Below are positions 1-64,000 of a DNA stretch of 64,000 nt, one piece after another. Numbering within the stretch: the stretch's first letter is position 1; the number at the start of each line of letters is the position of its first letter. This DNA comes from Ruficoccus sp. ZRK36. GTDB lineage: Bacteria; Verrucomicrobiota; Verrucomicrobiia; Opitutales; Cerasicoccaceae. The notes beneath the pieces were generated by a model, which ran no database searches, was not told the DNA's origin, and worked only from the letters and a program-made list of their open reading frames with translations. The stretch covers positions 2,614,176 through 2,678,175 of the forward strand of contig NZ_CP080649.1 in the NCBI RefSeq assembly GCF_019603315.1, written 5' to 3'. The position numbers and the translations under genes were made by a program.

Positions 1-772
1 GGAAGATGCGGAAAAGCGCGCGGGAGAGGCCGGTGTCGGCATCGAGGCCGGCGAGGTTAATACGCAGCAGGCGGACGGCGTCCTCCTCGGATTGGAGGCG
101 TGTGCCCTGTGCGCGCCCGAAGACCTCGTAGGAGGAGATTGTTTCCCCGTCGACGGCGGGCGGCTCAAGCTGGTTGGCCTGAAAGATGCCTTCGCGCAGG
201 ATGTCCTTGAGGATGAGGCGGCCCTCGTTGAGGTAGCGCGTGAGCTGCTCGGGAGTGCAACGCTCGACCAGCAGCGAGAGGTCTTCGCTGTTAATACCGG
301 TGCCGGTGAGCTGGTTAAACTGCTGGGCAAAGGTGTCGATGGCGATCTTGCGGTCCTCGGCAGGCAGATCGGTCAACTCCGGGAGGAGGTCGTCATTGAT
401 CCCGGTTTCGAGCTGCTCGATTTTGTCGTTAAAGCCCTGGTAAACGCCTGGGTTGATCCGGTAGTAGGGGCCGATCTGGCGCTTGCGCTGCTCGATCAGG
501 CGGTTGGTCTGCGTCTGGCTCTCGTAGGAGAAGGGTATCTCCGCGGTGACGCGGATGCGCGCGGTCTGCCCCGGCAGTACGCGCGGCCCCGCCGGAGAGC
601 GACCCACAAAACAGATCAGCACGATGGCGAGCGTGAGCCCGAGCATAAGCCCGGTGGCAAGCCATTGGTTAGTGTCGATGGCTTCTCGTACGCTGGACGG
701 GCGTCCCTCGTCCCGGCGTTTACGCCGAGCTTCGACAATCTGCTCCTTCTTACTCTTTTTCTTAAATACCAT
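1..772 (-). CDS. 7TM-HD family membrane protein (PgpH/YqfF-like), N-terminal part
   Basis: Partial: the frame is open from ATG at 772 to the window edge, so only the first 257 residues are seen. A basic N-terminus (KKKSKKEQ) is followed by one membrane segment at about residues 37-57 (TGLMLGLTLAIVLICFVG) and a hydrophilic extracytoplasmic region with the motif VLPGQTARIRVTAEIPF and YESQTQTNRLIEQRKRQIGP. This matches the 7TMR-HDED extracellular domain of HD hydrolases that degrade cyclic di-AMP in other phyla. The remaining membrane segments and HD domain would lie beyond the edge, so enzymatic function is inferred. It follows phoH on the same strand with a gap of about 50 bp; phoH and this family are commonly neighbours, which supports the call. 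Confidence 0.82.
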   Translation of the reverse strand, partial: MVFKKKSKKEQIVEARRKRRDEGRPSSVREAIDTNQWLATGLMLGLTLAIVLICFVGRSPAGPRVLPGQTARIRVTAEIPFSYESQTQTNRLIEQRKRQIGPYYRINPGVYQGFNDKIEQLETGINDDLLPELTDLPAEDRKIAIDTFAQQFNQLTGTGINSEDLSLLVERCTPEQLTRYLNEGRLILKDILREGIFQANQLEPPAVDGETISSYEVFGRAQGTRLQSEEDAVRLLRINLAGLDADTGLSRALFRIF

Positions 773-823
773 AATCAATCGAGCGATGCCGCCGTTGTAA
801 GGCGGCGCAGTCACTTGGGGTCC

Positions 824-1798
824 TTATTTGGACTTCTTGGACCGGCTGTCGCTGAGGTGGTTTTCGTAGGCGTGGATGATACGGCTCACCAGCGGGTGGC
901 GCACCACGTCGGCGTGGTCGAAGTAAAACAGCTTGATCCCCTCGATATGGGCGAGGATCTCGACGGCCTGCTTGAGGCCGGACTGCTGTGCTCGGGGCAG
1001 GTCCACCTGGGTGATGTCACCGGTGATGATCATCCGGCTGCTATCGCCCAGACGCGTGAGGAACATCATCATCTGCTCGGGAGAGGTATTCTGGGCCTCG
1101 TCGAGGATGACGTAAGCATTGGAAAGGGTACGGCCACGCATGTAGGCCAGTGGGGCGATCTCGATCAGCCCCTTTTCGGTCATGCGCTCGGTTTCCTCCG
1201 GGCCGACCATTTCATTGAGGGCATCGTAAATAGGGCGCAGGTAGGGCAGGAGCTTTTCCTTCAGGTCGCCGGGCAGGAAGCCCAGGGCCTCACCGGCCTC
1301 AACGGCGGGACGGGTGATGATGAGCTTCTGGACCTTTTTCTCCTGCAGGGCCTGAATGGCGGCAGCCATGGCCAGGTAGGTCTTACCGGTACCAGCCGGG
1401 CCGATCCCGAAGACGATGTCGTTCTTGCCGATGAACTGCAGGTAGCGCTTCTGGTTGATCGTTTTGGGGACGATGCTCTTTTTGCGCAGTTGGATGACGA
1501 GCGGGTTGTTAAAGACCTCGCGCATCTCGTCGGCCTCACCGCGGGCGATAGAGGCGAGCATGTTGTCAAAGTCGGAGCGGCCGATCTGGATACCCTGGCC
1601 GCGGAGCTTGTCCAGGAGCCCGAAAAGCTCGGTGGCGGCGGCTACAGCGTCCTCCTCACCGTCAATCTTGATCCAGTCGTCGCGTGAGACGAGGGTCACG
1701 TCCAGGGCTTGTTCAGCCTTGGCGAGGTTTTCGTCGTTGGAGCAGTAGAGCTGGGCCAGGTGGCGGGGGCTCGGGAAGGTGAGGGTCTCAGAGGCCAT
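824..1798 (-). CDS. phoH: PhoH-like ATPase
   Basis: A 324-residue cytoplasmic P-loop protein of the PhoH/PhoL family, a putative RNA-linked ATPase whose precise substrate is unsettled. Walker A is GPAGTGKT at residues 133-140; Walker B-like VILDEAQN lies near residue 225; the conserved [16 protein letters not shown] and [11 protein letters not shown] segments are also present. The length is normal for the PhoL group. An N-terminal KH-like stretch (residues 5-60) precedes the ATPase core. It lies upstream of the 7TM-HD gene on the same strand and probably shares its transcript. ATG at 1798 gives a full-length protein; no strong Shine-Dalgarno site is visible. Confidence 0.95.
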
Positions 1799-1870
1799 AC
1801 AGTGAAATGCGGGCGCGCGTATCTCTCGGGTTAAGTAGCAGGGCGGATGCCGGGTTCATACACGCGGCTA

Positions 1871-2359
1871 TTATTCCTCCACGAATTGCTTCAGTCGCTG
1901 CCACATGGCGTCGAGCGATTCCGGTAAAACCTTGGTTTCTCCCAGGACGGGCATGAAGTTGGTGTCGCCGTCCCAGCGGGGGACGATATGGCAGTGCAGA
2001 TGCTTGGGGATGCCGGCGCCAGCGGCGCGGCCGAGGTTGAAGCCCACATTGAAACCATCGGGATGGATGGCGCGTTCGAGTATCTGCTGCCCCTTGATAA
2101 TGGTGTCGAAGTAATCGGCTTTTTCCTCCGCTGTCAATGCATCCAGACGGCTGACTTCGCGGTACGGGATGACGAGCAGGTGCCCGGCATTGTACGGGAA
2201 TTTATTCAGCACGAGGTAGCAGTGCTCGGAGCGGTGCACGATCAACACCTTGCGGTCGTCGCCCTCCAGAGGGAGCGCCACAAAGGGGTTGTGCTCCCCA
2301 CTTTCAGGCTTGGGGACCTCGATGTAAGGCATGCGCCAGTATGAATGCAAAAAATTCAT
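1871..2359 (-). CDS. HIT family nucleotide hydrolase/transferase
   Basis: A 162-residue histidine-triad protein. The HIT signature HLHCHIVPRW is at residues 120-129, with the H-x-H-x-H catalytic/binding histidines at 120, 122 and 124; the upstream NVGFNLGRAAGAGIPKH is also typical. The family hydrolyses or transfers nucleoside phosphates such as Ap4A or AMP-lysine; the substrate here cannot be fixed. The extended N-terminus (SYWRMPYIEVPKPESGEHNPF) resembles the Ap4A phosphorylase-like HIT group found in actinobacteria and PVC bacteria. It lies 72 bp upstream of phoH on the same strand. A second in-frame ATG at residue 10 (codon start 2332) is possible. Confidence 0.92.
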   Translation of the reverse strand: MNFLHSYWRMPYIEVPKPESGEHNPFVALPLEGDDRKVLIVHRSEHCYLVLNKFPYNAGHLLVIPYREVSRLDALTAEEKADYFDTIIKGQQILERAIHPDGFNVGFNLGRAAGAGIPKHLHCHIVPRWDGDTNFMPVLGETKVLPESLDAMWQRLKQFVEE

Positions 2360-2570
2360 TCCCCCCCAGCGTGACGGTCCATGCCCTTGACGTCAACGCC
2401 GGGAAATGGCCCCGAACGCCTTCCCCGACACGCTTAATCTGGCATCGTTGCTGCCTCGGAGCGTTTGCGTAAAGTATTGATGATTAGCGCCGTTTCCGGT
2501 GGTTATCCGGTGTGAAGTGTCTGCTTTGGGGCTGTTCTTTAGAATGGTTCTAAAAAACTCCTGCGCGAGT

Positions 2571-3038
2571 TCAGGTTGTTTTGAGGGGCAGGATGACCTC
2601 ATCGAAAGCCAGATGGTGGGTGATTTCGCGCAGGATGAGCAGGTAGGCGGCGAATTCCGTCTCTGTTGGTATCACGTCCTGGCTGGCAGGGAGCCCCTTG
2701 ACGATGTCTGCCAGGCGGTTGAAGACGCTCTCCAGCTCCTCGCGGGGCAGGATCAGCTGACCGTCGCGCTCGACAGTGTCGAAAGCGAGGCGTGCGATCT
2801 GCCGGGCGCGTTCATCATCGGTGGTGAGGGACGATTCGCCGTCGAAGGCGTGTTCAATCGTGGCCAGCTCGTCCTCGGTGTACTGGATAGCGTGGTCGAT
2901 CTGCGCATAGGTGGGTGGGAACTCGCCGAAAAACTGCCGTGCGAGTTGGCCGAAGCCCAGCGGGAGGCGGATTTCGCCGTTGGGGGCGGAGGGATGGTCA
3001 AAGCGCGTGCTGTTCTCGGAGATTTCTAACCGGATCAT
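2571..3038 (-). CDS. conserved hypothetical protein, acidic, helical
   Basis: I do not recognise this 155-residue protein. It has no signal peptide or membrane segment, is acidic, and reads as mostly helical (for example DDERARQIARLAFDTVE and REELESVFNRLADIVKGL). A short N-terminal beta-like part (MIRLEISENSTRF...GEIRLPLGFGQLARQFFGEFPP) precedes the helices. Codon use resembles the neighbouring housekeeping genes, so it appears resident. It lies between the HIT gene and the HdeD-like gene, all on the minus strand, but with gaps of about 200 and 100 bp it may be transcribed alone. Reading-frame integrity and third-position GC make it a likely real gene. Confidence 0.7.
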   Translation of the reverse strand: MIRLEISENSTRFDHPSAPNGEIRLPLGFGQLARQFFGEFPPTYAQIDHAIQYTEDELATIEHAFDGESSLTTDDERARQIARLAFDTVERDGQLILPREELESVFNRLADIVKGLPASQDVIPTETEFAAYLLILREITHHLAFDEVILPLKTT

Positions 3039-3085
3039 GTTTTGTAAATGTAGCCATTTTTCGGCGTTTCGCGCATTTTGGGCAC

Positions 3086-3112
3086 AAAAAAGCCGGGCAA
3101 AATCGCCCGGCT
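3086..3112 (-). terminator. rho-independent terminator of the HdeD-like gene
   Basis: On the minus strand a perfect 8-bp stem AGCCGGGC/GCCCGGCT with loop GATTTT is followed at once by a run of six T. It starts about 22 nt after the stop codon of the HdeD-like gene, as expected for its intrinsic terminator. Confidence 0.88.
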
Positions 3113-3134
3113 GTGAAATTGTCAGTGAGGCATC

Positions 3135-3731
3135 TCAGGGATTCGACGTGTGCTTTTTGATCCCGCCGGAGACACGGAGCAGGAACAGCCCGGCCATCAG
3201 CAGGTTAATCCCGATCAGCATGCCGAGGAACCACTCAGCCGAGACCGGCCACTGGGCGTAGACGATCCAGGCGATGATGAGCCCGAAAATGCCGTTGATG
3301 ATCGCCATGCCTGCGCCGGGCACGCCCATGGCGCGCAGCCCGTAGATGATCTTGAAAATCCCGTCGATGAGGAAGTACCCCGCCACAATCAGCGTGAGGA
3401 TGGCCATCCACTCCAGCGGCTTGCTGATGACGAGCGCGCCGACCACAGCGGTCAGGATGCCCGAGGCCAGGCGCCAGATGAAGTTTTTCGCCTTCATGGC
3501 CTGCAGGGCGCCGATGACGCTGAAAATCCCGCCAATCAGAAACAGCCAGCCCAGAAACAGGCTCAGCCCGACCGAGAACAGCCCCGGCAGCATAATGGCG
3601 AGCACGCCCAGCACGATAAAGAGGATGGCCTCAAACTTGAGCCAGCCGGCGTACTTCTGAGACTTTTCCGGGTCCAGCCCGAGGAATTTAAAGAGAGGAG
3701 GTTGGGGGGATGGTGTGTCTGACATACTCAC
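3135..3731 (-). CDS. HdeD/DUF308 family membrane protein
   Basis: A 198-residue integral membrane protein with about six hydrophobic segments, arranged as repeated pairs (LFIVLGVLAIMLPGLFSVGL, LFLGWLFLIGGIFSVIGAL, ASGILTAVVGALVIS, AILTLIVAGYFLIDGIFKII, IINGIFGLIIAWIVYA, FLGMLIGINLLMAGLFLL). The internal duplication and the GxxFxIxxGL pattern are those of the HdeD/DUF308 family, named for an E. coli acid-resistance protein; biochemical function is unknown. The N-terminus is polar and proline-rich. An intrinsic terminator follows the stop codon, and a palindromic repeat block lies upstream, so it is probably a single-gene transcript. Confidence 0.85.
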   Translation of the reverse strand: MSMSDTPSPQPPLFKFLGLDPEKSQKYAGWLKFEAILFIVLGVLAIMLPGLFSVGLSLFLGWLFLIGGIFSVIGALQAMKAKNFIWRLASGILTAVVGALVISKPLEWMAILTLIVAGYFLIDGIFKIIYGLRAMGVPGAGMAIINGIFGLIIAWIVYAQWPVSAEWFLGMLIGINLLMAGLFLLRVSGGIKKHTSNP

Positions 3732-3776
3732 CAGCTATACCACTTTCCCTAACGCGGGGAAGCTTTATTCTAGGTA

Positions 3777-3950
3777 GGCAGGACAGAGTCCTGCACCTGT
3801 GGTTCTTATGTGATACGGTGGTAACCCAGTTTGATGCTGCGGATCGAAAGTGCAGGGTCCGACTGGACCAGCGTTCTTAAAGATAACATTTGGGCAGGCA
3901 CGCAGTGCCGTAGGGGCGGAGCCCCTCACTGTCCGGTCCGGTCACGCACC
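3777..3950 (-). repeat. palindromic modular repeat, copy R1
   Basis: Intergenic block between two minus-strand genes. It contains the hairpin GCAGGAC-aga-GTCCTGC followed by ACCTG (3778-3799), a remnant of the long-hairpin module (GATGCTGCGGATCGAAAGTGCAG then GGTCC-gactGGACC, 3832-3870), and, inverted, the cap GGTGCGTGACC plus GGGGCtccGCCCC followed by TACGGCACTG (3895-3950). The last part is nearly identical to 28519-28573. The long stem itself is missing here. The stop codon of the DUF3817-like gene lies inside the cap. Confidence 0.85.
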
Positions 3951-4250
3951 GGCTTCAGCGGCGTGAAGGCGCAGGCGCTTGTCTACGAGGAAGGGCCCGA
4001 AAGGCACCAGCGCAGCGATAAAGAACAGCGCCCCTCGGCGCAGGCTCCAGTCCGCCAGGATGGTGGCGATCATCAGCAGCACGACGAACCCGATGAAGAG
4101 CACTCCGTGCGCCCAGCCCACGACTTTGACCGCCTCCGGCATGTCGCCGAAGTATTTTAAGGGCATGGCGACGCCGAGCAGCAGGAGAAAGGAAATACCC
4201 TCGATCAGACCAATGATTCGCAGGCGGTGAATGGCTTTAACGGGACACAT
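3942..4250 (-). CDS. DUF3817-like small membrane protein
   Basis: A 102-residue protein with three hydrophobic segments: IGLIEGISFLLLLGVAMPLKYF (residues 13-34), AHGVLFIGFVVLLMIATIL (about 47-65) and ALFFIAALVPFGPFLVDKRL (about 74-93). The order RxIGxxEGxSxLLL, HGxLFI and PFGPFxxDxRL is that of the DUF3817 family, inner-membrane proteins of unknown function. Residues GWAHG and DKRL are conserved in the family from memory. The last residues AGA and the stop codon lie in the repeat cap GGTGCGTGACC, so the C-terminus is defined by the repeat. It stands apart from neighbours and is probably monocistronic. Confidence 0.82.
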   Translation of the reverse strand: MCPVKAIHRLRIIGLIEGISFLLLLGVAMPLKYFGDMPEAVKVVGWAHGVLFIGFVVLLMIATILADWSLRRGALFFIAALVPFGPFLVDKRLRLHAAEAGA

Positions 4251-4341
4251 GACCGTCAGGGAAGATCAAAGTGGGGCGTTGTCAAGCCGGTGGCGTAAGA
4301 CTTGCTTTTGGACAGGCAAAGCGTTTCTAATTTACTAAGAT

Positions 4342-5508
4342 ATGCGCTACGCCATTGTCATTGTTTCCATGTCTCTCGCGATGGCCTCGGGCTCGGCTCT
4401 GGGCAGCGAGTATGACTCACCGTACGACATCACGCTCGACCCGGATATTGCCGCCTGGACGACGGACATCCCCGGCCGCATCGACACGGTAAACGCCCAC
4501 TCCACGCCCGGCCCGGAGAACTGGTACAACTACTCCGACCCCGCGTGGAACGATGGCATCGGCCACGAATGGGGCGTGACGGTGCCCCAGCTCTACAGCA
4601 CGGACAACCCGGCAAACACGCTCGCCAACGAGACTCGCCAAGTCGTGAACGGCGGGGCTATCCCCACCGCTCCCACAGGTGTCAACACCTACACCTACCA
4701 GCGGCAGCGCCTGCTGAGTGTAGCCAAAAGCCTCGTCGGCACACCCTATCAGCACCACCACAACCCCGACTGGAATCCCTACGACAACGGTTTCTCCTCA
4801 GACATCAACGCGCCCAACTACTGGAACTGGAACCAGGTGAGTAACCAGCCCCAGCTCAAGACGATTTCCAACCAGACCCTCGATAACCCATGGCAGGCCG
4901 AGTACGGGCAGGGGACGGCCGGGATCGATTGTAGTAACTTCGCCTCGTACATCTACAATGTCGCTCTCGGCATCCAGATGGATACCGCCATCGGCACACT
5001 GGGCGAGGAAGTCGTCGGCTCTCTCACGGCCAACCCCATCATCGCGCCCGACGGGCAGCTCATCACGCCGGGCTTTCTCAACGGCCCCAACTACAACAGC
5101 GGAGCCGCTAACGGCCCCAACTCACTGGCCACGCTCATCGAGCTCTTCCAGCCGGGTGACCTGCTCTTTATCACCGGTGAGCCCAACCAGCCCGACGACA
5201 TCACACACGTCATCATCTGGCTCGGCAGCTATGGCACGCTTGAGGACGGCACCCCCTCGGATGTCCCCCTCGTGATCAGCAGCCACGACAACACGCCCGC
5301 GATCTTCGACGGTGACGGTAACCTGCCGCCTCCCGGCGTCGAGATCCTGCCCTTTACCTACGATGATAACTGGTTCTACCAGAACTTCAGCCACGCCATG
5401 CGTGTCATCGACCCCGCCTCCGTCCCCGAGCCCGGCGAACTCGCCCTGATCGGCGGCCTGCTCGCCCTGGGAGTAGGGCTGTGGCGAAAGCGATATACTG
5501 CGAAGTAA
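4342..5508 (+). CDS. PEP-CTERM anchored NlpC/P60-like secreted protein
   Basis: A 388-residue exported protein. A signal peptide (residues 1-21) is followed by a 330-residue domain and the C-terminal sorting tripartite signal VPEPGELALIGGLLALGVGL-WRKR (361-383), the target of an exosortase. The middle resembles NlpC/P60 or amidase cysteine peptidases: VGTPYQHHH near 132-140, the Cys nucleophile in GIDCSNFASYIYN at C197, GDLLFITG at 272-279 and the catalytic His in THVIIWLG at H289; H315 may be the third polar residue. Such enzymes cut peptidoglycan peptides or other gamma-glutamyl links. The combination of PEP-CTERM with this fold suggests a surface or envelope-space hydrolase; substrate is unknown. 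Confidence 0.8.
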   Translation: MRYAIVIVSMSLAMASGSALGSEYDSPYDITLDPDIAAWTTDIPGRIDTVNAHSTPGPENWYNYSDPAWNDGIGHEWGVTVPQLYSTDNPANTLANETRQVVNGGAIPTAPTGVNTYTYQRQRLLSVAKSLVGTPYQHHHNPDWNPYDNGFSSDINAPNYWNWNQVSNQPQLKTISNQTLDNPWQAEYGQGTAGIDCSNFASYIYNVALGIQMDTAIGTLGEEVVGSLTANPIIAPDGQLITPGFLNGPNYNSGAANGPNSLATLIELFQPGDLLFITGEPNQPDDITHVIIWLGSYGTLEDGTPSDVPLVISSHDNTPAIFDGDGNLPPPGVEILPFTYDDNWFYQNFSHAMRVIDPASVPEPGELALIGGLLALGVGLWRKRYTAK

Positions 5509-5557
5509 GTATTTTAATTGGTGACAGCAATCTTAAAGGAAAATATTACTCTATGAT

Positions 5558-6394
5558 GTGCGGTTGGATTACCCGAATAACCTTACATGGGATTCTATTG
5601 TATCATCATGCCTTTCGGCATGCATCAGCAATAACTACAAAATTTTGCTGAAGAGAGCGAAAAGAAAAATAGTATACAGAGACTGTGATCTTGAGTCTCT
5701 TAAAGTATTGAAATGTTCAAATATCAGAGAGCTGATAATCGCAGAACTGGTCAACGATTTAGAAGATTGTTTCAATGAGGTAGTAGTGTACCACGCCTGC
5801 CGAACAGATGACGTAGATTCTTACTATAAAAAAGGAGTTGTCCCTCTTTCATTGGTACAGGCGCAGGACAAGTTGAGAGCTGTTTTTTCAGATGTAGCGT
5901 CGGAAAGTGACTTCATTAAAGCCATCGAAAAAATAAAAACAACATACCGGGAAGGGTATGTTTATGCATCACTAGATCCTCGTCACATTCAGGCTAATTG
6001 TGGCCACTATTTAATCTATGGAAGTGAATATCTAGGTTGTTTATCTACAAACCTACCAAGGAGTATACTTAAAGAGCCAAGAGATCGACTCAAGGAAACT
6101 GGGAAGGCTGCATTTATTAAATGTATTGTCTCAATTCATATATTGAGTGACCTTGAATGTCTGGCATCGGCAATGATTGCTGATCACTGCTACCGTATTG
6201 CACATGAAAGAGAAGATGTTCACCCAATTCGTTACTGTATAGCGACAAAATCATGTATACCTTCTGATTGCGTCATTGGTCATATCTTCCCAGCGAAAAT
6301 ATGGGATCCATATAAGCAGCGTTGTTGGGATGATGTTAATTTAAAATATGATTATACAATCAGCCGCTGGGATTTTAAACCAGAAATGGCATAA
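5558..6394 (+). CDS. AT-rich orphan protein, unknown function
   Basis: I do not recognise this 278-residue protein. The reading frame opens with GTG at 5558; an AGGA at 5537-5540 is rather far (17 nt), and a nearer ATG at 5553 is out of frame. Base composition and codon use are much more AT-rich than the flanking genes, typical of recent acquisition. Ten or more cysteines are scattered through it. The stretch VVYHACRTDDVDSYYKKGVVPLS, followed by a predicted YVYASLDP and HYLIYGSEYL, has the rhythm of ADP-ribosyltransferase-like folds (H near an N-terminal strand, then a Y/S strand, then an E), but this is only a resemblance. It sits convergent to thrS with 16 bp between stop codons. Confidence 0.72.
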   Translation: MRLDYPNNLTWDSIVSSCLSACISNNYKILLKRAKRKIVYRDCDLESLKVLKCSNIRELIIAELVNDLEDCFNEVVVYHACRTDDVDSYYKKGVVPLSLVQAQDKLRAVFSDVASESDFIKAIEKIKTTYREGYVYASLDPRHIQANCGHYLIYGSEYLGCLSTNLPRSILKEPRDRLKETGKAAFIKCIVSIHILSDLECLASAMIADHCYRIAHEREDVHPIRYCIATKSCIPSDCVIGHIFPAKIWDPYKQRCWDDVNLKYDYTISRWDFKPEMA

Positions 6395-6410
6395 ATGAAT
6401 GTTTTCTATT

Positions 6411-8240
6411 CTACGCCTCCGGCAGTGCCTTGGCGTCGATGACGGCCTTGAGCTTGGCGACGGTGTCGGCGACGGAGGCGGTGCCTTCGAGGGACTTGCC
6501 CACGCGGGAGCGCAGGGAGACCTGCCCGGCTTCGGCTTCCTTTTCGCCGCAGATGAGCATGGTCGGGACCTTGTCGAGCTCGGCCCGGCGGATCTTGGCG
6601 CCCAGCTTCTCATCGTGCCGGTCGAGGCCGACGCGCATGCCTGCGGCCTTGAGCTGGTTGACGACCTCGGCGGCGTAGGCGTTGGTCTTCTCGGAGATCG
6701 GGAGCACGCGCACCTGCTCGGGGGCGAGCCAGAGCGGGAAGTTCCCGCCGAAGTGCTCGATCAGCACGCCGACGAAGCGCTCCATCGAGCCGAAGGGGGC
6801 ACGGTGCAGCATGACGGGGCGGTGCGGCTGGTTGTCCGCGCCGATGTACTCGATCTTGAAGCGTTCGGGCAGGTTGTAGTCCACCTGGACGGTGCCCAGC
6901 TGCCACTCGCGGCCGATGACGTCCTTGACCACGAAGTCGATCTTCGGGCCGTAGAAGGCGGCCTCGCCGGACTCCTCGGTAAAGGGGACCTCCAGCGACT
7001 GTGCGACCTCGCGCAGGGCGTTCTCGGCCTTGTCCCACTTTTCGGCAGCGCCGACATACTTGCTGCTGTCGGGATCACGCAGACCGACGCGTACGCGGTA
7101 GTCCTTCATGCCGAGGGTGTTGAAAACGGTCTTCACGAGGTCGAGGCAGGCCAGGATCTCGTCGCGGACCTGATCCTCGGTGCAGAAGATGTGGGCGTCG
7201 TCCTGGGTGAAGCCGCGCACGCGGGTCATGCCGTTGAGCTCGCCGGACTTTTCCCAGCGGTAGACGGTGCCAAACTCGGCCAGGCGCACGGGCAGGTCGC
7301 GGTAGCTGTGGGGGCTGCTCTTGTAAATCTCGATGTGCATCGGGCAGTTCATCGGCTTGAGCAGGTAGCCGTCGGCTTCGCCCTCGTTGAGCTTGTTGGA
7401 GAGGTCGGCGCAGGAGCAGCCCTCGTGGCCGAGCTTTTCCATCTCCTCGCGGTCCACCAGCGGGGTGAACTGCGAGTCCTGGTAGTACGGGAAGTGTCCG
7501 CTGGTGCGGTAGAGGCCGAGGCGGCCGATGTGCGGCGTGAAGACCTGGCTGTAGCCGCCCTTGCGGAGCTCCTCGGAGATGAAGTCCTGCAACTCCTGGC
7601 GGATGACCGCGCCTGCGGGTTTCCACAGCACGAGGCCCTGGCCCACGGCTTCACTGATCTCAAACAAGCCCATGTCCTTACCGACCTTGCGGTGGTCGCG
7701 CTTGCGGGCTTCTTCGAGGTTCTGCAAGTACTCGGCCAGCTCGTCCTTGGTCGGGAAAGCCGTCCCGTAGATGCGCTGGAGCTGCTTGTTTTTCTCGTCG
7801 CCGCGGTGGTAGGCACCGGCCACGCTGAGCAGCTTAAAGGCCTTGATCTTCTTGGTGTAGTTGACGTGTGTGCCCGCGCACAGGTCGATAAAGTCGCCGT
7901 TGCGGTAGAAGGAGATCGGCTCGCCCTCGGGGATGTCGGCCAGACGCCCGAGCTTGTACTCGGCCTGCCCAAAGTCCTGGATGATCTTCGTGGCTTCCTC
8001 GCGGGAGCACTCCTGGCGCTCGAACTTCTGGTTCTCCTTGATGACCTTTTTCATCTCCGCTTCGAGGGCCTCAAGGTCCTCGGCGGTAAACTTGTGCTCC
8101 AGATCGAAGTCGTAGTAAAAGCCGGTGTCAGTCGGGGGGCCGATATCGAGCTTGGTCTCGGGGAAGAGACGCAGCACGGCCGTGGCCAGCACGTGCGAGG
8201 TGGAGTGGCGGAGTTCTTCGAGCGGAGTCATCGCTTTCAT
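6411..8240 (-). CDS. thrS: threonyl-tRNA synthetase lacking the TGS domain
   Basis: Class II ThrRS, 609 residues from ATG at 8240 (a second ATG at 8231). The second additional/editing domain starts at once with LRHSTSHVLA, then GFYYDF and the LCAGTHV motif; the catalytic core has YLLKPMNCPMH, RxxxxGTVYRWEKSGELNGMTRVRGFTQDDAHIFC and VMLHRAPFGSMER, including the zinc ligands Cys (NCPMH), His (DDAH) and His (MLHR). The C-terminal anticodon domain ends with GEKEAEAGQVSLRSR. The usual 60-residue N-terminal TGS domain is absent; the upstream in-frame extension to 8381 has no TGS-like sequence. Editing residues appear intact. No IF3 or L20 gene follows. Confidence 0.95.
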   Translation of the reverse strand: MKAMTPLEELRHSTSHVLATAVLRLFPETKLDIGPPTDTGFYYDFDLEHKFTAEDLEALEAEMKKVIKENQKFERQECSREEATKIIQDFGQAEYKLGRLADIPEGEPISFYRNGDFIDLCAGTHVNYTKKIKAFKLLSVAGAYHRGDEKNKQLQRIYGTAFPTKDELAEYLQNLEEARKRDHRKVGKDMGLFEISEAVGQGLVLWKPAGAVIRQELQDFISEELRKGGYSQVFTPHIGRLGLYRTSGHFPYYQDSQFTPLVDREEMEKLGHEGCSCADLSNKLNEGEADGYLLKPMNCPMHIEIYKSSPHSYRDLPVRLAEFGTVYRWEKSGELNGMTRVRGFTQDDAHIFCTEDQVRDEILACLDLVKTVFNTLGMKDYRVRVGLRDPDSSKYVGAAEKWDKAENALREVAQSLEVPFTEESGEAAFYGPKIDFVVKDVIGREWQLGTVQVDYNLPERFKIEYIGADNQPHRPVMLHRAPFGSMERFVGVLIEHFGGNFPLWLAPEQVRVLPISEKTNAYAAEVVNQLKAAGMRVGLDRHDEKLGAKIRRAELDKVPTMLICGEKEAEAGQVSLRSRVGKSLEGTASVADTVAKLKAVIDAKALPEA

Positions 8241-8475
8241 GGTAAAATCTGGGGTTCCGGGCGGCGAAAATGCCGACCCCGAAAAACCGTCCATCGTGCC
8301 GTTTTTAGACTCAGTGTCAAAAGGAAAGCGGGCAGGGGCTGTGCCAATCCTGAACCTTGAATCGGCCCTGTGCTGAGCCATGGTTGCAGATGGCCCTTCA
8401 GATTGCCATCAACCCGGTAATGGTAGCATCGGTAATGGGCTCGAGGACCTTTGCTCCGGTAATCTCGATAAAATC

Positions 8476-9024
8476 CTAAGACAGATGTCGGCGCTGGTGG
8501 CGCACACCAAGAATGCCGCACAGCGCGAATAAACCCGCGATCGTGGTATAATGCAATGGCTCTGGTACGACTGTCATTTGAACCGATGAATAAATGATTC
8601 CCTCATCGAGCGAGAGACTGAGACCATTTGAGCTCTCTAAAATACTCTGATAGGATGCATCCAGAGTCGCATAGCTAATTTCAGATGAATTTCCATTAAT
8701 CTCTGCCAGCGAAGAGTCCTGCGAATATGCCAGAAGAGACAGACCACCATCTGAGTATATCCGAAATTCAGCTGAATTAACCGATTGTTCAATGCAACTC
8801 TGAACATCAAGGATCTGCAGAGAACCAGTAGTTCCAGAATATGCCCAAAACACCTGCTTAACCGCTCCAATTGGAGGATTTACATAATAGACATTCGCAG
8901 CGGTACCAGAATCCTCTCCCTCGATTTTAAGAGTCTTTGACTCAATGTTTATTACGATGGATAGAGCTGCATGGCTAACCGCGGATGAAAGAATAAATAT
9001 CAGTAAAACGAGTAGACATCTCAT
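8476..9024 (-). CDS. PEP-CTERM anchored exported protein
   Basis: A 182-residue secreted protein of unknown function. The signal peptide is MRCLLVLLIFILSSAVSHA; the C-terminus VVPEPLHYTTIAGLFALCGI...RHQRR is a PEP-CTERM exosortase signal (about residues 153-180). The mature part is rich in Ser, Asn and Tyr and low in Cys, like beta-sandwich surface proteins of this class. The gene is visibly more AT-rich than thrS and cysS on either side, so it may have been gained separately. It lies on the same strand as both, but gaps of about 235 bp (to the thrS start) and 75 bp (from cysS) do not prove an operon. Confidence 0.82.
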   Translation of the reverse strand: MRCLLVLLIFILSSAVSHAALSIVINIESKTLKIEGEDSGTAANVYYVNPPIGAVKQVFWAYSGTTGSLQILDVQSCIEQSVNSAEFRIYSDGGLSLLAYSQDSSLAEINGNSSEISYATLDASYQSILESSNGLSLSLDEGIIYSSVQMTVVPEPLHYTTIAGLFALCGILGVRHQRRHLS

Positions 9025-9099
9025 GGCGTGATGAAAGCTATATCTTGCCTGGTTAGGATAACAAGAAAATAGCAGAGGAAAAGTTAGAGCGTAGTACGC

Positions 9100-10542
9100 C
9101 TACGCCTTTTCCAGGTCGTAGCCGTCCTTGCGGTCGAGGATCTTCCAGCCCTGCTGGAGGAGCTCGTCGCGGAGGCGGTCGGCGTTGGCCCAGTCACGGG
9201 CCTGCTTGGCGGCCCAGCGGGCTTCGGCCAGATCGGCGATCGGCTCGGGGATGTCCTCGGCGGCGGGCTCATCGGCAGCGGTGAAGAGGTCCAGCCCGAG
9301 CGCGTAGAGAATCGCCCCGAAGGCCTCCAGCTGTCCGGCTACGGCCGAGTCGTGCAGGGTAGGGTCGCTGAGGTCGCCCAGTACGGAGAAGATGACGCCG
9401 AGGGCGGCGGGCACGTTGAGGTCGTCCGAAAGCTTTTCCCAGGCCGGGGCAAACATGCCGGTGGTCACGAGGGGAGAGGGCTTGATCCAGGCGCGAAACT
9501 CCTCCTCGGTCAGCCCGAGGCGCACGAGGATCGGGCGGAGGGTTTTCTCCATCTTTTCCAGCGCGGAGCGGGCGGCCTTGAGGCCGTTGAGGGTAAAGTT
9601 GAGCTGCTGGCGGTAGTGGCCGGAGATGAGCGCGTAGCGGATGTCCATCGGGCGGTAGCCCTTGGCGAGGAGGTCCTCCAGCGTGTAGAGATTGCCGAGG
9701 CTCTTGGACATCTTGCTGCCCTCGACCATGAGGTGGGCGCTGTGGAACCACAGGCGGGCAAAGGGTCGGGAGCCTGTCGCGCACTCGCTCTGGGCGATCT
9801 CGTTCTCGTGGTGCGGGAAGCACAGGTCGATGCCCCCGCCGTGCAGGTCGAAGCCCTCGCCGAGGTACTTGACGCTCATGGCCGAGCACTCGATGTGCCA
9901 GCCGGGGCGGCCCTCGCCCCAGGGGCTGGACCAGAAGTTCTCACCGTCCTCGGGCTTGCGGGCCTTCCACAGGGCGAAGTCAGTCACGCTCTCGCGGTCG
10001 TACTCGTCGGCGTCGTTGGCGTCGCCAGCGCTGTTGACGTTCTGCGTACGCAAGTTAGAGCGGTCGAGCCCGGACAGCTCGCCGTAGTGGTCGCAGGTGC
10101 AGACCTTAAAGTACACGGAGCCATCGGCGGCGGCGTAGGCATGGCCACCTGCGACGAGCTTTTCGATCATCTCGACCTGTTCCTTGATGTGCGCGGTCGC
10201 GCGGGGCTCCTGGTGGGGAGAGAGCAGGTTCAGGGCGCCACAGTCGGCGTGAAATTTCTTTGTCCAGTGCTCGGTAAACTCGGCCAGCGTGCGGCTCTCC
10301 GCCTGGCTCTGGCGGATGGTCTTGTCGTCCACGTCAGTGATGTTACGAACGTGGCAGAGGGCCAGCCCGTCAACCTCCAGTGTGCGGCGCAGGACGTCCT
10401 GTACGAGGAAGGTGCGGAAGTTGCCGATATGAGCCGGGCCATAAACAGTCGGCCCGCAGCAGTAGAATCGGAACGTCTTGCCGTCGGCGGGAGCCAGCGG
10501 TTGCTTGGTCTTGCTGAGTGTGTCGTGGATTTTAACCGGCAT
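9100..10542 (-). CDS. cysS: cysteinyl-tRNA synthetase
   Basis: Class I CysRS, 480 residues, the normal length. The HIGH-type motif is [11 protein letters not shown] (residues 37-47) after the zinc ligand C in FYCCGPTVY (28-36); the other zinc ligands lie in WHIECSAMS and [15 protein letters not shown]. The KMSKS loop is [10 protein letters not shown] near 275. Charges tRNA-Cys in the cytoplasm. An N-terminal [15 protein letters not shown] precedes the core as in other members. It has its own upstream region of about 130 bp facing the divergent membrane protein gene. No T-box or other leader RNA was recognised. Confidence 0.97.
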
Positions 10543-10709
10543 GGATGCCGGATAAGGAACACTGAAGAGCCCCCCGGGCGCAATTTTATTTTGTGAGGTT
10601 AGTAGAAAGACTACCTTTGATTGATGTAAGGTTTATTGTGACGCAATGAGAGTATTATTGTCTTGAAGGTGGGGTGTTCGCTTGGTGTCATCCGGGGACC
10701 TTTAGGATT

Positions 10710-11138
10710 ATGGGAGCCATCGAAATCATTCTAGGGGGCCTGATCGGTGCAGCCGTGTGTGCCCTGGTGTGTCTACTGACCGCGTTCTTTGCGCAGATTG
10801 CTATGCGCTTGGTGGTCAAGCGTATGCCATCTTACGGTAAAGCGTACGTCGTTGTCTTTAAGATCACGTTGATCAGCTTTTATCTGAATTTATTTCTGCA
10901 GCAGCTGTATGTGCTCAATGAGCAGTTGATCTACCTGAGCATGCCGTTGGCTTTTCTGTTGTGGATTGGTCTGAACTCGCTGCTCTACGGCAAGTGGTTC
11001 ACCAGACGCCAGAAGCCGATTGGTTTTGTAAAAGGGCTCCTGGTTAACCTGGTGGTGAGCGGTTTCACCTTTATTCTGGGGCTGGTCGTGACCCTTCCGA
11101 TCATCTTGATGACGCTCTCCAATGCCTCGGCTGAATAG
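10710..11138 (+). CDS. small integral membrane protein, unknown
   Basis: A 142-residue hydrophobic protein with four probable membrane segments: IEIILGGLIGAAVCALVCLLTAFFAQIAM (about 4-32), VFKITLISFYLNLFLQQLYV (about 47-66), LIYLSMPLAFLLWIGLNSLLYG (about 72-93) and FVKGLLVNLVVSGFTFILGLVVTLPIILM (about 105-134). ATG at 10710 was chosen because it opens directly on the first segment and has GGGGA about 11 nt upstream; an in-frame start 36 bp earlier also exists. I recognise no family. It ends 15 bp before the stop codon of the convergent RHH-nuclease fusion gene. Confidence 0.72.
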   Translation: MGAIEIILGGLIGAAVCALVCLLTAFFAQIAMRLVVKRMPSYGKAYVVVFKITLISFYLNLFLQQLYVLNEQLIYLSMPLAFLLWIGLNSLLYGKWFTRRQKPIGFVKGLLVNLVVSGFTFILGLVVTLPIILMTLSNASAE

Positions 11139-11153
11139 CCCGCTGCGCATTGT

Positions 11154-11780
11154 TTAGACGAGCTGCGGACTCGACAGGCTCAGGAACGAGTCTAGCGCCA
11201 GGCTCAGCGTGTCGGGGGTGACAACGGGTATGCCCTGCTGGTCAAAGGTGTCGCGCAGATGCGTATCGAAGTGCTTCAGGTAGGGGACGCATAGCATGAC
11301 GGCGTCAACGCCGGGCAGGCTTTTGAGAATAATGCACTGGCCGAGGGTGACGGTTGCGCGGTTGCGGACGTTGTATTTGCACTCCAGCGCGATGCGCAGG
11401 GTCTTACCGGTCGAGGGCTCCACATGCTGCAGCATGAAATCCGTACGCAGGTGGGCGACCTGTGCGAAGCGGCTGTAGCAGATGTCTTCCTGCTTGAGGA
11501 TGTCCTCCACATCGTCCTCGAACCCGATTGAGGCGGCTTTCATCGCGCCATAGTCGGAGCCCTCCTCGACGGCGGCCTCCAGATTCAGGGGAGGAGCCCC
11601 GGCGGGCAGGAGATTCTCCATCACCAGCTGCGGCGGCTTGCCGCCGACCTCGGCCTCGACGCACAGCGTGACGTATTTGGAGAAGGAAAGGCCCAGGCCG
11701 CGGGCACGTTCGGAGGCACGCTGGCGCAGATCGGGAGGGAAACTGACGCCGACGGTTTTGTGTTTCTGGTCATTTGACAT
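11154..11780 (-). CDS. ribbon-helix-helix / PD-(D/E)XK nuclease-like fusion protein
   Basis: A 208-residue protein with two recognisable parts. Residues 6-45 (HKTVGVSFPPDLRQRASERARGLG...SFSKYVTLCVEAEV) look like a MetJ/CopG ribbon-helix-helix DNA-binding unit: a short strand, then two helices. After a linker, residues 85-165 show a restriction-endonuclease-like core: an acidic helix FEDDVEDILKQE, D114 in LRTDFMLQHV, then E133-x-K135 in LRIALECKYNVRN and Q148 in LGQCIILK. That D...ExK pattern is the PD-(D/E)XK active site. Whether it cuts DNA, or is an inactive regulator, is not shown. It is divergent from another ribbon-helix-helix gene across an AT-rich 107-bp gap, suggesting co-regulation. 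Confidence 0.78.
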   Translation of the reverse strand: MSNDQKHKTVGVSFPPDLRQRASERARGLGLSFSKYVTLCVEAEVGGKPPQLVMENLLPAGAPPLNLEAAVEEGSDYGAMKAASIGFEDDVEDILKQEDICYSRFAQVAHLRTDFMLQHVEPSTGKTLRIALECKYNVRNRATVTLGQCIILKSLPGVDAVMLCVPYLKHFDTHLRDTFDQQGIPVVTPDTLSLALDSFLSLSSPQLV

Positions 11781-11854
11781 GAGTGGGGAGAGCTAAGTGA
11801 CTGGTTGTTCGAGTGGGATAATAAATAATAGTAAAATAGACAGTGATTGAAAAA

Positions 11855-11864
11855 TCGCTTGCGA
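11855..11864. promoter_or_regulatory. possible operator between the two divergent RHH genes
   Basis: The AT-rich 107-bp gap between the two divergent ribbon-helix-helix genes holds a small palindrome TCGC-TT-GCGA flanked by A/T tracts. Such a site could bind either RHH protein. The evidence is only the palindrome and its position. Confidence 0.3.
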
Positions 11865-11887
11865 AAATTATGTGAATAAGTGATCGT

Positions 11888-12085
11888 ATGTTCACTATGA
11901 AAACCAAAAAAACGACTACTGTCAACCTGTCTGTTAGCTTGTCGCCCCAGCTGCGCGAAGTTGCCCGACAGGCCGCCTTTGATGATAACCGCTCGGTTTC
12001 GAGCCTGGTTGTGTGTGCGCTCCAGGATCACTTGCGCCGGGAGGGCTATCTGGAGTCCACCGCCAGTACTGGCCAGGCTCGCTGA
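11888..12085 (+). CDS. ribbon-helix-helix DNA-binding protein
   Basis: A 65-residue basic protein that fits a single CopG/Arc-type ribbon-helix-helix domain: strand TTVNLSVSLSPQ (residues 9-20), helix LREVARQAAFDDN and helix SVSSLVVCALQDHLRREGY. RHH dimers bind DNA through the strand and act as transcription regulators or antitoxins; there is no toxin-like partner overlapping it. Start ATG at 11888, with ATG at 11897 as alternative. It is divergent from the RHH-nuclease fusion and begins a tight plus-strand series with the two next small genes. Confidence 0.8.
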   Translation: MFTMKTKKTTTVNLSVSLSPQLREVARQAAFDDNRSVSSLVVCALQDHLRREGYLESTASTGQAR

Positions 12086-12129
12086 CCGATCTTTACCTTG
12101 CGTCACTCAACAATCAAACGCCATATCTC

Positions 12130-12453
12130 ATGACAACTTTTACATCCTCTACTCCTGCGGCACGGGAGCCTTCGCCTGCCGCTGATTCTTCCTCTCTCTT
12201 ACGGGTGCAGCCCGATGGGCGGGCTGCCGAAATCGTGATTGATACCGGCATGCCCCTGCGCAGTGGCAAGACCTGGCAGGCCTACGCCAAGGTCTACTGC
12301 AGCGATGTTTTTCACGCGCAGATGATGGCCGAGTGCCTGAGTGTGCGCATCGGTGATGCGGTCGAGTCTGCCCGCCGTGAGGCGTACCTCAGTGGCTACC
12401 GCGATGGCTCGCGCCGTCGCCGCGCATGCCGGACATTCTCCCGCGATCTCTAG
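12130..12453 (+). CDS. small hypothetical protein
   Basis: A 107-residue protein with a Ser/Pro/Ala-rich N-terminus, a middle part LRVQPDGRAAEIVIDTG and LRSGKTWQAYAKVYCSD, and an Arg-rich C-terminus (DGSRRRRACRTFSRDL) that may contact nucleic acid. I recognise no family. ATG at 12130 follows the preceding RHH gene by 44 bp, and the stop codon lies 2 bp before the ATG of the next gene, so the three genes probably form one transcript. Codon use is similar to the surrounding genes. Confidence 0.6.
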   Translation: MTTFTSSTPAAREPSPAADSSSLLRVQPDGRAAEIVIDTGMPLRSGKTWQAYAKVYCSDVFHAQMMAECLSVRIGDAVESARREAYLSGYRDGSRRRRACRTFSRDL

Positions 12454-12455
12454 CC

Positions 12456-12794
12456 ATGTTGATTCGTCGAGATATGAACGCGCATTTCGAGAGGCTTCTG
12501 CCGAACGGGCAGGAGTGGTTCAGCCCGAAGGAGGTGGCCGCGCTGATTGGTAAGACCGACCAGTTCGTGCGCGATTGTTTTCAAAACCAAAAGATACTCG
12601 GGCACACCGCTAACGGGCGTATCGGTGCGCGCCATGAAAAGCGCCACCGCTACCAGATCCATCGCGACGGGGTGCTGCTGTACCTCCTGCGTACCGCCAA
12701 CTACGAGCCCCAGGATTTTCTGAGTCAGATGGGGGAGCTGATTCGCCGCCGTAGCCCGGAGGAGAAACAGATGCTCCGCCGGCTGCTGGACTGA
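12456..12794 (+). CDS. helix-turn-helix (MerR/excisionase-like) DNA-binding protein
   Basis: A 112-residue basic protein. Residues about 17-45 (EWFSPKEVAALIGKTDQFVRDCFQNQKILGH) have the layout of a MerR-type winged helix as in phage excisionases and helix-turn-helix 17 proteins: a F-S-x-x-E-V-A-x-L-I-G helix, a turn and a recognition helix. A positively charged wing (RIGARHEKRHRYQIHRDGVLLYLL) follows and a charged C-terminal helix (RRRSPEEKQMLRRLL) ends it. ATG at 12456 is adjacent to the preceding stop codon; an ATG at 12474 is also possible. No integrase gene is present, so an excision role is not supported; a regulator is more likely. Confidence 0.72.
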   Translation: MLIRRDMNAHFERLLPNGQEWFSPKEVAALIGKTDQFVRDCFQNQKILGHTANGRIGARHEKRHRYQIHRDGVLLYLLRTANYEPQDFLSQMGELIRRRSPEEKQMLRRLLD

Positions 12795-12813
12795 CGAGGT
12801 CGCCCGATAAAAT

Positions 12814-12841
12814 AGACCCGCAGGCATCGCGCTGCGGGTCT
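12814..12841 (-). terminator. hairpin between convergent genes, likely terminator
   Basis: A perfect 10-bp stem AGACCCGCAG/CTGCGGGTCT with an 8-nt loop lies 20 bp after the stop codon of the HTH gene. On the minus strand it is followed by ATTTTATC, on the plus strand by an A-run. It may end transcripts from either side; the T-tract is imperfect. Confidence 0.55.
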
Positions 12842-12979
12842 AAAAACATACGTCCGGCTGGGCGTTGGATGCTCAGTCGCTTGAACGGTCGGACTGTTCA
12901 GCCAATCCCGGACGGGTCCGGATAAAGAGTAAAGCGTAAGGGCAGGGGAGCCTGCCCGGTCTGGAAAACGTCGCGCTGA

Positions 12980-13201
12980 CTAGTGGAGCCAGATGGCGCG
13001 GGAGCGGGGGTTACCCGAGGATTCGAAGTCGAGCTCCTCTTCCTTGAGGACCGCGTCGAGCTCCTCCATCGTGAACTCATAGCCGTCAGCATTGGCGGAG
13101 GAGACGAATTCATCCTTCGTCTCGATAACGTTGTACTTGGCGCGCAGCTTTTTGTCGGTCCAGCCGTCGGTAAGCAGTTTTTCTACGTTTTCTTTGGACA
13201 T
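12980..13201 (-). CDS. Nif11-like leader peptide domain protein
   Basis: A 73-residue protein. Residues 1-58 follow the Nif11 family pattern: SKENVEKLLTDGWTDKKLRAKY at the start, then the A-x-x-x-GYEFTMEELDAVLKEEELD block. Nif11 domains serve as leader regions of ribosomally made, modified peptides, or occur as stand-alone small proteins near nitrogen-fixation genes. The family's usual GG cleavage motif is absent; only a short tail (FESSGNPRSRAIWLH) follows. No dedicated maturation enzyme, protease or exporter is adjacent; the divergent neighbour rlmN is a housekeeping radical SAM enzyme. So precursor function is open. Start ATG at 13201; no clear Shine-Dalgarno site. Confidence 0.75.
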   Translation of the reverse strand: MSKENVEKLLTDGWTDKKLRAKYNVIETKDEFVSSANADGYEFTMEELDAVLKEEELDFESSGNPRSRAIWLH

Positions 13202-13400
13202 GGTTTGTAGCGTTATAAGTAACCCGGAGCCCTATCGTCCGGCCTACCGGCAATCAGCAGGAAAGGTGCCACGGGAGGGGGCTGGAAGTCTTTTGCCGCC
13301 TGCTATTAGAGGTTGTTTTGTGGTCCGAAAGGAGGGCTTTCGGGGGCGGGCCGAGGATTCGGGATTGCGCCATGCGCATCGATGCGTTGTGGATAGGCCG

Positions 13401-14537
13401 ATGCAGGGATTGACCGGCAAGCCGCCGATACACGGGGAAACGCTTGAGACGCTCACCGCCGCTCTGAAGGAGCACGGAGAGAAGCCTTTTCGCGCCCGCC
13501 AGATTCTCGAATGGCTGTACAAGAAACGTGCGGCGACTGCCGACGAGATGACCAACCTCTCCAAGCCCTTGCGGGCCTGGCTGGCGGAGACCTATGAGTT
13601 TGCGCCGACTGCGCGCCTGGGCGCAAAGACCTCCTCGGACGTCACGGACAAGTTCCTGCTGCGCCTGCAGGACAAGTCACTCATCGAGACCGTCATCATC
13701 CGTGCCCCGCAGGAAGGGGTGGGGCAGGACCGCTCCCGCAAGACCGTCTGTATCTCGACGCAGGTGGGCTGCGCCTACGGGTGTAAGTTTTGCGCCTCCG
13801 GCCTGGCGGGCTGGAAGCGCGACCTCTCCGCCGGGGAGATCGTTCACCAGTTGATCCAGGTTTGCCGACAGGAGGACCCATTGACGCCCCGCGCCAGCGA
13901 TGAGATTGCCTCCTTTGACAACATCGTGGTCATGGGCATGGGCGAGCCGCTGGCCAACTACGATAACCTCCTGCGTGCCCTCGGGATCGTTAACGCCGAT
14001 TGGGGGCTCAACCTCGGTGCGCGCCGCATCACGGTCTCCACCAGTGGACTGGCTCCGCAGATCGAGCGCCTCTCGCAGGAGCCGCTGGGGCTGCGCCTGG
14101 CGATCAGCCTGCACGGGGCGACCGATGAGGTCCGCCAGCAGATCATGCCCGTCAACCGCAAGTACCCGCTGGAAAAACTTCTCCCGGCGGCCAAGACGTT
14201 TGCCGATCGTCACGGGCGTATGATCACGCTCGAGTTTATCCTCATCCGCGAGATCAACGACTCCATGGAGCAGGCTCGCGCTCTGACGAAAATCGCGCGC
14301 GACCTGCACGCCCACGTCAACCTGATCCCGTACAACAAGGTCGAGGGATTGCCCTGGGTGCGGCCGGAGATCCCGCGTCAGGATGCCTTTGCCAATGTGC
14401 TGCGAGAGGGGCGGGTCTCCGTCACCATCCGCCGCGAAAAGGGCCACGACATCAATGCCGCCTGTGGCCAGCTACGCCTGCAGACGGAAATGGCCGAGGG
14501 CACGATTGCTCCCGTCCCGGCCAAGGCCAGAGCATAG
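13401..14537 (+). CDS. rlmN: 23S rRNA (adenine2503-C2) methyltransferase RlmN
   Basis: Radical SAM methyltransferase of 378 residues that methylates A2503 of 23S rRNA and A37 of some tRNAs. The iron-sulfur cluster motif C-x3-C-x2-C is CAYGCKFC at C124, C128 and C131, followed by ASGLAGWKRDLSAGEI. MGMGEPLANYDN, RRITVSTSGLAP and LAISLHGATDEVR are family motifs, and the C-terminal catalytic cysteine is in HDINAACGQL. ATG at 13401 was chosen because the protein then begins with the usual short N-terminal part; the frame is open further upstream without homology. A palindromic repeat separates it from the convergent TM2 gene. Confidence 0.96.
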   Translation: MQGLTGKPPIHGETLETLTAALKEHGEKPFRARQILEWLYKKRAATADEMTNLSKPLRAWLAETYEFAPTARLGAKTSSDVTDKFLLRLQDKSLIETVIIRAPQEGVGQDRSRKTVCISTQVGCAYGCKFCASGLAGWKRDLSAGEIVHQLIQVCRQEDPLTPRASDEIASFDNIVVMGMGEPLANYDNLLRALGIVNADWGLNLGARRITVSTSGLAPQIERLSQEPLGLRLAISLHGATDEVRQQIMPVNRKYPLEKLLPAAKTFADRHGRMITLEFILIREINDSMEQARALTKIARDLHAHVNLIPYNKVEGLPWVRPEIPRQDAFANVLREGRVSVTIRREKGHDINAACGQLRLQTEMAEGTIAPVPAKARA

Positions 14538-14542
14538 CCCTG

Positions 14543-14772
14543 GCACTTGCGATCTTACGGATCACCTCGGCATTTTCAGGAGAAAATGCCATAAACGTAC
14601 ACTGTCACCCGACGAAAAGATTACTTTTTCTCAATGGTGGAGATACCGTTTTGATGCTTTGCTCAGCGATTACCTTAGCCAGCCGACGCTGGCTAAGGTA
14701 ATCGCTGACACGATGCGCAGCATCGAAAGTGCAGCCTGTGGCTGCTGCGGGGGCAGGGGGCGCATAGCCCCC
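14543..14772 (+). repeat. palindromic modular repeat, copy R2
   Basis: Fills the gap between convergent rlmN and the TM2 gene. Order: remnant GATCttacGGATC, hairpin GGCATTTTC-agga-GAAAATGCC (14569-14590), 60 bp of linker, then the long hairpin 14653-14724 (GATGC outer arm, 21-bp perfect inner stem 14663-14708 with variable arm CCTTAGCCAGC/GCTGGCTAAGG and loop CGAC), ATCGAAAGT, hairpin GCAGCC-tgt-GGCTGC (14731-14745) and hairpin GGGGG-cgcatag-CCCCC (14756-14772). Confidence 0.92.
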
Positions 14773-14785
14773 AACTTTCCCCTGC

Positions 14786-15064
14786 CTAGAACCAGCCTTT
14801 TTTGCCGTTGATGTAGGTGTCGGCAAACTCGGCGTCACTGCGGGTCAGGTAGATGATGCCTTCGATCAGGCCGATGATCCCCATCACCCAGCCGAGCATG
14901 AACACGGAGATGACGCTGACCAGCAGCATGATGAGCCCTTCCTTGGTGTAGCCGAGGATAAACTTGTGGACGCCGAGGGCGCCCAGCAGGATGCCACAGA
15001 TGCCGGCGGCGATCTTCTTACCGGATACATCAGGAGCGGGAGCGGAGGTGGTGACTTCTGTCAT
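14786..15064 (-). CDS. TM2 domain membrane protein
   Basis: A 92-residue protein. After a short polar start (MTEVTTSAPAPDVSGKK), residues about 19-75 form a TM2 domain: two membrane helices (IAAGICGILLGALGVHKFILGY and LIMLLVSVISVFMLGWVMGIIGLIEGIIYL) joined by a short turn, with the conserved G-x-H-K-F-x-L-G-Y and GLIEGI(I)YL. Function of TM2 proteins in bacteria is unknown. ATG at 15064 was chosen over 15112 because homologous sequence begins after it. It follows the GYF_2 gene by 58 bp on the same strand, likely one transcript. Confidence 0.85.
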   Translation of the reverse strand: MTEVTTSAPAPDVSGKKIAAGICGILLGALGVHKFILGYTKEGLIMLLVSVISVFMLGWVMGIIGLIEGIIYLTRSDAEFADTYINGKKGWF

Positions 15065-15122
15065 AAGAGAATAGAGTTTACAGTTTAGTTTGGTGAGAGA
15101 GAGGGAGGACAAAAGGGGCTAC

Positions 15123-15794
15123 CTAGTAGCCGTGTTGCATCTGCTGGAGCTGATCCAGGAAGCCGGGAGCGGACGCGCCGGCAATGACTATCAGCACAGC
15201 GAAAACTGCTCCAAGGACGAGGCCGATCAGCGTCATGACCCCCATGATTACGATCAGGAGCTTGATCTTTTTCTGGGCACGCAGGGCGAGGGCTTCATCG
15301 CCCAGGGCTACGGCATCGCGGGCGCTGTTAGCCGCCTGCCACATGATCACGCCCATCCAGATCGGCAGCCAGGCAAAGAGCAGGCCGACAACGCTGATGG
15401 CGTAAACAATCCCGTAAATAAAGCTGAGCACCGCCATTAGCTTCAGCCAGAATCCCGCCTGGGCCAGAGGCTCGCTCAGGACGACGACGGCTGGCTCCTG
15501 CGGTCTGGACTCCCCCAGGAATCCTCCACTGGATTGAGCGGACGCGAGCATACCGCCTCCTGATGATGAACTGGACTTGGAGAGCTTTATGCCACTCGTA
15601 GGGCTGGCGCCGACGGTTCCGCCCAGCACATCGGCGAACTCGGGGAACTCGCTCAGCGGGTGGGGGGCTTCATCGCCCTTACTGGCTTTGGTGAGGGCGT
15701 TGGCCCGGCCTTGCCGGATCCAGTCGCGTATGGTGTCTTCGGAGACAGGGCCGTATTCGTTACCGTCTCCTCCAATGATCGTATAGTAATCCAC
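15123..15794 (-). CDS. GYF_2 (DUF4339) domain membrane protein
   Basis: A 223-residue protein. The N-terminus (DYYTIIGGDGNEYGPVSEDTIRDWIRQGRANALTKAS) is a GYF_2 domain, seen as a GPVS...L/I...W-I-x-x-G-R pattern, which is thought to bind proline-rich peptides. A Ser/Gly-rich linker (about 60-90) leads to a C-terminal membrane part with two segments near residues 115-147 and 180-210 (KLLIVIMGVMTLIGLVLGAVFAVLIVIAG) separated by a soluble helix with AANSARDAVALGDEA. This layout of GYF_2 plus DUF5362-like membrane part is common in PVC and other soil or marine bacteria. Function unknown; pairs with the TM2 gene. Confidence 0.82.
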   Translation of the reverse strand: MDYYTIIGGDGNEYGPVSEDTIRDWIRQGRANALTKASKGDEAPHPLSEFPEFADVLGGTVGASPTSGIKLSKSSSSSGGGMLASAQSSGGFLGESRPQEPAVVVLSEPLAQAGFWLKLMAVLSFIYGIVYAISVVGLLFAWLPIWMGVIMWQAANSARDAVALGDEALALRAQKKIKLLIVIMGVMTLIGLVLGAVFAVLIVIAGASAPGFLDQLQQMQHGY

Positions 15795-15873
15795 AGCGAT
15801 TAAAAAGTGAAGTAGGTTAGGGAGTGAACGCTCATAAGACTAGCGTTGCCAGCCCTTTACAGGCAAGACTCTT

Positions 15874-15902
15874 TCGCCCGGACGTCCGAAAGGCGATTTT
15901 TT
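15874..15902 (+). terminator. terminator-like hairpin upstream of the GntR gene
   Basis: TCGCC and GGCGA close around the palindrome CGGACGTCCG and are followed directly by six T, then another T-rich stretch. It is 40 bp upstream of the gntR-type ATG in the divergent gap, so it might act as an attenuator or simply insulate the two promoters. Function inferred from structure alone. Confidence 0.5.
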
Positions 15903-15942
15903 GATTTTTCCTTAACATCCGTTTCACTAAGGTAGCATACCG

Positions 15943-16614
15943 ATGAGCACTTTCAAGCCAGCGAGCCTCACTGACCAGATCTACCGGGAGCTACAGCGCC
16001 GTATCCTGCGCTGTGAGCTGGCCCCCGGCGAGCGGTTGGTGGAAAAAGCCCTGTGCGAGGAGCTCGCTGTCTCACGCGCCAGCCTGCGCGAGGTGCTAAA
16101 CCGGCTGGCCCAGGACAAGCTCGTCACCCTCAAGCCGAACTGCGGCTTTAGCGTCACGCCGATCACGATCGAGAGCTTCCGCAATGTGTGCGAGCTGCGT
16201 CGGGTGGTCGAGTCTCAGGTGGCCGCGCTGGCCGCCGAGCGTGCCACTGCCGCCGACATCGCCCACATGCGCCGGGTGGCGGTCGTTGACTGCGCTTTTG
16301 ACGACAAGGACGCCTTTGCCGTTTACTGCGAGAACAACCGCGCCTTTCACCAGAGCATCGCCGAGTGTATCGATAATCTGTTACTGGAGGACATTGTGCT
16401 GGCCGCCCTCGACAAGGATCAGCAGCCGATTTACTACGGGATAGATATCTCCGTGTGTACGAGCCCGCTCGACGTCACCGCCGAGCACCTGGCTGTCGTC
16501 GATGCTATTGAGGCCCGCGACCCTGCACGGGCGCGTGACCTCATGGCCCAGCACATCGGCAAGAAAGAGGACCGCATCCTCGAAGCCCTCAAGGACAAGG
16601 ACATCCCGGCATGA
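15943..16614 (+). CDS. GntR family regulator, FCD (FadR-like) subgroup
   Basis: A 223-residue transcription regulator. The winged helix-turn-helix covers about residues 8-72 (LTDQIYRELQRRILRCELAPGERLVEKALCEELAVSRASLREVLNRLAQDKLV). The rest is an all-helical FCD ligand domain with probable metal-binding residues (NRAFHQSI near 127-134 and AEHLAVVDAIEARD near 182-195, both with the characteristic His). Such regulators usually sense small organic acids. Its stop codon overlaps the nth start (ATGA), so the two are co-translated, but a regulatory link to DNA repair is not implied. Confidence 0.9.
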   Translation: MSTFKPASLTDQIYRELQRRILRCELAPGERLVEKALCEELAVSRASLREVLNRLAQDKLVTLKPNCGFSVTPITIESFRNVCELRRVVESQVAALAAERATAADIAHMRRVAVVDCAFDDKDAFAVYCENNRAFHQSIAECIDNLLLEDIVLAALDKDQQPIYYGIDISVCTSPLDVTAEHLAVVDAIEARDPARARDLMAQHIGKKEDRILEALKDKDIPA

Positions 16615-17255
16615 CGAAAACCGAACGCGCCGCCTGGATCGCCGAGGAGCTGGAGAAGCGCTTCCCGAATCCTCCCATCCCTCTCGATCATAAAGACGCC
16701 TATACGCTGCTGGTGGCTGTACTGCTCTCGGCCCAGTGTACGGATATCCGCGTGAACAAGGTCACGCCGCTGCTTTTCGCACGTGCGGATAATCCCGCCG
16801 ACATGGCAAAGGTGCCGGTGGAGGAAATTCAGGCCATCATCCGCCCTTGCGGTCTGGCCCCTGCCAAGGCCAAGGGCATCAGCGGGCTTTCCAAAATCAT
16901 CATGGAGAAGCACGGTGGAGAAGTCCCCCAGACTCTGGAGGAGCTGGAGGCGCTGCCGGGGGTAGGGCACAAGACGGCGTCCGTTGTCATGGTGCAGGCT
17001 TTCGGTGTGCCGGCCTTTCCCGTCGATACGCATATCCACCGCCTCGCCCAGCGCTGGAAGCTCTCCAGCGGTAAAAATGTGGTCCAGACCGAGCGCGACC
17101 TCAAGCGCCTTTTCCCCGCCTCGAAGTGGAACGACCTGCACCTGCAGATCATCTACTACGGACGCGAAGTCTGCCCCGCCCGCGGCTGCGACGGCAAGCG
17201 CTGCGAGTTCTGCCAGACCCTCTTCCCTCCGCGCAGGGCAAGCCCTGCACCCTAG
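16611..17255 (+). CDS. nth: endonuclease III (Nth) with atypical cysteine spacing
   Basis: DNA glycosylase/AP lyase of 214 residues removing oxidised pyrimidines. The helix-hairpin-helix is LEALPGVGHKTASVV with catalytic Lys (K in HKTA) and the catalytic Asp in PVDTHIHRLAQRWKL. The C-terminal cluster region reads CPARGCDGKRCEFC: four cysteines in C-x4-C-x4-C-x2-C spacing instead of the common C-x6-C-x2-C-x5-C, and the position expected for the last ligand is not Cys. The final residues (RRASPAP) and the stop codon lie in a repeat module (hairpin GCAGGGC/GCCCTGC), so the C-terminal tail was set by the repeat. Overlaps the GntR gene by 4 bp. Confidence 0.93.
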   Translation: MTKTERAAWIAEELEKRFPNPPIPLDHKDAYTLLVAVLLSAQCTDIRVNKVTPLLFARADNPADMAKVPVEEIQAIIRPCGLAPAKAKGISGLSKIIMEKHGGEVPQTLEELEALPGVGHKTASVVMVQAFGVPAFPVDTHIHRLAQRWKLSSGKNVVQTERDLKRLFPASKWNDLHLQIIYYGREVCPARGCDGKRCEFCQTLFPPRRASPAP

Positions 17256-17551
17256 ATGCTTCGCATCTGGATGACTCCTCTAAGGCGGAGCCATGGGCAA
17301 CGGCAGTTATCGCCAGCTAACACGAACACCGCTTGCATTCATGGAGCTGAGGCCTACCGCTCAGTGCGTTCGTTTTTCCGGTCACGAACTGCATGTAAAA
17401 AGGTGGCGACCCAGTTTTGATGCTTTGCTCAGCGATTACCTGAACCAGCGATGCTGGTTCAGGTAATCGCTGACACGATGCGCAGCATCGAAAGTGCAGG
17501 GTCCGGCTGGACCAGCAATCTGCCTGCTGAGGGTTCGGGCTGCATAAGCCC
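17232..17551 (+). repeat. palindromic modular repeat, copy R3
   Basis: Covers the 305-bp gap between convergent nth and the lyase. A train of small hairpins GCAGGGC-aa-GCCCTGC, GATGC-ttc-GCATC and GACTC...GCGGAGcC (17233-17294) is arranged as at 58613-58676. The long hairpin spans 17419-17489, with a 21-bp perfect stem 17429-17473 (variable arm CCTGAACCAGC/GCTGGTTCAGG, loop GAT), then ATCGAAAGTGCAG, GGTCC...GGACC with CAGCAATCTGCCTGCTG, hairpin GGGCT-gcata-AGCCC and an A-run ending the copy. Confidence 0.93.
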
Positions 17552-17560
17552 GAAAAAATC

Positions 17561-19429
17561 TTACTCCATGGCTGGCGCGTCCGGGCCGAGGCGGCGGGTG
17601 CGCTGGTCGATGAAGAGAGACTGGGGCTGGAGGGTTGCGCCCTGGCCGACACCCTCGACGCGGTCCACCGGCGCGGTGACTGGTGCACGCAGCTCCGTGT
17701 AGTTGCCGTCGGTGCGTACGCCGCTGACGGCGCCCTGAGTGCCGATCACGTAGCCCTGGTCTGCCTGTTCGCTCCAGACCACAAAGGGGTGGTAGGAGTT
17801 GGAGAGGCCGGTCATGTTCCAGAAGACCGTCTGCGAGGAGGTGCTGTTGTGCTTGGGCTTGGACATCTTGTCGAAGTACCGGTCCCGAGCTTCAAACCAG
17901 CTGTTGTCGGCCGTGCAGTTGTCGAAAAGGTTGGAGTGGCTGAACCACATGTGGTTATCGCTGCCGCGTCCGGTGGTGTAGTAGGGATCGGCGGCCTGGG
18001 TGGCGGTATCCTTGTCGAAACAGCGGTACAGGACGTTACCGGCAGTAGCCATGCCCGAGAAGGAGTAACCATGGCGTGCAGCCTCGGCGTGGCAGTTGAT
18101 GAAGAGGCAGTCGTTACAGCTGTCCATGCGGAACATGTAGCCATTACCGCCGCCACCGCCGTAGAGGGTGTGGCTCATCTCGCAGTCGGCCACGGTCACG
18201 TTGAGGCACTCGCGCAGGCGGATGCCATTGGAGAGCATGTGCGAGCCACGGGTGTTACCCTCGGGCAGGTAGCTCTTCACGTTTACGATCCATCCGTCCA
18301 CGACGTTGTGCATGGAAATGACATACGAGGCGTGCGCGTCGTAGGCGCTCTTGCGCTTCTTGGCGAAGTCCGGGTCGAGGTTGTAGCCTTCGACGAGGCG
18401 CTTGGTGTAGGCGCTGTCAGCGTCCGCGAAGTCGAGCACTTCCCAGCCGTCCTGGCCGGGGTGCTCGGCATTGGCGATGGAGAAGTCCTCCAGCCCGACG
18501 TTGTGGAGCTGATAGCCCTTGGCGAAGACCTTGACGTTGTCGCGTACCTTCAGCGCGTAGCGTGTGGGGATGTCGATGGTGATCTCACCGGCCTGTGTAT
18601 CGACAGCCTGGATACGGCGCAGGTACATGATGCGCCCGAGCTTGTGCTCGAAGCCGCCCCAGCCGTCTTCCTCGCCGAGCTCTGCGATCCACTCGGGGGT
18701 TGGGGTCATGCTGATCATGATAGTGTCACCGACCTTAAAGCCGCTGGCGTCGTCCACGGGGATGACCTTGGTCGGGCCGAGCAGGTCCCAGCTCAGGGTG
18801 GTGGAGGGGGAGCCTTCTTCTTTCCAGCTTCCCTTGCTGTCACCCTGGACGCGGATGATCTGCTTGCCGCGCATTTCGTAGGAAGTATTGAGCAGGAATG
18901 TCTTATCGGTGCCTTCGCCGCGCAGGACGATGTTACTGCCAGCGATGCGCAGCGCGCACTTTTCATCGCCTTGGGGCTGGATGTGATAGGTCCCGGCAGG
19001 CAGGAGCACGACGGTGTCGTTTTTCAGCGATACGGCCGAGTCGATGGCTTTCTGGATCGCGGCGGTGCTGTCGGTCTTACCGGTCGGGTCTGCACCATAG
19101 TCGAGCACGTTGAAGACCTTGGCGTCGGCGAAGTCCGGGATCGGCTTTTCACCGCGCGCATAGCCAGCATAGGAAAAGTCCTGGATGAACTCGTCCTCCG
19201 AGTAAACGAAGTCCTCGGTCGGCGGCGTCCAGTCCTCTGGGTAAAGTTCAGTGCGCCAGGAGTCTGTGGAGGCGGCTGCCTCGGCGTCCTTGGCCGGTGC
19301 AGCAGCCGTTGCTTCGCTGGCCTGACAGCCGCTCGCCCCGAGGCCGAGCATGAAAACAAAAGCTCCTGTGCAAAGCTTGTTGGAAAACGTGTTAAACCCG
19401 GCGAGGCGGTGGTGGGGCAGTTTGATCAT
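17561..19429 (-). CDS. pectate lyase-like right-handed beta-helix lipoprotein
   Basis: A 622-residue exported protein. The N-terminus carries a lipoprotein signal with lipobox LGASGC (lipid Cys about residue 35), so it should sit on a membrane facing the periplasm or surface. Residues about 85-240 have the Pectate_lyase_3 entry pattern (FNVLDYGADPTGKTDSTAAIQKAIDSA, VVLLPAGTYHI, LRGEGTDKTFL), and the remainder shows repeated short strands with clustered Asn, His and Gly (GIRLRECLNVTVADCEMSHTLYGGGGGNGYMFRMD) typical of a parallel beta-helix. Probably a polysaccharide lyase or glycosidase; the substrate is unknown. ATG at 19429 was preferred over TTG at 19444. It lies in a carbohydrate-use cluster with a LacI regulator and esterase. 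Confidence 0.82.
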   Translation of the reverse strand: MIKLPHHRLAGFNTFSNKLCTGAFVFMLGLGASGCQASEATAAAPAKDAEAAASTDSWRTELYPEDWTPPTEDFVYSEDEFIQDFSYAGYARGEKPIPDFADAKVFNVLDYGADPTGKTDSTAAIQKAIDSAVSLKNDTVVLLPAGTYHIQPQGDEKCALRIAGSNIVLRGEGTDKTFLLNTSYEMRGKQIIRVQGDSKGSWKEEGSPSTTLSWDLLGPTKVIPVDDASGFKVGDTIMISMTPTPEWIAELGEEDGWGGFEHKLGRIMYLRRIQAVDTQAGEITIDIPTRYALKVRDNVKVFAKGYQLHNVGLEDFSIANAEHPGQDGWEVLDFADADSAYTKRLVEGYNLDPDFAKKRKSAYDAHASYVISMHNVVDGWIVNVKSYLPEGNTRGSHMLSNGIRLRECLNVTVADCEMSHTLYGGGGGNGYMFRMDSCNDCLFINCHAEAARHGYSFSGMATAGNVLYRCFDKDTATQAADPYYTTGRGSDNHMWFSHSNLFDNCTADNSWFEARDRYFDKMSKPKHNSTSSQTVFWNMTGLSNSYHPFVVWSEQADQGYVIGTQGAVSGVRTDGNYTELRAPVTAPVDRVEGVGQGATLQPQSLFIDQRTRRLGPDAPAME

Positions 19430-19518
19430 GGTTGGTAATGACAAAATAATTTACCCGGTCTCCAGTGTGCGTGCAAGACCTTCTATGAGGGTATGTGTAG
19501 GAAGCGCTGGGTAAACAC

Positions 19519-20406
19519 TTACTTGCCGAGGCGACGGCGCAGCAGCATGCCCAGGATGCAGACGGCACCCAGCAGGATACCCATGTGCTCAGGCTCCGGA
19601 ATCGTGGTTGAGCCAGTGGCTTCAAAGCTCTTGATGCCCAGGCCGAAGGACGTGCTTCCTCCGCCACTACCGGTCCAGCCGTCTTCTTCGAAGTACAGGC
19701 CTACGGCGGTGATGCTGTCCAGGCTCACATCATTGAAGCTGGCAGAACCAGCATCAAAGTTGAAGCTGCTGGTCGGATCATAAATCGCCCACTGGACACT
19801 ATCCAGGGTCGAGCCGGAGATCGCAAAGCTGCCGCTGTTTTGAGCCAGGTCAATCACCGCATCGGAGACGTAGTAGTCACCGCCAGTTTGGATAACGATG
19901 CGGCCGTCGAAGCTAGAGGGTTCAGAGTCACCAGCCGTGATGTAGCCGGTCCAGCTCATGTTGATCCCGTCCAGCGTAATTGCGCCGGTTTCATAGCCGC
20001 TGTTGAAGTCCTGCTGCTTGAAAAGATAGATGCCGTGCAGGCTCAGCGTGGTGCCTGCCCAGCCTCCGCCCCTGTAGGCTTGCAGAAATATCTGATCGCC
20101 AGCTGCATTGGTGCGAACCTGCTGGCGGCTGAGATAGCCCTCCACATCCGAGCTGGTGTACTGGTAACCACCGTAAAAGGTCGGGCCAGAGTAGTCCGAG
20201 CTGGGGCTGAGTGCGGAGGAGTCGCTGAACGCGCTCGTGGAGACGTAGGGACCGCTACCGCTTTGCGTGGCCCGACGTGAAAAGTCTGAATCCTCGGCGG
20301 AGTAGTTATTGCCAGCATCGTAGCTGATCAGGGTTGCAGCCTGGGCCGAAAGCGCGAGTGCCGTAAAGGCGAAGGCAGAACTGGTAATGGACAATAGCTT
20401 ATTCAT
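19519..20406 (-). CDS. PEP-CTERM anchored exported protein, glycine/serine rich
   Basis: A 295-residue exported protein of unknown function. The signal peptide is MNKLLSITSSAFAFTALALSAQA; the C-terminus TIPEPEHMGILLGAVCILGM-LLRRRLGK (about 268-295) is a classic PEP-CTERM exosortase signal. The mature part is Ser/Gly/Tyr rich, low in charged residues, with repeated Asp-Gly turns (SFDGRIVIQTGGDYYVSDAVIDL), consistent with an all-beta surface protein. It follows the LacI-regulated region and precedes the lyase on the same strand (gap about 90 bp), so it may be part of the same polysaccharide response. Confidence 0.85.
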   Translation of the reverse strand: MNKLLSITSSAFAFTALALSAQAATLISYDAGNNYSAEDSDFSRRATQSGSGPYVSTSAFSDSSALSPSSDYSGPTFYGGYQYTSSDVEGYLSRQQVRTNAAGDQIFLQAYRGGGWAGTTLSLHGIYLFKQQDFNSGYETGAITLDGINMSWTGYITAGDSEPSSFDGRIVIQTGGDYYVSDAVIDLAQNSGSFAISGSTLDSVQWAIYDPTSSFNFDAGSASFNDVSLDSITAVGLYFEEDGWTGSGGGSTSFGLGIKSFEATGSTTIPEPEHMGILLGAVCILGMLLRRRLGK

Positions 20407-20499
20407 CGGGAATGAGTGGGGTTAAAGTGTTCTCGGTGATAACGTGTACTTAATGCACGAAGTTACTTCTTTATTAGAGAGGGGACAAGAGGGGCCTTG

Positions 20500-20513
20500 T
20501 TCAAACATTTGAA
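20500..20513. promoter_or_regulatory. possible operator, TTCAAA palindrome
   Basis: TTCAAA-CA-TTTGAA is a 6+6 bp inverted repeat about 95 bp upstream of the PEP-CTERM gene and just downstream of the LacI-type gene. It could be a binding site for that regulator. Only position and symmetry support this, and I saw no second copy in the cluster. Confidence 0.25.
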
Positions 20514-20567
20514 TAAAGCTCCGTACGCATTCACAGAACATAAACCAGAGGTGTTGCCCAATGCTGC

Positions 20568-21584
20568 TTAATGCGCGGGCCGGATGGTGTCGCCGTCGTG
20601 GAATTCGCCCGTGACCATGAGGGTTTTAGGCAGGGCAGAGAGCCCGTAGGCATTCTCGTGGATTTGGGAGACCAGAAATGAAATCGCGCTGGAGGCGAGC
20701 ACCTCGGCTTTCATGTCGAAACCTGCGCAATGGCTGGGATTGTCTGGCTCATACTGCTTCCACGAGAGCAGGGAAAATCCGATGTCCTCGGGCATGCGCA
20801 GGCCGGTCTTTTCCATGAGGTAGTATTCGTCGGACCCGGCTATCACGAGGTCGAGCTTGTACCGGTTGATCCACTCGACGAGTTGACCGGGCTCAGTCAC
20901 CTCGTCGCTGAGGAGGGGGATGCGCTCGCTCTGGGTCTGGGCCTGATCGAGCATATAGGCACCGTGCAGCAGACCGTGTGTGCGCCGGTTGGTGGTGTTG
21001 TCCAGATGCAGCCCGATCCGCTTGTAGCCCCGGCTGCGCAGGATGGCGAGATGCTCGGTCATGTTGGTAAAATGATCCTGCATCGTGCGGTTAAAATCGG
21101 GCTTCTCGACCGAGTAGCCAAAGGCCACGCAAATCCAGTCATCCCACTTGTCATCGAGGATGCTACCCGCCTGATCAAAGGGGCCGATCAGCACGCCCTT
21201 GAGGCCGCTGTTCCACCAGATCGAGCGCAGGCGGTCCAGATTGTACTTTGCCTCATCGGCGGTGTACAGGTGGAGGTTGTAGCCGAGGTTGGCGGCCTGC
21301 TTGCGAGCTTCGTTGTAGATGGTCTGACGAAACTCCGTCTTCTGCTCGGTATCCGTCAAAAACGCCAGTCCGCTGCGGATCGGGTGGGGGCGGTTTGACT
21401 CGCGATAGGCACACAGGGCCTTCATGGCGGCGTTGGGCACATAGCCCATCTCATCCGCCAGCTTCTGAATCCTGATCCGCGTACCATCGGAGAGACGCGG
21501 GTCGTTACGCAGCGCAAGTGAGACGGTCGAGAAATGAACCCCGGCTTCTTTCGCAATGTCCTTGATCGTGACGCTGGCGGGCAT
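20568..21584 (-). CDS. LacI family transcription regulator
   Basis: A 338-residue regulator. Residues 1-50 are the LacI helix-turn-helix and hinge (VTIKDIAKEAGVHFSTVSLALRNDPRLSDGTRIRIQKLADEMGYVPNAAMKAL); the rest is a periplasmic-binding-like effector domain (IRSGLAFLTDTEQ, GVLIGPFDQAG, GYKRIGLHLDN, DLVIAGSDEYYLMEKTGLRMPEDIGFSLL). ATG at 21584 starts directly at the domain. Effectors of this family are usually sugars; the neighbours (lyase, esterase, hydroxyacid dehydrogenase) suggest a polysaccharide-derived ligand. It reads on the same strand as the esterase 73 bp upstream. Confidence 0.93.
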   Translation of the reverse strand: MPASVTIKDIAKEAGVHFSTVSLALRNDPRLSDGTRIRIQKLADEMGYVPNAAMKALCAYRESNRPHPIRSGLAFLTDTEQKTEFRQTIYNEARKQAANLGYNLHLYTADEAKYNLDRLRSIWWNSGLKGVLIGPFDQAGSILDDKWDDWICVAFGYSVEKPDFNRTMQDHFTNMTEHLAILRSRGYKRIGLHLDNTTNRRTHGLLHGAYMLDQAQTQSERIPLLSDEVTEPGQLVEWINRYKLDLVIAGSDEYYLMEKTGLRMPEDIGFSLLSWKQYEPDNPSHCAGFDMKAEVLASSAISFLVSQIHENAYGLSALPKTLMVTGEFHDGDTIRPAH

Positions 21585-21657
21585 TTCTAACGTTTGAACT
21601 CGCTCCGCCCGGACGTCAAGGACGGATAGGTCCGCCGATCCGTTAGCCCGCGTGGCC

Positions 21658-22593
21658 CTATTGGGCTTTCTGCGGTGTGCCGAGGTACTGCTGCAGGAAG
21701 GACAGCACGGTCGGACGCAGGTCAAACTGCTCCGGCTGCAGGTCGAAACTGTGCGGTGCGCCTTCGATCTCGATGTAGACGTAGGGGGTGCCCAGCTTGG
21801 CAAGGGCCTGAGCCAGCTCGCGGGAGTACTTCACCGGGATGGTTTTATCGGCAGTGCCGTGGGCGATAAACATCGGGGGCAGGTCCTTGTCGAAGTACGT
21901 GTCCGGCGAGGCGGCGTCTGCATGGGCAGTGCGGACTTCGCGAGGGGCACCGCTGAACGGGTTTGTGTGGAACTTGCGGACGTCGTAGATGCCGTAAAAG
22001 TTCAGGATGCACGAGATGGCGTTGGACTGGTTGAGATAGAGGCCGTGCTGGTTGATCTCGTCGTCGTTGGCAGTCGCCCCGACCATCATGGAGAGGTGTC
22101 CACCGGCAGAGCCACCGGTCACAGCAATCTGTTCGGGGTTGATGCCGTATTCGTCCGCCTTCAGGCGCAGGAAGCGCACGGCGCTCTTGCAGTCATACAG
22201 ATTCTGGGGCCAGGCCAGGTGCGAGAGCGTCAGCTTTTTTGTCTTGGGGTCGCGTTCGCCGACGTTGAGCTCGTAGTTGATGGAAAACACCGCGTAGCCG
22301 TGGGCTGTGAGGTCGTTGGCGATGCTGCGCTCGCGCTTGGCGGCTTTGTCGCCGACGCGCCAGCCACCCCCGTGGATGAGCAGCACGGCCGGGAGCGGGC
22401 GCTCGAAGCTCGCCGCCGGCAGGTAGGCGTCCATCTTCTCTTTGCGGTCTGCACCGAGGTAGTCGATGTCTTTGATGACGGTGACTTCATCAGAGCTCAG
22501 GGCGACAGTTGAGCTTTGCATAAATGCGTTCAGCGGTTGAACAAGGCTCAGGGCACAGAGGCCGAGCAGGAGGGGAGCGATACGGCTTTTCAT
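21658..22593 (-). CDS. secreted alpha/beta hydrolase, BD-FAE/acetyl esterase-like
   Basis: A 311-residue exported esterase-like protein. A signal peptide (residues 1-24, MKSRIAPLLLGLCALSLVQPLNAF) precedes the fold. Motifs: oxyanion HGGGWRVG after VLLIHGG, nucleophile Ser in TGGSAGGHLS (GxSxG), and late His in GAPHSF with Asp in GTADKTI, the usual Ser-Asp-His triad. This subgroup removes acetyl or aromatic groups from polysaccharides such as xylan. ATG at 22593 was chosen because it starts the signal peptide. It stands between the LacI gene and the hydroxyacid dehydrogenase, all on one strand; likely part of the carbohydrate cluster. Confidence 0.88.
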   Translation of the reverse strand: MKSRIAPLLLGLCALSLVQPLNAFMQSSTVALSSDEVTVIKDIDYLGADRKEKMDAYLPAASFERPLPAVLLIHGGGWRVGDKAAKRERSIANDLTAHGYAVFSINYELNVGERDPKTKKLTLSHLAWPQNLYDCKSAVRFLRLKADEYGINPEQIAVTGGSAGGHLSMMVGATANDDEINQHGLYLNQSNAISCILNFYGIYDVRKFHTNPFSGAPREVRTAHADAASPDTYFDKDLPPMFIAHGTADKTIPVKYSRELAQALAKLGTPYVYIEIEGAPHSFDLQPEQFDLRPTVLSFLQQYLGTPQKAQ

Positions 22594-22710
22594 GGAAAGG
22601 TATGACACTATTGGCCGGCAAGGGTTCTGCCAACACTTAAACCCGTCGCCGGTAGTGCCCGGCGACGGAAACAGGTTATGAGACAAGTGGGTGGGTTCGC
22701 GCGCTGGCCC

Positions 22711-23712
22711 CTAGGCCATGCGGACGATGTTCTGCGCAGTCACCGGCACGACGGGTTTTTCCCCGGCGATAAAGCGGCGGCATTCCTCCACGGCCATGTC
22801 GCCGAGGCGGTGGCATTCGCGGCCCATGGAGCCGGCGATGTGCGGAGTCAGGAAGACATTGGGCATCTTCAGCAAAGGCGTGGTGCAGTACTGGCTCTCG
22901 TCGGTGATGACGTCGATGACGGCGAACAGGTCGGGCCGCTTTTCCAGCACGCGGATCATGGCAGCCTCATCGACGATGGCCCCGCGTGAGGTGTTCACAA
23001 AGGTCGCGTTCTGCGGCATCATCTCAAGCAGTTCGCCCGTGATCATGTTCAGAGTCTCGGGGAGCTTGGGGGCATGCAGGGAAACCACGTCACACTCGGC
23101 AAAGATGGACTCCAGGCTCGGCGCCCGGCGCACGGAGAGCTCTTCAAAGACCGAGTCGCTGGCAAAGGGGTCGTAGGCGACGACGTCCAGCGAGAAGGCC
23201 GACAGCCGCTGGCACACGAGGCGGCCAATAGCCCCCAGCGAGATGATACCAACGCGTGAGCCGCTGTAGACACCGGGGGGCGACCACGGGCCGCGCTTGC
23301 CGCTGAGCAGTTCCTCGCGCGCGCTCCAGGCGCGCTTCAGAGAAAAGATGACACTGGCCACGGTGAACTCGGCCACCGGCACGGCATTACCCGTGTATGC
23401 GCTGGTCAGCAGGATGTCGCGCTCCCAGAAGGCATCCGTCACGAGGTAGCGGACGCTGCCGGCACCGTAGAAGAAGCCCTTAAGGGAGGGGAGTGCCTCC
23501 AGGATCTTCTCATCCATGACGGGGGAGCCCCAGCCAGAGAAAATGATCTCAACGTCCCGGAAGTCCTCGGGGTTGGCCAGAATGTCTTCACCCTCGTAGA
23601 CTTTTCCGTCGTTTTCGGTCAGACGGGCGATCTCGGTCATGGCCGACTCGCTGTAAATAGTCCCGCAGAGGGGCTTCTTAAGAAGAAAAATGGATCTGGG
23701 CTTATTCATCAA
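22711..23712 (-). CDS. D-isomer-specific 2-hydroxyacid dehydrogenase
   Basis: A 333-residue NAD-dependent dehydrogenase. The Rossmann loop is GIISLGAIGRLVCQRL (about residues 153-169), the substrate-binding Arg is in FVNTSRGAIVDEAAM and the general-base His in FLTPHIAGSMGREC. The substrate-binding part (VMDEKILEALPSLKGFFYGAGSV...YTGNAVPVAEFTVASVIFSLKR) is typical of the phosphoglycerate/glyoxylate reductase family; the actual substrate is uncertain. A Met pair at the start makes 23712 or 23709 equally possible. It is the first gene of the minus-strand carbohydrate cluster and may process a hydroxy- or keto-acid formed in sugar breakdown. Confidence 0.9.
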   Translation of the reverse strand: MMNKPRSIFLLKKPLCGTIYSESAMTEIARLTENDGKVYEGEDILANPEDFRDVEIIFSGWGSPVMDEKILEALPSLKGFFYGAGSVRYLVTDAFWERDILLTSAYTGNAVPVAEFTVASVIFSLKRAWSAREELLSGKRGPWSPPGVYSGSRVGIISLGAIGRLVCQRLSAFSLDVVAYDPFASDSVFEELSVRRAPSLESIFAECDVVSLHAPKLPETLNMITGELLEMMPQNATFVNTSRGAIVDEAAMIRVLEKRPDLFAVIDVITDESQYCTTPLLKMPNVFLTPHIAGSMGRECHRLGDMAVEECRRFIAGEKPVVPVTAQNIVRMA

Positions 23713-23870
23713 TGGTGCTTGGATTTATCAAGGGTACAGCCTGGTGTAAAGTCCGTTGATATTGAATAGTTCACTCGCGCAGGTGAATTACAGCACTTGC
23801 GGGGCCTAAATGCGTTTTAGCCAGGGCTTTTTACGTTTTCAAATGTATGAATCCACTTTAGTGTATACAT

Positions 23871-24329
23871 ATGAAAATTCCCGTTCTTCTCAGTCTCGTT
23901 TTTTTGACATCTCTCCCGCTTACCCTCTCCGCCCTGCCCGCCAGTAAAAGCCACTCCGGGCGCATCGTGGTAAAGGCCAGCCGTATCGAGGGGGACTGGG
24001 TCTCGACGAATCTCTCCGGTGACGCCATCTGGCTGGTGGTTAAAACCGTCGGTGTGACCTTTAAGAAGGACGGGACTTTCTCCGCGACGGCGCAGCTGCA
24101 TGGCGGCGGGACGGACACCTTTAGTGGGCCTTATCATATGGATAGCGGTAAAATCCGGCTCGAGCCTGCGACTGAGGGGACGTTTATCTGCACCTATTCG
24201 ATTAAGCAGGGCACACTCACGCTCTATAATGCTCAGCATGGCATCACCGGGACGTTCCAGCGCGGTCAGCTCTCCACGCAGTCCCAGCCCTCAGAGGGGA
24301 GTCGGGGTATGCCCGGGATGGGCTTTTAA
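23871..24329 (+). CDS. small exported protein, unknown
   Basis: A 152-residue protein with a signal peptide (MKIPVLLSLVFLTSLPLTLSA) and a short beta-rich mature part: IEGDWVSTN...VVKTVGVTFKKDGTFSATAQLHGGGTDTFSGPYHMDSGKIRLEP. The W-x-x...TFKxDGTFSA...GxYxxDxGKIxL order is reminiscent of lipocalin-like or DUF-type small beta-barrels that test a physical quantity, but I cannot name a family. Its C-terminus is Gln/Ser-rich and ends in GMPGMGF. Divergent from the dehydrogenase gene; upstream of ilvN by about 110 bp. Confidence 0.75.
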   Translation: MKIPVLLSLVFLTSLPLTLSALPASKSHSGRIVVKASRIEGDWVSTNLSGDAIWLVVKTVGVTFKKDGTFSATAQLHGGGTDTFSGPYHMDSGKIRLEPATEGTFICTYSIKQGTLTLYNAQHGITGTFQRGQLSTQSQPSEGSRGMPGMGF

Positions 24330-24438
24330 CGCCTAAGGGCTTTGATTCTTCGCTGCGCAGAGCCGGTCTGATTTCATCGTTTTTCGCCCGGTGAAAAGGG
24401 GCGGATTTTTTGCTTTCTCCCGCGCGCGAACTGTGCCA

Positions 24439-24948
24439 ATGTCTTTAGTTTTTATGCGCCACACGATCTCAGCATTGGTTGAAAACAAGTTCGGCGTGCT
24501 CGCCCGAGTGGCGGGCATGTTCAGCGGACGTGGCTTCAACATCGACACGCTTAACGTCGGCCCGACCCATGATCCTCTTCTCTCTCGCATTACCATCACC
24601 GTAGTCGCCGAGGCAGAGGGGACGCTGGATCAGGCCATTAAGCAGCTGGATAAGCTGGTTAATGTCATCCAGGTCACGCACTTCAGCGAGCGCACCTCGT
24701 TTGTGGCGCGCGAGCTGGTCATGGTCAAGATCGAGGCCGACAGCAAGAAGCGCTCGGAAATCGTCGAAATCGTCGATATCTTCCGCGCCAAGATCGTAGA
24801 CGTGTCCACGGATTCGATCATCATCGAGTGTACCGGCAACGAAAACAAGATCCGCGCCTTCCTCGAGCTGATCACACCCTTCGGTATTAGCGAAATGGCC
24901 CGCACCGGTAACGTCGCCCTTTCTCGCGGCTACCGCGCCGAGCGCTAA
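24439..24948 (+). CDS. ilvN: acetolactate synthase small (regulatory) subunit
   Basis: A 169-residue regulatory subunit of acetolactate synthase, which binds valine to control the first step of branched-chain amino acid synthesis. It begins with an ACT domain (RHTISALVENKFGVLARVAGMFSGRGFNIDTLNVGPTHD) and continues with LDQAIKQLDKLVNVIQVTH and a C-terminal ALS_ss_C domain (ELVMVKIEADSKKRSEIVEIVDIFRAKIVDVSTDSIIIECTG). The start may instead be ATG at 24454 (MRHT), which matches the family's normal N-terminus better. It is followed by ilvC; the large subunit is not in the window. Confidence 0.95.
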   Translation: MSLVFMRHTISALVENKFGVLARVAGMFSGRGFNIDTLNVGPTHDPLLSRITITVVAEAEGTLDQAIKQLDKLVNVIQVTHFSERTSFVARELVMVKIEADSKKRSEIVEIVDIFRAKIVDVSTDSIIIECTGNENKIRAFLELITPFGISEMARTGNVALSRGYRAER

Positions 24949-25035
24949 TCCTTCCTTTTCCGGTTCGGCTGCTATGGCCGTGCCGATTCACCTGTTCATT
25001 CACCTTTTAACCCAACAAGAAACCCAATCAACACC

Positions 25036-26070
25036 ATGCCCGCCAAGGTCTATACGGACAAAGACGCGGACCTGAAGGTCCTCAAAGGAAAAACGCTGGC
25101 CGTCATCGGATACGGCTCACAGGGGCACGCCCACGCCCTCAACCTGAAGGATAGTGGCTGCAAGGTCATTATCGGCCTGTATCCCAAGAGCAAATCTGTC
25201 GCAGTCGCCAAGAAGCAGGGCTTCGAAGTCTTCGACACCGCCGAAGCCGTCAAGCGCGCCGACGTTATCATGCTCTCCATCCCGGACATGGTGCAGCCCG
25301 AAGTCTACGAAAAGGACGTCCTGCCCAATCTCACGAAGGGCAAGACTCTCGTATTCTGTCACGGCCTGTGCGTCCACTTCGGCCTGATCGAGCCGCCCAA
25401 GGGCGTTGACACCATCATGGTGGCCCCGAAGGGCCCCGGCCACGTCGTGCGCTCGCAGTACGTCGAGGGTAAGGGCGTTCCCGCGCTGATCGCCGTCCTC
25501 AAGGGCTCCTCCAAGGGCGCCAAGGATGTTGCTCTGGCCTGGGCCAAGGGCGTTGGCGGTACCCGCGCCGGTGTCATCCAGACTACCTTTAAGGAAGAAA
25601 CCGAGACCGACCTCTTCGGTGAGCAGGCCGTGCTTTGCGGCGGTTGCTCCGCCCTGATCCAGGCTGGTTTCGAAACCCTCGTCGAGGCTGGCTACCAGCC
25701 CGAGATGGCTTACTTCGAGTGCTTGCACGAAATGAAGCTGATCGTCGACCTCATGGTCGAGTCCGGCATCAGCGGCATGCGTTTCTCGATCTCCGAGACT
25801 GCCGAGTACGGCGACGTCACCCGCGGCCCGCGCGTGATCAACGACAAGTCCAAGAAGGCCATGCAGGCCATCCTCAAGGAGATCCAGGACGGCAAGTTCA
25901 CCCGCCAGTGGGTCAAGGAGTACAAGGACGGCTATCCGAAGTTCAACGAACTGCGTAAGCAGGGCGCTGATCATCAGATCGAAAAGGTCGGCAAGCGCCT
26001 GCGCTCGCTGATGCCGTGGGTCCCGAAGAAAGACATCAAGGGCGCCCAGGCTTCTTATACTTCCAAGTAA
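25036..26070 (+). CDS. ilvC: ketol-acid reductoisomerase
   Basis: A 344-residue class I KARI converting acetolactate or acetohydroxybutyrate to the dihydroxy acid with NADPH and magnesium. The Rossmann motif is [19 protein letters not shown] (residues 20-38). Catalytic acidic residues are in [14 protein letters not shown] and [15 protein letters not shown], and [16 protein letters not shown] is also conserved. It lies 87 bp after ilvN on the same strand, probably the same operon. A GC-rich hairpin follows at 26101. Confidence 0.97.
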
Positions 26071-26100
26071 CACCCAAGGGTTTACACACTTGTGTTTGAT

Positions 26101-26124
26101 GCGGGCAGGGTAATACCTGCCCGC
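26101..26124 (+). terminator. GC-rich hairpin between ilvC and hemC
   Basis: A perfect 9-bp stem GCGGGCAGG/CCTGCCCGC with loop GTAATA lies 30 bp after the ilvC stop and only 7 bp before the hemC ATG. The tail TTGTGTT is a weak U-tract. It may end the ilv transcript, or mask the hemC ribosome site; no Shine-Dalgarno sequence is seen for hemC. Confidence 0.5.
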
Positions 26125-26131
26125 TTGTGTT

Positions 26132-27001
26132 ATGACATCGCAATCGCTCAGGCTTGCTACCCGTGGCAGCCCCTTGGCTATGCGCCAGACCGAGTTGACG
26201 CTGGAGTGGCTCCGCGAACATCTGCCGGAGACGGAGTTCTCCGTGCACGAGATGGTCACCACCGGCGACAAGCAGAAGCAGTGGTCGCTCGAACAGCGCG
26301 GCGGCGAAGGTCTCTTCGTCAAAGAGCTGGAGGAGGCCCTGCGCTCTGGTCAGGCCGATGTGGCCGTGCACAGCGCCAAGGATCTGCCCGCCGTCCAGCC
26401 GGATGATCTGGAGATCGCCGGTTATCTGCCGCGTGCGGAGGTCAACGACGTGCTCGTGGTCCGTGAGGACATCGCCACGCCGTGCTTTATCGCCACCAGC
26501 AGCCCGCGACGCCGGGCCCAGCTCAAGGCGCTGTACCCGTGCGCGGTCTGGTCCGAGATCCGCGGTAACGTCGAGACGCGCCTGAAGAAGGTCGCCAACG
26601 GCAAAGTGGATGCGACCATCCTGGCGGCTGCCGGGCTTCGCCGTCTGGGCCACTTCGAGTGGCCGGGGTTGGCCTTCCGGCCCTTCAGCCCCGCTCAGGT
26701 TATCCCTGCCGCCGGGCAGGGCGCTATCGCCCTGCAAGTCCGCAAGGGTGAGGGCGAGGCTCTCCGCGCCGTGCTCGACGAAGAGACGGGCTATGCGGTG
26801 GAAACCGAAAAGGCCGTGCTCGCGGGCATGGGAGGCGGTTGCCATACCTCGATCGGCGTGTATTGTTATAACCGCAATGTATCGGTTTACTATGAGCCGA
26901 TCGGTACGCGCCACTACCAGATGCGTGGTAATGGCGACGCACGCGAACGCGTGGTGGCCGAGATCGTCAAGGATCTGGGCCTGAGTGAGGATTCCGAATG
27001 A
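26132..27001 (+). CDS. hemC: hydroxymethylbilane synthase
   Basis: A 289-residue porphobilinogen deaminase that joins four porphobilinogens into the linear tetrapyrrole. The start LRLATRGSPLAMRQ, SAKDLP, ATSSPRRRAQL and RGNVETRLKK motifs hold the active-site residues; C237 in GGGCHTSIG anchors the dipyrromethane cofactor. Length is slightly short for the family (about 310) owing to a truncated third domain. It overlaps the next gene by the ATGA at 26998-27001, so the tetrapyrrole operon hemC-cobA/hemD is translationally coupled. Confidence 0.95.
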   Translation: MTSQSLRLATRGSPLAMRQTELTLEWLREHLPETEFSVHEMVTTGDKQKQWSLEQRGGEGLFVKELEEALRSGQADVAVHSAKDLPAVQPDDLEIAGYLPRAEVNDVLVVREDIATPCFIATSSPRRRAQLKALYPCAVWSEIRGNVETRLKKVANGKVDATILAAAGLRRLGHFEWPGLAFRPFSPAQVIPAAGQGAIALQVRKGEGEALRAVLDEETGYAVETEKAVLAGMGGGCHTSIGVYCYNRNVSVYYEPIGTRHYQMRGNGDARERVVAEIVKDLGLSEDSE

Positions 27002-28518
27002 GCGAAGGAAAAGTATTTCTGGTGGGAGCCGGTCCGGGCGATCCGGGCTTGGTCACCGTGCGTGCCCGCGAGTTGATCGAGACCTGCGACGTGCTCGTCT
27101 ACGACTATCTGGCCAATGCCGAACTGCAGAGCTGGGTCAAAGCCGACTGCGAGCTCGTCTACGTGGGCAAGCGTCCTGGCCGTCATTCGATCCCGCAGGA
27201 CAAGATCGAGGACATCCTCGTCAAGCACGCCAACGAAGGTAAGCAGGTCGTTCGCCTCAAAGGCGGCGATCCCTTTGTCTTCGGGCGCGGAGGCGAGGAA
27301 GCCTGCCGCCTGCACGCCGATGGAATCGAGTTCGAGATCGTGCCCGCCGTCACCGCTGCGCTTGGCGCGGCTGCCTGCGCAGGCATTCCGCTCACACACC
27401 GTGAGCACAGCTCATCCGTGTGTTTCCTCACCGGCCACGAGGACATGGAGCGTGGCAACATGCACGTGGACTTTGCCAAGGCTGCCCAGCTCGGCGGCAC
27501 ACTTTGCATTTATATGGGGATGGGCCACATCTCCGAAATCACCGACAAGCTGATCGCGGGCGGACTGCCGCCGGAGACGCCGGTTGCCGTGATCGAGTGG
27601 GCCACGCTACCGCGTCAGCGCAGCCTGTGCGCCACGCTCGCCACCGTGGCCGAGGCCAAGAAAAAAGCCGGGCTGAAGCCCCCCGCCATCGTCATCGTCG
27701 GCGAGGTCGCCCGCTACTATGGCGAGCTGAACTGGTTTGAACGTCGCCCGCTCTCCGGTAAGCGCATCGCCATCACCCGCTCGCGTGAGCAGGCCGGTGA
27801 ACTGCGTGGCAAGCTCGAAGCCCTCGGGGCCGAGGTGCTTTCGCTGCCCTTGATCAAGATCACCGAGGCTGAGTCGCACGAGACCGTGGATGTCTTTGAC
27901 GGCATGGCGCACTACGACTGGGTGGTCTTCACCAGCCCCAACGGCGCGCGCTTCTTCTTCAAAAAGTTTTTCGAAAAGTTCGCCGACCTGCGCAGCATCG
28001 GCGGTGTGCGTATCGCCTGTATCGGCGAGTCCACCGCCCGCGAGGTCAAGAGCCAGCACCTGGCCGTGGATGTCATCCCCGAGACCGCCGTGGCTGAGAG
28101 CCTGGCCGAGGCACTCCTGACCGAGCAGAGCCTCGACAGCGTGAACATGCTCGTGGTCACGGGTAACCGTAACCGCGATGTGCTCATCAAGCGTCTCGAA
28201 GAGGAGGGCCACGCCATCGTCGATGTGCTGCCCGTTTACACAAACGAGCCCAGCGACATGAGCGAGGAGCCCGATGCGGAGTCCTTCCGCCAGCGTGGAG
28301 CCGACGCCATCACCTTTACCAGCGCCAGCACGGTGGAGAACTTCGTGGCCCAGAGCGGCCAGCTCCAGCTCGCCAAGGGCGCAACCCGCCCCAAGGCCAT
28401 CAGCATCGGCCCGATCACCAGCGCCGCCATGAAGGAAAAGGGCGTGCCCATCGACGCCGAGGCCAAAGAATCCTCCATCGACGCACTCGTCGCAGCTATC
28501 GTCAAGAAGCTGGTTTAG
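26998..28518 (+). CDS. cobA-hemD: fused uroporphyrinogen-III C-methyltransferase / uroporphyrinogen-III synthase
   Basis: A 506-residue fusion. Residues 1-245 are the SAM-dependent uroporphyrinogen-III methyltransferase CobA/SUMT (VFLVGAGPGDPGLVTVRA at the start, VVRLKGGDPFVFGRGGEE, PLTHREHSSSV, YMGMG). Residues about 250-506 are uroporphyrinogen-III synthase HemD (GKRIAITRSREQAGEL, DWVVFTSPNGARFFF, VACIGESTARE-type motif, VVTGNRNRD, ITFTSASTVENF, SIGPITSAAM). HemD closes the tetrapyrrole made by HemC and CobA diverts it to sirohaem/cobalamin, so both branch steps sit on one polypeptide. The stop codon is followed by a palindromic repeat that separates it from the convergent pntB gene. Confidence 0.96.
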   Translation: MSEGKVFLVGAGPGDPGLVTVRARELIETCDVLVYDYLANAELQSWVKADCELVYVGKRPGRHSIPQDKIEDILVKHANEGKQVVRLKGGDPFVFGRGGEEACRLHADGIEFEIVPAVTAALGAAACAGIPLTHREHSSSVCFLTGHEDMERGNMHVDFAKAAQLGGTLCIYMGMGHISEITDKLIAGGLPPETPVAVIEWATLPRQRSLCATLATVAEAKKKAGLKPPAIVIVGEVARYYGELNWFERRPLSGKRIAITRSREQAGELRGKLEALGAEVLSLPLIKITEAESHETVDVFDGMAHYDWVVFTSPNGARFFFKKFFEKFADLRSIGGVRIACIGESTAREVKSQHLAVDVIPETAVAESLAEALLTEQSLDSVNMLVVTGNRNRDVLIKRLEEEGHAIVDVLPVYTNEPSDMSEEPDAESFRQRGADAITFTSASTVENFVAQSGQLQLAKGATRPKAISIGPITSAAMKEKGVPIDAEAKESSIDALVAAIVKKLV

Positions 28519-28806
28519 GGTGCGTGACCGCACAGGACATTGAGGGGCTCGGCCCCTACGGCACTGTGTGCCTACCCCCTATCATTGCTCACTTACCGTA
28601 ATCGCTGAGCAAAGCATCCAAACGGAAGCACCACCCCGGTAAGCCTTCGCACCTCATTTAGCAGAAGCAATCGTCTCTGTTGCTGGGGCTCCACGTCAGG
28701 AGATACCTCAATAACGATTAAGGGCTTGTGCATCGCACAAGCCCTTAATCGAAAGTGCAGGCTCCGCCTGCTGCGGGTCTGGGCTGCATAAGCCCAGAAA
28801 GAAAAA
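28519..28806 (+). repeat. palindromic modular repeat, copy R4
   Basis: Fills the 297-bp gap between convergent hemD and pntB. Order: cap GTGCG-tgac-CGCAC (28520-28533), GGACATTGA, hairpin GGGGC-tcg-GCCCC, TACGGCACTG; an inverted lone arm of the long hairpin at 28599-28619 (rc of GGATGCTTTGCTCAGCG); linker; a 17-bp perfect stem 28715-28751 (AAGGGCTTGTGC/GCACAAGCCCTT, loop ATC) then ATCGAAAGT, hairpin GCAGGC-tcc-GCCTGC, and hairpin GGGCT-gcata-AGCCC with a trailing A-run. Confidence 0.9.
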
Positions 28807-28815
28807 ACGCTCCGC

Positions 28816-30264
<1,449 letters not shown>

Positions 30265-30298
30265 GGTGCGCGTGCGCTAAAAAGTTGGTGCCGGTGGG

Positions 30299-30598
30299 TT
30301 AGTCTGCCTTGGGCTTGGAGGCGTCTTTCTTTTTGAACATGCCGAGCATGCGGTCGGTGACGAGATAGCCGCCCACTACGTTAACCGCGGCCAGGACCAC
30401 GGCGGCAAAGCCGAGCCAGGCAGAGAGCGTGCCGGTCGTTTCGCCAGCGGCGATGAGCGCGCCGACGATCGTGATGCCGGAGATAGCGTTGGAGCCGGAC
30501 ATCAGCGGCGTGTGTAGCTGCGAGGGCACCTTGCTGATCAGCTCGAAGCCGAGGAAGGCCGCCAGCACGAAGATGAATACGAGAAGAACCAGTACCAT
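30299..30598 (-). CDS. pntAB: NAD(P) transhydrogenase subunit alpha 2 (membrane part)
   Basis: A 99-residue protein with three membrane segments (VLVLLVFIFVLAAFLGFELIS, NAISGITIVGALIAAGE, SAWLGFAAVVLAAVNVVGGYLVTDRML) and a polar C-terminus KKKDASKPKAD. It corresponds to the C-terminal membrane portion that is fused to PntA in E. coli but separate in Rhodospirillum-type enzymes. Lies 34 bp upstream of pntB and 82 bp downstream of pntAA on the same strand. Confidence 0.93.
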   Translation of the reverse strand: MVLVLLVFIFVLAAFLGFELISKVPSQLHTPLMSGSNAISGITIVGALIAAGETTGTLSAWLGFAAVVLAAVNVVGGYLVTDRMLGMFKKKDASKPKAD

Positions 30599-30680
30599 GG
30601 TGACGATTTTTAAAAGTTGGTGATGTTGTAAGGAATGTTAGGCGTAGCCGTGTCTGTATCGGATAGTGGATACTGTAGGC

Positions 30681-31811
30681 TCAGGCCTTGAAGCGCTCGT
30701 GGATGATCTGCCCGTCGCGGGTGAGCAGGCAGCCCTTGAGGATTTCGTCATCGAGCTTGTACTGGAAGTCGCCGGCCTCGGTGTCCCAGAAGTGCTCGAT
30801 GAAGTTGTAGAAATTAGAGGCGAGCATCTGGCTGGCCGGCTGTGCGAAGTAGCCCTCGATGTTCTCGTGGCCGATGATGCGCACACCGTTCTCGGTGATG
30901 ACTTCCTCGCCCAGCTTGGAGCCGTCGACGTTACCGCCGGTCTCGACCGCGAGGTCCACCACGATGCTGCCGTGCTTCATCTGCGCGAGCATGTCGGCGG
31001 TGACGATCTTCGGGGCGGGGCGGCCAAAGAGCTTGGCAGTGGTGATGACGACGTCGGCCTGGGCGCAGGCCTTGGCCATGCCCTGGCGCTGCTTTTCGAG
31101 CTGCTCAGGGGTGAGTTCCTTGGCGTAGCCCTGATCGGTCTGACCGGTATCGCCGAGGTCCACTTTGACAAATTTGGCACCGAGGGATTTTACCTGCTCC
31201 TCGACCACCGGGCGTGTGTCAAAGGCTTCGACACGGGCACCGAGGCGCTTGGCGGTAGCGATGGCCTGAAGCCCGGCTACGCCGACACCGATGATAAAGA
31301 AGCGGGCGGGCGAGAGCGTGCCAGCCGGGGTCATCATCATGGGGAGGATCTTGCTCTGTCGGTCGGAGGCCATGATCACGGCGGCATAGCCGGCGAGGTT
31401 GGCCTGCGAGGAGAGGGCGTCCATCTTTTGCGCCAGGGTGGTGCGCGGGATCATTTCCAGGCTGACGGCACTGACCTTGGCCTCAGCGAGCTTGTTCAGC
31501 AGATCCTTTTCATTAAAGGGGTCCAGAAAGCTGATATGCAGCGCACCGGGCTTGAGCTTGGGCAGCTCGGCCGCATCGGGCTTGCGCACACGCAGGACGA
31601 TGTCAGCGGCGCTCAGAGCGGCATCGCGGTCGGTCACGACCTCGGCACCGGCTTCGGTGTAGAGGGCGTCAGGCAGGTCGGCGCGGACGCCCAGCCCAGA
31701 CTCGACCTGGACTTTCAGGCCCAGGGCGACCAGTTTCTTAACGAGGTCGGGAATGAGTGCAGCCCGGGTTTCCCGGGGGTCGGTTTCACGTACGGCGAAG
31801 ACGGTCTTCAT
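30681..31811 (-). CDS. pntAA: NAD(P) transhydrogenase subunit alpha 1 (NAD domain)
   Basis: A 376-residue soluble domain I that binds NAD(H). Alanine dehydrogenase-like folds are seen in KTVFAVRETDPRETRAALIPDLVKKL, the Rossmann loop GVGVAGLQAIATAKRLGARVEAFDTRP (about 171-197), the mobile-loop motif EMIPRTTLAQKMDALSSQANLAGY, and MKHGSIVVDLAVETGGNVDGS. ATG at 31811 is the family start; the frame opens upstream without homology. First gene of the operon pntAA-pntAB-pntB; the promoter should lie in the 138-bp gap to the divergent TPR gene. Confidence 0.96.
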   Translation of the reverse strand: MKTVFAVRETDPRETRAALIPDLVKKLVALGLKVQVESGLGVRADLPDALYTEAGAEVVTDRDAALSAADIVLRVRKPDAAELPKLKPGALHISFLDPFNEKDLLNKLAEAKVSAVSLEMIPRTTLAQKMDALSSQANLAGYAAVIMASDRQSKILPMMMTPAGTLSPARFFIIGVGVAGLQAIATAKRLGARVEAFDTRPVVEEQVKSLGAKFVKVDLGDTGQTDQGYAKELTPEQLEKQRQGMAKACAQADVVITTAKLFGRPAPKIVTADMLAQMKHGSIVVDLAVETGGNVDGSKLGEEVITENGVRIIGHENIEGYFAQPASQMLASNFYNFIEHFWDTEAGDFQYKLDDEILKGCLLTRDGQIIHERFKA

Positions 31812-31949
31812 GATGCAAAGCTTATGACTTTTGTGTCTGGTAGAAGCATTGGCAATGTTAAATCCCCTGCAAATTCCCCGTCTCATTGATGAAAACTCTC
31901 CCTGTGCAGGCTTGCCAGCGGGTGGGGCATCTGAATTAGAGTATGGGCT

Positions 31950-34586
31950 GTGCTAGAGGCTTTTTACTGGAAATGGCGACAGGACTTTCGCCGGGGCTTG
32001 TGTTGGCTGGTGCTGCCGTTGGCGGCGGCCAGCCTGTGGGGGCAGACGGCGGTGACCGTCCCGCTGCTGACAGAGGAGACTCCGCAGGTCGTCAGCCCGG
32101 CCACTGCGCACCTCATCGCGACCGGTGATGACGCCCTGCGTGCGGGCCTACCGACGCTGGCCGAACGCTTCTACCTGCGCGCTCTTTCGGATAATTCCCT
32201 GCGCGAGGCCCTGCGCCTGGAGTTGAACTACAAGCTCGCGGTCGCCCTGATCAGCCAGCGTAAGCTGGTGGCGGCGCGGCGCCTGCTGGATGCCCTGCCG
32301 GATAGCGATGACCCCCGCGAAGACCTCAGCCGGGCCCTGCTGGCCTACTACGGGGGCGATCAGGCATCGGTTAAAGCCGATCTCGACAAGATCAACCCCA
32401 ACGAGCTTCCCCCTGAGTTCGTGCCCTGGTACTACCTGCTGCAGGGCCTTTGGGAGCGCTCACAGGGCACACTGGTCGAGGCTGAGTCTTACTTTAAACA
32501 GGCCCTGGCCAAGGCCGTTACCGCCACTCAGCGGGCAGACTTTGAGGCGGAGATTTTCCGCAGCCAAATTATTGCTGGTGAGGCCGATGAGGAGACCGCC
32601 AAGCTGTTGCAGAAAAAGGTCGAGGAAAACCGCGGTGCGCGTGTGGGCTTCGGCTTTGCCCGGCAGTACGCCATCGTGCTCGACCTGCTTGGGCGTAAGA
32701 CTCAGGCCATCGAGGTGCTTCAGGACCAGCTAAAGCTCCTGACCGAGCAGGAAAAGCCCGAGCAGACCGAAATCCTCCTGCTCATTGCCCTGATTTCCGG
32801 GGAAAACACCCAGCGCGGCCAGCTCGCTCTGGAGGAGATCCTGCGCACTGCCGCTGACAAGGAGGCCTCCGCCATCGCCCTGAGCCTGCTCAGTCGCTCC
32901 GATCTGGCCGAGACGAACCCGGCTGAGTTCAAACAGTTACTGGACGAACTGCTGACCCAGCCGAACCACCCGCTCAATGACGAGCTGCTGCTGCTACGCG
33001 CCCGTTTCATGCTTCGCAAGGCGAATCCGGACCCCGATCTGGCCGTGCGGGATGCCGAGGCGCTGATCGAGCGTTATCCCGGATCGCCTCTGCGCATCGA
33101 TGCCACCCGCCTGCTCGCCTTTCAGGCCTGGAACGCAGAGCCCCCGCGCTATCGCATGGCGGCGGACTACCTGAACCAGATCCGCGAGGCCCTGCCGCCG
33201 GGGCGCGAGCACCGCTACTACGGGCGGCTCGTGGCGGACAGTTTCTTTCTCAATGGCGACTATCAGGCTGCGGCTGAAGTTTATGAGGCCGTCCTGAATG
33301 AAGAGCCGGACACCACCGAGCGCGGCGAGCTGCTCCTGCAACTGGTCGAGTCCCTCATCCGTGAGAAGCACTACGACGAGGCCGGTCAAGTGCTGGATCA
33401 GTCCTTTGCCGCTGCCAGTGCCAGCACGGAGCGCCGCTGGGAGGCGGAGTGGAGTCTTGCCTCCTCGATGACGCGGTCTGGTGAGGCCGAGGCGGCGCTG
33501 GACCGCCTGCGCCGCATCCTGAGCCTGCCCCAGAGTAGCACGATGCCCGCTGCTCTGCGCCTGCGTCTACTCTGGCTTGAGATCAAGCTCGCCAGTGACT
33601 TAAACCAGTACGAGTCGGTCCCGGCCATGACGGATACCCTGTTGGCTGATGTCGGCGCCACGCCGGACGATCAGGTGCCCATGGCCGACCGGGAGTTGAT
33701 CGCCGCCAATGCGCTTTTCCTGCGGGGGAGGGCGCTGTTGCGCCTGGGCCGGAATGATCAGGCGTTCGCTACCTTTGCCAGCCTGCGTGAGAAATTCCCC
33801 ACCAGCGATGCCGCTGTGCTCTCTTACCTGGAAGAAGCCCGCTATCTGGTCGCTCAGGGGATTTATAATGAAGCCCAGTTGAGCTATCGTAAAATCGCTG
33901 ACGACTACCCGAGCTCGCCGCAGGCCGCTATCGCCCTGTACGAAGGCGCGATGGCCGCCGAAGCCCAGGGACAGCCCCGCAATCTGACCGAGGCGCTCAA
34001 GTACCTGGAGGAGCTGGCGGTGGAGTACCCGAATCACGATCTGGTCTTTTCCGCACGCATCCGCCAGGGGGATATCCTGCGCAAGCTCGACGAGTTCAGC
34101 CTCGCGCAGCAGACCTACGAAAACCTGATCCAGCAGTTCAGCGGCAGACGCTCGGATGTCTATCTGGCCGAGCTTTACCGTGCGAATACGCTCATGGCTC
34201 AGGCTGGCGGGGACCCGCAGCGCCTGATCGCCGTTGCCGCGGATCTGGAAAACCTTTTCGACCGGCCGGACGCGCCTCTGGACTTCCGCCTGGAGGCGGG
34301 CTTTGCCTGGGCACACTGCTTGCGACAGGCCGGAAACAATAATCTCGCGCAGGATGCCCTGTGGCAGGTCGTCACTCTGGCCGCGCCTGACGGTGAGGTG
34401 GACGAGAGCCTGACCCCGACCGGCCGCATCTGGCTGTCCAAGTCCCTCCTGCGACTGGCCGATATGCTCGCCGCCGAGGGTAAGCCCCGCGAATCCGCCC
34501 GCGTGCTGGAGATCATCGTCCGTAACCAGTTACCGGGCTGGCATCTGGCCCGCTCGCGACTGGGCCGGGAGGTATCCACGAACTGA
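31950..34586 (+). CDS. large TPR-repeat periplasmic protein of an ExbBD-linked operon
   Basis: An 878-residue exported protein. The GTG start at 31950 opens on a signal peptide (LCWLVLPLAAASLWGQ); the rest is a series of helical hairpins resembling tetratricopeptide repeats, with the A/L-x-x-Y/A-x-x-L/G rhythm in several places (for example LPTLAERFYLRALSDNS, ATGDDALRAGLP, DYQAAAEVYEAVL, SLAQQTYENLIQQF, LAQDALWQVV). Such proteins act as scaffolds for envelope assemblies. It is 67 bp upstream of exbB and followed by exbD and a TonB-like gene, which suggests it is the scaffold of a proton-driven envelope machine (Tol-like or surface-polymer transport). The family cannot be named. Confidence 0.85.
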   Translation: MLEAFYWKWRQDFRRGLCWLVLPLAAASLWGQTAVTVPLLTEETPQVVSPATAHLIATGDDALRAGLPTLAERFYLRALSDNSLREALRLELNYKLAVALISQRKLVAARRLLDALPDSDDPREDLSRALLAYYGGDQASVKADLDKINPNELPPEFVPWYYLLQGLWERSQGTLVEAESYFKQALAKAVTATQRADFEAEIFRSQIIAGEADEETAKLLQKKVEENRGARVGFGFARQYAIVLDLLGRKTQAIEVLQDQLKLLTEQEKPEQTEILLLIALISGENTQRGQLALEEILRTAADKEASAIALSLLSRSDLAETNPAEFKQLLDELLTQPNHPLNDELLLLRARFMLRKANPDPDLAVRDAEALIERYPGSPLRIDATRLLAFQAWNAEPPRYRMAADYLNQIREALPPGREHRYYGRLVADSFFLNGDYQAAAEVYEAVLNEEPDTTERGELLLQLVESLIREKHYDEAGQVLDQSFAAASASTERRWEAEWSLASSMTRSGEAEAALDRLRRILSLPQSSTMPAALRLRLLWLEIKLASDLNQYESVPAMTDTLLADVGATPDDQVPMADRELIAANALFLRGRALLRLGRNDQAFATFASLREKFPTSDAAVLSYLEEARYLVAQGIYNEAQLSYRKIADDYPSSPQAAIALYEGAMAAEAQGQPRNLTEALKYLEELAVEYPNHDLVFSARIRQGDILRKLDEFSLAQQTYENLIQQFSGRRSDVYLAELYRANTLMAQAGGDPQRLIAVAADLENLFDRPDAPLDFRLEAGFAWAHCLRQAGNNNLAQDALWQVVTLAAPDGEVDESLTPTGRIWLSKSLLRLADMLAAEGKPRESARVLEIIVRNQLPGWHLARSRLGREVSTN

Positions 34587-34653
34587 ACCGCCTGCGGTTG
34601 TGTTCTAGGCTTTACCGGACGGCAGCCACTCTTTTAACTGCTTTTTTCCACCC

Positions 34654-35358
34654 ATGGGCATCTTTGACTTTTCCCTTATCGAGCGCGGCGGTCCCCTCAT
34701 GTGGCCGCTGCTCGTGCTGAGCCTGATCGGGTTCATCTTTTTCGTCGAGCGCACTCTGTACCTGCACAAAGGGCAGATTCGCACCAACACCTTTGTCGAC
34801 GGGATCAAGAACCTCGTACGCAAGCGCCGCCTGCTGGAGGCACTCACCGTGTGTGAGGAGACCCCCGGCCCCGTCGCCAGCGTGGTCAAGGCCGCGCTCC
34901 TCAATCACGACAAATCCGAGGAGAAAATGCGCGGGGCCATCCGTGATGCCGCCCTGGTCGAGATCCCCTCGCTGGAGCGCCGCGTCGGCACGATTGCCGC
35001 CATCGCCAAGGTCTCCCCGCTGCTGGGCCTGCTGGGCACAGTGGTCGCTCTGCTCAACGCCTTTGTCCAGATGCAGCTCAAGGGCCCTTACGCCAATGCC
35101 TCGACCTTTTCCGGGGATGTGGCTCAGGCCCTGATCACCACCGCCACCGGGCTGGCAATCGCCATCATGGCCTACCTCGCTCACCATTTCCTCCATGGCC
35201 GGGTGCGCGCGCTGGTTCATGACATGGAGTGGGTCGGTAACGATATTATCCAGTTTATGCACCGGGATGTCCCCGAGGACGACGAGGATGAGGACGATCA
35301 ACCTGCCGCCGAAAAGACCGCATCCGCGGAGCAAACCGCTCCCGAGAAGAACGCCTGA
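34654..35358 (+). CDS. exbB: ExbB/TolQ-family proton channel protein
   Basis: A 234-residue inner-membrane protein with three membrane segments (GGPLMWPLLVLSLIGFIFFVERTLYL near residues 11-36, LLGLLGTVVALLNAF near 125-139, and GLAIAIMAYLAHHFLHGR near 167-184). Conserved residues of the MotA/TolQ/ExbB family are present in APLLGLLGT and FSGDVAQALITTATGLAIAIMAY, including the pore Thr. It forms a pentameric channel with ExbD to harvest proton motive force. The acidic C-terminus is unusual (DEDEDDQPAAEK). Second gene of the operon. Confidence 0.93.
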   Translation: MGIFDFSLIERGGPLMWPLLVLSLIGFIFFVERTLYLHKGQIRTNTFVDGIKNLVRKRRLLEALTVCEETPGPVASVVKAALLNHDKSEEKMRGAIRDAALVEIPSLERRVGTIAAIAKVSPLLGLLGTVVALLNAFVQMQLKGPYANASTFSGDVAQALITTATGLAIAIMAYLAHHFLHGRVRALVHDMEWVGNDIIQFMHRDVPEDDEDEDDQPAAEKTASAEQTAPEKNA

Positions 35359-35369
35359 GCTTTGTACCC

Positions 35370-35837
35370 ATGTCGCTGACCCGTCCGCTCGAACTCGAAC
35401 GCCACCTGTCCTCGCCCGGTAAACGCCTGGACGTGGCACCGCTGTTCGATGTGCTGCTGATTTGCCTCATGCTCATGCTGCTGGGCTCGCGCTTTGTGGC
35501 TGCTCCCGGCGAGACGATTGCGCTGCCCGTGGTTCAGAACTCGGCCCCGGCCGGAGTTGCGACCCTCGCAGTCCTGACCTACAAGAGCGACGAGATGATG
35601 ATTCTCGATGGCCGCGTGGTCACCCTGGAGGGCTGGAAGCGCCTGATCGAGCGGGGTGAAAGCCCCGGTGAGGGCGTCCTGCTGGTAAAGGCCGACGCGG
35701 AGCTGCCCCTGCAAACCCTTTTGAGCCTGGCCGATCTGGCGCGTGAGGCTGGCTATACGGCCCTGCAGATTGCCGCTAACTCGGAGCAGCCGACAGCTAG
35801 AGCGCAGGGAGGAATCGAGGGACTCAGTCAGCCATGA
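35370..35837 (+). CDS. exbD: ExbD/TolR-family protein
   Basis: A 155-residue protein with one N-terminal membrane segment (APLFDVLLICLMLMLLGSRFVAAPGE, about 24-49), including the conserved pore Asp (D29 in LFDV), and a periplasmic domain ending in LLSLADLAREAGYTALQIAAN. Its partner is the preceding ExbB; the pair powers an outer-membrane process through a TonB- or TolA-like protein. The stop codon overlaps the start of the next gene (ATGA at 35834). Confidence 0.9.
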   Translation: MSLTRPLELERHLSSPGKRLDVAPLFDVLLICLMLMLLGSRFVAAPGETIALPVVQNSAPAGVATLAVLTYKSDEMMILDGRVVTLEGWKRLIERGESPGEGVLLVKADAELPLQTLLSLADLAREAGYTALQIAANSEQPTARAQGGIEGLSQP

Positions 35838-36595
35838 CGTCCCAGCGCAGCTACTTGTTTCGCCTTCAGCGCTGGTGGCATTCCCCGGTGGCGCGCCTGG
35901 CCTGTGTGCTGGGGGTAGGGGTGCACCTGGCGGGCTTTTTGCTCTTTCGGGTGACGGCCCGGCCCGTCAGCGCAGAGGAGATTCCGCAGCCGTTTATCGT
36001 TTGGAATGGTCCCGACCATGGCGTGCAGAGCGAGATCCGCCGTGAGCAGTCGCTGCTGCTCGACTCCGAGGCGCTCTTTTTGCCGACTACGCTTAACGCC
36101 CGTGGAGTTCAGGGAACACAGCGCGTGCTCTCTCCCGGCGCAGCCTTACTGGAGATGGATACGCCGCTGCCGCTGGTGATGAATCTATCCTGGGGAGGGC
36201 AGGGCGATGGCAGCCAGGGTCCGCTTAATTTTAACGACCTGCTGACGCGCTATGCGCGCGATTCCTTTACGACCTACGGGCAGACTGCTCCGCCCCCGCC
36301 GCCTCTGGTGACGAAGCCGGATGCTTATCTGGTCGAGGTGCGGGATGCCAGCACGGGTCGTCTGGTGGGGGAGTTTCCGCTTGATCCGGGTGAGGCCGTG
36401 CTGCCCAGCCCCGGCGAGCTCGAAGCCCTGGAGTTTATGCTCTACCGCTCGGCAGCGGGTAATGTCGGCTCACTCTTGCCCTTGAGCCAGGCCTCTGCCG
36501 GTGAGACGGGCCGCGCCTGGGCCCGCCTGATCGAAAGTGCAGGCTGGGAGCTGGAGCTGCCGCAGGGCTACTATCGCCTCGTCGTTAGCCCCTGA
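35834..36595 (+). CDS. TonB-like partner in the ExbBD operon, unclassified
   Basis: A 253-residue protein with a single membrane segment near residues 19-38 (LACVLGVGVHLAGFLLFRVTA), a basic N-terminus and a periplasmic domain rich in Pro and Gly, topologically like an energy transducer. It does not show a clear TonB C-terminal domain; residues 80-180 carry YARDSFTTYGQTAPPPPPLVTKPDAYLVEVRDASTGRLVGEF. Its start overlaps exbD by 4 bp, so stoichiometric production with ExbBD is likely. Its role is inferred from position only. A 16-nt stretch near the 3' end matches the intergenic repeat consensus. Confidence 0.65.
   Translation: MTSQRSYLFRLQRWWHSPVARLACVLGVGVHLAGFLLFRVTARPVSAEEIPQPFIVWNGPDHGVQSEIRREQSLLLDSEALFLPTTLNARGVQGTQRVLSPGAALLEMDTPLPLVMNLSWGGQGDGSQGPLNFNDLLTRYARDSFTTYGQTAPPPPPLVTKPDAYLVEVRDASTGRLVGEFPLDPGEAVLPSPGELEALEFMLYRSAAGNVGSLLPLSQASAGETGRAWARLIESAGWELELPQGYYRLVVSP
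36531..36546 (+). other. short repeat match inside a coding sequence
   Basis: The bases ATCGAAAGTGCAGGCT inside the TonB-like gene are identical to a 16-nt part of the palindromic repeats (for example in R4). The surrounding bases do not form the adjoining hairpins fully, so it may be coincidence, or a repeat fragment captured by the reading frame. Confidence 0.35.
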
Positions 36596-36642
36596 ACGTC
36601 CCGTACCGTTGACAACCTTTGACCTAAACCTTTCCTGAATTC

Positions 36643-37872
36643 ATGCCCTGGTACCTGTATCTCGCGCTCAAGCAGCTTTTCCCTTCGGGGCGGCTGGTGT
36701 CGCTTTTCTGCGTCGTCTCGGTGACGGGCGTCACCCTCGGGGTGATGGTGCTGCTCATCGTCCAGAGCGTGATGAACGGCTTTGGTAAGGAAATCCGCGA
36801 CAAGCTGGCCGATACCGGCGGCCATGTGCGCGTGTACGGCGGCGGCATTATTTATCAGACCTGGCCGCTGGTCGAGATGGCCGAGCAGATTGACGGGGTC
36901 GAGGCTGTCTCGCCCTATGCCGAGGGCATGTGCATGATGATGTTTCGCAACCGCCCGGCCTTCCCCTACGTGATGGGGGTGGACGTGCTGGAGGACGAGC
37001 AGATCATCCCCTTTGATCGCTACCTGCGCAGTGGCTCGATTGACGACCTCGACGATGAGACGGTCTTCCTCGGCGCCGGGCTCGCGGCCTCCATTGGTGC
37101 CTATCCGGGCTCGACTGTGGAGCTGTATTCGCCGCTCATGCTCGACAAGCTCAAAAACGACGAGGTCCTGCTGCCCCGCGAGCTGACCGTGGCGGGTGTC
37201 TTCGAGACCGGCTACAACAAGATCGACGGCAACACCATGATCGTGACGCTGCGGCTGATGCAGGAGCTCTACGGTCTGGGTAACGGCGCGCACGGCGTCT
37301 CCCTGCGTCTGGCGGACCGCAATCAGGCTGCCGCGGTCGCCAAGCAGCTCAACGACCAGCTCGAACCTCCCTATCGGGCGGTGACGTGGCTGGAGCAGAA
37401 TCAGGACATCCTCTTCGTCCTCAATCTGGAGAAGACGGTCATGTCGTTCATCATCCTTTTCATCATCCTCGTGGCGGCCTTTTCCATCGCCAGCTCGCTC
37501 TTTACTGCGGTGGTCCGCAAGACCCGCGAGATTGGCCTGATCGGTGCCATGGGGGGGCGCTCGCTGCAGATGGCCTTCGTCTTCTGCTTCCAGGGCTTTC
37601 TGGTCGGTGCCGTCGGCTCGGTGCTCGGGGTGGGGCTGGCACTGCTGATCCTCTACTACCGCGCGCAAATCGTCGATGCCCTGACCCGTGTGACCAACAG
37701 CTCCGACATGATGCTGAATTTTTACCAGTTCCGCGTGCTGCCCGTCCACTACGAGGCGAAAGACTTCATCCTGATCGTATCCTTTGCCATCGTCGTCTCT
37801 ACACTGGCCGGGCTGCTGCCCGCCTGGCGAGCCGCCCGCCTCAAACCCGCTGATGCCCTCCGCAATGAGTAG
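36643..37872 (+). CDS. LolC/LolE-type lipoprotein-releasing ABC permease
   Basis: A 409-residue membrane protein of the LolCE/FtsX family. The N-terminus (YLYLALKQLFPSGRLVSLFCVVSVTGVTLGVMVLLIVQSVMNGFGKEIRDKLADTGGHVRV) is the family signature: first membrane segment, then NGF...H-V. The large periplasmic domain is followed by three C-terminal helices (MSFIILFIILVAAFSIASSLFTAVV, FCFQGFLVGAVGSVLGVGLALLIL and FILIVSFAIVVSTLAGLLPAWRAARLKPADALRNE). It extracts lipoproteins from the inner membrane, powered by the next gene, whose start overlaps it by 8 bp. Whether one permease serves alone (as homodimer) cannot be told. Confidence 0.94.
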   Translation: MPWYLYLALKQLFPSGRLVSLFCVVSVTGVTLGVMVLLIVQSVMNGFGKEIRDKLADTGGHVRVYGGGIIYQTWPLVEMAEQIDGVEAVSPYAEGMCMMMFRNRPAFPYVMGVDVLEDEQIIPFDRYLRSGSIDDLDDETVFLGAGLAASIGAYPGSTVELYSPLMLDKLKNDEVLLPRELTVAGVFETGYNKIDGNTMIVTLRLMQELYGLGNGAHGVSLRLADRNQAAAVAKQLNDQLEPPYRAVTWLEQNQDILFVLNLEKTVMSFIILFIILVAAFSIASSLFTAVVRKTREIGLIGAMGGRSLQMAFVFCFQGFLVGAVGSVLGVGLALLILYYRAQIVDALTRVTNSSDMMLNFYQFRVLPVHYEAKDFILIVSFAIVVSTLAGLLPAWRAARLKPADALRNE

Positions 37873-38548
37873 CGAACCCGTTCTCCAGACCGTCGGATTA
37901 ACCAAAGTTTTTACCGGCCCCGACAGCCGGATCGAAGTGCTCTCCGGGGTGGACCTGTCTGTGCATGCCGGGGAGAGCGTGAGCATCCGTGGTGAGTCCG
38001 GCGCGGGTAAGACCACGCTGCTCTACATCCTCTCTACACTGGAGCTGCCCGACGCGGGAGCTATTCACTGGAGCGGCGAAAACGTCCTGAAGAAGTCCGC
38101 CGACTGGCGGGCACTGCGCCGCACGACCTTTATGGGGCTGGTCTTCCAGTCCTACTATCTGATCCCGGAGATGAATGCTCTGGAAAACGTGCTCATGGCG
38201 GCCCGCCTTGCCGGTAAGCTCGACGCCGCCAAGCGCGAACGTGCCCGTGATCTGCTCGCGCAGGTGGGGCTCTCAGAGCGCCTACGCCACATGCCCGGCC
38301 AGCTCTCTGGAGGGGAACGCCAGCGCGTGGCCTTGGCCCGCGCCCTCCTGAACAAGCCCGCGCTCGTCCTCGCGGACGAACCCACCGGCAACCTCGACGA
38401 GCACACCGGCGCCGAGGTGATGGATATTTTTATGAAAATGTGCGCCGAGGAGCAGGTCGCGCTTTGCCTGGTCACCCACAATCCGGAGTTCGCCTCCCGC
38501 ACCCAGCGCCGCCTCTTCATGCGCGGCGGTGTGCTGGAGGAGCTGTAG
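37865..38548 (+). CDS. lolD: LolD-type ABC transporter ATPase
   Basis: A 227-residue ATP-binding protein: Walker A GESGAGKTTLLYIL, signature LSGGERQRVALARAL, Walker B LVLADEPTGNLDEHTG, and the switch His in CLVTHNPEF. The LolD/MacB group normally pairs with FtsX-fold permeases, here the overlapping LolC/E gene. ATG at 37865 was chosen as the family start. Its stop codon (TAG) lies at the head of a degenerate repeat module TAGGCAGGTCC. Confidence 0.95.
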   Translation: MSSEPVLQTVGLTKVFTGPDSRIEVLSGVDLSVHAGESVSIRGESGAGKTTLLYILSTLELPDAGAIHWSGENVLKKSADWRALRRTTFMGLVFQSYYLIPEMNALENVLMAARLAGKLDAAKRERARDLLAQVGLSERLRHMPGQLSGGERQRVALARALLNKPALVLADEPTGNLDEHTGAEVMDIFMKMCAEEQVALCLVTHNPEFASRTQRRLFMRGGVLEEL

Positions 38549-38587
38549 GCAGGTCCTTGTCCTGTACCGGTGGGAGAGCTTTCGCTT

Positions 38588-38622
38588 TTCTTCTTTGTGT
38601 CCTTTGCGCTCTTTGCGGTTAA
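38588..38622 (-). repeat. GCAAAG-type dispersed repeat
   Basis: The minus-strand reading is TTAACCGCAAAGAGCGCAAA followed by GGACACAAAGAAGAA. It is an inverted partner of the copy at 39627-39665, so the two flank the oxidoreductase gene. Similar CGCAAAG tracts occur in many environmental bacterial genomes; function is unknown. Confidence 0.7.
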
Positions 38623-38672
38623 TCTCATTTTTCCGTTTCCCCGGCGCATTTTAGCCTCTAGTTTAGACGTTT

Positions 38673-39617
38673 ATGGCAGATAAGACCCCTTTGCGTTGCG
38701 GGGTGGCCGGGGTCGGGTACCTCGGGCAGCACCACGCTCGGATCTACAACCAGCTCCCCGGCTGTGAACTGGCCGGTGTCTATGACGCCGACCCCAAACG
38801 CGCCCGCGAGATCGCCAAGCAGCACGGGAACGCCCATGTGTGCGAAACCCTCGACGAGCTCGGCGAGCGCTGCGAGGCCATCAGCGTCGCCGTCCCGACC
38901 GACCGCCACACCGAGGTCGCCCTGCCTCTGCTGGAGAAAAATTGCCACCTGCTGATCGAGAAGCCCATCTGCCCCACACTGGAAGAGGCTGAGCAGATCA
39001 CCGAGGCCGCCGCCTCGCGCGGCCTGCTGGTGCAGGTTGGCCACATCGAGCACTACAACCCGGTCATGGGCTTTCTGGAAAAGCACGTCAAGGACCCGCG
39101 TTTCATCACCGCGGACCGCCTGGCGGAGTTCAAGATCCGAGGAGTCGAGGTCAGCGTCGTGCTCGACCTGATGATCCATGACATCGGCGTCATCCTGCAG
39201 CTCGTGAAGTCGCCGCTGGTGCGCGTGGACTCGGTCGGGGTCAACGTCCTGACCAAGAGTGAGGACATCGCCAACGCCCGCCTGACCTTTGAAAACGGCT
39301 GCGTGGCCAACATCAACACCAGCCGCGTCAGCCGCAAGCCGGTGCGCGAGATCCGCGTCTTCCAGCCCAACGCCTACCTCTCGCTCAACTTCGCCGAGCA
39401 AAAGGGCCACCTCATCCGCAAGGGTAAGCTCGGCCTGAGCAAGAAGAACATCCCGATCGAGAAGGGCGAGCCGCTCCTGCTGGAGCTGGATTCCTTTACC
39501 GACGCCGTGCGTAAGCACACCGCCCCCAAGGTGGACGCCGCCCTCGGCCGCAGCGCCCTGGAGGTCGCCCTCAAAATCACCCAGCAGATCCGCGACGCCA
39601 ACGCTCTGCGCGGGTAG
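38673..39617 (+). CDS. Gfo/Idh/MocA oxidoreductase, likely UDP-sugar 3-dehydrogenase
   Basis: A 314-residue NAD-dependent oxidoreductase. The Rossmann loop is CGVAGVGYLGQHHARIYNQLPGCELAGVYD (residues 9-38), EKP (IEKPICPTLEEAE) holds the catalytic Lys region and HIEHYNPVM with LMIHDIGVILQLVKSP the active-site His residues. In several bacteria a member of this family (GnnA) sits beside lpx genes and oxidises UDP-GlcNAc at C3 to make amino-substituted lipid A. Its location directly upstream of lpxB suggests that role, but the sequence alone does not prove it. It is flanked by inverted GCAAAG repeats. Confidence 0.82.
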   Translation: MADKTPLRCGVAGVGYLGQHHARIYNQLPGCELAGVYDADPKRAREIAKQHGNAHVCETLDELGERCEAISVAVPTDRHTEVALPLLEKNCHLLIEKPICPTLEEAEQITEAAASRGLLVQVGHIEHYNPVMGFLEKHVKDPRFITADRLAEFKIRGVEVSVVLDLMIHDIGVILQLVKSPLVRVDSVGVNVLTKSEDIANARLTFENGCVANINTSRVSRKPVREIRVFQPNAYLSLNFAEQKGHLIRKGKLGLSKKNIPIEKGEPLLLELDSFTDAVRKHTAPKVDAALGRSALEVALKITQQIRDANALRG

Positions 39618-39626
39618 TGTTTTTAG

Positions 39627-39665
39627 CTAACCGCAAAGGACGCAAAGAGCGCGAAGAAGAAACAC
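39627..39665 (+). repeat. GCAAAG-type dispersed repeat
   Basis: CTAACCGCAAAGGACGCAAA then GAGCGCGAAGAAGAAACAC, just after the Gfo/Idh/MocA stop codon. It is inverted relative to the copies at 38588 and 39714, and with 39714 could form a large stem. Confidence 0.7.
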
Positions 39666-39713
39666 AAAACAACGCCGTGCCACTGTCTCTAGGGGACAGG
39701 TCTTTTACGGAAT

Positions 39714-39747
39714 ATCTTCGCGTCCTTCGTGCACTTTGCGGTTAAAA
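39714..39747 (-). repeat. GCAAAG-type dispersed repeat
   Basis: TATCTTCGCGTCCTTCGTGC followed by ACTTTGCGGTTAAA, about 50 bp after the previous copy and in the opposite direction, ending just upstream of lpxB. Confidence 0.68.
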
Positions 39748-39757
39748 GTATTTATCC

Positions 39758-40912
39758 ATGCCCCTACCAGCAGCCAACAGTCAGCCCGATCTGCTCATCC
39801 TGGCCGGTGAGCACTCCGGTGACCAGCACGCGGCCCGCCTTCTGCGCGAGCTGCGGGCGGAGCGTTCGGGCCTGACGGTGTGCGCCATCGGCGGCGAGGA
39901 GTTGGAAAAGGCCGGGGCGCAGTTGTTGTTCGATCTCACCCAGCACTCGGTGGTGGGCCTGTTCGAGGTTTTAAAGAACTACGGTTTTTTTAAAGACCTT
40001 TTCGAGCAGACCGTGGCGTGGATCAAGGAGCACAATCCGCGCGCGATCTGCTTTGTCGATTATCCGGGCTTTAACCTCCGGCTGGCCGAGCGCCTGCAAA
40101 AGGAGGGCATCAGCGTGAAGGGCGGGGGAGAGGTCCAACTGCTCTACTACATCAGCCCGCAGATCTGGGCCTGGAAGGGCCACCGGCGCTTCAAGATGGC
40201 CAAGCTGCTCGACTCGCTCGCGGTGATTTTTCCGTTCGAGGTCAAGTGCTACGACGACACCGAGCTGCCCGTGGCCTACGTGGGCCACCCCTTTACCGCA
40301 GATGACTACGAGCTCCCGCTGTGCTACGATGCAAAGGGACCGGTCCTGCTCCTGCCCGGCAGCCGCAAGACACCCGTACGGCGCATCTTCCCGCTCATGC
40401 TGCACGCGTTGGAGCGTTATTTTCAGCAAAACCCGGACAGCCCGCGCCGAGCGGTGGCCATCTATCCCGGCGAAGCCATTGCCGCCGTGCTGCGCGAGCA
40501 GCTCGCGCATTTTCCTTCCTTGAAGGATCGGCTCAGTTTGGAGCCGGGAGGCTCTGTCGCCTCGGCTTCCGCGGTGATGACCAGCTCGGGCACGATGTCT
40601 CTCAACTGCGCACTGGCAGCCATCCCCGGCGTGATCGTGTACCGCGCCAACCCGCTCACGTACTTCATCGGGCGGCGTCTGGTCAGCATCGACCGCCTCG
40701 GCATCGCCAACATCCTGCTCGGTCGCGATGTGTACCCCGAGTACCTGCAAGGCGCGGCCACGCCCACTGCTTTGTCTGCCGAGCTGGTGTCCTGCCTCGA
40801 TGAGCCTTCCCGCCTCACGGCGATGCAAGAGGCCGCCGCCGAGCTGCTCCACCTCCTCGGCGAAGAGCGTGAAATCTCTCCCGCCCAGTGGCTGGGCGGA
40901 TTTCTGGAGTAG
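39758..40912 (+). CDS. lpxB: lipid-A-disaccharide synthase
   Basis: A 384-residue glycosyltransferase that joins UDP-2,3-diacylglucosamine and lipid X into the lipid A disaccharide. Family motifs: LAGEHSGDQHAARLLRELR at the start, FVDYPGFNLRLA, YYISPQIWAWKGHRRFKMAK, LPGSRKTPVRRIFPLML and the C-terminal SGTMSLNCALAAIPGVIVYRANPLTYFIGRRLV. Normal length. Its presence means the organism makes lipopolysaccharide-type lipid A. It follows the oxidoreductase by 140 bp on the same strand. Confidence 0.95.
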   Translation: MPLPAANSQPDLLILAGEHSGDQHAARLLRELRAERSGLTVCAIGGEELEKAGAQLLFDLTQHSVVGLFEVLKNYGFFKDLFEQTVAWIKEHNPRAICFVDYPGFNLRLAERLQKEGISVKGGGEVQLLYYISPQIWAWKGHRRFKMAKLLDSLAVIFPFEVKCYDDTELPVAYVGHPFTADDYELPLCYDAKGPVLLLPGSRKTPVRRIFPLMLHALERYFQQNPDSPRRAVAIYPGEAIAAVLREQLAHFPSLKDRLSLEPGGSVASASAVMTSSGTMSLNCALAAIPGVIVYRANPLTYFIGRRLVSIDRLGIANILLGRDVYPEYLQGAATPTALSAELVSCLDEPSRLTAMQEAAAELLHLLGEEREISPAQWLGGFLE

Positions 40913-40918
40913 GGGAGA

Positions 40919-41184
40919 AGTACGGCTTTTTGCGGGGCTACGCGCCCCGCACCCGCGACGGAGTGCCTCCGTTGGCATTGATGGGGCTATGCCCCATCGC
41001 TCCTTGCCGTCGCTGCCCCAATAGCGGATTGTTCGCATTCATTGGGACGATCAGTTTTTATGTTTGTCATCTCAGCGATTAGTGAAAGCAGCTTCGCTGC
41101 TTTCACTAATCGCTGACACGATGCGTAGCATCGAAAGTGCAGCCTTGGCTGCCGCGGGGTCTGGGGGTGCGTAGCCCCCAGAAG
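40919..41184 (+). repeat. palindromic modular repeat, copy R5
   Basis: Fills most of the 339-bp gap between lpxB and the U32 gene. It has GCGGGGC-tacgc-GCCCCGC (40932-40950), ACGGAG-tgc-CTCCGT, ATGGGGC-tat-GCCCCAT (40981-40997), the sequence GTTCGCATTCATTGGGACGA, then the 21-bp perfect stem 41072-41116 (variable arm GTGAAAGCAGC/GCTGCTTTCAC, loop TTC), ATCGAAAGT, GCAGCC-tt-GGCTGC and CTGGGGG-tgcgtag-CCCCCAG. From 40981 on it parallels copy R6. Confidence 0.93.
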
Positions 41185-41251
41185 AAACCGAGCATTCATG
41201 AGCGCTTGCTAAAGGCGGGAAAATGCGTTCCCTGTGGGTGGTTTACTTGCG

Positions 41252-43834
<2,583 letters not shown>

Positions 43835-43886
43835 CCCGGTATGGTCACGCACCGAACGGATGAGGTTGCGCTGTCGTTAAAATCCA

Positions 43887-44981
43887 CTACGCCGTGGCGA
43901 GGGCCGGGTAGTCAATGTAGCCACCGGGTCCGGATGCGTAGAAGGTGTCGGACTGCGGCTCATTGAGGGGAGCCCCGGAGGCCAGACGGGCGGGCAGGTC
44001 CGGGTTGGCGATGAAGAGCTTGCCCCAGGCGGCGGCATCGGCTTCGCCCTTGGAGATGAGGGCGTCAGCGGTAGCTGCGTCGAGCTCCTGGTTGGCGATA
44101 AGTACGCCCCCGAATATCTGCTTCATCAGCGGACTCAGGCGCGGTTCTTCCTGGGACTCGCGAGTGAAGATGAAGGCGAGGCCGCGCTTGCCGGCTTCAC
44201 GGGCCACGTAGCTGAAGGTTTCCTCCAGGTTCGAGTCGCCCATGTCATGGCTGTCGGCACGCGGGGCCAGGTGAAGGCCGACGCGGTCCGCGCCCCAGAC
44301 AGAGATAGCGGCATCGATGGCCTCAAACATAAAGCGTGCACGGTTCTCGATAGAGCCGCCGTATTCGTCGGTGCGCTTGTTCGTGCGGTCCTGCAGGAAC
44401 TGGTCGGGCAGGTAGCCGTTAGCACCATGGAGTTCTACGCCGTCGAAGCCTGCGCGCTTGGCATTCTCGGCACCGCGACGGTAGGCCTCGATGATGCCGG
44501 GGATTTCGTCGGTTTCCAGGGCGCGCGGGGTTTCGTAGCCCTTCATCGGGCGAACGAGGCTGACGTGCCCGGCGGGCTTGATCGCGCTCGGGGCGACAGG
44601 CAGCTCGCCGTCGAGGTAGATCGGGTCGGAGATGCGCCCCACATGCCAGAGCTGGAGGACGATGCGTCCGCCTTCGGCGTGTACGGCCTCAGTGATCTTT
44701 TTCCAGCCCGCGACCTGCTCATCGTTCCAGATGCCGGGGGTGTTCGGATAGCCGACGCCCATCGGGGTGACAGAGGTCGCCTCGGTTATGATGAGGCCTG
44801 CTCCGGCGCGCTGCCGGTAGTACTCGATCATCATCTCATTAGGCACGCGATCACTGCCGGTGCGGCAGCGCGTCAGCGGCGCCATGATGACGCGGTTGGG
44901 GAGGTTCCAGGCGCCAACCTGGAGCGGTTCGAAAAGCGGTGATGTCGTTGTTGTTTTCATTGTTCGATTTAAACCGAACAT
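43887..44981 (-). CDS. Old Yellow Enzyme-family ene-reductase
   Basis: A 364-residue FMN-dependent ene-reductase of the NemA/OYE group. Motifs: LFEPLQVGAWNLPNRVIMAPLTRCRTGSD at the FMN site, QLWHVGRISDP, the active-site HGANGYLPDQFLQDRTNKRTDEYGGSIENRARF with the His-x-x-Asn pair, and Tyr in the DRTNxRTDxYGGS element. ATG at 44981 is supported by GAAAAGG five nt upstream; the alternative ATG at 44960 would remove the first seven codons. With start 44981 one operator lies in the first codons. Divergent from the ArsR gene, its likely regulator; OYEs of this kind handle electrophiles or nitro compounds. Confidence 0.92.
   Translation of the reverse strand: MFGLNRTMKTTTTSPLFEPLQVGAWNLPNRVIMAPLTRCRTGSDRVPNEMMIEYYRQRAGAGLIITEATSVTPMGVGYPNTPGIWNDEQVAGWKKITEAVHAEGGRIVLQLWHVGRISDPIYLDGELPVAPSAIKPAGHVSLVRPMKGYETPRALETDEIPGIIEAYRRGAENAKRAGFDGVELHGANGYLPDQFLQDRTNKRTDEYGGSIENRARFMFEAIDAAISVWGADRVGLHLAPRADSHDMGDSNLEETFSYVAREAGKRGLAFIFTRESQEEPRLSPLMKQIFGGVLIANQELDAATADALISKGEADAAAWGKLFIANPDLPARLASGAPLNEPQSDTFYASGPGGYIDYPALATA
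44961..44980. promoter_or_regulatory. operator 1 for the ArsR-type regulator
   Basis: TGTTCGATTTAAACCGAACA: an inverted repeat in which 9 of 10 position pairs are complementary (TGTTCG...CGAACA). It lies at the start of the ene-reductase gene. A related site is at 45011-45030; centres are 50 bp apart, about five helical turns. Confidence 0.72.
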
Positions 44982-45010
44982 ACATGCCTTTTCACTTTCG
45001 TCAAATCTGA

Positions 45011-45030
45011 TGTTTGATTTTTATCGAACT
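45011..45030. promoter_or_regulatory. operator 2 for the ArsR-type regulator
   Basis: TGTTTGATTTTTATCGAACT shares the half-sites TGTT(C/T)GAT and ATCGAACT with operator 1 and is placed in the divergent gap upstream of the regulator gene. Symmetry is weaker than in operator 1. Confidence 0.6.
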
Positions 45031-45053
45031 ATGTGGTCCATTAGTCATGCGTT

Positions 45054-45362
45054 ATGAAAACCTATAGCCATCCCGAGTTGAGTGAAGTACCCCTGAGCAC
45101 TGCCATGCAGGCCCTGGCTGACCCGGCGCGGATGGCTATCCTGCGCGCAGCGATGGAGTCGGGAGAAATCGCCTGTAACGAAATCTCGCTGAAACTGAGC
45201 AAGGCAACGGTCTCGCACCACTTTGAGACGCTGCGTGAGGCCGGGCTGATCCGCACCCGCGTAGTCGGTACGAAGTGCCTGTCAGCGGTGCGGCGCGAAG
45301 AGTTCGACCAACGCTTTCCGGGGCTGCTGGAGCTGGTTTTCAAGGAGGCGCCGCAGGGCTAG
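45054..45362 (+). CDS. ArsR-family winged-helix regulator
   Basis: A 102-residue regulator with one winged helix-turn-helix: ALADPARMAILRAAMESGEIACNEISLKLSKATVSHHFETLREAGLIRTRVVGTKCLSAVRREEFDQRFPG. The S-K-A-T-V-S-H-H-F recognition helix and the C-terminal wing are of the ArsR type. Two cysteines (ACNEI, KCLSA) could respond to electrophiles or metals, but the usual metal-site ELCVCDL is absent. It is divergent from the ene-reductase, and the two palindromes in the gap make it the likely repressor of that gene and itself. Confidence 0.88.
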   Translation: MKTYSHPELSEVPLSTAMQALADPARMAILRAAMESGEIACNEISLKLSKATVSHHFETLREAGLIRTRVVGTKCLSAVRREEFDQRFPGLLELVFKEAPQG

Positions 45363-45434
45363 GCTGCTCGTCAGTCCGGAGAAACTTCTGCCCGGCACGG
45401 GTTGAAAAGCCGAGAGGGGCGAGCATAGTAGGGC

Positions 45435-46520
45435 ATGCGTTACCTACTGCTTGTCACCGTAGTGGCCCTGCTCGGGCATCTCCACGCCGCCGAGCCCGGC
45501 ATTCGTCTGGAGGGCGTGCCATCGCCGTTCCCGACGCACACGTACAGCTTCACCAGTCAGGGACAGCAGCTGGAAATGGTTTATATGGACGTAAAGCCCC
45601 AGGGTGAGCCCAAGGGTGCCGTTCTCCTGCTGCACGGTAAAAACTTCTCCGGCACGTATTTTGGGGAAACGGCCCAGGCTCTCGTTGACGCTGGCTACCG
45701 GGTCATCATGCCGGATCAGATTGGCTTCGGTAAGTCAAGTAAGCCGGGCTATTACCAGTTCAGCTTTGCTCAGTTGGCGCAAAATACCTACGGGCTGCTC
45801 AAAGAGGTCGGGGTAGAGCGGGTCAATGTCCTCGGCCACTCCATGGGCGGGATGGTGGCCACGCGCTTCGCGCTCATGTACCCGCAGCTCACGCAGAGCC
45901 TCACGCTGCTCAACCCCATCGGTCTCGAAGACTGGAAGGCCAAGGGCGTGCCCTACCGCAGTGTCGATGAGTGGTATCAGGGCGAGCTGAAGAAGACCCC
46001 CGAAAAGATAAAAGCCTACCAGCTCGACTCCTACTACGACGGCCAGTGGAAGGATGCCTACCAGCCGTGGGTGGACGAGCTGTCGAGCTTCATCGAAAGC
46101 CCCGACTATCCCCGCATGGCCTGGGATCAGGCCCTGACCTACGACATGATCTTTACGCAGCCGGTGGTCTACGAGTTTCCCGACCTGCAGATGCCGGTGC
46201 TGCTGATCATCGGGCAGCGCGACACCACGGCACTGGGTAAGGACCGCGCTCCGCCGCAGATCCGGCGCACGCTGGGGAACTACCCGCAGCTCGGACGGGA
46301 AACCGCGCAGGCCATCCCGGAGTCCGTCCTCGTAGAGCTGGATGGCATCGGCCACCTGCCGCATATCGAGGCCTTTGAGCGTTTCATGCCGCCCTTGCTG
46401 GCTTTCCTTCAGGCTGCTGACGCGAGAACACCGGCGGAGCGCCGCGCGAACTATGCCGCCGCTTCGCAGGGGCTGCCCGATCCGTTTGTCCTCAAGCCAG
46501 CCTCGACCACCAAGCAGTAG
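45435..46520 (+). CDS. secreted alpha/beta hydrolase
   Basis: A 361-residue exported hydrolase. Signal peptide MRYLLLVTVVALLGHLHA; oxyanion LLLHGKNFSGTYF; nucleophile Ser in VLGHSMGGMVATRFA (GxSxG); Asp in IIGQRDTTAL; His in DGIGHLPHIEAFERF. The lid region (WYQGELKKTPEKIKAYQLDSYYDGQWKDAYQPWVDELSSF) is long. This resembles haloalkane-dehalogenase/epoxide-hydrolase-like folds that work as esterases; substrate unknown. It starts 72 bp after the regulator on the same strand; a link with the ene-reductase is not shown. Confidence 0.88.
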   Translation: MRYLLLVTVVALLGHLHAAEPGIRLEGVPSPFPTHTYSFTSQGQQLEMVYMDVKPQGEPKGAVLLLHGKNFSGTYFGETAQALVDAGYRVIMPDQIGFGKSSKPGYYQFSFAQLAQNTYGLLKEVGVERVNVLGHSMGGMVATRFALMYPQLTQSLTLLNPIGLEDWKAKGVPYRSVDEWYQGELKKTPEKIKAYQLDSYYDGQWKDAYQPWVDELSSFIESPDYPRMAWDQALTYDMIFTQPVVYEFPDLQMPVLLIIGQRDTTALGKDRAPPQIRRTLGNYPQLGRETAQAIPESVLVELDGIGHLPHIEAFERFMPPLLAFLQAADARTPAERRANYAAASQGLPDPFVLKPASTTKQ

Positions 46521-46632
46521 GGAGCGCTTTACCCGAAAAGTTCCGGTCTATGGGCTTGCCTGTTACGGGGCGAGGGGTGCACGATGGAAGGATTCCGTGG
46601 CGCAGCCCGACTCATGTAGGGGAGAGCGTGTC

Positions 46633-47133
46633 ATGGTTTTTAACGACACACGATTTCGCACCCCGATGATTTACGACCAACTGAACCAACAGGCCCTCTA
46701 CCGCAACTGCCATCCCGGCCTCGATCTGGCTTTCGATTACCTGCTCAGCTTCGACCCGAAGACCCCCGACGGCCGTGTCGATCTGGACGGTGACAATGTC
46801 TTTGCCCTCGTGCAGACCTACACCACCGGACCGGCTCCGGAGCGTAAGTTTGAGGCGCACCACACCTATGTGGACCTGCAGTACACGATCAGCGGTGAGG
46901 AGATCATCTACCATGGCTCGTTGGGGACGCTGACCGAGACTGAGCCCTACGATGCCGAGCGCGACGTGGTGTTTTTCAAGGGTGCGGCCGATCAGGCGCT
47001 CCACATGACGCCGGGGATGTTCTGCGTACTCTTCCCGCAGGACGGCCATATGCCCGGCTGTTCCCTCAAGGCCGACAGCGAGATCCGCAAGATCGTGATC
47101 AAGCTGAAGTGGAGTGCCTCCACTGGCAAATGA
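46633..47133 (+). CDS. YhcH/YjgK/YiaL family beta-barrel protein
   Basis: A 166-residue protein of the YhcH (DUF386) family, cupin-like proteins found with sialic acid and other sugar-acid catabolism. Conserved pieces are FALVQTYTT...FEAHHTYVDLQYTISGEE and FFKGAADQALHMTPGMFCVLFPQDGHMPG, which contain the probable metal ligands His (HHTYVDLQ and DGHMPG) and Glu. Function may be anomer or sugar-acid handling. ATG at 46633 follows a weak GGAGA. The stop codon overlaps the next palindrome (ATGGGGC), and its transcript ends in the repeat facing the IclR gene. Confidence 0.85.
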   Translation: MVFNDTRFRTPMIYDQLNQQALYRNCHPGLDLAFDYLLSFDPKTPDGRVDLDGDNVFALVQTYTTGPAPERKFEAHHTYVDLQYTISGEEIIYHGSLGTLTETEPYDAERDVVFFKGAADQALHMTPGMFCVLFPQDGHMPGCSLKADSEIRKIVIKLKWSASTGK

Positions 47134-47336
47134 TGGGGCTCCGCCCCATCGCTCACTACAGTCGCTGCCCCAATCGCAGATCGTTCGCATTCATTGGGAC
47201 GACCCAGTTTTTGATGCTTTGCTCAGCGATTACTTAAACCAGCAATGCTGGTTTAAGTAATCGCTGACACGATGCGCAGCATCGAAAGTGCAGCCTTCGG
47301 CTGCCGCGGGTGCGGGGTGCGCAGCCCCGCGAAAAA
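47133..47336 (+). repeat. palindromic modular repeat, copy R6 (best complete copy)
   Basis: Fills the gap between convergent yhcH and iclR genes. Order: ATGGGGC-tcc-GCCCCAT (47133-47149), GTCGCTGCCCCAAT, GTTCGCATTCATTGGGACGA, CCCAGTTTTT, long hairpin 47213-47284 with 21-bp perfect stem 47223-47267 (variable arm CTTAAACCAGC/GCTGGTTTAAG, loop AAT), ATCGAAAGT, GCAGCC-ttc-GGCTGC (47290-47304), GCGGGG-tgcgcag-CCCCGC (47312-47330), A-run. The block 47133-47330 matches 40981-41181 in order and spacing. Confidence 0.94.
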
Positions 47337-47338
47337 AC

Positions 47339-48079
47339 CTATCCCCCCAGACGATCGCGGGCGCTTTCGAGCAGGCGGGTCAGCTGCTCTCGTTTGTGCT
47401 CGCAGGCCTCTTGTGTGAGGCAAAAGAATACGCTGCCGAGCTGCTCGCCGTGACGGTAAGCAATCGCCATGCGGCAGACGCCGGGGCGGCTGCGTGAGGT
47501 GTCGATGAGCACGTTTCCGGGGCCGCGGGCCGCGCTCAGGCTCGCCTCAAAATTATCCCCCTCGCCGAATGTGCAGTGCGGGCCGTCCAGATGACGCTGG
47601 CGCTCCGCCGACGGAAGTTGCTCCAGAATGGCGAGCGCACCGGCGTGGTCAGGCTCGAAGTGCAGGAGCTGTCCGGTGCCGAGGATGCGGATGCCCCCCT
47701 CGACCGAGCGCGAACAGAGCGCGTCGATCCGGTCTTCGCCCAGCAGGGTGATGCAGGCGGACTCGTGTGCCTCCTGGGTGAGTCGGTCCAGCACGCGCTG
47801 GGCTGTGTCTGCGAGGGTGGGGCGCGCGGCGCTCAGATACGGCCCCCAGGCCCGTACCTGCTGGGTGATCCGGTAGCCGGTGTCGGCATCGCGCTCCAGG
47901 TAGCCGTAGCCCTCCAATGCCTTCAGGATGCGCGTGAGGGTCGAGTCCTGCACGCCCGGCAGGGCATCCCGCAACTCGCCAAAGCGCAGGGGGCCGCCGC
48001 CCGAGCGTATCAGGTGGTCGAGGAGGGCCAGCCCGCGATCAAGCGCGGGGAGGCCCGGTTTAGAAGTCGATTTAAGCAT
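47339..48079 (-). CDS. IclR-family transcription regulator
   Basis: A 246-residue regulator. N-terminal winged helix: LPALDRGLALLDHLIRSGGGPLRFGELRDALPGVQDSTLTRILKALEGYGYLERDADTGYRI; the C-terminal effector domain includes AHESACITLLGEDRIDALC and RPGVCRMAIAYRHGEQLGSVFFC. Its start overlaps the sulfatase stop (TGATG at 48077-48081), so the two are translationally coupled and it should regulate the sulfatase. IclR regulators usually sense small carboxylic or aromatic acids, or sugar-acid intermediates. Confidence 0.87.
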   Translation of the reverse strand: MLKSTSKPGLPALDRGLALLDHLIRSGGGPLRFGELRDALPGVQDSTLTRILKALEGYGYLERDADTGYRITQQVRAWGPYLSAARPTLADTAQRVLDRLTQEAHESACITLLGEDRIDALCSRSVEGGIRILGTGQLLHFEPDHAGALAILEQLPSAERQRHLDGPHCTFGEGDNFEASLSAARGPGNVLIDTSRSRPGVCRMAIAYRHGEQLGSVFFCLTQEACEHKREQLTRLLESARDRLGG

Positions 48080-49599
48080 CAGGCACCGTAGACCCGGGGC
48101 ATGGGCAGCACTTCCTTGGCCATCTCGGCCTGGAGGAAACGCTGGAGCAGCCGCGTCTTCACGGCGGCATAGTCCGGATCATCGAAGCGATTTTCAAACT
48201 CGCCGGGATCTTTTTCAAGGTCGTAAAGCTCGCCCTCGTCGTAGGCGTGATAAACAGTCAGCTTGTAGCGGGCATCGACATAGGTCTTCAGTTCGGCGAT
48301 GCCGGGCTCGTGGTTGTTCTCGACGATGCAGTGGTCGCGGGCGCTCTCGGCCTTACCCTCCCAGACGGCGAGCTGGTCGACGCCCGTCATCTTCTGCGGC
48401 TTCGGCATACCGGCGGCTGCGAGGAAGGTCACGGGCAGGTCGACGAGGCTCTGCAGGGCCTGCGTGCGGCCTCCGGCGGGGATGTGGTTCGGCCAGGCCG
48501 CGAGCATCGGGACCTTGACGCCGTCCTCGTAGTGGAAGGGGCCCTTGGCGATGAGCCCGTGGTGCCCGAGGTAGTGGCCGTGGTCCGTGGTAAAGACGAT
48601 GAGCGTGTTATCGGTCAGTCCGAGCTCGTCGAGCTTGTCGAGTGTCTTACCGATGGCCTGATCCATAAAGGAGACCATGCCGTAGTAGATGGCCAGGTCG
48701 CGGCGGGTCTTGGCCTCGTCCTCGACATGGCTGTGTACGCCGTGCATGCACTCGGTGCCCTCCTCGATACCAAAGTCCGCCCGCGTGGCGTCGGTGGACA
48801 TGGCATAGCGGTGGAAGCGCGGGTTGTGGTCGTGCTCACCGGGGCGGCCCTTGGGGAGCGTGAGTTTATCCGGGTCATACATCGTGTCCCACGGAGCAGG
48901 TACCACATAGGAGGGGTGCGGGTCGAAATAGCTGGACCAGAGGAAGAACGGTTCGTCCTGGGCTGCGAACTCATCGAGCAGGGCGTTGGTCCGCTCGGAG
49001 ATCCAGGTGTTGTAGTGGTACTCCTCGGGGATGTTCCAGCGCCCGTACTGCGGGTCGCTGGTGCCGGTGGGCTTACTGAAGCACTCGCGCCAGTCCTTAA
49101 AGCCTTTTTCCTCCATCCACAGGGCGTAATGCTGGCCGACGTGGGCCTCGTCGGTGTGGTTACGGGCCAGCTCGAAGCGGTCGAAGCCGTAGAACGGGCC
49201 CTTAAACGTGCGCCAGAAGTCCAGGTCCTGCAGGGTCGGGTAGGCCTCCAGCGAAGGAAACTCGTCGGTGGACTTGAGCGGCTGGAAGTGGGCCTTACCC
49301 ACGAGGCCGGTGGTGTAGCCCAGTTCGTGCCAGCTGTCGTTAACCGTCGGGATGCTCTCATCGAGCTTGGTGCCGAGGGTGTAGGCCCCGTGCTGGCTCG
49401 GATACATGCCGGTGAGCAGGCTGGAGCGAGTCGGCGTGCAGGTGGGGTTCGGGCAGTAGCTGCGGTCAAAGATCATGCCGCGGGCGGCCAGGCGGTCGAG
49501 GTTCGGCGTTTTGACCTCCGGGTTGTTATAGCCGATGGCCATCCAGTGCTGCTGGTCGCTTGTGATGAAAAGGATATTGGGGCGCGTGGGCTTACTCAT
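48079..49599 (-). CDS. formylglycine-dependent sulfatase
   Basis: A 506-residue sulfatase of the alkaline phosphatase superfamily. The catalytic Cys-type motif C-T-P-T-R (C54) would be converted to formylglycine by a separate FGE enzyme not in the window. PNILFITSDQQHWMAIGYNNPEVKTPNLDRLAARG holds the metal ligands Asp and Gln, and FTTDHGHYLG provides the Asp-His pair. No signal peptide is visible from ATG at 49599, so it appears to be cytoplasmic unless another start is used. Sulfatases are abundant in polysaccharide-degrading PVC bacteria, used to remove sulfate from marine glycans. It is coupled to the IclR gene. Confidence 0.93.
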   Translation of the reverse strand: MSKPTRPNILFITSDQQHWMAIGYNNPEVKTPNLDRLAARGMIFDRSYCPNPTCTPTRSSLLTGMYPSQHGAYTLGTKLDESIPTVNDSWHELGYTTGLVGKAHFQPLKSTDEFPSLEAYPTLQDLDFWRTFKGPFYGFDRFELARNHTDEAHVGQHYALWMEEKGFKDWRECFSKPTGTSDPQYGRWNIPEEYHYNTWISERTNALLDEFAAQDEPFFLWSSYFDPHPSYVVPAPWDTMYDPDKLTLPKGRPGEHDHNPRFHRYAMSTDATRADFGIEEGTECMHGVHSHVEDEAKTRRDLAIYYGMVSFMDQAIGKTLDKLDELGLTDNTLIVFTTDHGHYLGHHGLIAKGPFHYEDGVKVPMLAAWPNHIPAGGRTQALQSLVDLPVTFLAAAGMPKPQKMTGVDQLAVWEGKAESARDHCIVENNHEPGIAELKTYVDARYKLTVYHAYDEGELYDLEKDPGEFENRFDDPDYAAVKTRLLQRFLQAEMAKEVLPMPRVYGA

Positions 49600-49838
49600 G
49601 CTTTCGATTATGAAAGTATATATTAAAAATGAAAGTAAAAAGCGCACAAAATAAAGTGTATCGATTCTCCGAAGCCTCACCTGCCAGGGCCGAGTGAAAG
49701 CGGACGGTTACCGAAAACCCCCTATGCATTAGCCGTTCAAATTCACAGCGCGAGTTCGCCTTGTATGTGTCATTTCGATAAGGCTATGCCATTCAGTGTT
49801 TGCATAAAATTAGAATATGTAATGTAAATGAAGGCGGT

Positions 49839-51197
49839 ATGGAACCGATAATCGTCGTATTATTCGTGCTGGGCTATCTGGCGATCACGCTGGAGCATCC
49901 GCTACGGCTCGACAAAACCGTCCCGGCGTTGCTGATGGCAGTGATCATGTGGACGGTGCTTTCACTTGGCTACCGTGAGGGCTGGTTCTCGGTCATCAAC
50001 GCGCATGGCGAGGTGCTGCACTTTTCTCCCGATGCGGCTGAGGCCTCGATGGAGGGGCTGAGCGGGATCATCCTTCACCACCTCGGTAAAGCGGCGGAGA
50101 TTCTGATCTTCCTGATCGGCGCAATGACGATTGTTGAGATCATCGACTTACACCAGGGCTTTGGCATCCTGAAGGGCGCGGTGCGCACGCAGAGCAAGCG
50201 CAAGCTCCTGTGGATCACGGGGGTCGGTTCGTTTATCCTGTCCTCGGCGATTGATAACCTCACGGCAACGATCATTCTCGTGACGCTGCTGCGCAAGCTC
50301 ATCTCGAATCGCGAGGAGCGCATCTGGTATGTGAGTCTGGTCGTGATTGCCGCCAATGCCGGGGGTGCCTGGTCGCCTATCGGGGACGTGACGACCACGA
50401 TGCTCTGGATCGCCAACAAGGTGACGGCCAGCCACCTGGTGCTGCACACGATCATCCCCTCGATTGTTTGCTTTGTCGTGCCGTACACGATTGCGTCTTT
50501 TCTGCCGATTTTCCGCGGAAACCTCTCGGTGGACAACGAGACGGATATGGAGGAAGAGCGTCTGCTCAGCAGCCGAACCATGCTTTGGCTCGGTCTGGGG
50601 GCGATTGTCTCGGTCCCGCTGTTCAAGACCTTGACCCACCTGCCGCCGTATATGGGTATCATGCTGGCGCTGGCCATTGTCTGGGCGGTCTCGGAAAGCA
50701 TCCACCCGGAGAAGGACTTTAAGCAGGCCCGCCGCTACCTGTACTCCTCGAACCGCGCGCTCTCTAAGATCGAGATGTCCAGCATCCTGTTTTTCTGGGG
50801 GATTCTGATGGCGGTCGGCGTCCTCGAATCACTCGTCTACGGGACACTTAACGGTGAGCAGATGGGCTCGCTGCGCTACATGGCCGAGAGCCTGCAATCG
50901 GTTATCCCGAGTGAAAACGCCGTGGTGATGCTGCTGGGGATGCTCTCCTCGGTGGTGGACAATGTTCCGCTGGTCGCCGCTGCTATCGGGATGTACACCG
51001 ATCCGCGTGATGCGGCGGTGTGGCAGTTTATCGCGCTCTCGGCGGGGACCGGGGGTAGTCTGCTGATCATCGGCTCGGCCGCCGGGGTGGCTGCCATGGG
51101 TATGGAGAAGATCGATTTCCTCTGGTACTTGAAGCGTATTTCGCTGCTCGCGCTGGCGGGATTTTTGTCAGGGGCGGCGGTCTTTCTGGTCCTGTGA
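49839..51197 (+). CDS. nhaD: NhaD-family Na+/H+ antiporter
   Basis: A 452-residue integral membrane antiporter with about twelve helices. It carries HHLGKAAEILIFLIGAMTIVEII, WSPIGDVTTTMLWIANKVT, the acidic helix SSAIDNLTATIILVTLLRKL with conserved D and N, and a second half SVVDNVPLVAAAIGMYT with the paired D/N motif: the transport site residues. NhaD exports Na+ (and Li+) in exchange for protons, typical of marine or alkaliphilic bacteria. ATG at 49839 follows AAGGCGG by 4 nt, a good ribosome site, which decides it over the upstream start. A leader of about 100 bp precedes it; I found no riboswitch I can name. Confidence 0.95.
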   Translation: MEPIIVVLFVLGYLAITLEHPLRLDKTVPALLMAVIMWTVLSLGYREGWFSVINAHGEVLHFSPDAAEASMEGLSGIILHHLGKAAEILIFLIGAMTIVEIIDLHQGFGILKGAVRTQSKRKLLWITGVGSFILSSAIDNLTATIILVTLLRKLISNREERIWYVSLVVIAANAGGAWSPIGDVTTTMLWIANKVTASHLVLHTIIPSIVCFVVPYTIASFLPIFRGNLSVDNETDMEEERLLSSRTMLWLGLGAIVSVPLFKTLTHLPPYMGIMLALAIVWAVSESIHPEKDFKQARRYLYSSNRALSKIEMSSILFFWGILMAVGVLESLVYGTLNGEQMGSLRYMAESLQSVIPSENAVVMLLGMLSSVVDNVPLVAAAIGMYTDPRDAAVWQFIALSAGTGGSLLIIGSAAGVAAMGMEKIDFLWYLKRISLLALAGFLSGAAVFLVL

Positions 51198-51293
51198 TAA
51201 TAGGTCCATAAAGGTCCGCTGATACCTCGCCCCGGTTTTGGAATCCGCATGCTGCCGGTTGCAAGCGGAGTGGGTATGCCTATAGTGCCACCC

Positions 51294-52238
51294 ATGAACC
51301 TTATCTCGCTTGGAAATTCGGACATGGAAATCACGCCCATCGGTTTTGGTGCCTGGGCGGTCGGTGGTGACTGGAAATTTGGCTGGGGCCAGCAGGATGA
51401 CAGCGACTCGATTGGCGCGATCCATCAGGCACTGGAGCTGGGTGTCAACTGGATCGATACCGCTGCCGCATACGGACTGGGGCACTCCGAGGAGGTTGTG
51501 GCTCGTGCCCTGGAGGACTGGTCCGGTCCGCGTCCCTATGTTTTTACCAAGTGCGGGATCATCTGGGATGACGCCGGTAAGGTAGACTTTGTCGTCCGCG
51601 CCAAGTCCATCCGCCGCGAGATTGAGGCCAGCCTGAAGCGCCTCAAGGTGGACACCATCGACCTCTATCAGATGCACTGGCCCGCCGATGAGCTGGAGGA
51701 AACCCTGGAGGGATGGGCCGAAATGGCCAAGCTCAGGGAAGAGGGTAAGGTGCGCTGGATTGGCGTCTCGAACTTTAGCGCCGAGGAGCTGGAAAAAGCT
51801 TCGGAGATCGCCCCCATCACGTCTCTGCAGCCGCCGTATTCGCTACTCAAGCGCGAGATCGAAAAGGACGTGCTGCCGTACTGCGGCAAGCACGGGATCG
51901 GCGTCATCGTCTACTCGCCGATGGGCTCGGGGATGTTGACCGGAGCCATGACTCGCGAGCGTGCCGCCTCACTGCCCAAGGAGGACTGGCGGACGAACAG
52001 CCCCGAATTTCAGGAGCCGAAGCTTTCCGAAAACCTCGCACTCGTTGGCCGTCTGCGTGAAGTCGCTGCCGCCAGCGGTCGTACGCCCGGCGAGGCCGCT
52101 ATCGCCTGGACCCTGCGCCGCCCGGAAGTGACGGCGGCCATCGTCGGTGGTCGTAACGCCAAGCAGGTAAAGGGCATCATCGGCGCCATGGACTACCGCC
52201 TCAGCGGCGTGGAGATCACCCACATCGAGGGCGTCTGA
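51294..52238 (+). CDS. aldo/keto reductase
   Basis: A 314-residue NADPH-dependent oxidoreductase with TIM barrel. Catalytic tetrad: Asp in NWIDTAAAYGLG, Tyr (AAYGLGHSE), Lys in VFTKCG and His in YQMHWPADE. The C-terminal part IVYSPMGSGMLTGAMTRERA and IVGGRNAKQVK binds the cofactor. It resembles the group that includes YajO/IolS-type reductases; substrate not known. It starts 97 bp after nhaD on the same strand but is more likely independent; it converges on tadA with 27 bp between stops. Confidence 0.92.
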   Translation: MNLISLGNSDMEITPIGFGAWAVGGDWKFGWGQQDDSDSIGAIHQALELGVNWIDTAAAYGLGHSEEVVARALEDWSGPRPYVFTKCGIIWDDAGKVDFVVRAKSIRREIEASLKRLKVDTIDLYQMHWPADELEETLEGWAEMAKLREEGKVRWIGVSNFSAEELEKASEIAPITSLQPPYSLLKREIEKDVLPYCGKHGIGVIVYSPMGSGMLTGAMTRERAASLPKEDWRTNSPEFQEPKLSENLALVGRLREVAAASGRTPGEAAIAWTLRRPEVTAAIVGGRNAKQVKGIIGAMDYRLSGVEITHIEGV

Positions 52239-52265
52239 GTTTTTTGGGGCGCTCCCCCCACGCCC

Positions 52266-52799
52266 TTAGTTGTCGTCTTTGCTTTGGCGCTTGAGCGAGA
52301 AGTAGGCTTGGAGCAGGTCGCGGCACTCTTGCTCGAATACACCGCCGTGGACAGTTACCCGGTGGTTGAGCCCCGGCACTTCGTGCAGCGGGGTGGCACC
52401 GCCCATGCAGCCCATCTTGGGGTCGCCGACGGCGTAGACGACGTTTGAGAGGCGGGACATGATGCTGGCTCCTGAGCACATGGGGCAGGGCTCCTTGGTC
52501 ACGTAGAGAGTCGCTCCGTTCAGCCGCCAGTCGCCGATTGCATTGGCAGCCTGCGTGATGGCAAGCATCTCGGCATGCGCGGTCGGGTCGAGCGTGCTCT
52601 GGGTGGCGTTGTGGGCGGCAGCGATGACGTCGCCGTTGAGCACGATGATGGCGCCGATGGGCACCTCGTCCTGCCGCCAGGCATCGATGGCGAGGTTGTA
52701 GGCCAGCTTCATGAAAAACGTCTCGTCGCGGTTAAGCTGGGACGGATAGACCTTTTCAAAAGGGCAGGGCAGAGGCGGACGTTCGCTTTGGTCGTGCAT
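52266..52799 (-). CDS. tadA: tRNA-adenosine deaminase (TadA-like)
   Basis: A 177-residue zinc deaminase. Zinc ligands: His and catalytic Glu in TAHAEMLAI (H75, E77), and cysteines in TKEPCPMCSGA (C105, C108). The N-terminal part (ETFFMKLAYNLAIDAWRQDEVPIGAIIV) and VPGLNHRVTVHGGVFEQECRDLLQAYF are TadA-like. It most likely deaminates A34 of tRNA-Arg to inosine, but a guanine or cytosine deaminase of the same family is possible. The N-terminus is about 20 residues longer than usual, so start could be at residue 30. Confidence 0.9.
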   Translation of the reverse strand: MHDQSERPPLPCPFEKVYPSQLNRDETFFMKLAYNLAIDAWRQDEVPIGAIIVLNGDVIAAAHNATQSTLDPTAHAEMLAITQAANAIGDWRLNGATLYVTKEPCPMCSGASIMSRLSNVVYAVGDPKMGCMGGATPLHEVPGLNHRVTVHGGVFEQECRDLLQAYFSLKRQSKDDN

Positions 52800-52824
52800 C
52801 GTGAGTCAGAAATGAAAATGGAAA

Positions 52825-52864
52825 GGTCACAAAGAACACGAAGGAGACACGAAGAAGACAAAGG
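52825..52864 (+). repeat. ACGAAG/CACAAAG dispersed repeat
   Basis: GGTCACAAAGAACACGAAGG then AGACACGAAGAAGACAAAGG, upstream of tadA. With the inverted partner at 52943-52967 it flanks 78 bp containing TTTACCGCAGAGACGG. Same general type as the GCAAAG copies near 39 kb. Confidence 0.65.
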
Positions 52865-52942
52865 AATTTTTACCGCAGAGACGGAAAAGCTCGGGGAGGG
52901 TACATGCGGTATCTGTAAACAAAGACGCTCTTTTCTTTAAAA

Positions 52943-52967
52943 GCCTTCGTGTCTTCTTTGTGTCCGT
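52943..52967 (-). repeat. ACGAAG/CACAAAG dispersed repeat, inverted partner
   Basis: GCCTTCGTGTCTTCTTTGTG followed by TCCGT, reverse complement of part of the copy at 52825-52864, ending just downstream of ilvA. Confidence 0.65.
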
Positions 52968-52974
52968 TCAATCC

Positions 52975-54495
52975 TCACCCGAGGAGCCGGTTCATCTCGC
53001 TGTCCTCCAGGATGCGGCAGAGGCGGTAACCCTTGCCGCTGGCGGGGAGGTTGGCTGCGAATGTTTCCCGCACCTCTGCCGACTCGAACTCGATGCCGAT
53101 GAGGGCGCGGCCCACGCGCTCGCCGGAGTAGCGGTAGTTGAAGTAGCAGAAATTGCCGCGTCCGCGCACGGTGCCGTCCAGAAAGGCGTGCATCGCGCCG
53201 GGGCGCTCGTAGAACTCCAGCTCCAGCAGCAGCGGGTGCGTGAGCAGGCGGGCATCGCAGGCGATGGCGCGGTAGCGCACCTCCACGGAGCTGCCCACCT
53301 CGGTAAAGGCATACCCACCATCGCGCAGGCGCTCGGTGAGGGCGGCATACTCGGGGTCGGAGCAGGACAGCCCGAAGACCGGCCACGCCTGGTCGGAGTC
53401 GTTCTTGCCGTATTGGAAATCAATGATGTTGAGCGAGCCCAGACCGGTCTCCAGCAGGGCAAGCATGGAGCCTGGCCGCTCCGGGATCTCGATACGCAGA
53501 TGTCTCCGGTGCCCGCCTCCGATACCGGCGGCATCAGAAATACGTGCCAGTTGCCCGAAGTCGAGGTTTGCGCCCGTGGCCACGACCAGCGCCCGCTCAA
53601 AGGGATGCTTTGCACGGTCCTTAAGCAGGCCTGCAAGCCCCATCGCGCCGGAGGGCTCCTGCAGGCAGCGCAGCCGCTCCCAGTAGACGCGGATCGCGTC
53701 GGAGACCTCGTCGTTGCTCACCGTGATGATGTCATCAAGCACCTCACGGCAGACCTCAAAGGTGGTGTTGCCTGCCTTGCGGACCGCTGTGCCGTCGCAG
53801 AAGATGTCCAGCTCGTCCAGACCGACGGGTTTGCCTTCGGTAAACGCGGCTTTCATCGAGGCCTGCCCAGCGCCTTCGACGCCGACGATGCGGATGTCCG
53901 GGTAAAAAGTTTTCAGCCAGTTGCCGACGGCCCCGGCCATCCCACCGCCGCCGATCTGCAGATAGGCGACATCAAAGGGGCCTTCGCCGGACATGACTGC
54001 CTCGTCGGCCAGGGTGGCCTGTCCGGCCATGACCTGCAGATCGTCATAGGCATGGATGTAGACGCCGCCGGTGGCCTCCGCTTTGGCGAGTGCCGCCGCG
54101 TAGGCATCGTCGTAGCCATCCCCGTGCAGGATGATCTCGACCGCGTCGCCCCCGTGCCGGAGGACGGCGCTGCGCTTCACGGCGGGCGTGGTGACGGGCA
54201 TGTAGACCTGCGCCTTCAACCCCAGCAGCTGGGCCGCCAGGGCAACTCCCTGCGCGTGGTTACCAGCTGAGGCCGCCAGAACGGGCTTGGCGGCTTCCTC
54301 CGGCGTCAACTGCGCCATGCGGTTAAACGCGCCGCGCCATTTGTAGGCCTTGATCGCGCACAAATCCTCGCGCTTCACGAACACCTTACCCGGACCGTCG
54401 AGCTCGATCTCCTCCAGCGGCGTCGGTGCACCGGCGCGGTACACGCGCTGGCGGGCGAAGAGTGTTTCCTGTCGAAGTTGTCGCAGTATGTCCAT
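52975..54495 (-). CDS. ilvA: threonine dehydratase, biosynthetic
   Basis: A 506-residue PLP enzyme that deaminates threonine to 2-oxobutyrate, the entry to isoleucine. The PLP lysine is K52 in IKAYKWRGAFNRM; SAGNHAQGVALAA and GGGGMAGAVGNW hold the phosphate. The C-terminus (about 330-506) has two ACT-like regulatory domains (RRHLRIEIPERPGSMLALLETGLGSLNI and HPLLLELEFYERPGAMHAFLDGT), as in the isoleucine-inhibited IlvA. Complements ilvN and ilvC 28 kb away. An upstream repeat block separates it from the class I aldolase. Confidence 0.95.
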   Translation of the reverse strand: MDILRQLRQETLFARQRVYRAGAPTPLEEIELDGPGKVFVKREDLCAIKAYKWRGAFNRMAQLTPEEAAKPVLAASAGNHAQGVALAAQLLGLKAQVYMPVTTPAVKRSAVLRHGGDAVEIILHGDGYDDAYAAALAKAEATGGVYIHAYDDLQVMAGQATLADEAVMSGEGPFDVAYLQIGGGGMAGAVGNWLKTFYPDIRIVGVEGAGQASMKAAFTEGKPVGLDELDIFCDGTAVRKAGNTTFEVCREVLDDIITVSNDEVSDAIRVYWERLRCLQEPSGAMGLAGLLKDRAKHPFERALVVATGANLDFGQLARISDAAGIGGGHRRHLRIEIPERPGSMLALLETGLGSLNIIDFQYGKNDSDQAWPVFGLSCSDPEYAALTERLRDGGYAFTEVGSSVEVRYRAIACDARLLTHPLLLELEFYERPGAMHAFLDGTVRGRGNFCYFNYRYSGERVGRALIGIEFESAEVRETFAANLPASGKGYRLCRILEDSEMNRLLG

Positions 54496-54529
54496 GGTCG
54501 GTGAGAGTGTGGTCGTATCAAGGGCGAAT

Positions 54530-54825
54530 TTGCGGGCTTACGCAGCCCGCACTCGCGGCAGGCAGATTGCTGGTCCAGCCGGACTCTGCACTTTCGATGC
54601 AATGCATCGTGTCAACGATTAGCGAAAACAGCAAAGCTGTTTTCGCTAATCGTTGAAGATGGGGACATTAAAACCGGACTGCCCGAGTTTACGCATGATC
54701 CCGTGTCTAACGAATAGCTTCATGGCATTTTCTCCTGAAAATGCCAAGGTGATCCAAAGGATCACAGGTGCAGGACTTCGTCCTGCCGGGGCGGAGCGCC
54801 ATCAGTGCCAGCGGGGGCACCCCGC
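54530..54825 (-). repeat. palindromic modular repeat, copy R7
   Basis: Fills the 329-bp gap between ilvA and fbaB, in reverse orientation. It contains GCGGGCTtacgcAGCCCGC, CAGATTGCTGGTCCAGCC (inverted), the 21-bp perfect stem 54612-54656 (GCGAAAACAGC/GCTGTTTTCGC, loop AAA). Here the outer part of the stem is CAACGATTA/TAATCGTTG, a compensated G:C to A:T change. Further: GGCATTTTC-tcct-GAAAATGCC (54724-54745), GTGATCC-aaa-GGATCAC (54749-54765), GCAGGAC-ttc-GTCCTGC (54770-54786) and GCGGGG-gca-CCCCGC (54811-54825), whose edge supplies the fbaB stop codon. Confidence 0.92.
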
Positions 54826-55892
54826 TAGGCGATGGTGACTTCGGGGCAGAGGTACACGTCCTGAATGGCGTTGAGGAGCTTGACCCCTTCGGCGAGCGGA
54901 CGCTGGAAGGCCTTGCGACCGGAGATGAGGCCCATACCGCCGGCGCGCTTGTTGACCACGGCGGTTTTGACCGCGTCGCCAAAGTCGTTCGAGCCGGAAG
55001 CGCCACCGGAGTTGATCAAGCCCTGACGGCCCATGTAGCAGTTGGCCACCTGGTAGCGGGTCAGGTCGATCGGGTGGTCGGTGGTCAGCTCGGTGTAGAC
55101 GCGCTCGTCGATCTTGCCGTAGGAGCTGTTGCCCATGTTGAGCGCCTTGTAGCCGCCGTTGTTCTCGGGAAGCTTCTGTTTAATAATGTCGGCCTGGATG
55201 GTGACGCCGAGGTGGTTGGCCTGGCCGGTGAGGTCGGCGGATACGTGGTAGTCGGTGCCGTCTTTCTTAAAGGCCGGGTTGCGCAGGTAGCACCACAGGA
55301 TGGTGGCCATGCCCAGCTCGTGAGCGCGGGCGAAGGCTTCGGAGACCTCGATGATCTGGCGGTTCGACTCCTCGGAGCCGAAGTAGATGGTCGCGCCAAC
55401 GGCAGCCGCACCCATGTCGTAGGCCTGCTCGACCGAGCCGAACATGATCTGGTCGGCCTGGTTCGGGTAGGAGAGGAGCTGGTTGTGGTTGATCTTTACG
55501 ATAAAGGGGATCTTGTGGGCGTATTTGCGGGCGACGGAGCCGAGCACGCCAAAGGTCGAGGCCACGGCGTTGCAGCCGCCTTCGAGGGCGAGCTTGACGA
55601 TGTTTTCGCTGTCGAAGTAGTCGGGGTTCTTCGCAAAGGACGCGCCACCGCTGTGCTCGATACCCTGGTCCACGGGCAGGATGCTGACATAGCCGGTGCC
55701 GGAGAGGCGGCCGGTGTGGAAGAGCCAGTTGAGGTTGTTGAGGACGCGCTGGTTGCGGTCGGTGGAAGCAAAGATACGGTCTACGAAGTCACCGCCGGGC
55801 AGGTGAAGACGATCCTTCGAGATGGTCTTGCATTCGTGGGAGAGGAGGTCCTTGGCGGAGTCGCCGAGGTATTCTTCGATCTTGTTGATCAT
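54825..55892 (-). CDS. fbaB: class I fructose-bisphosphate aldolase (FbaB/DhnA type)
   Basis: A 355-residue Schiff-base aldolase of the archaeal/DhnA type. Recognisable parts: [39 protein letters not shown] with the likely Schiff-base Lys region, [53 protein letters not shown] and [36 protein letters not shown] (phosphate site). It cleaves or forms fructose-1,6-bisphosphate. The stop codon is given by the edge of the palindrome GCGGGG/CCCCGC. It is divergent from a class II aldolase gene, so the organism has both aldolase types side by side. Confidence 0.93.
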
Positions 55893-56155
55893 GGGATTTA
55901 TAGTTGGCGTTTCAGAGATACGGGTGAGTCCCTATGAGGAAATACGACACCTTGGACCCGCGCAACCCGGAAATGTGCCTTGGCTTATCGCTGGTGCGAA
56001 AACGGTTACGGTTCTGTTAACGCGTCCGTTTAACGCCGACAGGGCCCATTACCCGGCGGGAAAACGCCGTGAGGCTCACAATGATGTTGATTTTGAGCAA
56101 ATGCAGTATAAGTTGCACTGCTTCACACAGCTCAATATCTATAACTAAAAGCAAT

Positions 56156-57187
<1,032 letters not shown>

Positions 57188-57215
57188 TCACGGTTTCGAT
57201 AAAAACCATTTCCTG

Positions 57216-57247
57216 GCCGGGTCCCGTTACGGGGCCCGGCTTTTTTT
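57216..57247 (+). terminator. rho-independent terminator of the class II aldolase
   Basis: A strong GC stem (GGCCGGGTCCCG / CGGGGCCCGGC, with one mismatch bulge) and loop TTAC is followed by seven T, 28 bp after the fbaA stop codon. It is the clearest intrinsic terminator of the window. Confidence 0.92.
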
Positions 57248-57301
57248 GTTTAACCATAGAGAGCTGGTGTACGCCATGGCCATTAGGACGTTTGTTTTTC
57301 T

Positions 57302-57366
57302 AACCACGGATTTCACCGATAACGCGGATATTTATCTTATCTCTATCATCCGTGGAATCCGTGGTT
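57302..57366 (+). repeat. CCACGGATT inverted repeat
   Basis: AACCACGGATTTCACCGAT and ATCATCCGTGGAATCCGTGGTT form an imperfect inverted pair around an A/T-rich loop of about 25 bp in the gap after the aldolase terminator. This ATCCGTG-type sequence is seen in many unrelated environmental genomes; its function is unknown. Confidence 0.7.
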
Positions 57367-57442
57367 CAAATAATCCCTTTCTGAAGCTACCCGCTTTTGG
57401 ATTGCGCTCTGTGCTCGCCTGGCGCTTAGCTAAGGCCATCCG

Positions 57443-58312
57443 ATGTTTAAGTACGTTCACCCGACGCTTTTCTCTTTCGACGTAGAGTGGATCCCTGATC
57501 CCAAGGCCGCGCAGATGCTCTACGGGGTGGCCTACGATCCGCCTCACAACACGCACGACGCATTTAAAAAAATCTGGGCCGAGTCCGGGGCTACCCCCGA
57601 GCAGCCGCGCCCGTGGGTGAAGACCGCACTGTGCCGCATCGTCTCCATCTGCGGGATCTTCCGTGAGGCGGGGGCAGCGGGCGGAGTTTCCTTAAAGCTC
57701 GTGTCGATGCCGCCGGACGCTTCGGACCCGGAGAAGTGCGCCGAGCCGTACATTATCGAGATGTTTCTGCGGGCCGTGGGCGGCCGTAAACCGCAGCTGG
57801 TCGGCTTCAACTCCGTCAACGCTGATGTGCCGATCATCGTGCAGCGGGCGATCATTCACGGGCTGGATAGCCACGGCTTTGCCAAGCGCCCCGAAAAACC
57901 CTGGGAGGGGATCGATTATTTTTCCAATGCAGGGGACTTTCATGTGGACTTGGCACATGGGCTTGCGCGCGGTGTGAACACCCCGCGCCTGCACGAGATC
58001 GCGACCCTCAGCGGTATCCCCGGTAAGATCGACACGGCGGGTGACCAGGTCTGGGATCTGTACCTGCGCGGTCACACCGACCAGATCGTGAACTACAACG
58101 AGTGCGACGCCTTTACCACGCATCTGCTGTGGGCTCGCATGGCTCACTTTGCAGGGCTGCTGGACAAGAAAGCCTACGCGACCGAGCAGGAGGCCGTGCG
58201 CCAACTCCTCACCGAATGCGCTGCTCAGGGAAAGACCCACCTGCAAACCTACCTCGACAAGTGGTCCGAGCTGCAGGAAATGATGCAGGTGCGTGACCGC
58301 ACAGGACATTAA
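57443..58312 (+). CDS. 3'-5' exonuclease, PolB-like DEDDy type
   Basis: A 289-residue protein with the exonuclease fold of the DNA_pol_B_exo2 family. Exo I: FSFDVEWIPDP (D-x-E); Exo II region: QLVGFNSVNADVPIIVQRAI (N-x-x-x-D type); Exo III: YNECDAFTTHLLWARM (Y-x-x-x-D). A long insert (DYFSNAGDFHVDLAHGLARGVNTPRLHEIATLSGIPGKIDTAGDQVWD) is common to this group. Substrate is single-stranded DNA or RNA, not established. The final residues VRDRTGH and the stop codon are encoded by the repeat cap GTGCGTGACCGCAC, so the natural C-terminus was probably shorter. ATG at 57443 is preceded by no clear SD. Confidence 0.82.
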   Translation: MFKYVHPTLFSFDVEWIPDPKAAQMLYGVAYDPPHNTHDAFKKIWAESGATPEQPRPWVKTALCRIVSICGIFREAGAAGGVSLKLVSMPPDASDPEKCAEPYIIEMFLRAVGGRKPQLVGFNSVNADVPIIVQRAIIHGLDSHGFAKRPEKPWEGIDYFSNAGDFHVDLAHGLARGVNTPRLHEIATLSGIPGKIDTAGDQVWDLYLRGHTDQIVNYNECDAFTTHLLWARMAHFAGLLDKKAYATEQEAVRQLLTECAAQGKTHLQTYLDKWSELQEMMQVRDRTGH

Positions 58313-58832
58313 GGGGGCTCCGCCCCTACGCTCCTTTCAGTCGCTACCCCTGAACACGCAGAAAGAATGCTGGTCCAGCCGGTCCTTTCGATACTGCGCA
58401 TCGTGCCAGCGATTAGTCAAAACAGATGCTCTGCTTTCAACAATCGCTGAGATGGCAAACCTCAAAACTGGGTGCCACCTTTGGGAGAAGTATTTGGTGC
58501 TGAGAAAAGGATACGCTTTCTTGGCATTTCTCCATGAAATGCCAAGGCGATGCGGAGCATCACAGGTGCAGGACTATGTCCTGGCGGGGCAGCGAACGAT
58601 GGGGCAGAGCCCCAAGGACAGAGTCCTTGACCTGTGATCCTTTGGATCACTGATGACTCTGCTAAGGCGGAGTCATGGGCAACAGTGATTGACGCCAACT
58701 CAAACGAACCTCGTATGGAATCACTTGCGCAAGGCGTAAAACTTGTCGGCAAATGACCATTGACTGCGAGCGATGGGGCGGAGCCCCATCAATGCTGCTC
58801 CAGCCGGAGTGTCCAGTGCGGTCACGCACTTT
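58289..58832. repeat. palindromic modular repeat, copy R8 (multi-module)
   Basis: Occupies the 580-bp gap between the exonuclease and gpmA. Modules: cap GTGCG-tgac-CGCAC (58289-58302); GGGGC-tcc-GCCCC; inverted GCTGGTCCAGCCGGTCC; a decayed long hairpin (58407-58450, CAGCGATTA...AATCGCTG, interior mismatched); GGCATTTC-tccat-GAAATGCC; GATGC-gga-GCATC; GCAGGAC-tat-GTCCTG; AAGGAC-aga-GTCCTT; GTGATCC-ttt-GGATCAC; GACTCtgc...GCGGAGTC; GATGGGGC-gga-GCCCCATC (58772-58790); and an inverted cap GTGCG-gtca-CGCAC (58817-58830). The gap holds no other feature I recognise. Confidence 0.9.
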
Positions 58833-58892
58833 AGTTTTGACTGCCCGGCGAAAATGGATGGCCTATAAGCTTTCATTTAAAGAACACCTGCT

Positions 58893-59639
58893 ATGTATAA
58901 GATCGTACTTCTGCGCCACGGCGAAAGCCAATGGAATCTGGAAAACCGCTTCACCGGCTGGACCGATGTGGACCTGACCGAGAAGGGCGAAGGACAGGCC
59001 CGCGAAGCTGGCCACGTGCTGGCCAAGGAAGGCTTCCGTTTCGACATCGCTTTCACCTCCATGCAAACCCGTGCCAACCGCACACTCAATCTCTGCCTGG
59101 AGTCCATGGGGCTGACCTTCATCCCCGTCCAGAAGAGCTGGCGCCTGAACGAACGCCACTACGGTGCCCTCCAGGGCCTCGACAAGAGCGAAACCGCCGC
59201 CAAGTACGGTGACGACCAGGTGCTCGTATGGCGCCGCAGCTACGACACGCCGCCGCCCGCCCTCGAGCTGAGCGACGAGCGCTTCCCCGGTAATGACCCG
59301 CGCTACGCCGACCTGCCCAAGGACGACCTGCCCGCGACCGAGTGTCTGAAGGACTGCGTCGCCCGCTTCCTCCCGTACTGGGACATGGAAATCAAGCCGC
59401 AGGTGGCCGCCGGTAAGTCCGTCATCATCGCCGCTCACGGTAACTCCCTGCGCTCCCTTTACAAGCACCTCGCCAAGATCTCCGACGAGGACATCATCGG
59501 CGTGAACATCCCGACCGGGATGCCGCTTGTCTTCGAACTCGACGAAAACTTCGAGACCAAGAAGTTCTACTACCTGGGCGACCCCGAGGCCGTAAAAAAG
59601 GCCATGGACGCTGTTGCCAATCAGGGCAAGGCCAAGTAG
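58893..59639 (+). CDS. gpmA: phosphoglycerate mutase, 2,3-BPG dependent
   Basis: A 248-residue cofactor-dependent phosphoglycerate mutase that interconverts 3- and 2-phosphoglycerate. The phosphohistidine motif is [27 protein letters not shown], and the second His is in [16 protein letters not shown]; the family residues [39 protein letters not shown] are conserved. Length typical. It is the third glycolytic gene within 5 kb after fbaB and fbaA, though separated by a long repeat-filled gap. Confidence 0.97.
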
Positions 59640-59660
59640 CGTTATTCCGTTATCCACGGA

Positions 59661-60221
59661 ATGCCCGCGAACGACCCAAAACCCGAGTCGGAACTTTCCG
59701 CCCCGCAGAAGACACCAGAGGAGCACCTCCCCGAGGAGGCGTCCGATGAGCGTGTGTCAGACTTTGCGGAGGCGTTTGAAGAGATTTTCGCCCATGGCCG
59801 CCCCGATCCCTCCAGTTGGATCGGGGTTGGTCTGGACGGAACCCTCGCTTACCACGATGGCAGCGCCATCGACGCTACCAGGATTGGTGATCCCGTGCCC
59901 GATATGTTCGCACGGGTGATCGACTGGAGCGCCCGCGGCCACACGGTGAAGGTCTTCACGCCGCGCGCCGCCGACGAGACCGCCAAGGCGCTTGTCGAAA
60001 AGTGGCTGGCGGACCATGGCCTGCCCGATCTGGAGGTCACCTGTGAGAAGGACCTGTACATGGTCGAACTCTGGGACACACGCTCGGTTCAGGTCATTGC
60101 CAATACCGGACAACCGGTGGGGGAAAGCAGCATCGAGCAGATGCGGCAAGTGTCTGACAATGAGACCCTTTCGCAGGAAGAGGATAAAAGTGCTCCTAAT
60201 TCAGACCCGGCTGCACAATAG
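59661..60221 (+). CDS. HAD-like protein with a replaced nucleophile residue
   Basis: A 186-residue protein, acidic and Glu/Pro-rich at the N-terminus. The middle (residues 52-150) follows a HAD-like layout found in PVC and phage-related proteins: motif WIGVGLDGTLAYHDG, GDPVPDMFARVIDWSARGHTVKVFTPRAADE, VTCEKDLYMVELWDTRSVQVIANTG. In the usual motif I, D-x-D-G-T, the first Asp is the nucleophile; here it reads G57-L-D59-G-T, so phosphatase activity is doubtful. The protein may be a regulatory or inactive relative. It follows gpmA by 21 bp and ends 41 bp before the metal ATPase gene. Confidence 0.72.
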   Translation: MPANDPKPESELSAPQKTPEEHLPEEASDERVSDFAEAFEEIFAHGRPDPSSWIGVGLDGTLAYHDGSAIDATRIGDPVPDMFARVIDWSARGHTVKVFTPRAADETAKALVEKWLADHGLPDLEVTCEKDLYMVELWDTRSVQVIANTGQPVGESSIEQMRQVSDNETLSQEEDKSAPNSDPAAQ

Positions 60222-60262
60222 GCTTTTCTCATGCCTCAAAGGCTGCCTAGTGTGGGCCTGTC

Positions 60263-62731
60263 ATGTCCAATAAGGAAGACTGCCCATGTCCGGAATCCGG
60301 TGATGCATGCCCGGAGGGCCAGCAGCCGTGCCCGGATTCACGGGCTTCGTGCCCGGCCGGTGTCGGCAGGACTGCGCGTCAGTCGCCCGGTGTTGTCGGG
60401 GTAGACATCGACCACGAGTCGGGTAAGATTGACATCCTTTACGATCCCGCGCGCACCACAAACGCGGACATCGAGCGTACGGCCCGTAAGCTGGGGGAGC
60501 AGATGGCGGCAGTGCCCGGCAAATGCGTTTTTCGTCTCAACGGCCGCGGCTGTGAAGAGTGTGCCCGGCGTATCGGTATCGATCTGGAGCGTCGTCCCGG
60601 TATCCGGCGCGCGAGTGCGTCGTTTCTCGGGGGGGTGCTCAGCGTCAGTTTTGACCAGGGTGGTCACAGCGAAGCCTCGGTGCTGGAGACAGCCCGACAG
60701 GCCGGGGCCGAGGTTGAACCGCTGGAGGAGGCGCTTCACCGGGAGGAGACGGAAAAGGAGGACTCCCGCAAGTCGCTCGGGGCCTTCCTGCGCTACTGGC
60801 TGACCGGTAGTCGCCTGGAGATGATCTTTACCGCGCTGACCCTCGTATGCATGGTCGCCGGTCTGGTCACCGAGAAGCTCGGGGCCGTCTCGCTGGTTTA
60901 TAATACGCTCTACGTGCTCGCTTATGCCTTTGGCGGGTACTTCGGCACGCTGGCGGGCTGGGAGTCTATCCGTAAGCGGGTGGTCGATGTGGACCTGCTG
61001 ATGATTTTGGCCGCGCTCGGGGCGGCCTACGTAGGCGCACCCTTTGAGGGGGCGATGCTGCTGTTTCTGTTTTCCTTTTCCGAGGTCTTGCAGACCTTTG
61101 CCATCGGGCGCACCCGCAATGCCATCAAGGCACTGGCGCAGATGCGCCCGCAGTCGGCCCACGTCCTGCGCGGGGACCGCATCGTCGAGACGCCGATTGC
61201 CGAGATTGAGCTCAACGCCCGCCTGTTGATCCGCCCCGGAGACCGCATCCCGCTGGACGGCGTGGTGGTCTCCGGCGAAAGCACGCTCGACCAAAGCTCC
61301 GTTACGGGTGAGTCGATGCCCGTCAACAAAGCCGTGGGCGACCCGGTCTTTGCCGGGACCATGAACCAGAACGGCTCGCTCACGGTCAAGGTCACACGCC
61401 TGGCCAAGGACTCGACCATCTCCAAGCTCATCCGCATGGTCGAGGAGGCGCAGTCCGAAAAGGCCAAGACGCAGCGCTTTCTGGAAAGTGCCGAGCAGTA
61501 CTACGCCCTCGGGGTGATCATCTTTACCGTGCTGCTGGGCATCCTCCTGCCCACCGTTTTCAAGGTCCCGCTCGACGAGGCTTTCTATCGGGCCATCACG
61601 GTCATGGTCGTGGCCTCTCCCTGCGCGCTGGTCATCAGCACGCCTGCCTCCATCCTCTCGGCCATCGGTAACGGCGCTCGCCGGGGTATCTTGTTCAAGG
61701 GTGGGGCACACCTGGAGCAGGCGGCCACGCTAAAGGTCATCACCTTTGACAAGACCGGCACCCTGACCGAGGGGCAGCCGCGTGTAAACGAGGTCATCCC
61801 GTTCGCGGATATGTCGCGCGCCGAGCTGCTGCGGATCGCCGGGGCCGTCGAGGCCAAGTCCGAGCATCCGCTGGCGCAGGCCATTGTCGAGCTGGCCCGT
61901 GAGGAGGGCGCGGTGTTCCCCGAGTGCGAGGGCTTCCGCGCCGTCACCGGTAAGGGCGCGCTGGCTCGCGTCGAGGGCCGGACCATCGTGGTGGGCAGCC
62001 CGAAGTGGATGCGGGAGTATCACTTTGAAAATGCCGATGCGATCGAGGAGCGCGTGGCAGAGATTCAGGACTCGGGCCGCACAAATGTGCTCGTGGGCGA
62101 GGTTCACGAGCAGAGCAATACGGTAAAAGTGCTCGGCTCCTTCGCGGTAGCCGATCACCTGCGCGAAGAGGTGCCGGGCGTGATCAAGCACCTGCGTGAG
62201 CAGGGCATCCGCCGGGTCGTTATGCTGACCGGAGATGCCAACCGCGTCGCCAAGGCCGTTTCTGCCGAGGCCGGGCTGGATGAATTTTATGCCGACCTCA
62301 TGCCCGAGGATAAGGTGCGCCTGATGAAGGAGCTTTCGCGCGGTGACAGTGTCGGTATGGTCGGTGACGGCACCAATGACGCCCCCGCGCTGGCCTCGGC
62401 TACGGTCGGGATAGCTATGGGGGCGGCTGGCAGCGATGTCGCTCTGGAGAGCGCCGATGTCGTACTCATGGCGAACGACCTGAAGCGCATCCCGTACATG
62501 ATCGCGCTCAGCCACGCCGCACGCCGGGTCATGCTCCAGAACCTGATCTTTGCCGCCGGTGTGATCGTCGTCATGGTGCTCGCGACGCTGCTCCTCCCAC
62601 TCGTCGGGTTGGAAGTACCGCTGCCACTTGGCGTCTTTGCCCACGAGGGCGGCACCGTGCTGGTCTGCCTCAACGGTCTGCGCCTGCTCGCCTTTAACGA
62701 TAAGAGCCTTAATTGCGGTAGCGGGACGTAG
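60263..62731 (+). CDS. P1B-4-type heavy-metal translocating ATPase with Cys-Pro-rich N-terminus
   Basis: An 822-residue P-type ATPase. Phosphorylation site FDKTGTLTEGQP, HP motif KSEHPLAQA and hinge VGDGTNDAPALA are present. The membrane metal-site motif is SPC (VVASPCALVIS), and helix 8 has HEGGTVLVCLNGLRLL: these two are the hallmarks of the P1B-4 class (Co, Zn or Fe export). The first 30 residues have five Cys (C7, C9, C16, C23, C30), mostly next to Pro, and C97-E-E-C100 gives a degenerate HMA-like domain. Probably exports a divalent transition metal. The stop codon falls in repeat module TAGGCAGGAC, and the next gene is a cobalamin adenosyltransferase. Confidence 0.92.
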   Translation: MSNKEDCPCPESGDACPEGQQPCPDSRASCPAGVGRTARQSPGVVGVDIDHESGKIDILYDPARTTNADIERTARKLGEQMAAVPGKCVFRLNGRGCEECARRIGIDLERRPGIRRASASFLGGVLSVSFDQGGHSEASVLETARQAGAEVEPLEEALHREETEKEDSRKSLGAFLRYWLTGSRLEMIFTALTLVCMVAGLVTEKLGAVSLVYNTLYVLAYAFGGYFGTLAGWESIRKRVVDVDLLMILAALGAAYVGAPFEGAMLLFLFSFSEVLQTFAIGRTRNAIKALAQMRPQSAHVLRGDRIVETPIAEIELNARLLIRPGDRIPLDGVVVSGESTLDQSSVTGESMPVNKAVGDPVFAGTMNQNGSLTVKVTRLAKDSTISKLIRMVEEAQSEKAKTQRFLESAEQYYALGVIIFTVLLGILLPTVFKVPLDEAFYRAITVMVVASPCALVISTPASILSAIGNGARRGILFKGGAHLEQAATLKVITFDKTGTLTEGQPRVNEVIPFADMSRAELLRIAGAVEAKSEHPLAQAIVELAREEGAVFPECEGFRAVTGKGALARVEGRTIVVGSPKWMREYHFENADAIEERVAEIQDSGRTNVLVGEVHEQSNTVKVLGSFAVADHLREEVPGVIKHLREQGIRRVVMLTGDANRVAKAVSAEAGLDEFYADLMPEDKVRLMKELSRGDSVGMVGDGTNDAPALASATVGIAMGAAGSDVALESADVVLMANDLKRIPYMIALSHAARRVMLQNLIFAAGVIVVMVLATLLLPLVGLEVPLPLGVFAHEGGTVLVCLNGLRLLAFNDKSLNCGSGT

Positions 62732-62748
62732 GCAGGACATGATCCTGC
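62732..62748 (+). repeat. small palindromic repeat module
   Basis: GCAGGA-catga-TCCTGC followed by GCCTG directly after the ATPase stop; the same module heads R1 and, inverted, R7 and R8. Confidence 0.55.
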
Positions 62749-62810
62749 GCCTGTTGCTGCTTTTGGGGTAGCCATGGCCGGGGGCGGCTTATATAACCTC
62801 TGGCTTTCTT

Positions 62811-63389
62811 ATGCCACTTCCCAATATTGCCACCCGCCGCGGTGACAGCGGTAAGACAGCCCTGTGGTCCGGCGAACGTGTCTCCAAGACCGACCCACGC
62901 ATCCGCATGACCGGCGAGATCGATCTCGCACTGGCCGTGCTCGGCCTGGGGCACCGCTATCTGCGAGCCGGGGACGATTTCGCCCGGCAGCTGAGCACAG
63001 ACTTTCTGCACCTGCAGCGACGCTTCACCTACCTGATGGGTGAGGTCTCCACCAGCGAGGAGGGTAAGGAGAAATTCATTGCGCAAAAGGAAGCTATCTC
63101 CGAGGCCGACGTCGAGTTTATCCAGGGCGTTTACGAGCGCCTGCGCAAGCACCTCGACGACATCGGCTACAAGTTCGATTTCAGCTCTTGGAAAGTCTCC
63201 GGGGAGACCGGCGAGGCCGCTGCACAGTTCCACGTCATCCGGGCCACCTTCCGCCGTGTAGAGCTGCAGCTCTGGGACCTGCATGAGCAGGGCTTCACCA
63301 TCCGCGAGCCGCTCCTGAAGTGCCTCAACCGCTTCTCCGACGTGCTCTTCTACACCTCCGTCCTGCTCGAAGAGCCGGCTGGTGCGTGA
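62811..63389 (+). CDS. cob(I)yrinic acid a,c-diamide adenosyltransferase, PduO type
   Basis: A 192-residue PduO-type ATP:corrinoid adenosyltransferase that makes adenosylcobalamin. The family start TRRGDSGKTALWSGERVSKTDPRIRMTGEIDLALAVLGLGHRY, with the ATP-binding RRGD...T region and the conserved E/D-L, and the C-terminal RRVELQLWDLHEQGFTIREPLLKCLNRFSDVLFYTSVLLE are present. The length is normal. It lies 79 bp after the P1B-4 ATPase; a cobalt link is possible but not proven. The stop codon (TGA) lies inside the repeat cap GTGCGTGACC. Confidence 0.93.
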   Translation: MPLPNIATRRGDSGKTALWSGERVSKTDPRIRMTGEIDLALAVLGLGHRYLRAGDDFARQLSTDFLHLQRRFTYLMGEVSTSEEGKEKFIAQKEAISEADVEFIQGVYERLRKHLDDIGYKFDFSSWKVSGETGEAAAQFHVIRATFRRVELQLWDLHEQGFTIREPLLKCLNRFSDVLFYTSVLLEEPAGA

Positions 63390-63475
63390 CCGCACAGGAC
63401 ACTCCGGCTGGAGCAGCATTGAAAGTGCAGGCTCTGCCTGCCGCGGGTGCGGGGCGCGGAGCCCCGCAAAAAAAA
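63382..63475 (+). repeat. palindromic modular repeat, copy R9
   Basis: Fills the gap between convergent pduO-type and menH genes. Cap GTGCG-tgac-CGCAC (63382-63395), GGACA, CTCC-ggct-GGAG, CAGCATTGAAAGT, GCAGGC-tct-GCCTGC (63427-63441), GCGGGGC-gcgga-GCCCCGC (63449-63467), then A-run. It lacks the long hairpin; the outer and inner modules appear joined directly. Confidence 0.9.
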
Positions 63476-63483
63476 CATCTCTC

Positions 63484-64000
63484 TCACACCACGAGCGTCG
63501 GCTCGTGTCCGCTGCCGATAAAATCCTGCACGGCGCGGGTGAAGGCCGCAGGCGCTTCCCACGGCACGCGATGGGCGGCGCCGGGGGCGGCCCGGAAGGT
63601 AAAGGTCGGGCAGGCTGCGGCGAGTTTTTCGCCGACTGCGCTGTAGGCTGGGTCGTCGGCCCCGGCCAGAAAGAGCACGGGCGGTTCCGGCAGGCGCGAA
63701 AGCTCCGGCAGCAGATCGTCCTGGCGGCCCTTGGAAAAGGCATCAAAGAGCCGGGCGATTTTTTCGCGATCGAAGTCCCCCTCACGTGGCGCACGGGCGT
63801 TCGCACGGCCCCCAAAGACTCCCTGCGCATCCCACTCGGCCAGGAGCTGTTCCCACGGCTCACTGAGAAAACGCTCTCCCCAGTGCTGGTCGTGGGCGAG
63901 CCGGGCGGCTTTGGCGTTCTCGTCGGCCAGGCCGGAGTCCGCACCGACGATGATAGCCCCTCTCCATAGCGTCGGCTGCTCCACCAGCGCGTGCAGCGCC
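63484..64000 (-). CDS. alpha/beta hydrolase, MenH-like (partial)
   Basis: The frame runs to the window edge, so only the C-terminal 171 residues are present. LHALVEQPTLWRGAIIVGADSGLADENAKAARLAHDQHW follows the GxSxG region that would lie beyond the edge. The Asp in LFLAGADDPAYS and the His in PGAAHRVPWEAP complete the catalytic triad pattern. The start LxLxxPxLxRGxIxVxAxxGLxD is typical of MenH (SHCHC synthase) of menaquinone synthesis. A different hydrolase of the family cannot be excluded. Confidence 0.68.
   Translation of the reverse strand, partial: ALHALVEQPTLWRGAIIVGADSGLADENAKAARLAHDQHWGERFLSEPWEQLLAEWDAQGVFGGRANARAPREGDFDREKIARLFDAFSKGRQDDLLPELSRLPEPPVLFLAGADDPAYSAVGEKLAAACPTFTFRAAPGAAHRVPWEAPAAFTRAVQDFIGSGHEPTLVV

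Follow-up and report, generated by a model that had tools for sequence, protein, structure and literature searches.

A REPIN-like palindromic repeat, dispersed at gene ends in one Verrucomicrobiota genus, with hairpin arms that change in matched pairs

The window analyzed here is a stretch of 64,000 nucleotides from the two-contig, 3.76-Mb genome of Ruficoccus sp. ZRK36 (G000), and it carries copies of a repeat family that is dispersed between genes in the genomes of one Verrucomicrobiota genus, occurs in all four genus genomes searched, and is rare outside. The anatomy of the repeat, its copy number, its place beside the stop codons of converging genes, its presence throughout the genus, and the near-perfect pairing of its changing stems are directly supported by the genomes compared. 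The explanation that we prefer, and to which we give about even weight for and against, is that the element is a REP/REPIN-like dispersed palindromic gene-end repeat, that the paired changes in its main hairpin, H1, arise mainly by template switching, and that the flanks and the outer stem are recognition sequences of a putative mobilizing protein. DNA synthesis at the palindrome would switch template and thereby copy a mutation of one arm into the other arm, and such a switch would also flip the loop and gain or lose whole base pairs, while the putative protein that recognizes the conserved flanks and outer stem would have mobilized the repeat and may still do so.

The unit at 47213 and others built like it, which we call A units, read from the inner to the outer end as GGTGGCGACCCAGTTTTGATGC, a short spacer, H1, CACGATGC-GNA-GCATCG-AAAGTGCAG, the hairpin H3 (GCAG..CTGC), a GC-rich hairpin H4, often an A-run, and then the neighbouring gene (Table 1). 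H1 is a 21-bp stem with, as a rule, a loop of 3 nt. On its outer side it is adjoined by CACGATGCGNAGCATCGAAAGTGCAG, followed by two GC hairpins and usually by the stop codon of a converging gene; at 47213 the stop codon of a minus-strand ORF (47339-48079 in the ORF list) directly adjoins the unit. The two inner pairs of H3 vary among copies in matched form. The first-pass annotation had described five long hairpins in the window, and all five are present, with 21-22 complementary base pairs and loops of 1-4 nt; the starts it gave are those of the stem in two of them and lie about 10 nt outside it in the other three. It had correctly read the compensated outer stem of the copy at 54612 and the decay of a sixth copy, which has 4 mismatches in the pairing used, and had rightly set apart the hairpin at 28715 as a different one with the same right flank. 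The motif CAGCGATTA has 25 matches in the window at ≤1 mismatch as against 11.6 expected, and none of 100 shuffles reached 25. The pairing TTTTGATGC/GCATCGAAA was tried as an extra conserved helix and rejected: it is paired in 91.4% of its cells, but none of its pairs is doubly changed and shuffled alignments score as well.

Table 1. Repeat units, hairpins, and core motifs in the window
Feature	Position	Strand	Basis
A unit at 47213 (inner end, H1, core, H3, H4, A-run)	47193..47338	+	sequence, ORF list
H1 hairpin of this unit, TCAGCGATTACTTAAACCAGC-AAT-GCTGGTTTAAGTAATCGCTGA	47223..47267	+	sequence; pairs counted
Conserved core CGATGCGCAGCATCGAAAGTGCAG, including short hairpin CGATGC/GCATCG	47270..47293	+	sequence and genome motif counts
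H3, GCAGCC-TTC-GGCTGC	47290..47304	+	sequence
H4, GC-rich hairpin at the end of the neighbouring gene	47312..47330	+	read by eye
H1 of another A unit; core motif 14722-14734	14663..14708	+	
H1 of another A unit; core motif 17487-17499; GGTCCGGCTGGACCAGC palindrome after core	17429..17473	+	
H1 of another A unit; core motif 41130-41142	41072..41116	+	
H1 of A unit with compensated outer stem CAACGATTA/TAATCGTTG; core motif 54586-54598	54612..54656	-	
Decayed H1	58407..58449	-	
B-type hairpin, perfect 17-bp stem fused directly to CGAAAGTGCAG; shared motif 28748-28760	28715..28751	+	
Core motif ATCGAAAGTGCAG, without long perfect hairpin	3843..3855	+	
Core motif, without long perfect hairpin	36530..36542	+	
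Core motif with one mismatch, without long perfect hairpin	63418..63430	+	

Many A units face a sister unit, B, that carries another hairpin, and many other A units stand alone. A B unit facing A was aligned in 22 stretches of ZRK36 and of the MAG JB024 (G001), chosen by a match of >215 nt to the stretch at L038. In these the outer end of B is the same as that of A, and a different hairpin is joined directly to CGAAAGTGCAG; the inner end of B reads as related to GGTGGCGACC, the B-A centre differs between copies, and one unit of the facing doublet has a decayed B hairpin. Among the 33 B hairpins listed, of which one (from G005) is unlike a B hairpin, 6 are perfect, and 54 T-G cells lie in the outward strand at largely fixed places, a count obtained by a search that penalized T-G less than other mismatches and therefore favours the listing of T-G hairpins. 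In L020, L063, L106, L109, and L119, for example, the outward strand retains two adjacent T-G pairs, and the base pairs that flank them vary in matched form.

Other sequences recur in or near the units. In some units (window 17500-17520 and 54570-54590) the core is separated from H3/H4 by an inserted palindrome, GGTCCGGCTGGACCAGC. At about 40980-41020 and at 47132-47170 the position expected for a B unit is taken by a gene-end module made up of ATGGGGCT-CCGCCCCATCGCTC and then TCGCTGCCCC. A companion palindrome, GGCATTTTCTCCTGAAAATGCC (window 54724-54745), has 24 matches genome-wide when ≤3 mismatches are allowed; 15 of these are exact, and one variant, GACATTTTCTCCTGAAAATGTC, is altered on both sides. 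At L036 (about 1440-1515) an A unit of ZRK36 is without H1 and without one GATGC copy, as if these had been lost between direct repeats.

The element is found well beyond the window: the core GCATCGAAAGTGCAG has 64 places at ≤1 mismatch in the ZRK36 genome, and the copies form a dispersed intergenic family. Allowing ≤3 mismatches, ACACGATGCGNAGCATCGAAAGTGCAG was found in 6 of 54 genomes, namely, the four of the genus (60 matches in ZRK36, 38 in JB024, 5 in G002, and 3 in 5_bin.45, which is G003) and 2 of the 6 other genomes of the family (3 in Co_bin.226, which is G005, and 1 in G009), and in none of the 44 genomes of other families. A 331-bp stretch around L038 of ZRK36 matches 51, 46, 39, 26, and 11 places in G000, G001, G002, G003, and G005, respectively, and has no match in the remaining 5 of the 10 genomes searched. 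When one genome per GTDB species was scanned, a set that may leave ZRK36 itself out, 37 stretches matched the core pattern CGATGCNNNGCATCGAAAGTGCAG. JB024, which is unclassified below phylum, supplied 33 of them, and 5_bin.45 and Co_bin.226 supplied 2 each; all 37 come from records titled Verrucomicrobiota or Verrucomicrobiia. Positions 47160-47340 of the window had no match in a plasmid collection, and the core pattern had no exact match in viral contigs. A right neighbour was called for 38 of 47 ZRK36 copies and converges on the unit in 28 of the 38, with a core-to-stop distance of 40-64 nt in 24 of these 28; in the relatives it converges in 24 of 29. Both neighbours were called for 34 ZRK36 copies, of which 22 lie between converging genes. 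Single neighbour cases in these counts may be wrong because the ORFs were called by a simple script.

The pairing of H1 was examined in 113 copies (48 from ZRK36, 42 from JB024, 15 from G002, and 8 from G003), obtained from 169 candidates of which 56 were merged. They were gathered from anchors in the right flank, except for one batch whose pattern takes in part of the 3' arm, and copies without H1 or below the threshold of the pairing score were dropped from all pair counts, so that the counts are biased towards high pairing. Watson-Crick pairs make up 2315 of the 2379 stem cells, and the remaining 64 are 24 G-T, 8 A-C, and 32 others. In the register used, the stem is perfect in 38 copies from ZRK36, 23 from JB024, 12 from G002, and 3 from G003. 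When the 36 of the 48 ZRK36 copies that are 45-nt hairpins were aligned, 99.3% of the cells paired as against 85.1% in shuffled alignments, and 118 cells were doubly changed as against 23.5, values that none of 500 shuffles reached; this alignment tests 27 pairs, which are those of H1 and of a short second hairpin. Sliding the partner by 1-3 columns lowered the pairing to 23-46%. Changes on both sides occur at 16 of the 21 H1 pairs, and the 36 hairpins have 35 distinct stems. Measured against the commonest pair, 53 of the 118 double changes are transition-type and 65 are transversion-type, counted as cells and not as events.

The standard pairs of these 36 H1 copies covary as those of a structured RNA do, but the share of G-U in H1 is not like that of known RNA helices. 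G-T makes up 1.0% of the H1 pairs in the 113 copies (24/2379) as against 6.5% (41/631) in tRNA stems of the same genome (p ~1e-13), where the reference is the 631 pairs bracketed in 30 of 45 tRNA hits by ARAGORN, which brackets standard pairs alone. The B hairpins differ from H1 in this respect. G-T exceeds A-C in H1 by 24 to 8, with a p of 0.007 if the cells were independent, which they are not; several of these G-T and A-C cells are common to related JB024 copies, and none of the p-values is strict because the copies are related. A purine-purine mismatch near the loop is common to six JB024 copies, being G-G in five and A-G in one.

Template switching has been reported to yield homogenization of the arms and inversion of the spacer together (PMC8604942) and has been argued to create compensatory hairpin changes in one event (PMC8794818). 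Among 86 copies with 45-nt hairpins, copy pairs that are one stem position apart were compensated in 11 of 12 cases in ZRK36, 9 of 11 in G002, 11 of 28 in JB024, and 0 of 2 in G003. The ratio of compensated to uncompensated private pair types was 8:3 in ZRK36, 9:7 in JB024, 6:2 in G002, and 4:5 in G003. The loops were compared after leaving out the 7 of the 113 copies whose hairpin length is even. Of 73 within-species pairs at a stem distance ≤1, 16 had reverse-complement loops, 13 had identical loops, 1 had loops that were plain complements, and none had reversed loops; shuffling of loops within species gave a mean of 4.0 reverse complements with none of 5000 shuffles reaching 16. The 16 pairs with identical stems (distance 0) had 1 reverse-complement loop and 5 identical loops, no more than in shuffles. 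The same test on an earlier set of 112 copies, which had merged some distinct places with equal hairpins (e.g., L099 and L109) and misplaced L153, gave 10 of 57 (p 0.0006). Hairpins of 47 nt with one extra base pair number 4 in ZRK36, 8 in JB024, and 1 in G003; some of them have common ancestry, the stem of L060 is wholly different, and one-sided changes in length are also present (L001 and L024). Among the ZRK36 copies the stem is perfect in 31 of 40 with no core mismatch, 3 of 3 with one, 4 of 4 with two, and 0 of 1 with three, and among the JB024 copies with core mismatches it is perfect in 0 of 3.

Fifteen places were displayed for ZRK36 and JB024 together and judged by eye. A unit adjoins the same gene end in ZRK36 and JB024 alike at L003/L105, L013/L106, L022/L107, L073b/L113, and L079/L110, although H1 is lost in ZRK36 at L079/L110 and the hairpin of JB024 at L022/L107 falls at a contig end, where it is unreadable. 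It is in ZRK36 and missing from the JB024 stretch shown at L010, L041, L052, L071, and L073a, which are not strict empty sites because just one flanking gene aligned. The arrangement differs at L028/L114, L036/L115, and L038/L093, the last being a place where the B-A stretch, flanked by orthologous genes, has opposite orientations in the two genomes. Two of the 15 places were left unjudged, L026/L091 because the gene beyond differs and L055/L103 because there was too little sequence. Since there are shared, ZRK36-only, and rearranged places, the family must be old in the genus and must have been gained or lost at places since then; we infer that units have moved. The units at the same gene end in both genomes have stems that differ and are mostly perfect, and therefore the matching of the arms continues after insertion. 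In JB024, low-complexity filler takes the place of H1 in L107, L112, L125, and L127, at or near contig ends, and looks like an assembly artefact at the hairpin.

To account for the matched stems, the first-pass annotation had named selection on structure as its leading explanation and self-correction of the palindrome by template switching as the alternative. We favour this alternative as what chiefly produces the paired changes of H1 because G-T and A-C intermediates are few, the double changes are mostly transversion-type, loops are inverted, and insertions are paired; the conserved flanks and outer stem, the T-G pairs kept in B, and the excess of G-T over A-C are what remains in favour of selection on structure. 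If selection acted on an RNA hairpin, the repeats would be stabilizers or terminators in 3' untranslated RNA and the compensatory mutations would have been selected. We think this unlikely: the low share of G-T in comparison with tRNA stems stands against it, transversion-type double changes cannot go via G-U, it does not predict inverted loops or paired insertions, and a scan of 47100-47400 showed no terminator-like site made of H1-H4, in spite of the covariation of H1, the position 40-64 nt from the stop codon in 24 of 28 converging right neighbours, a strong predicted fold of the minus-strand RNA of the 47213 unit (-75.3 kcal/mol, z -7.9), the T-G pairs kept in the outward strand of B, and the 24 to 8 ratio of G-T to A-C, all of which speak for it. 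An intrinsic terminator as such was rejected, the 2 sites given by that scan being weak and neither of them coming from H1-H4. We also doubt that the selection was on a single-stranded DNA hairpin during mobilization, with a protein recognizing the shape of the hairpin and its flanks in the manner of RAYT transposases or integron integrases, and with perfect copies as its recent products. The REPIN-like plan, in which the ends are conserved and the spacer hairpin undergoes compensatory changes (reported for REPINs in PMC3116915), the lineage-specific stem types of G001, G002, and G003, and the presence/absence differences between ZRK36 and JB024 fit such a protein, but Y1_Tnp has no match in G000, G002, or G003, the stretches examined around the fetched Y1 loci of G001 and G005 have no core motif near, and the different, mostly perfect stems of same-site units show that the matching continues after insertion.

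Exchange between copies, in which recombination or gene conversion would redistribute hairpins that are already matched, each copy receiving its paired changes from others instead of forming them on the spot, could explain the hybrid arms in G003 (L151, L156, and L185), the purine-purine subfamily of JB024, and the inverted B-A stretch at L038 and L093. It is highly improbable as the source of the changes, for the 35 distinct stems and the 8 private compensated pair types of ZRK36 would still need an origin and a crossing in the loop would yield mismatched stems, not perfect ones. Quite improbable, too, is a REP-like family without a Y1 transposase that is moved by another enzyme on folded single-stranded DNA, with hairpin flipping and arm copying within the movement cycle, so that the covariation would report a DNA process and not an RNA structure. 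Template switching, which we prefer for H1, is not the whole story. The excess of G-T over A-C in H1 is against a pure DNA reading, G001 and G003 have many single-step differences, and the fixed T-G pairs of the B hairpins count against steady correction of the arms, which should erase T-G. The purine-purine mismatch of the six JB024 copies and the single reverse-complement loop among the 16 pairs with identical stems also speak against it. Either switch tracts are short or there is selection at the places of kept mismatches on a strand that is able to form G-U. Kept mismatches can be functional, since E. coli REPs retain a bulge that their transposase needs (PMC8266576). The flanks would be under sequence selection, and selection on single-stranded DNA or RNA may act besides template switching.

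Across its many copies the family shows strong covariation together with inverted loops and paired insertions, and wobble intermediates are scarce. Compensatory base pairs are usually taken as proof of a selected RNA, and the family is a warning case for covariation-based RNA finding as well as a naturally occurring case in which to study the origin of paired mutations. With it, template switching can be told from selection on structure in a bacterium, a question called long-standing in PMC8794818, where the evidence of that study itself on the maintenance of short stems is called circumstantial. The phylum gains a REP-like family without a known mobilizer; Opitutus terrae, of the same phylum, is named as rich in GTAG repeats (PMC3733652).

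The statement of the first-pass annotation that no described family has this sequence holds for Rfam and for the literature searches made, whereas elements of this type, namely, REP/REPIN doublets showing compensatory changes, have already been described. No Rfam family matched at the gathering threshold anywhere in the window, and the family is without a described match in these searches. Like MITEs, the repeats are short and non-coding, and the outer ends of the B-A stretches are similar and inverted relative to each other; no larger same-ended element was seen in ZRK36 among motifs at ≤1 mismatch, where outward-facing pairs of core motifs are either about 0.2 kb or >5 kb apart and none are at 0.7-5 kb. 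Template-switch (quasipalindrome) mutation resembles what is seen here in arm homogenization and spacer inversion (PMC8604942) and in one-event compensatory changes (PMC8794818), but the reports concern inverted repeats in yeast protein genes and RNA genes, whereas here dozens of dispersed copies per genome jointly show the signature. Moreover, template switching is a process and not a family that the repeat could join.

REPs and REPINs are short palindromic intergenic repeats with dozens of copies, often in inverted doublets and frequent at 3' ends or between converging genes (PMC3733652 and PMC3116915), and REPINs have conserved ends and a spacer hairpin in which compensatory changes are common (PMC3116915). 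The GTAG/CGTC tag was sought at the ends of H1 alone in 113 copies, and the counts on the two strands were 0 and 1 for GTAG and 0 and 0 for CGTC. The suspected RAYT-type Y1 transposase (PF01797) had no match in ZRK36, nor in G002 and G003; 6 of the 10 family genomes have Y1 matches, within the genus G001 alone, where 4 matches lie in three fetched stretches without the core motif near. As a Y1 mobilizer these were rejected when 11 Y1 loci were read, the G001 stretches having no GCATCGAAAG-type core (≤1 substitution) beside unit-like structure; the Y1 loci of G005 and of other genera had stray core matches with 1-3 substitutions. The repeat differs from REP/REPIN also in its longer, near-perfect 21-bp stem and its multi-hairpin units. 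It is like them in being a short palindrome in many intergenic copies at gene ends, 64 by core places at ≤1 mismatch, and in its inverted doublets, of which there are 22 stretches in ZRK36 and JB024, though many units here are a single A. Although it fails the tag and RAYT features, the repeat works most like REPINs and is best called REPIN-like.
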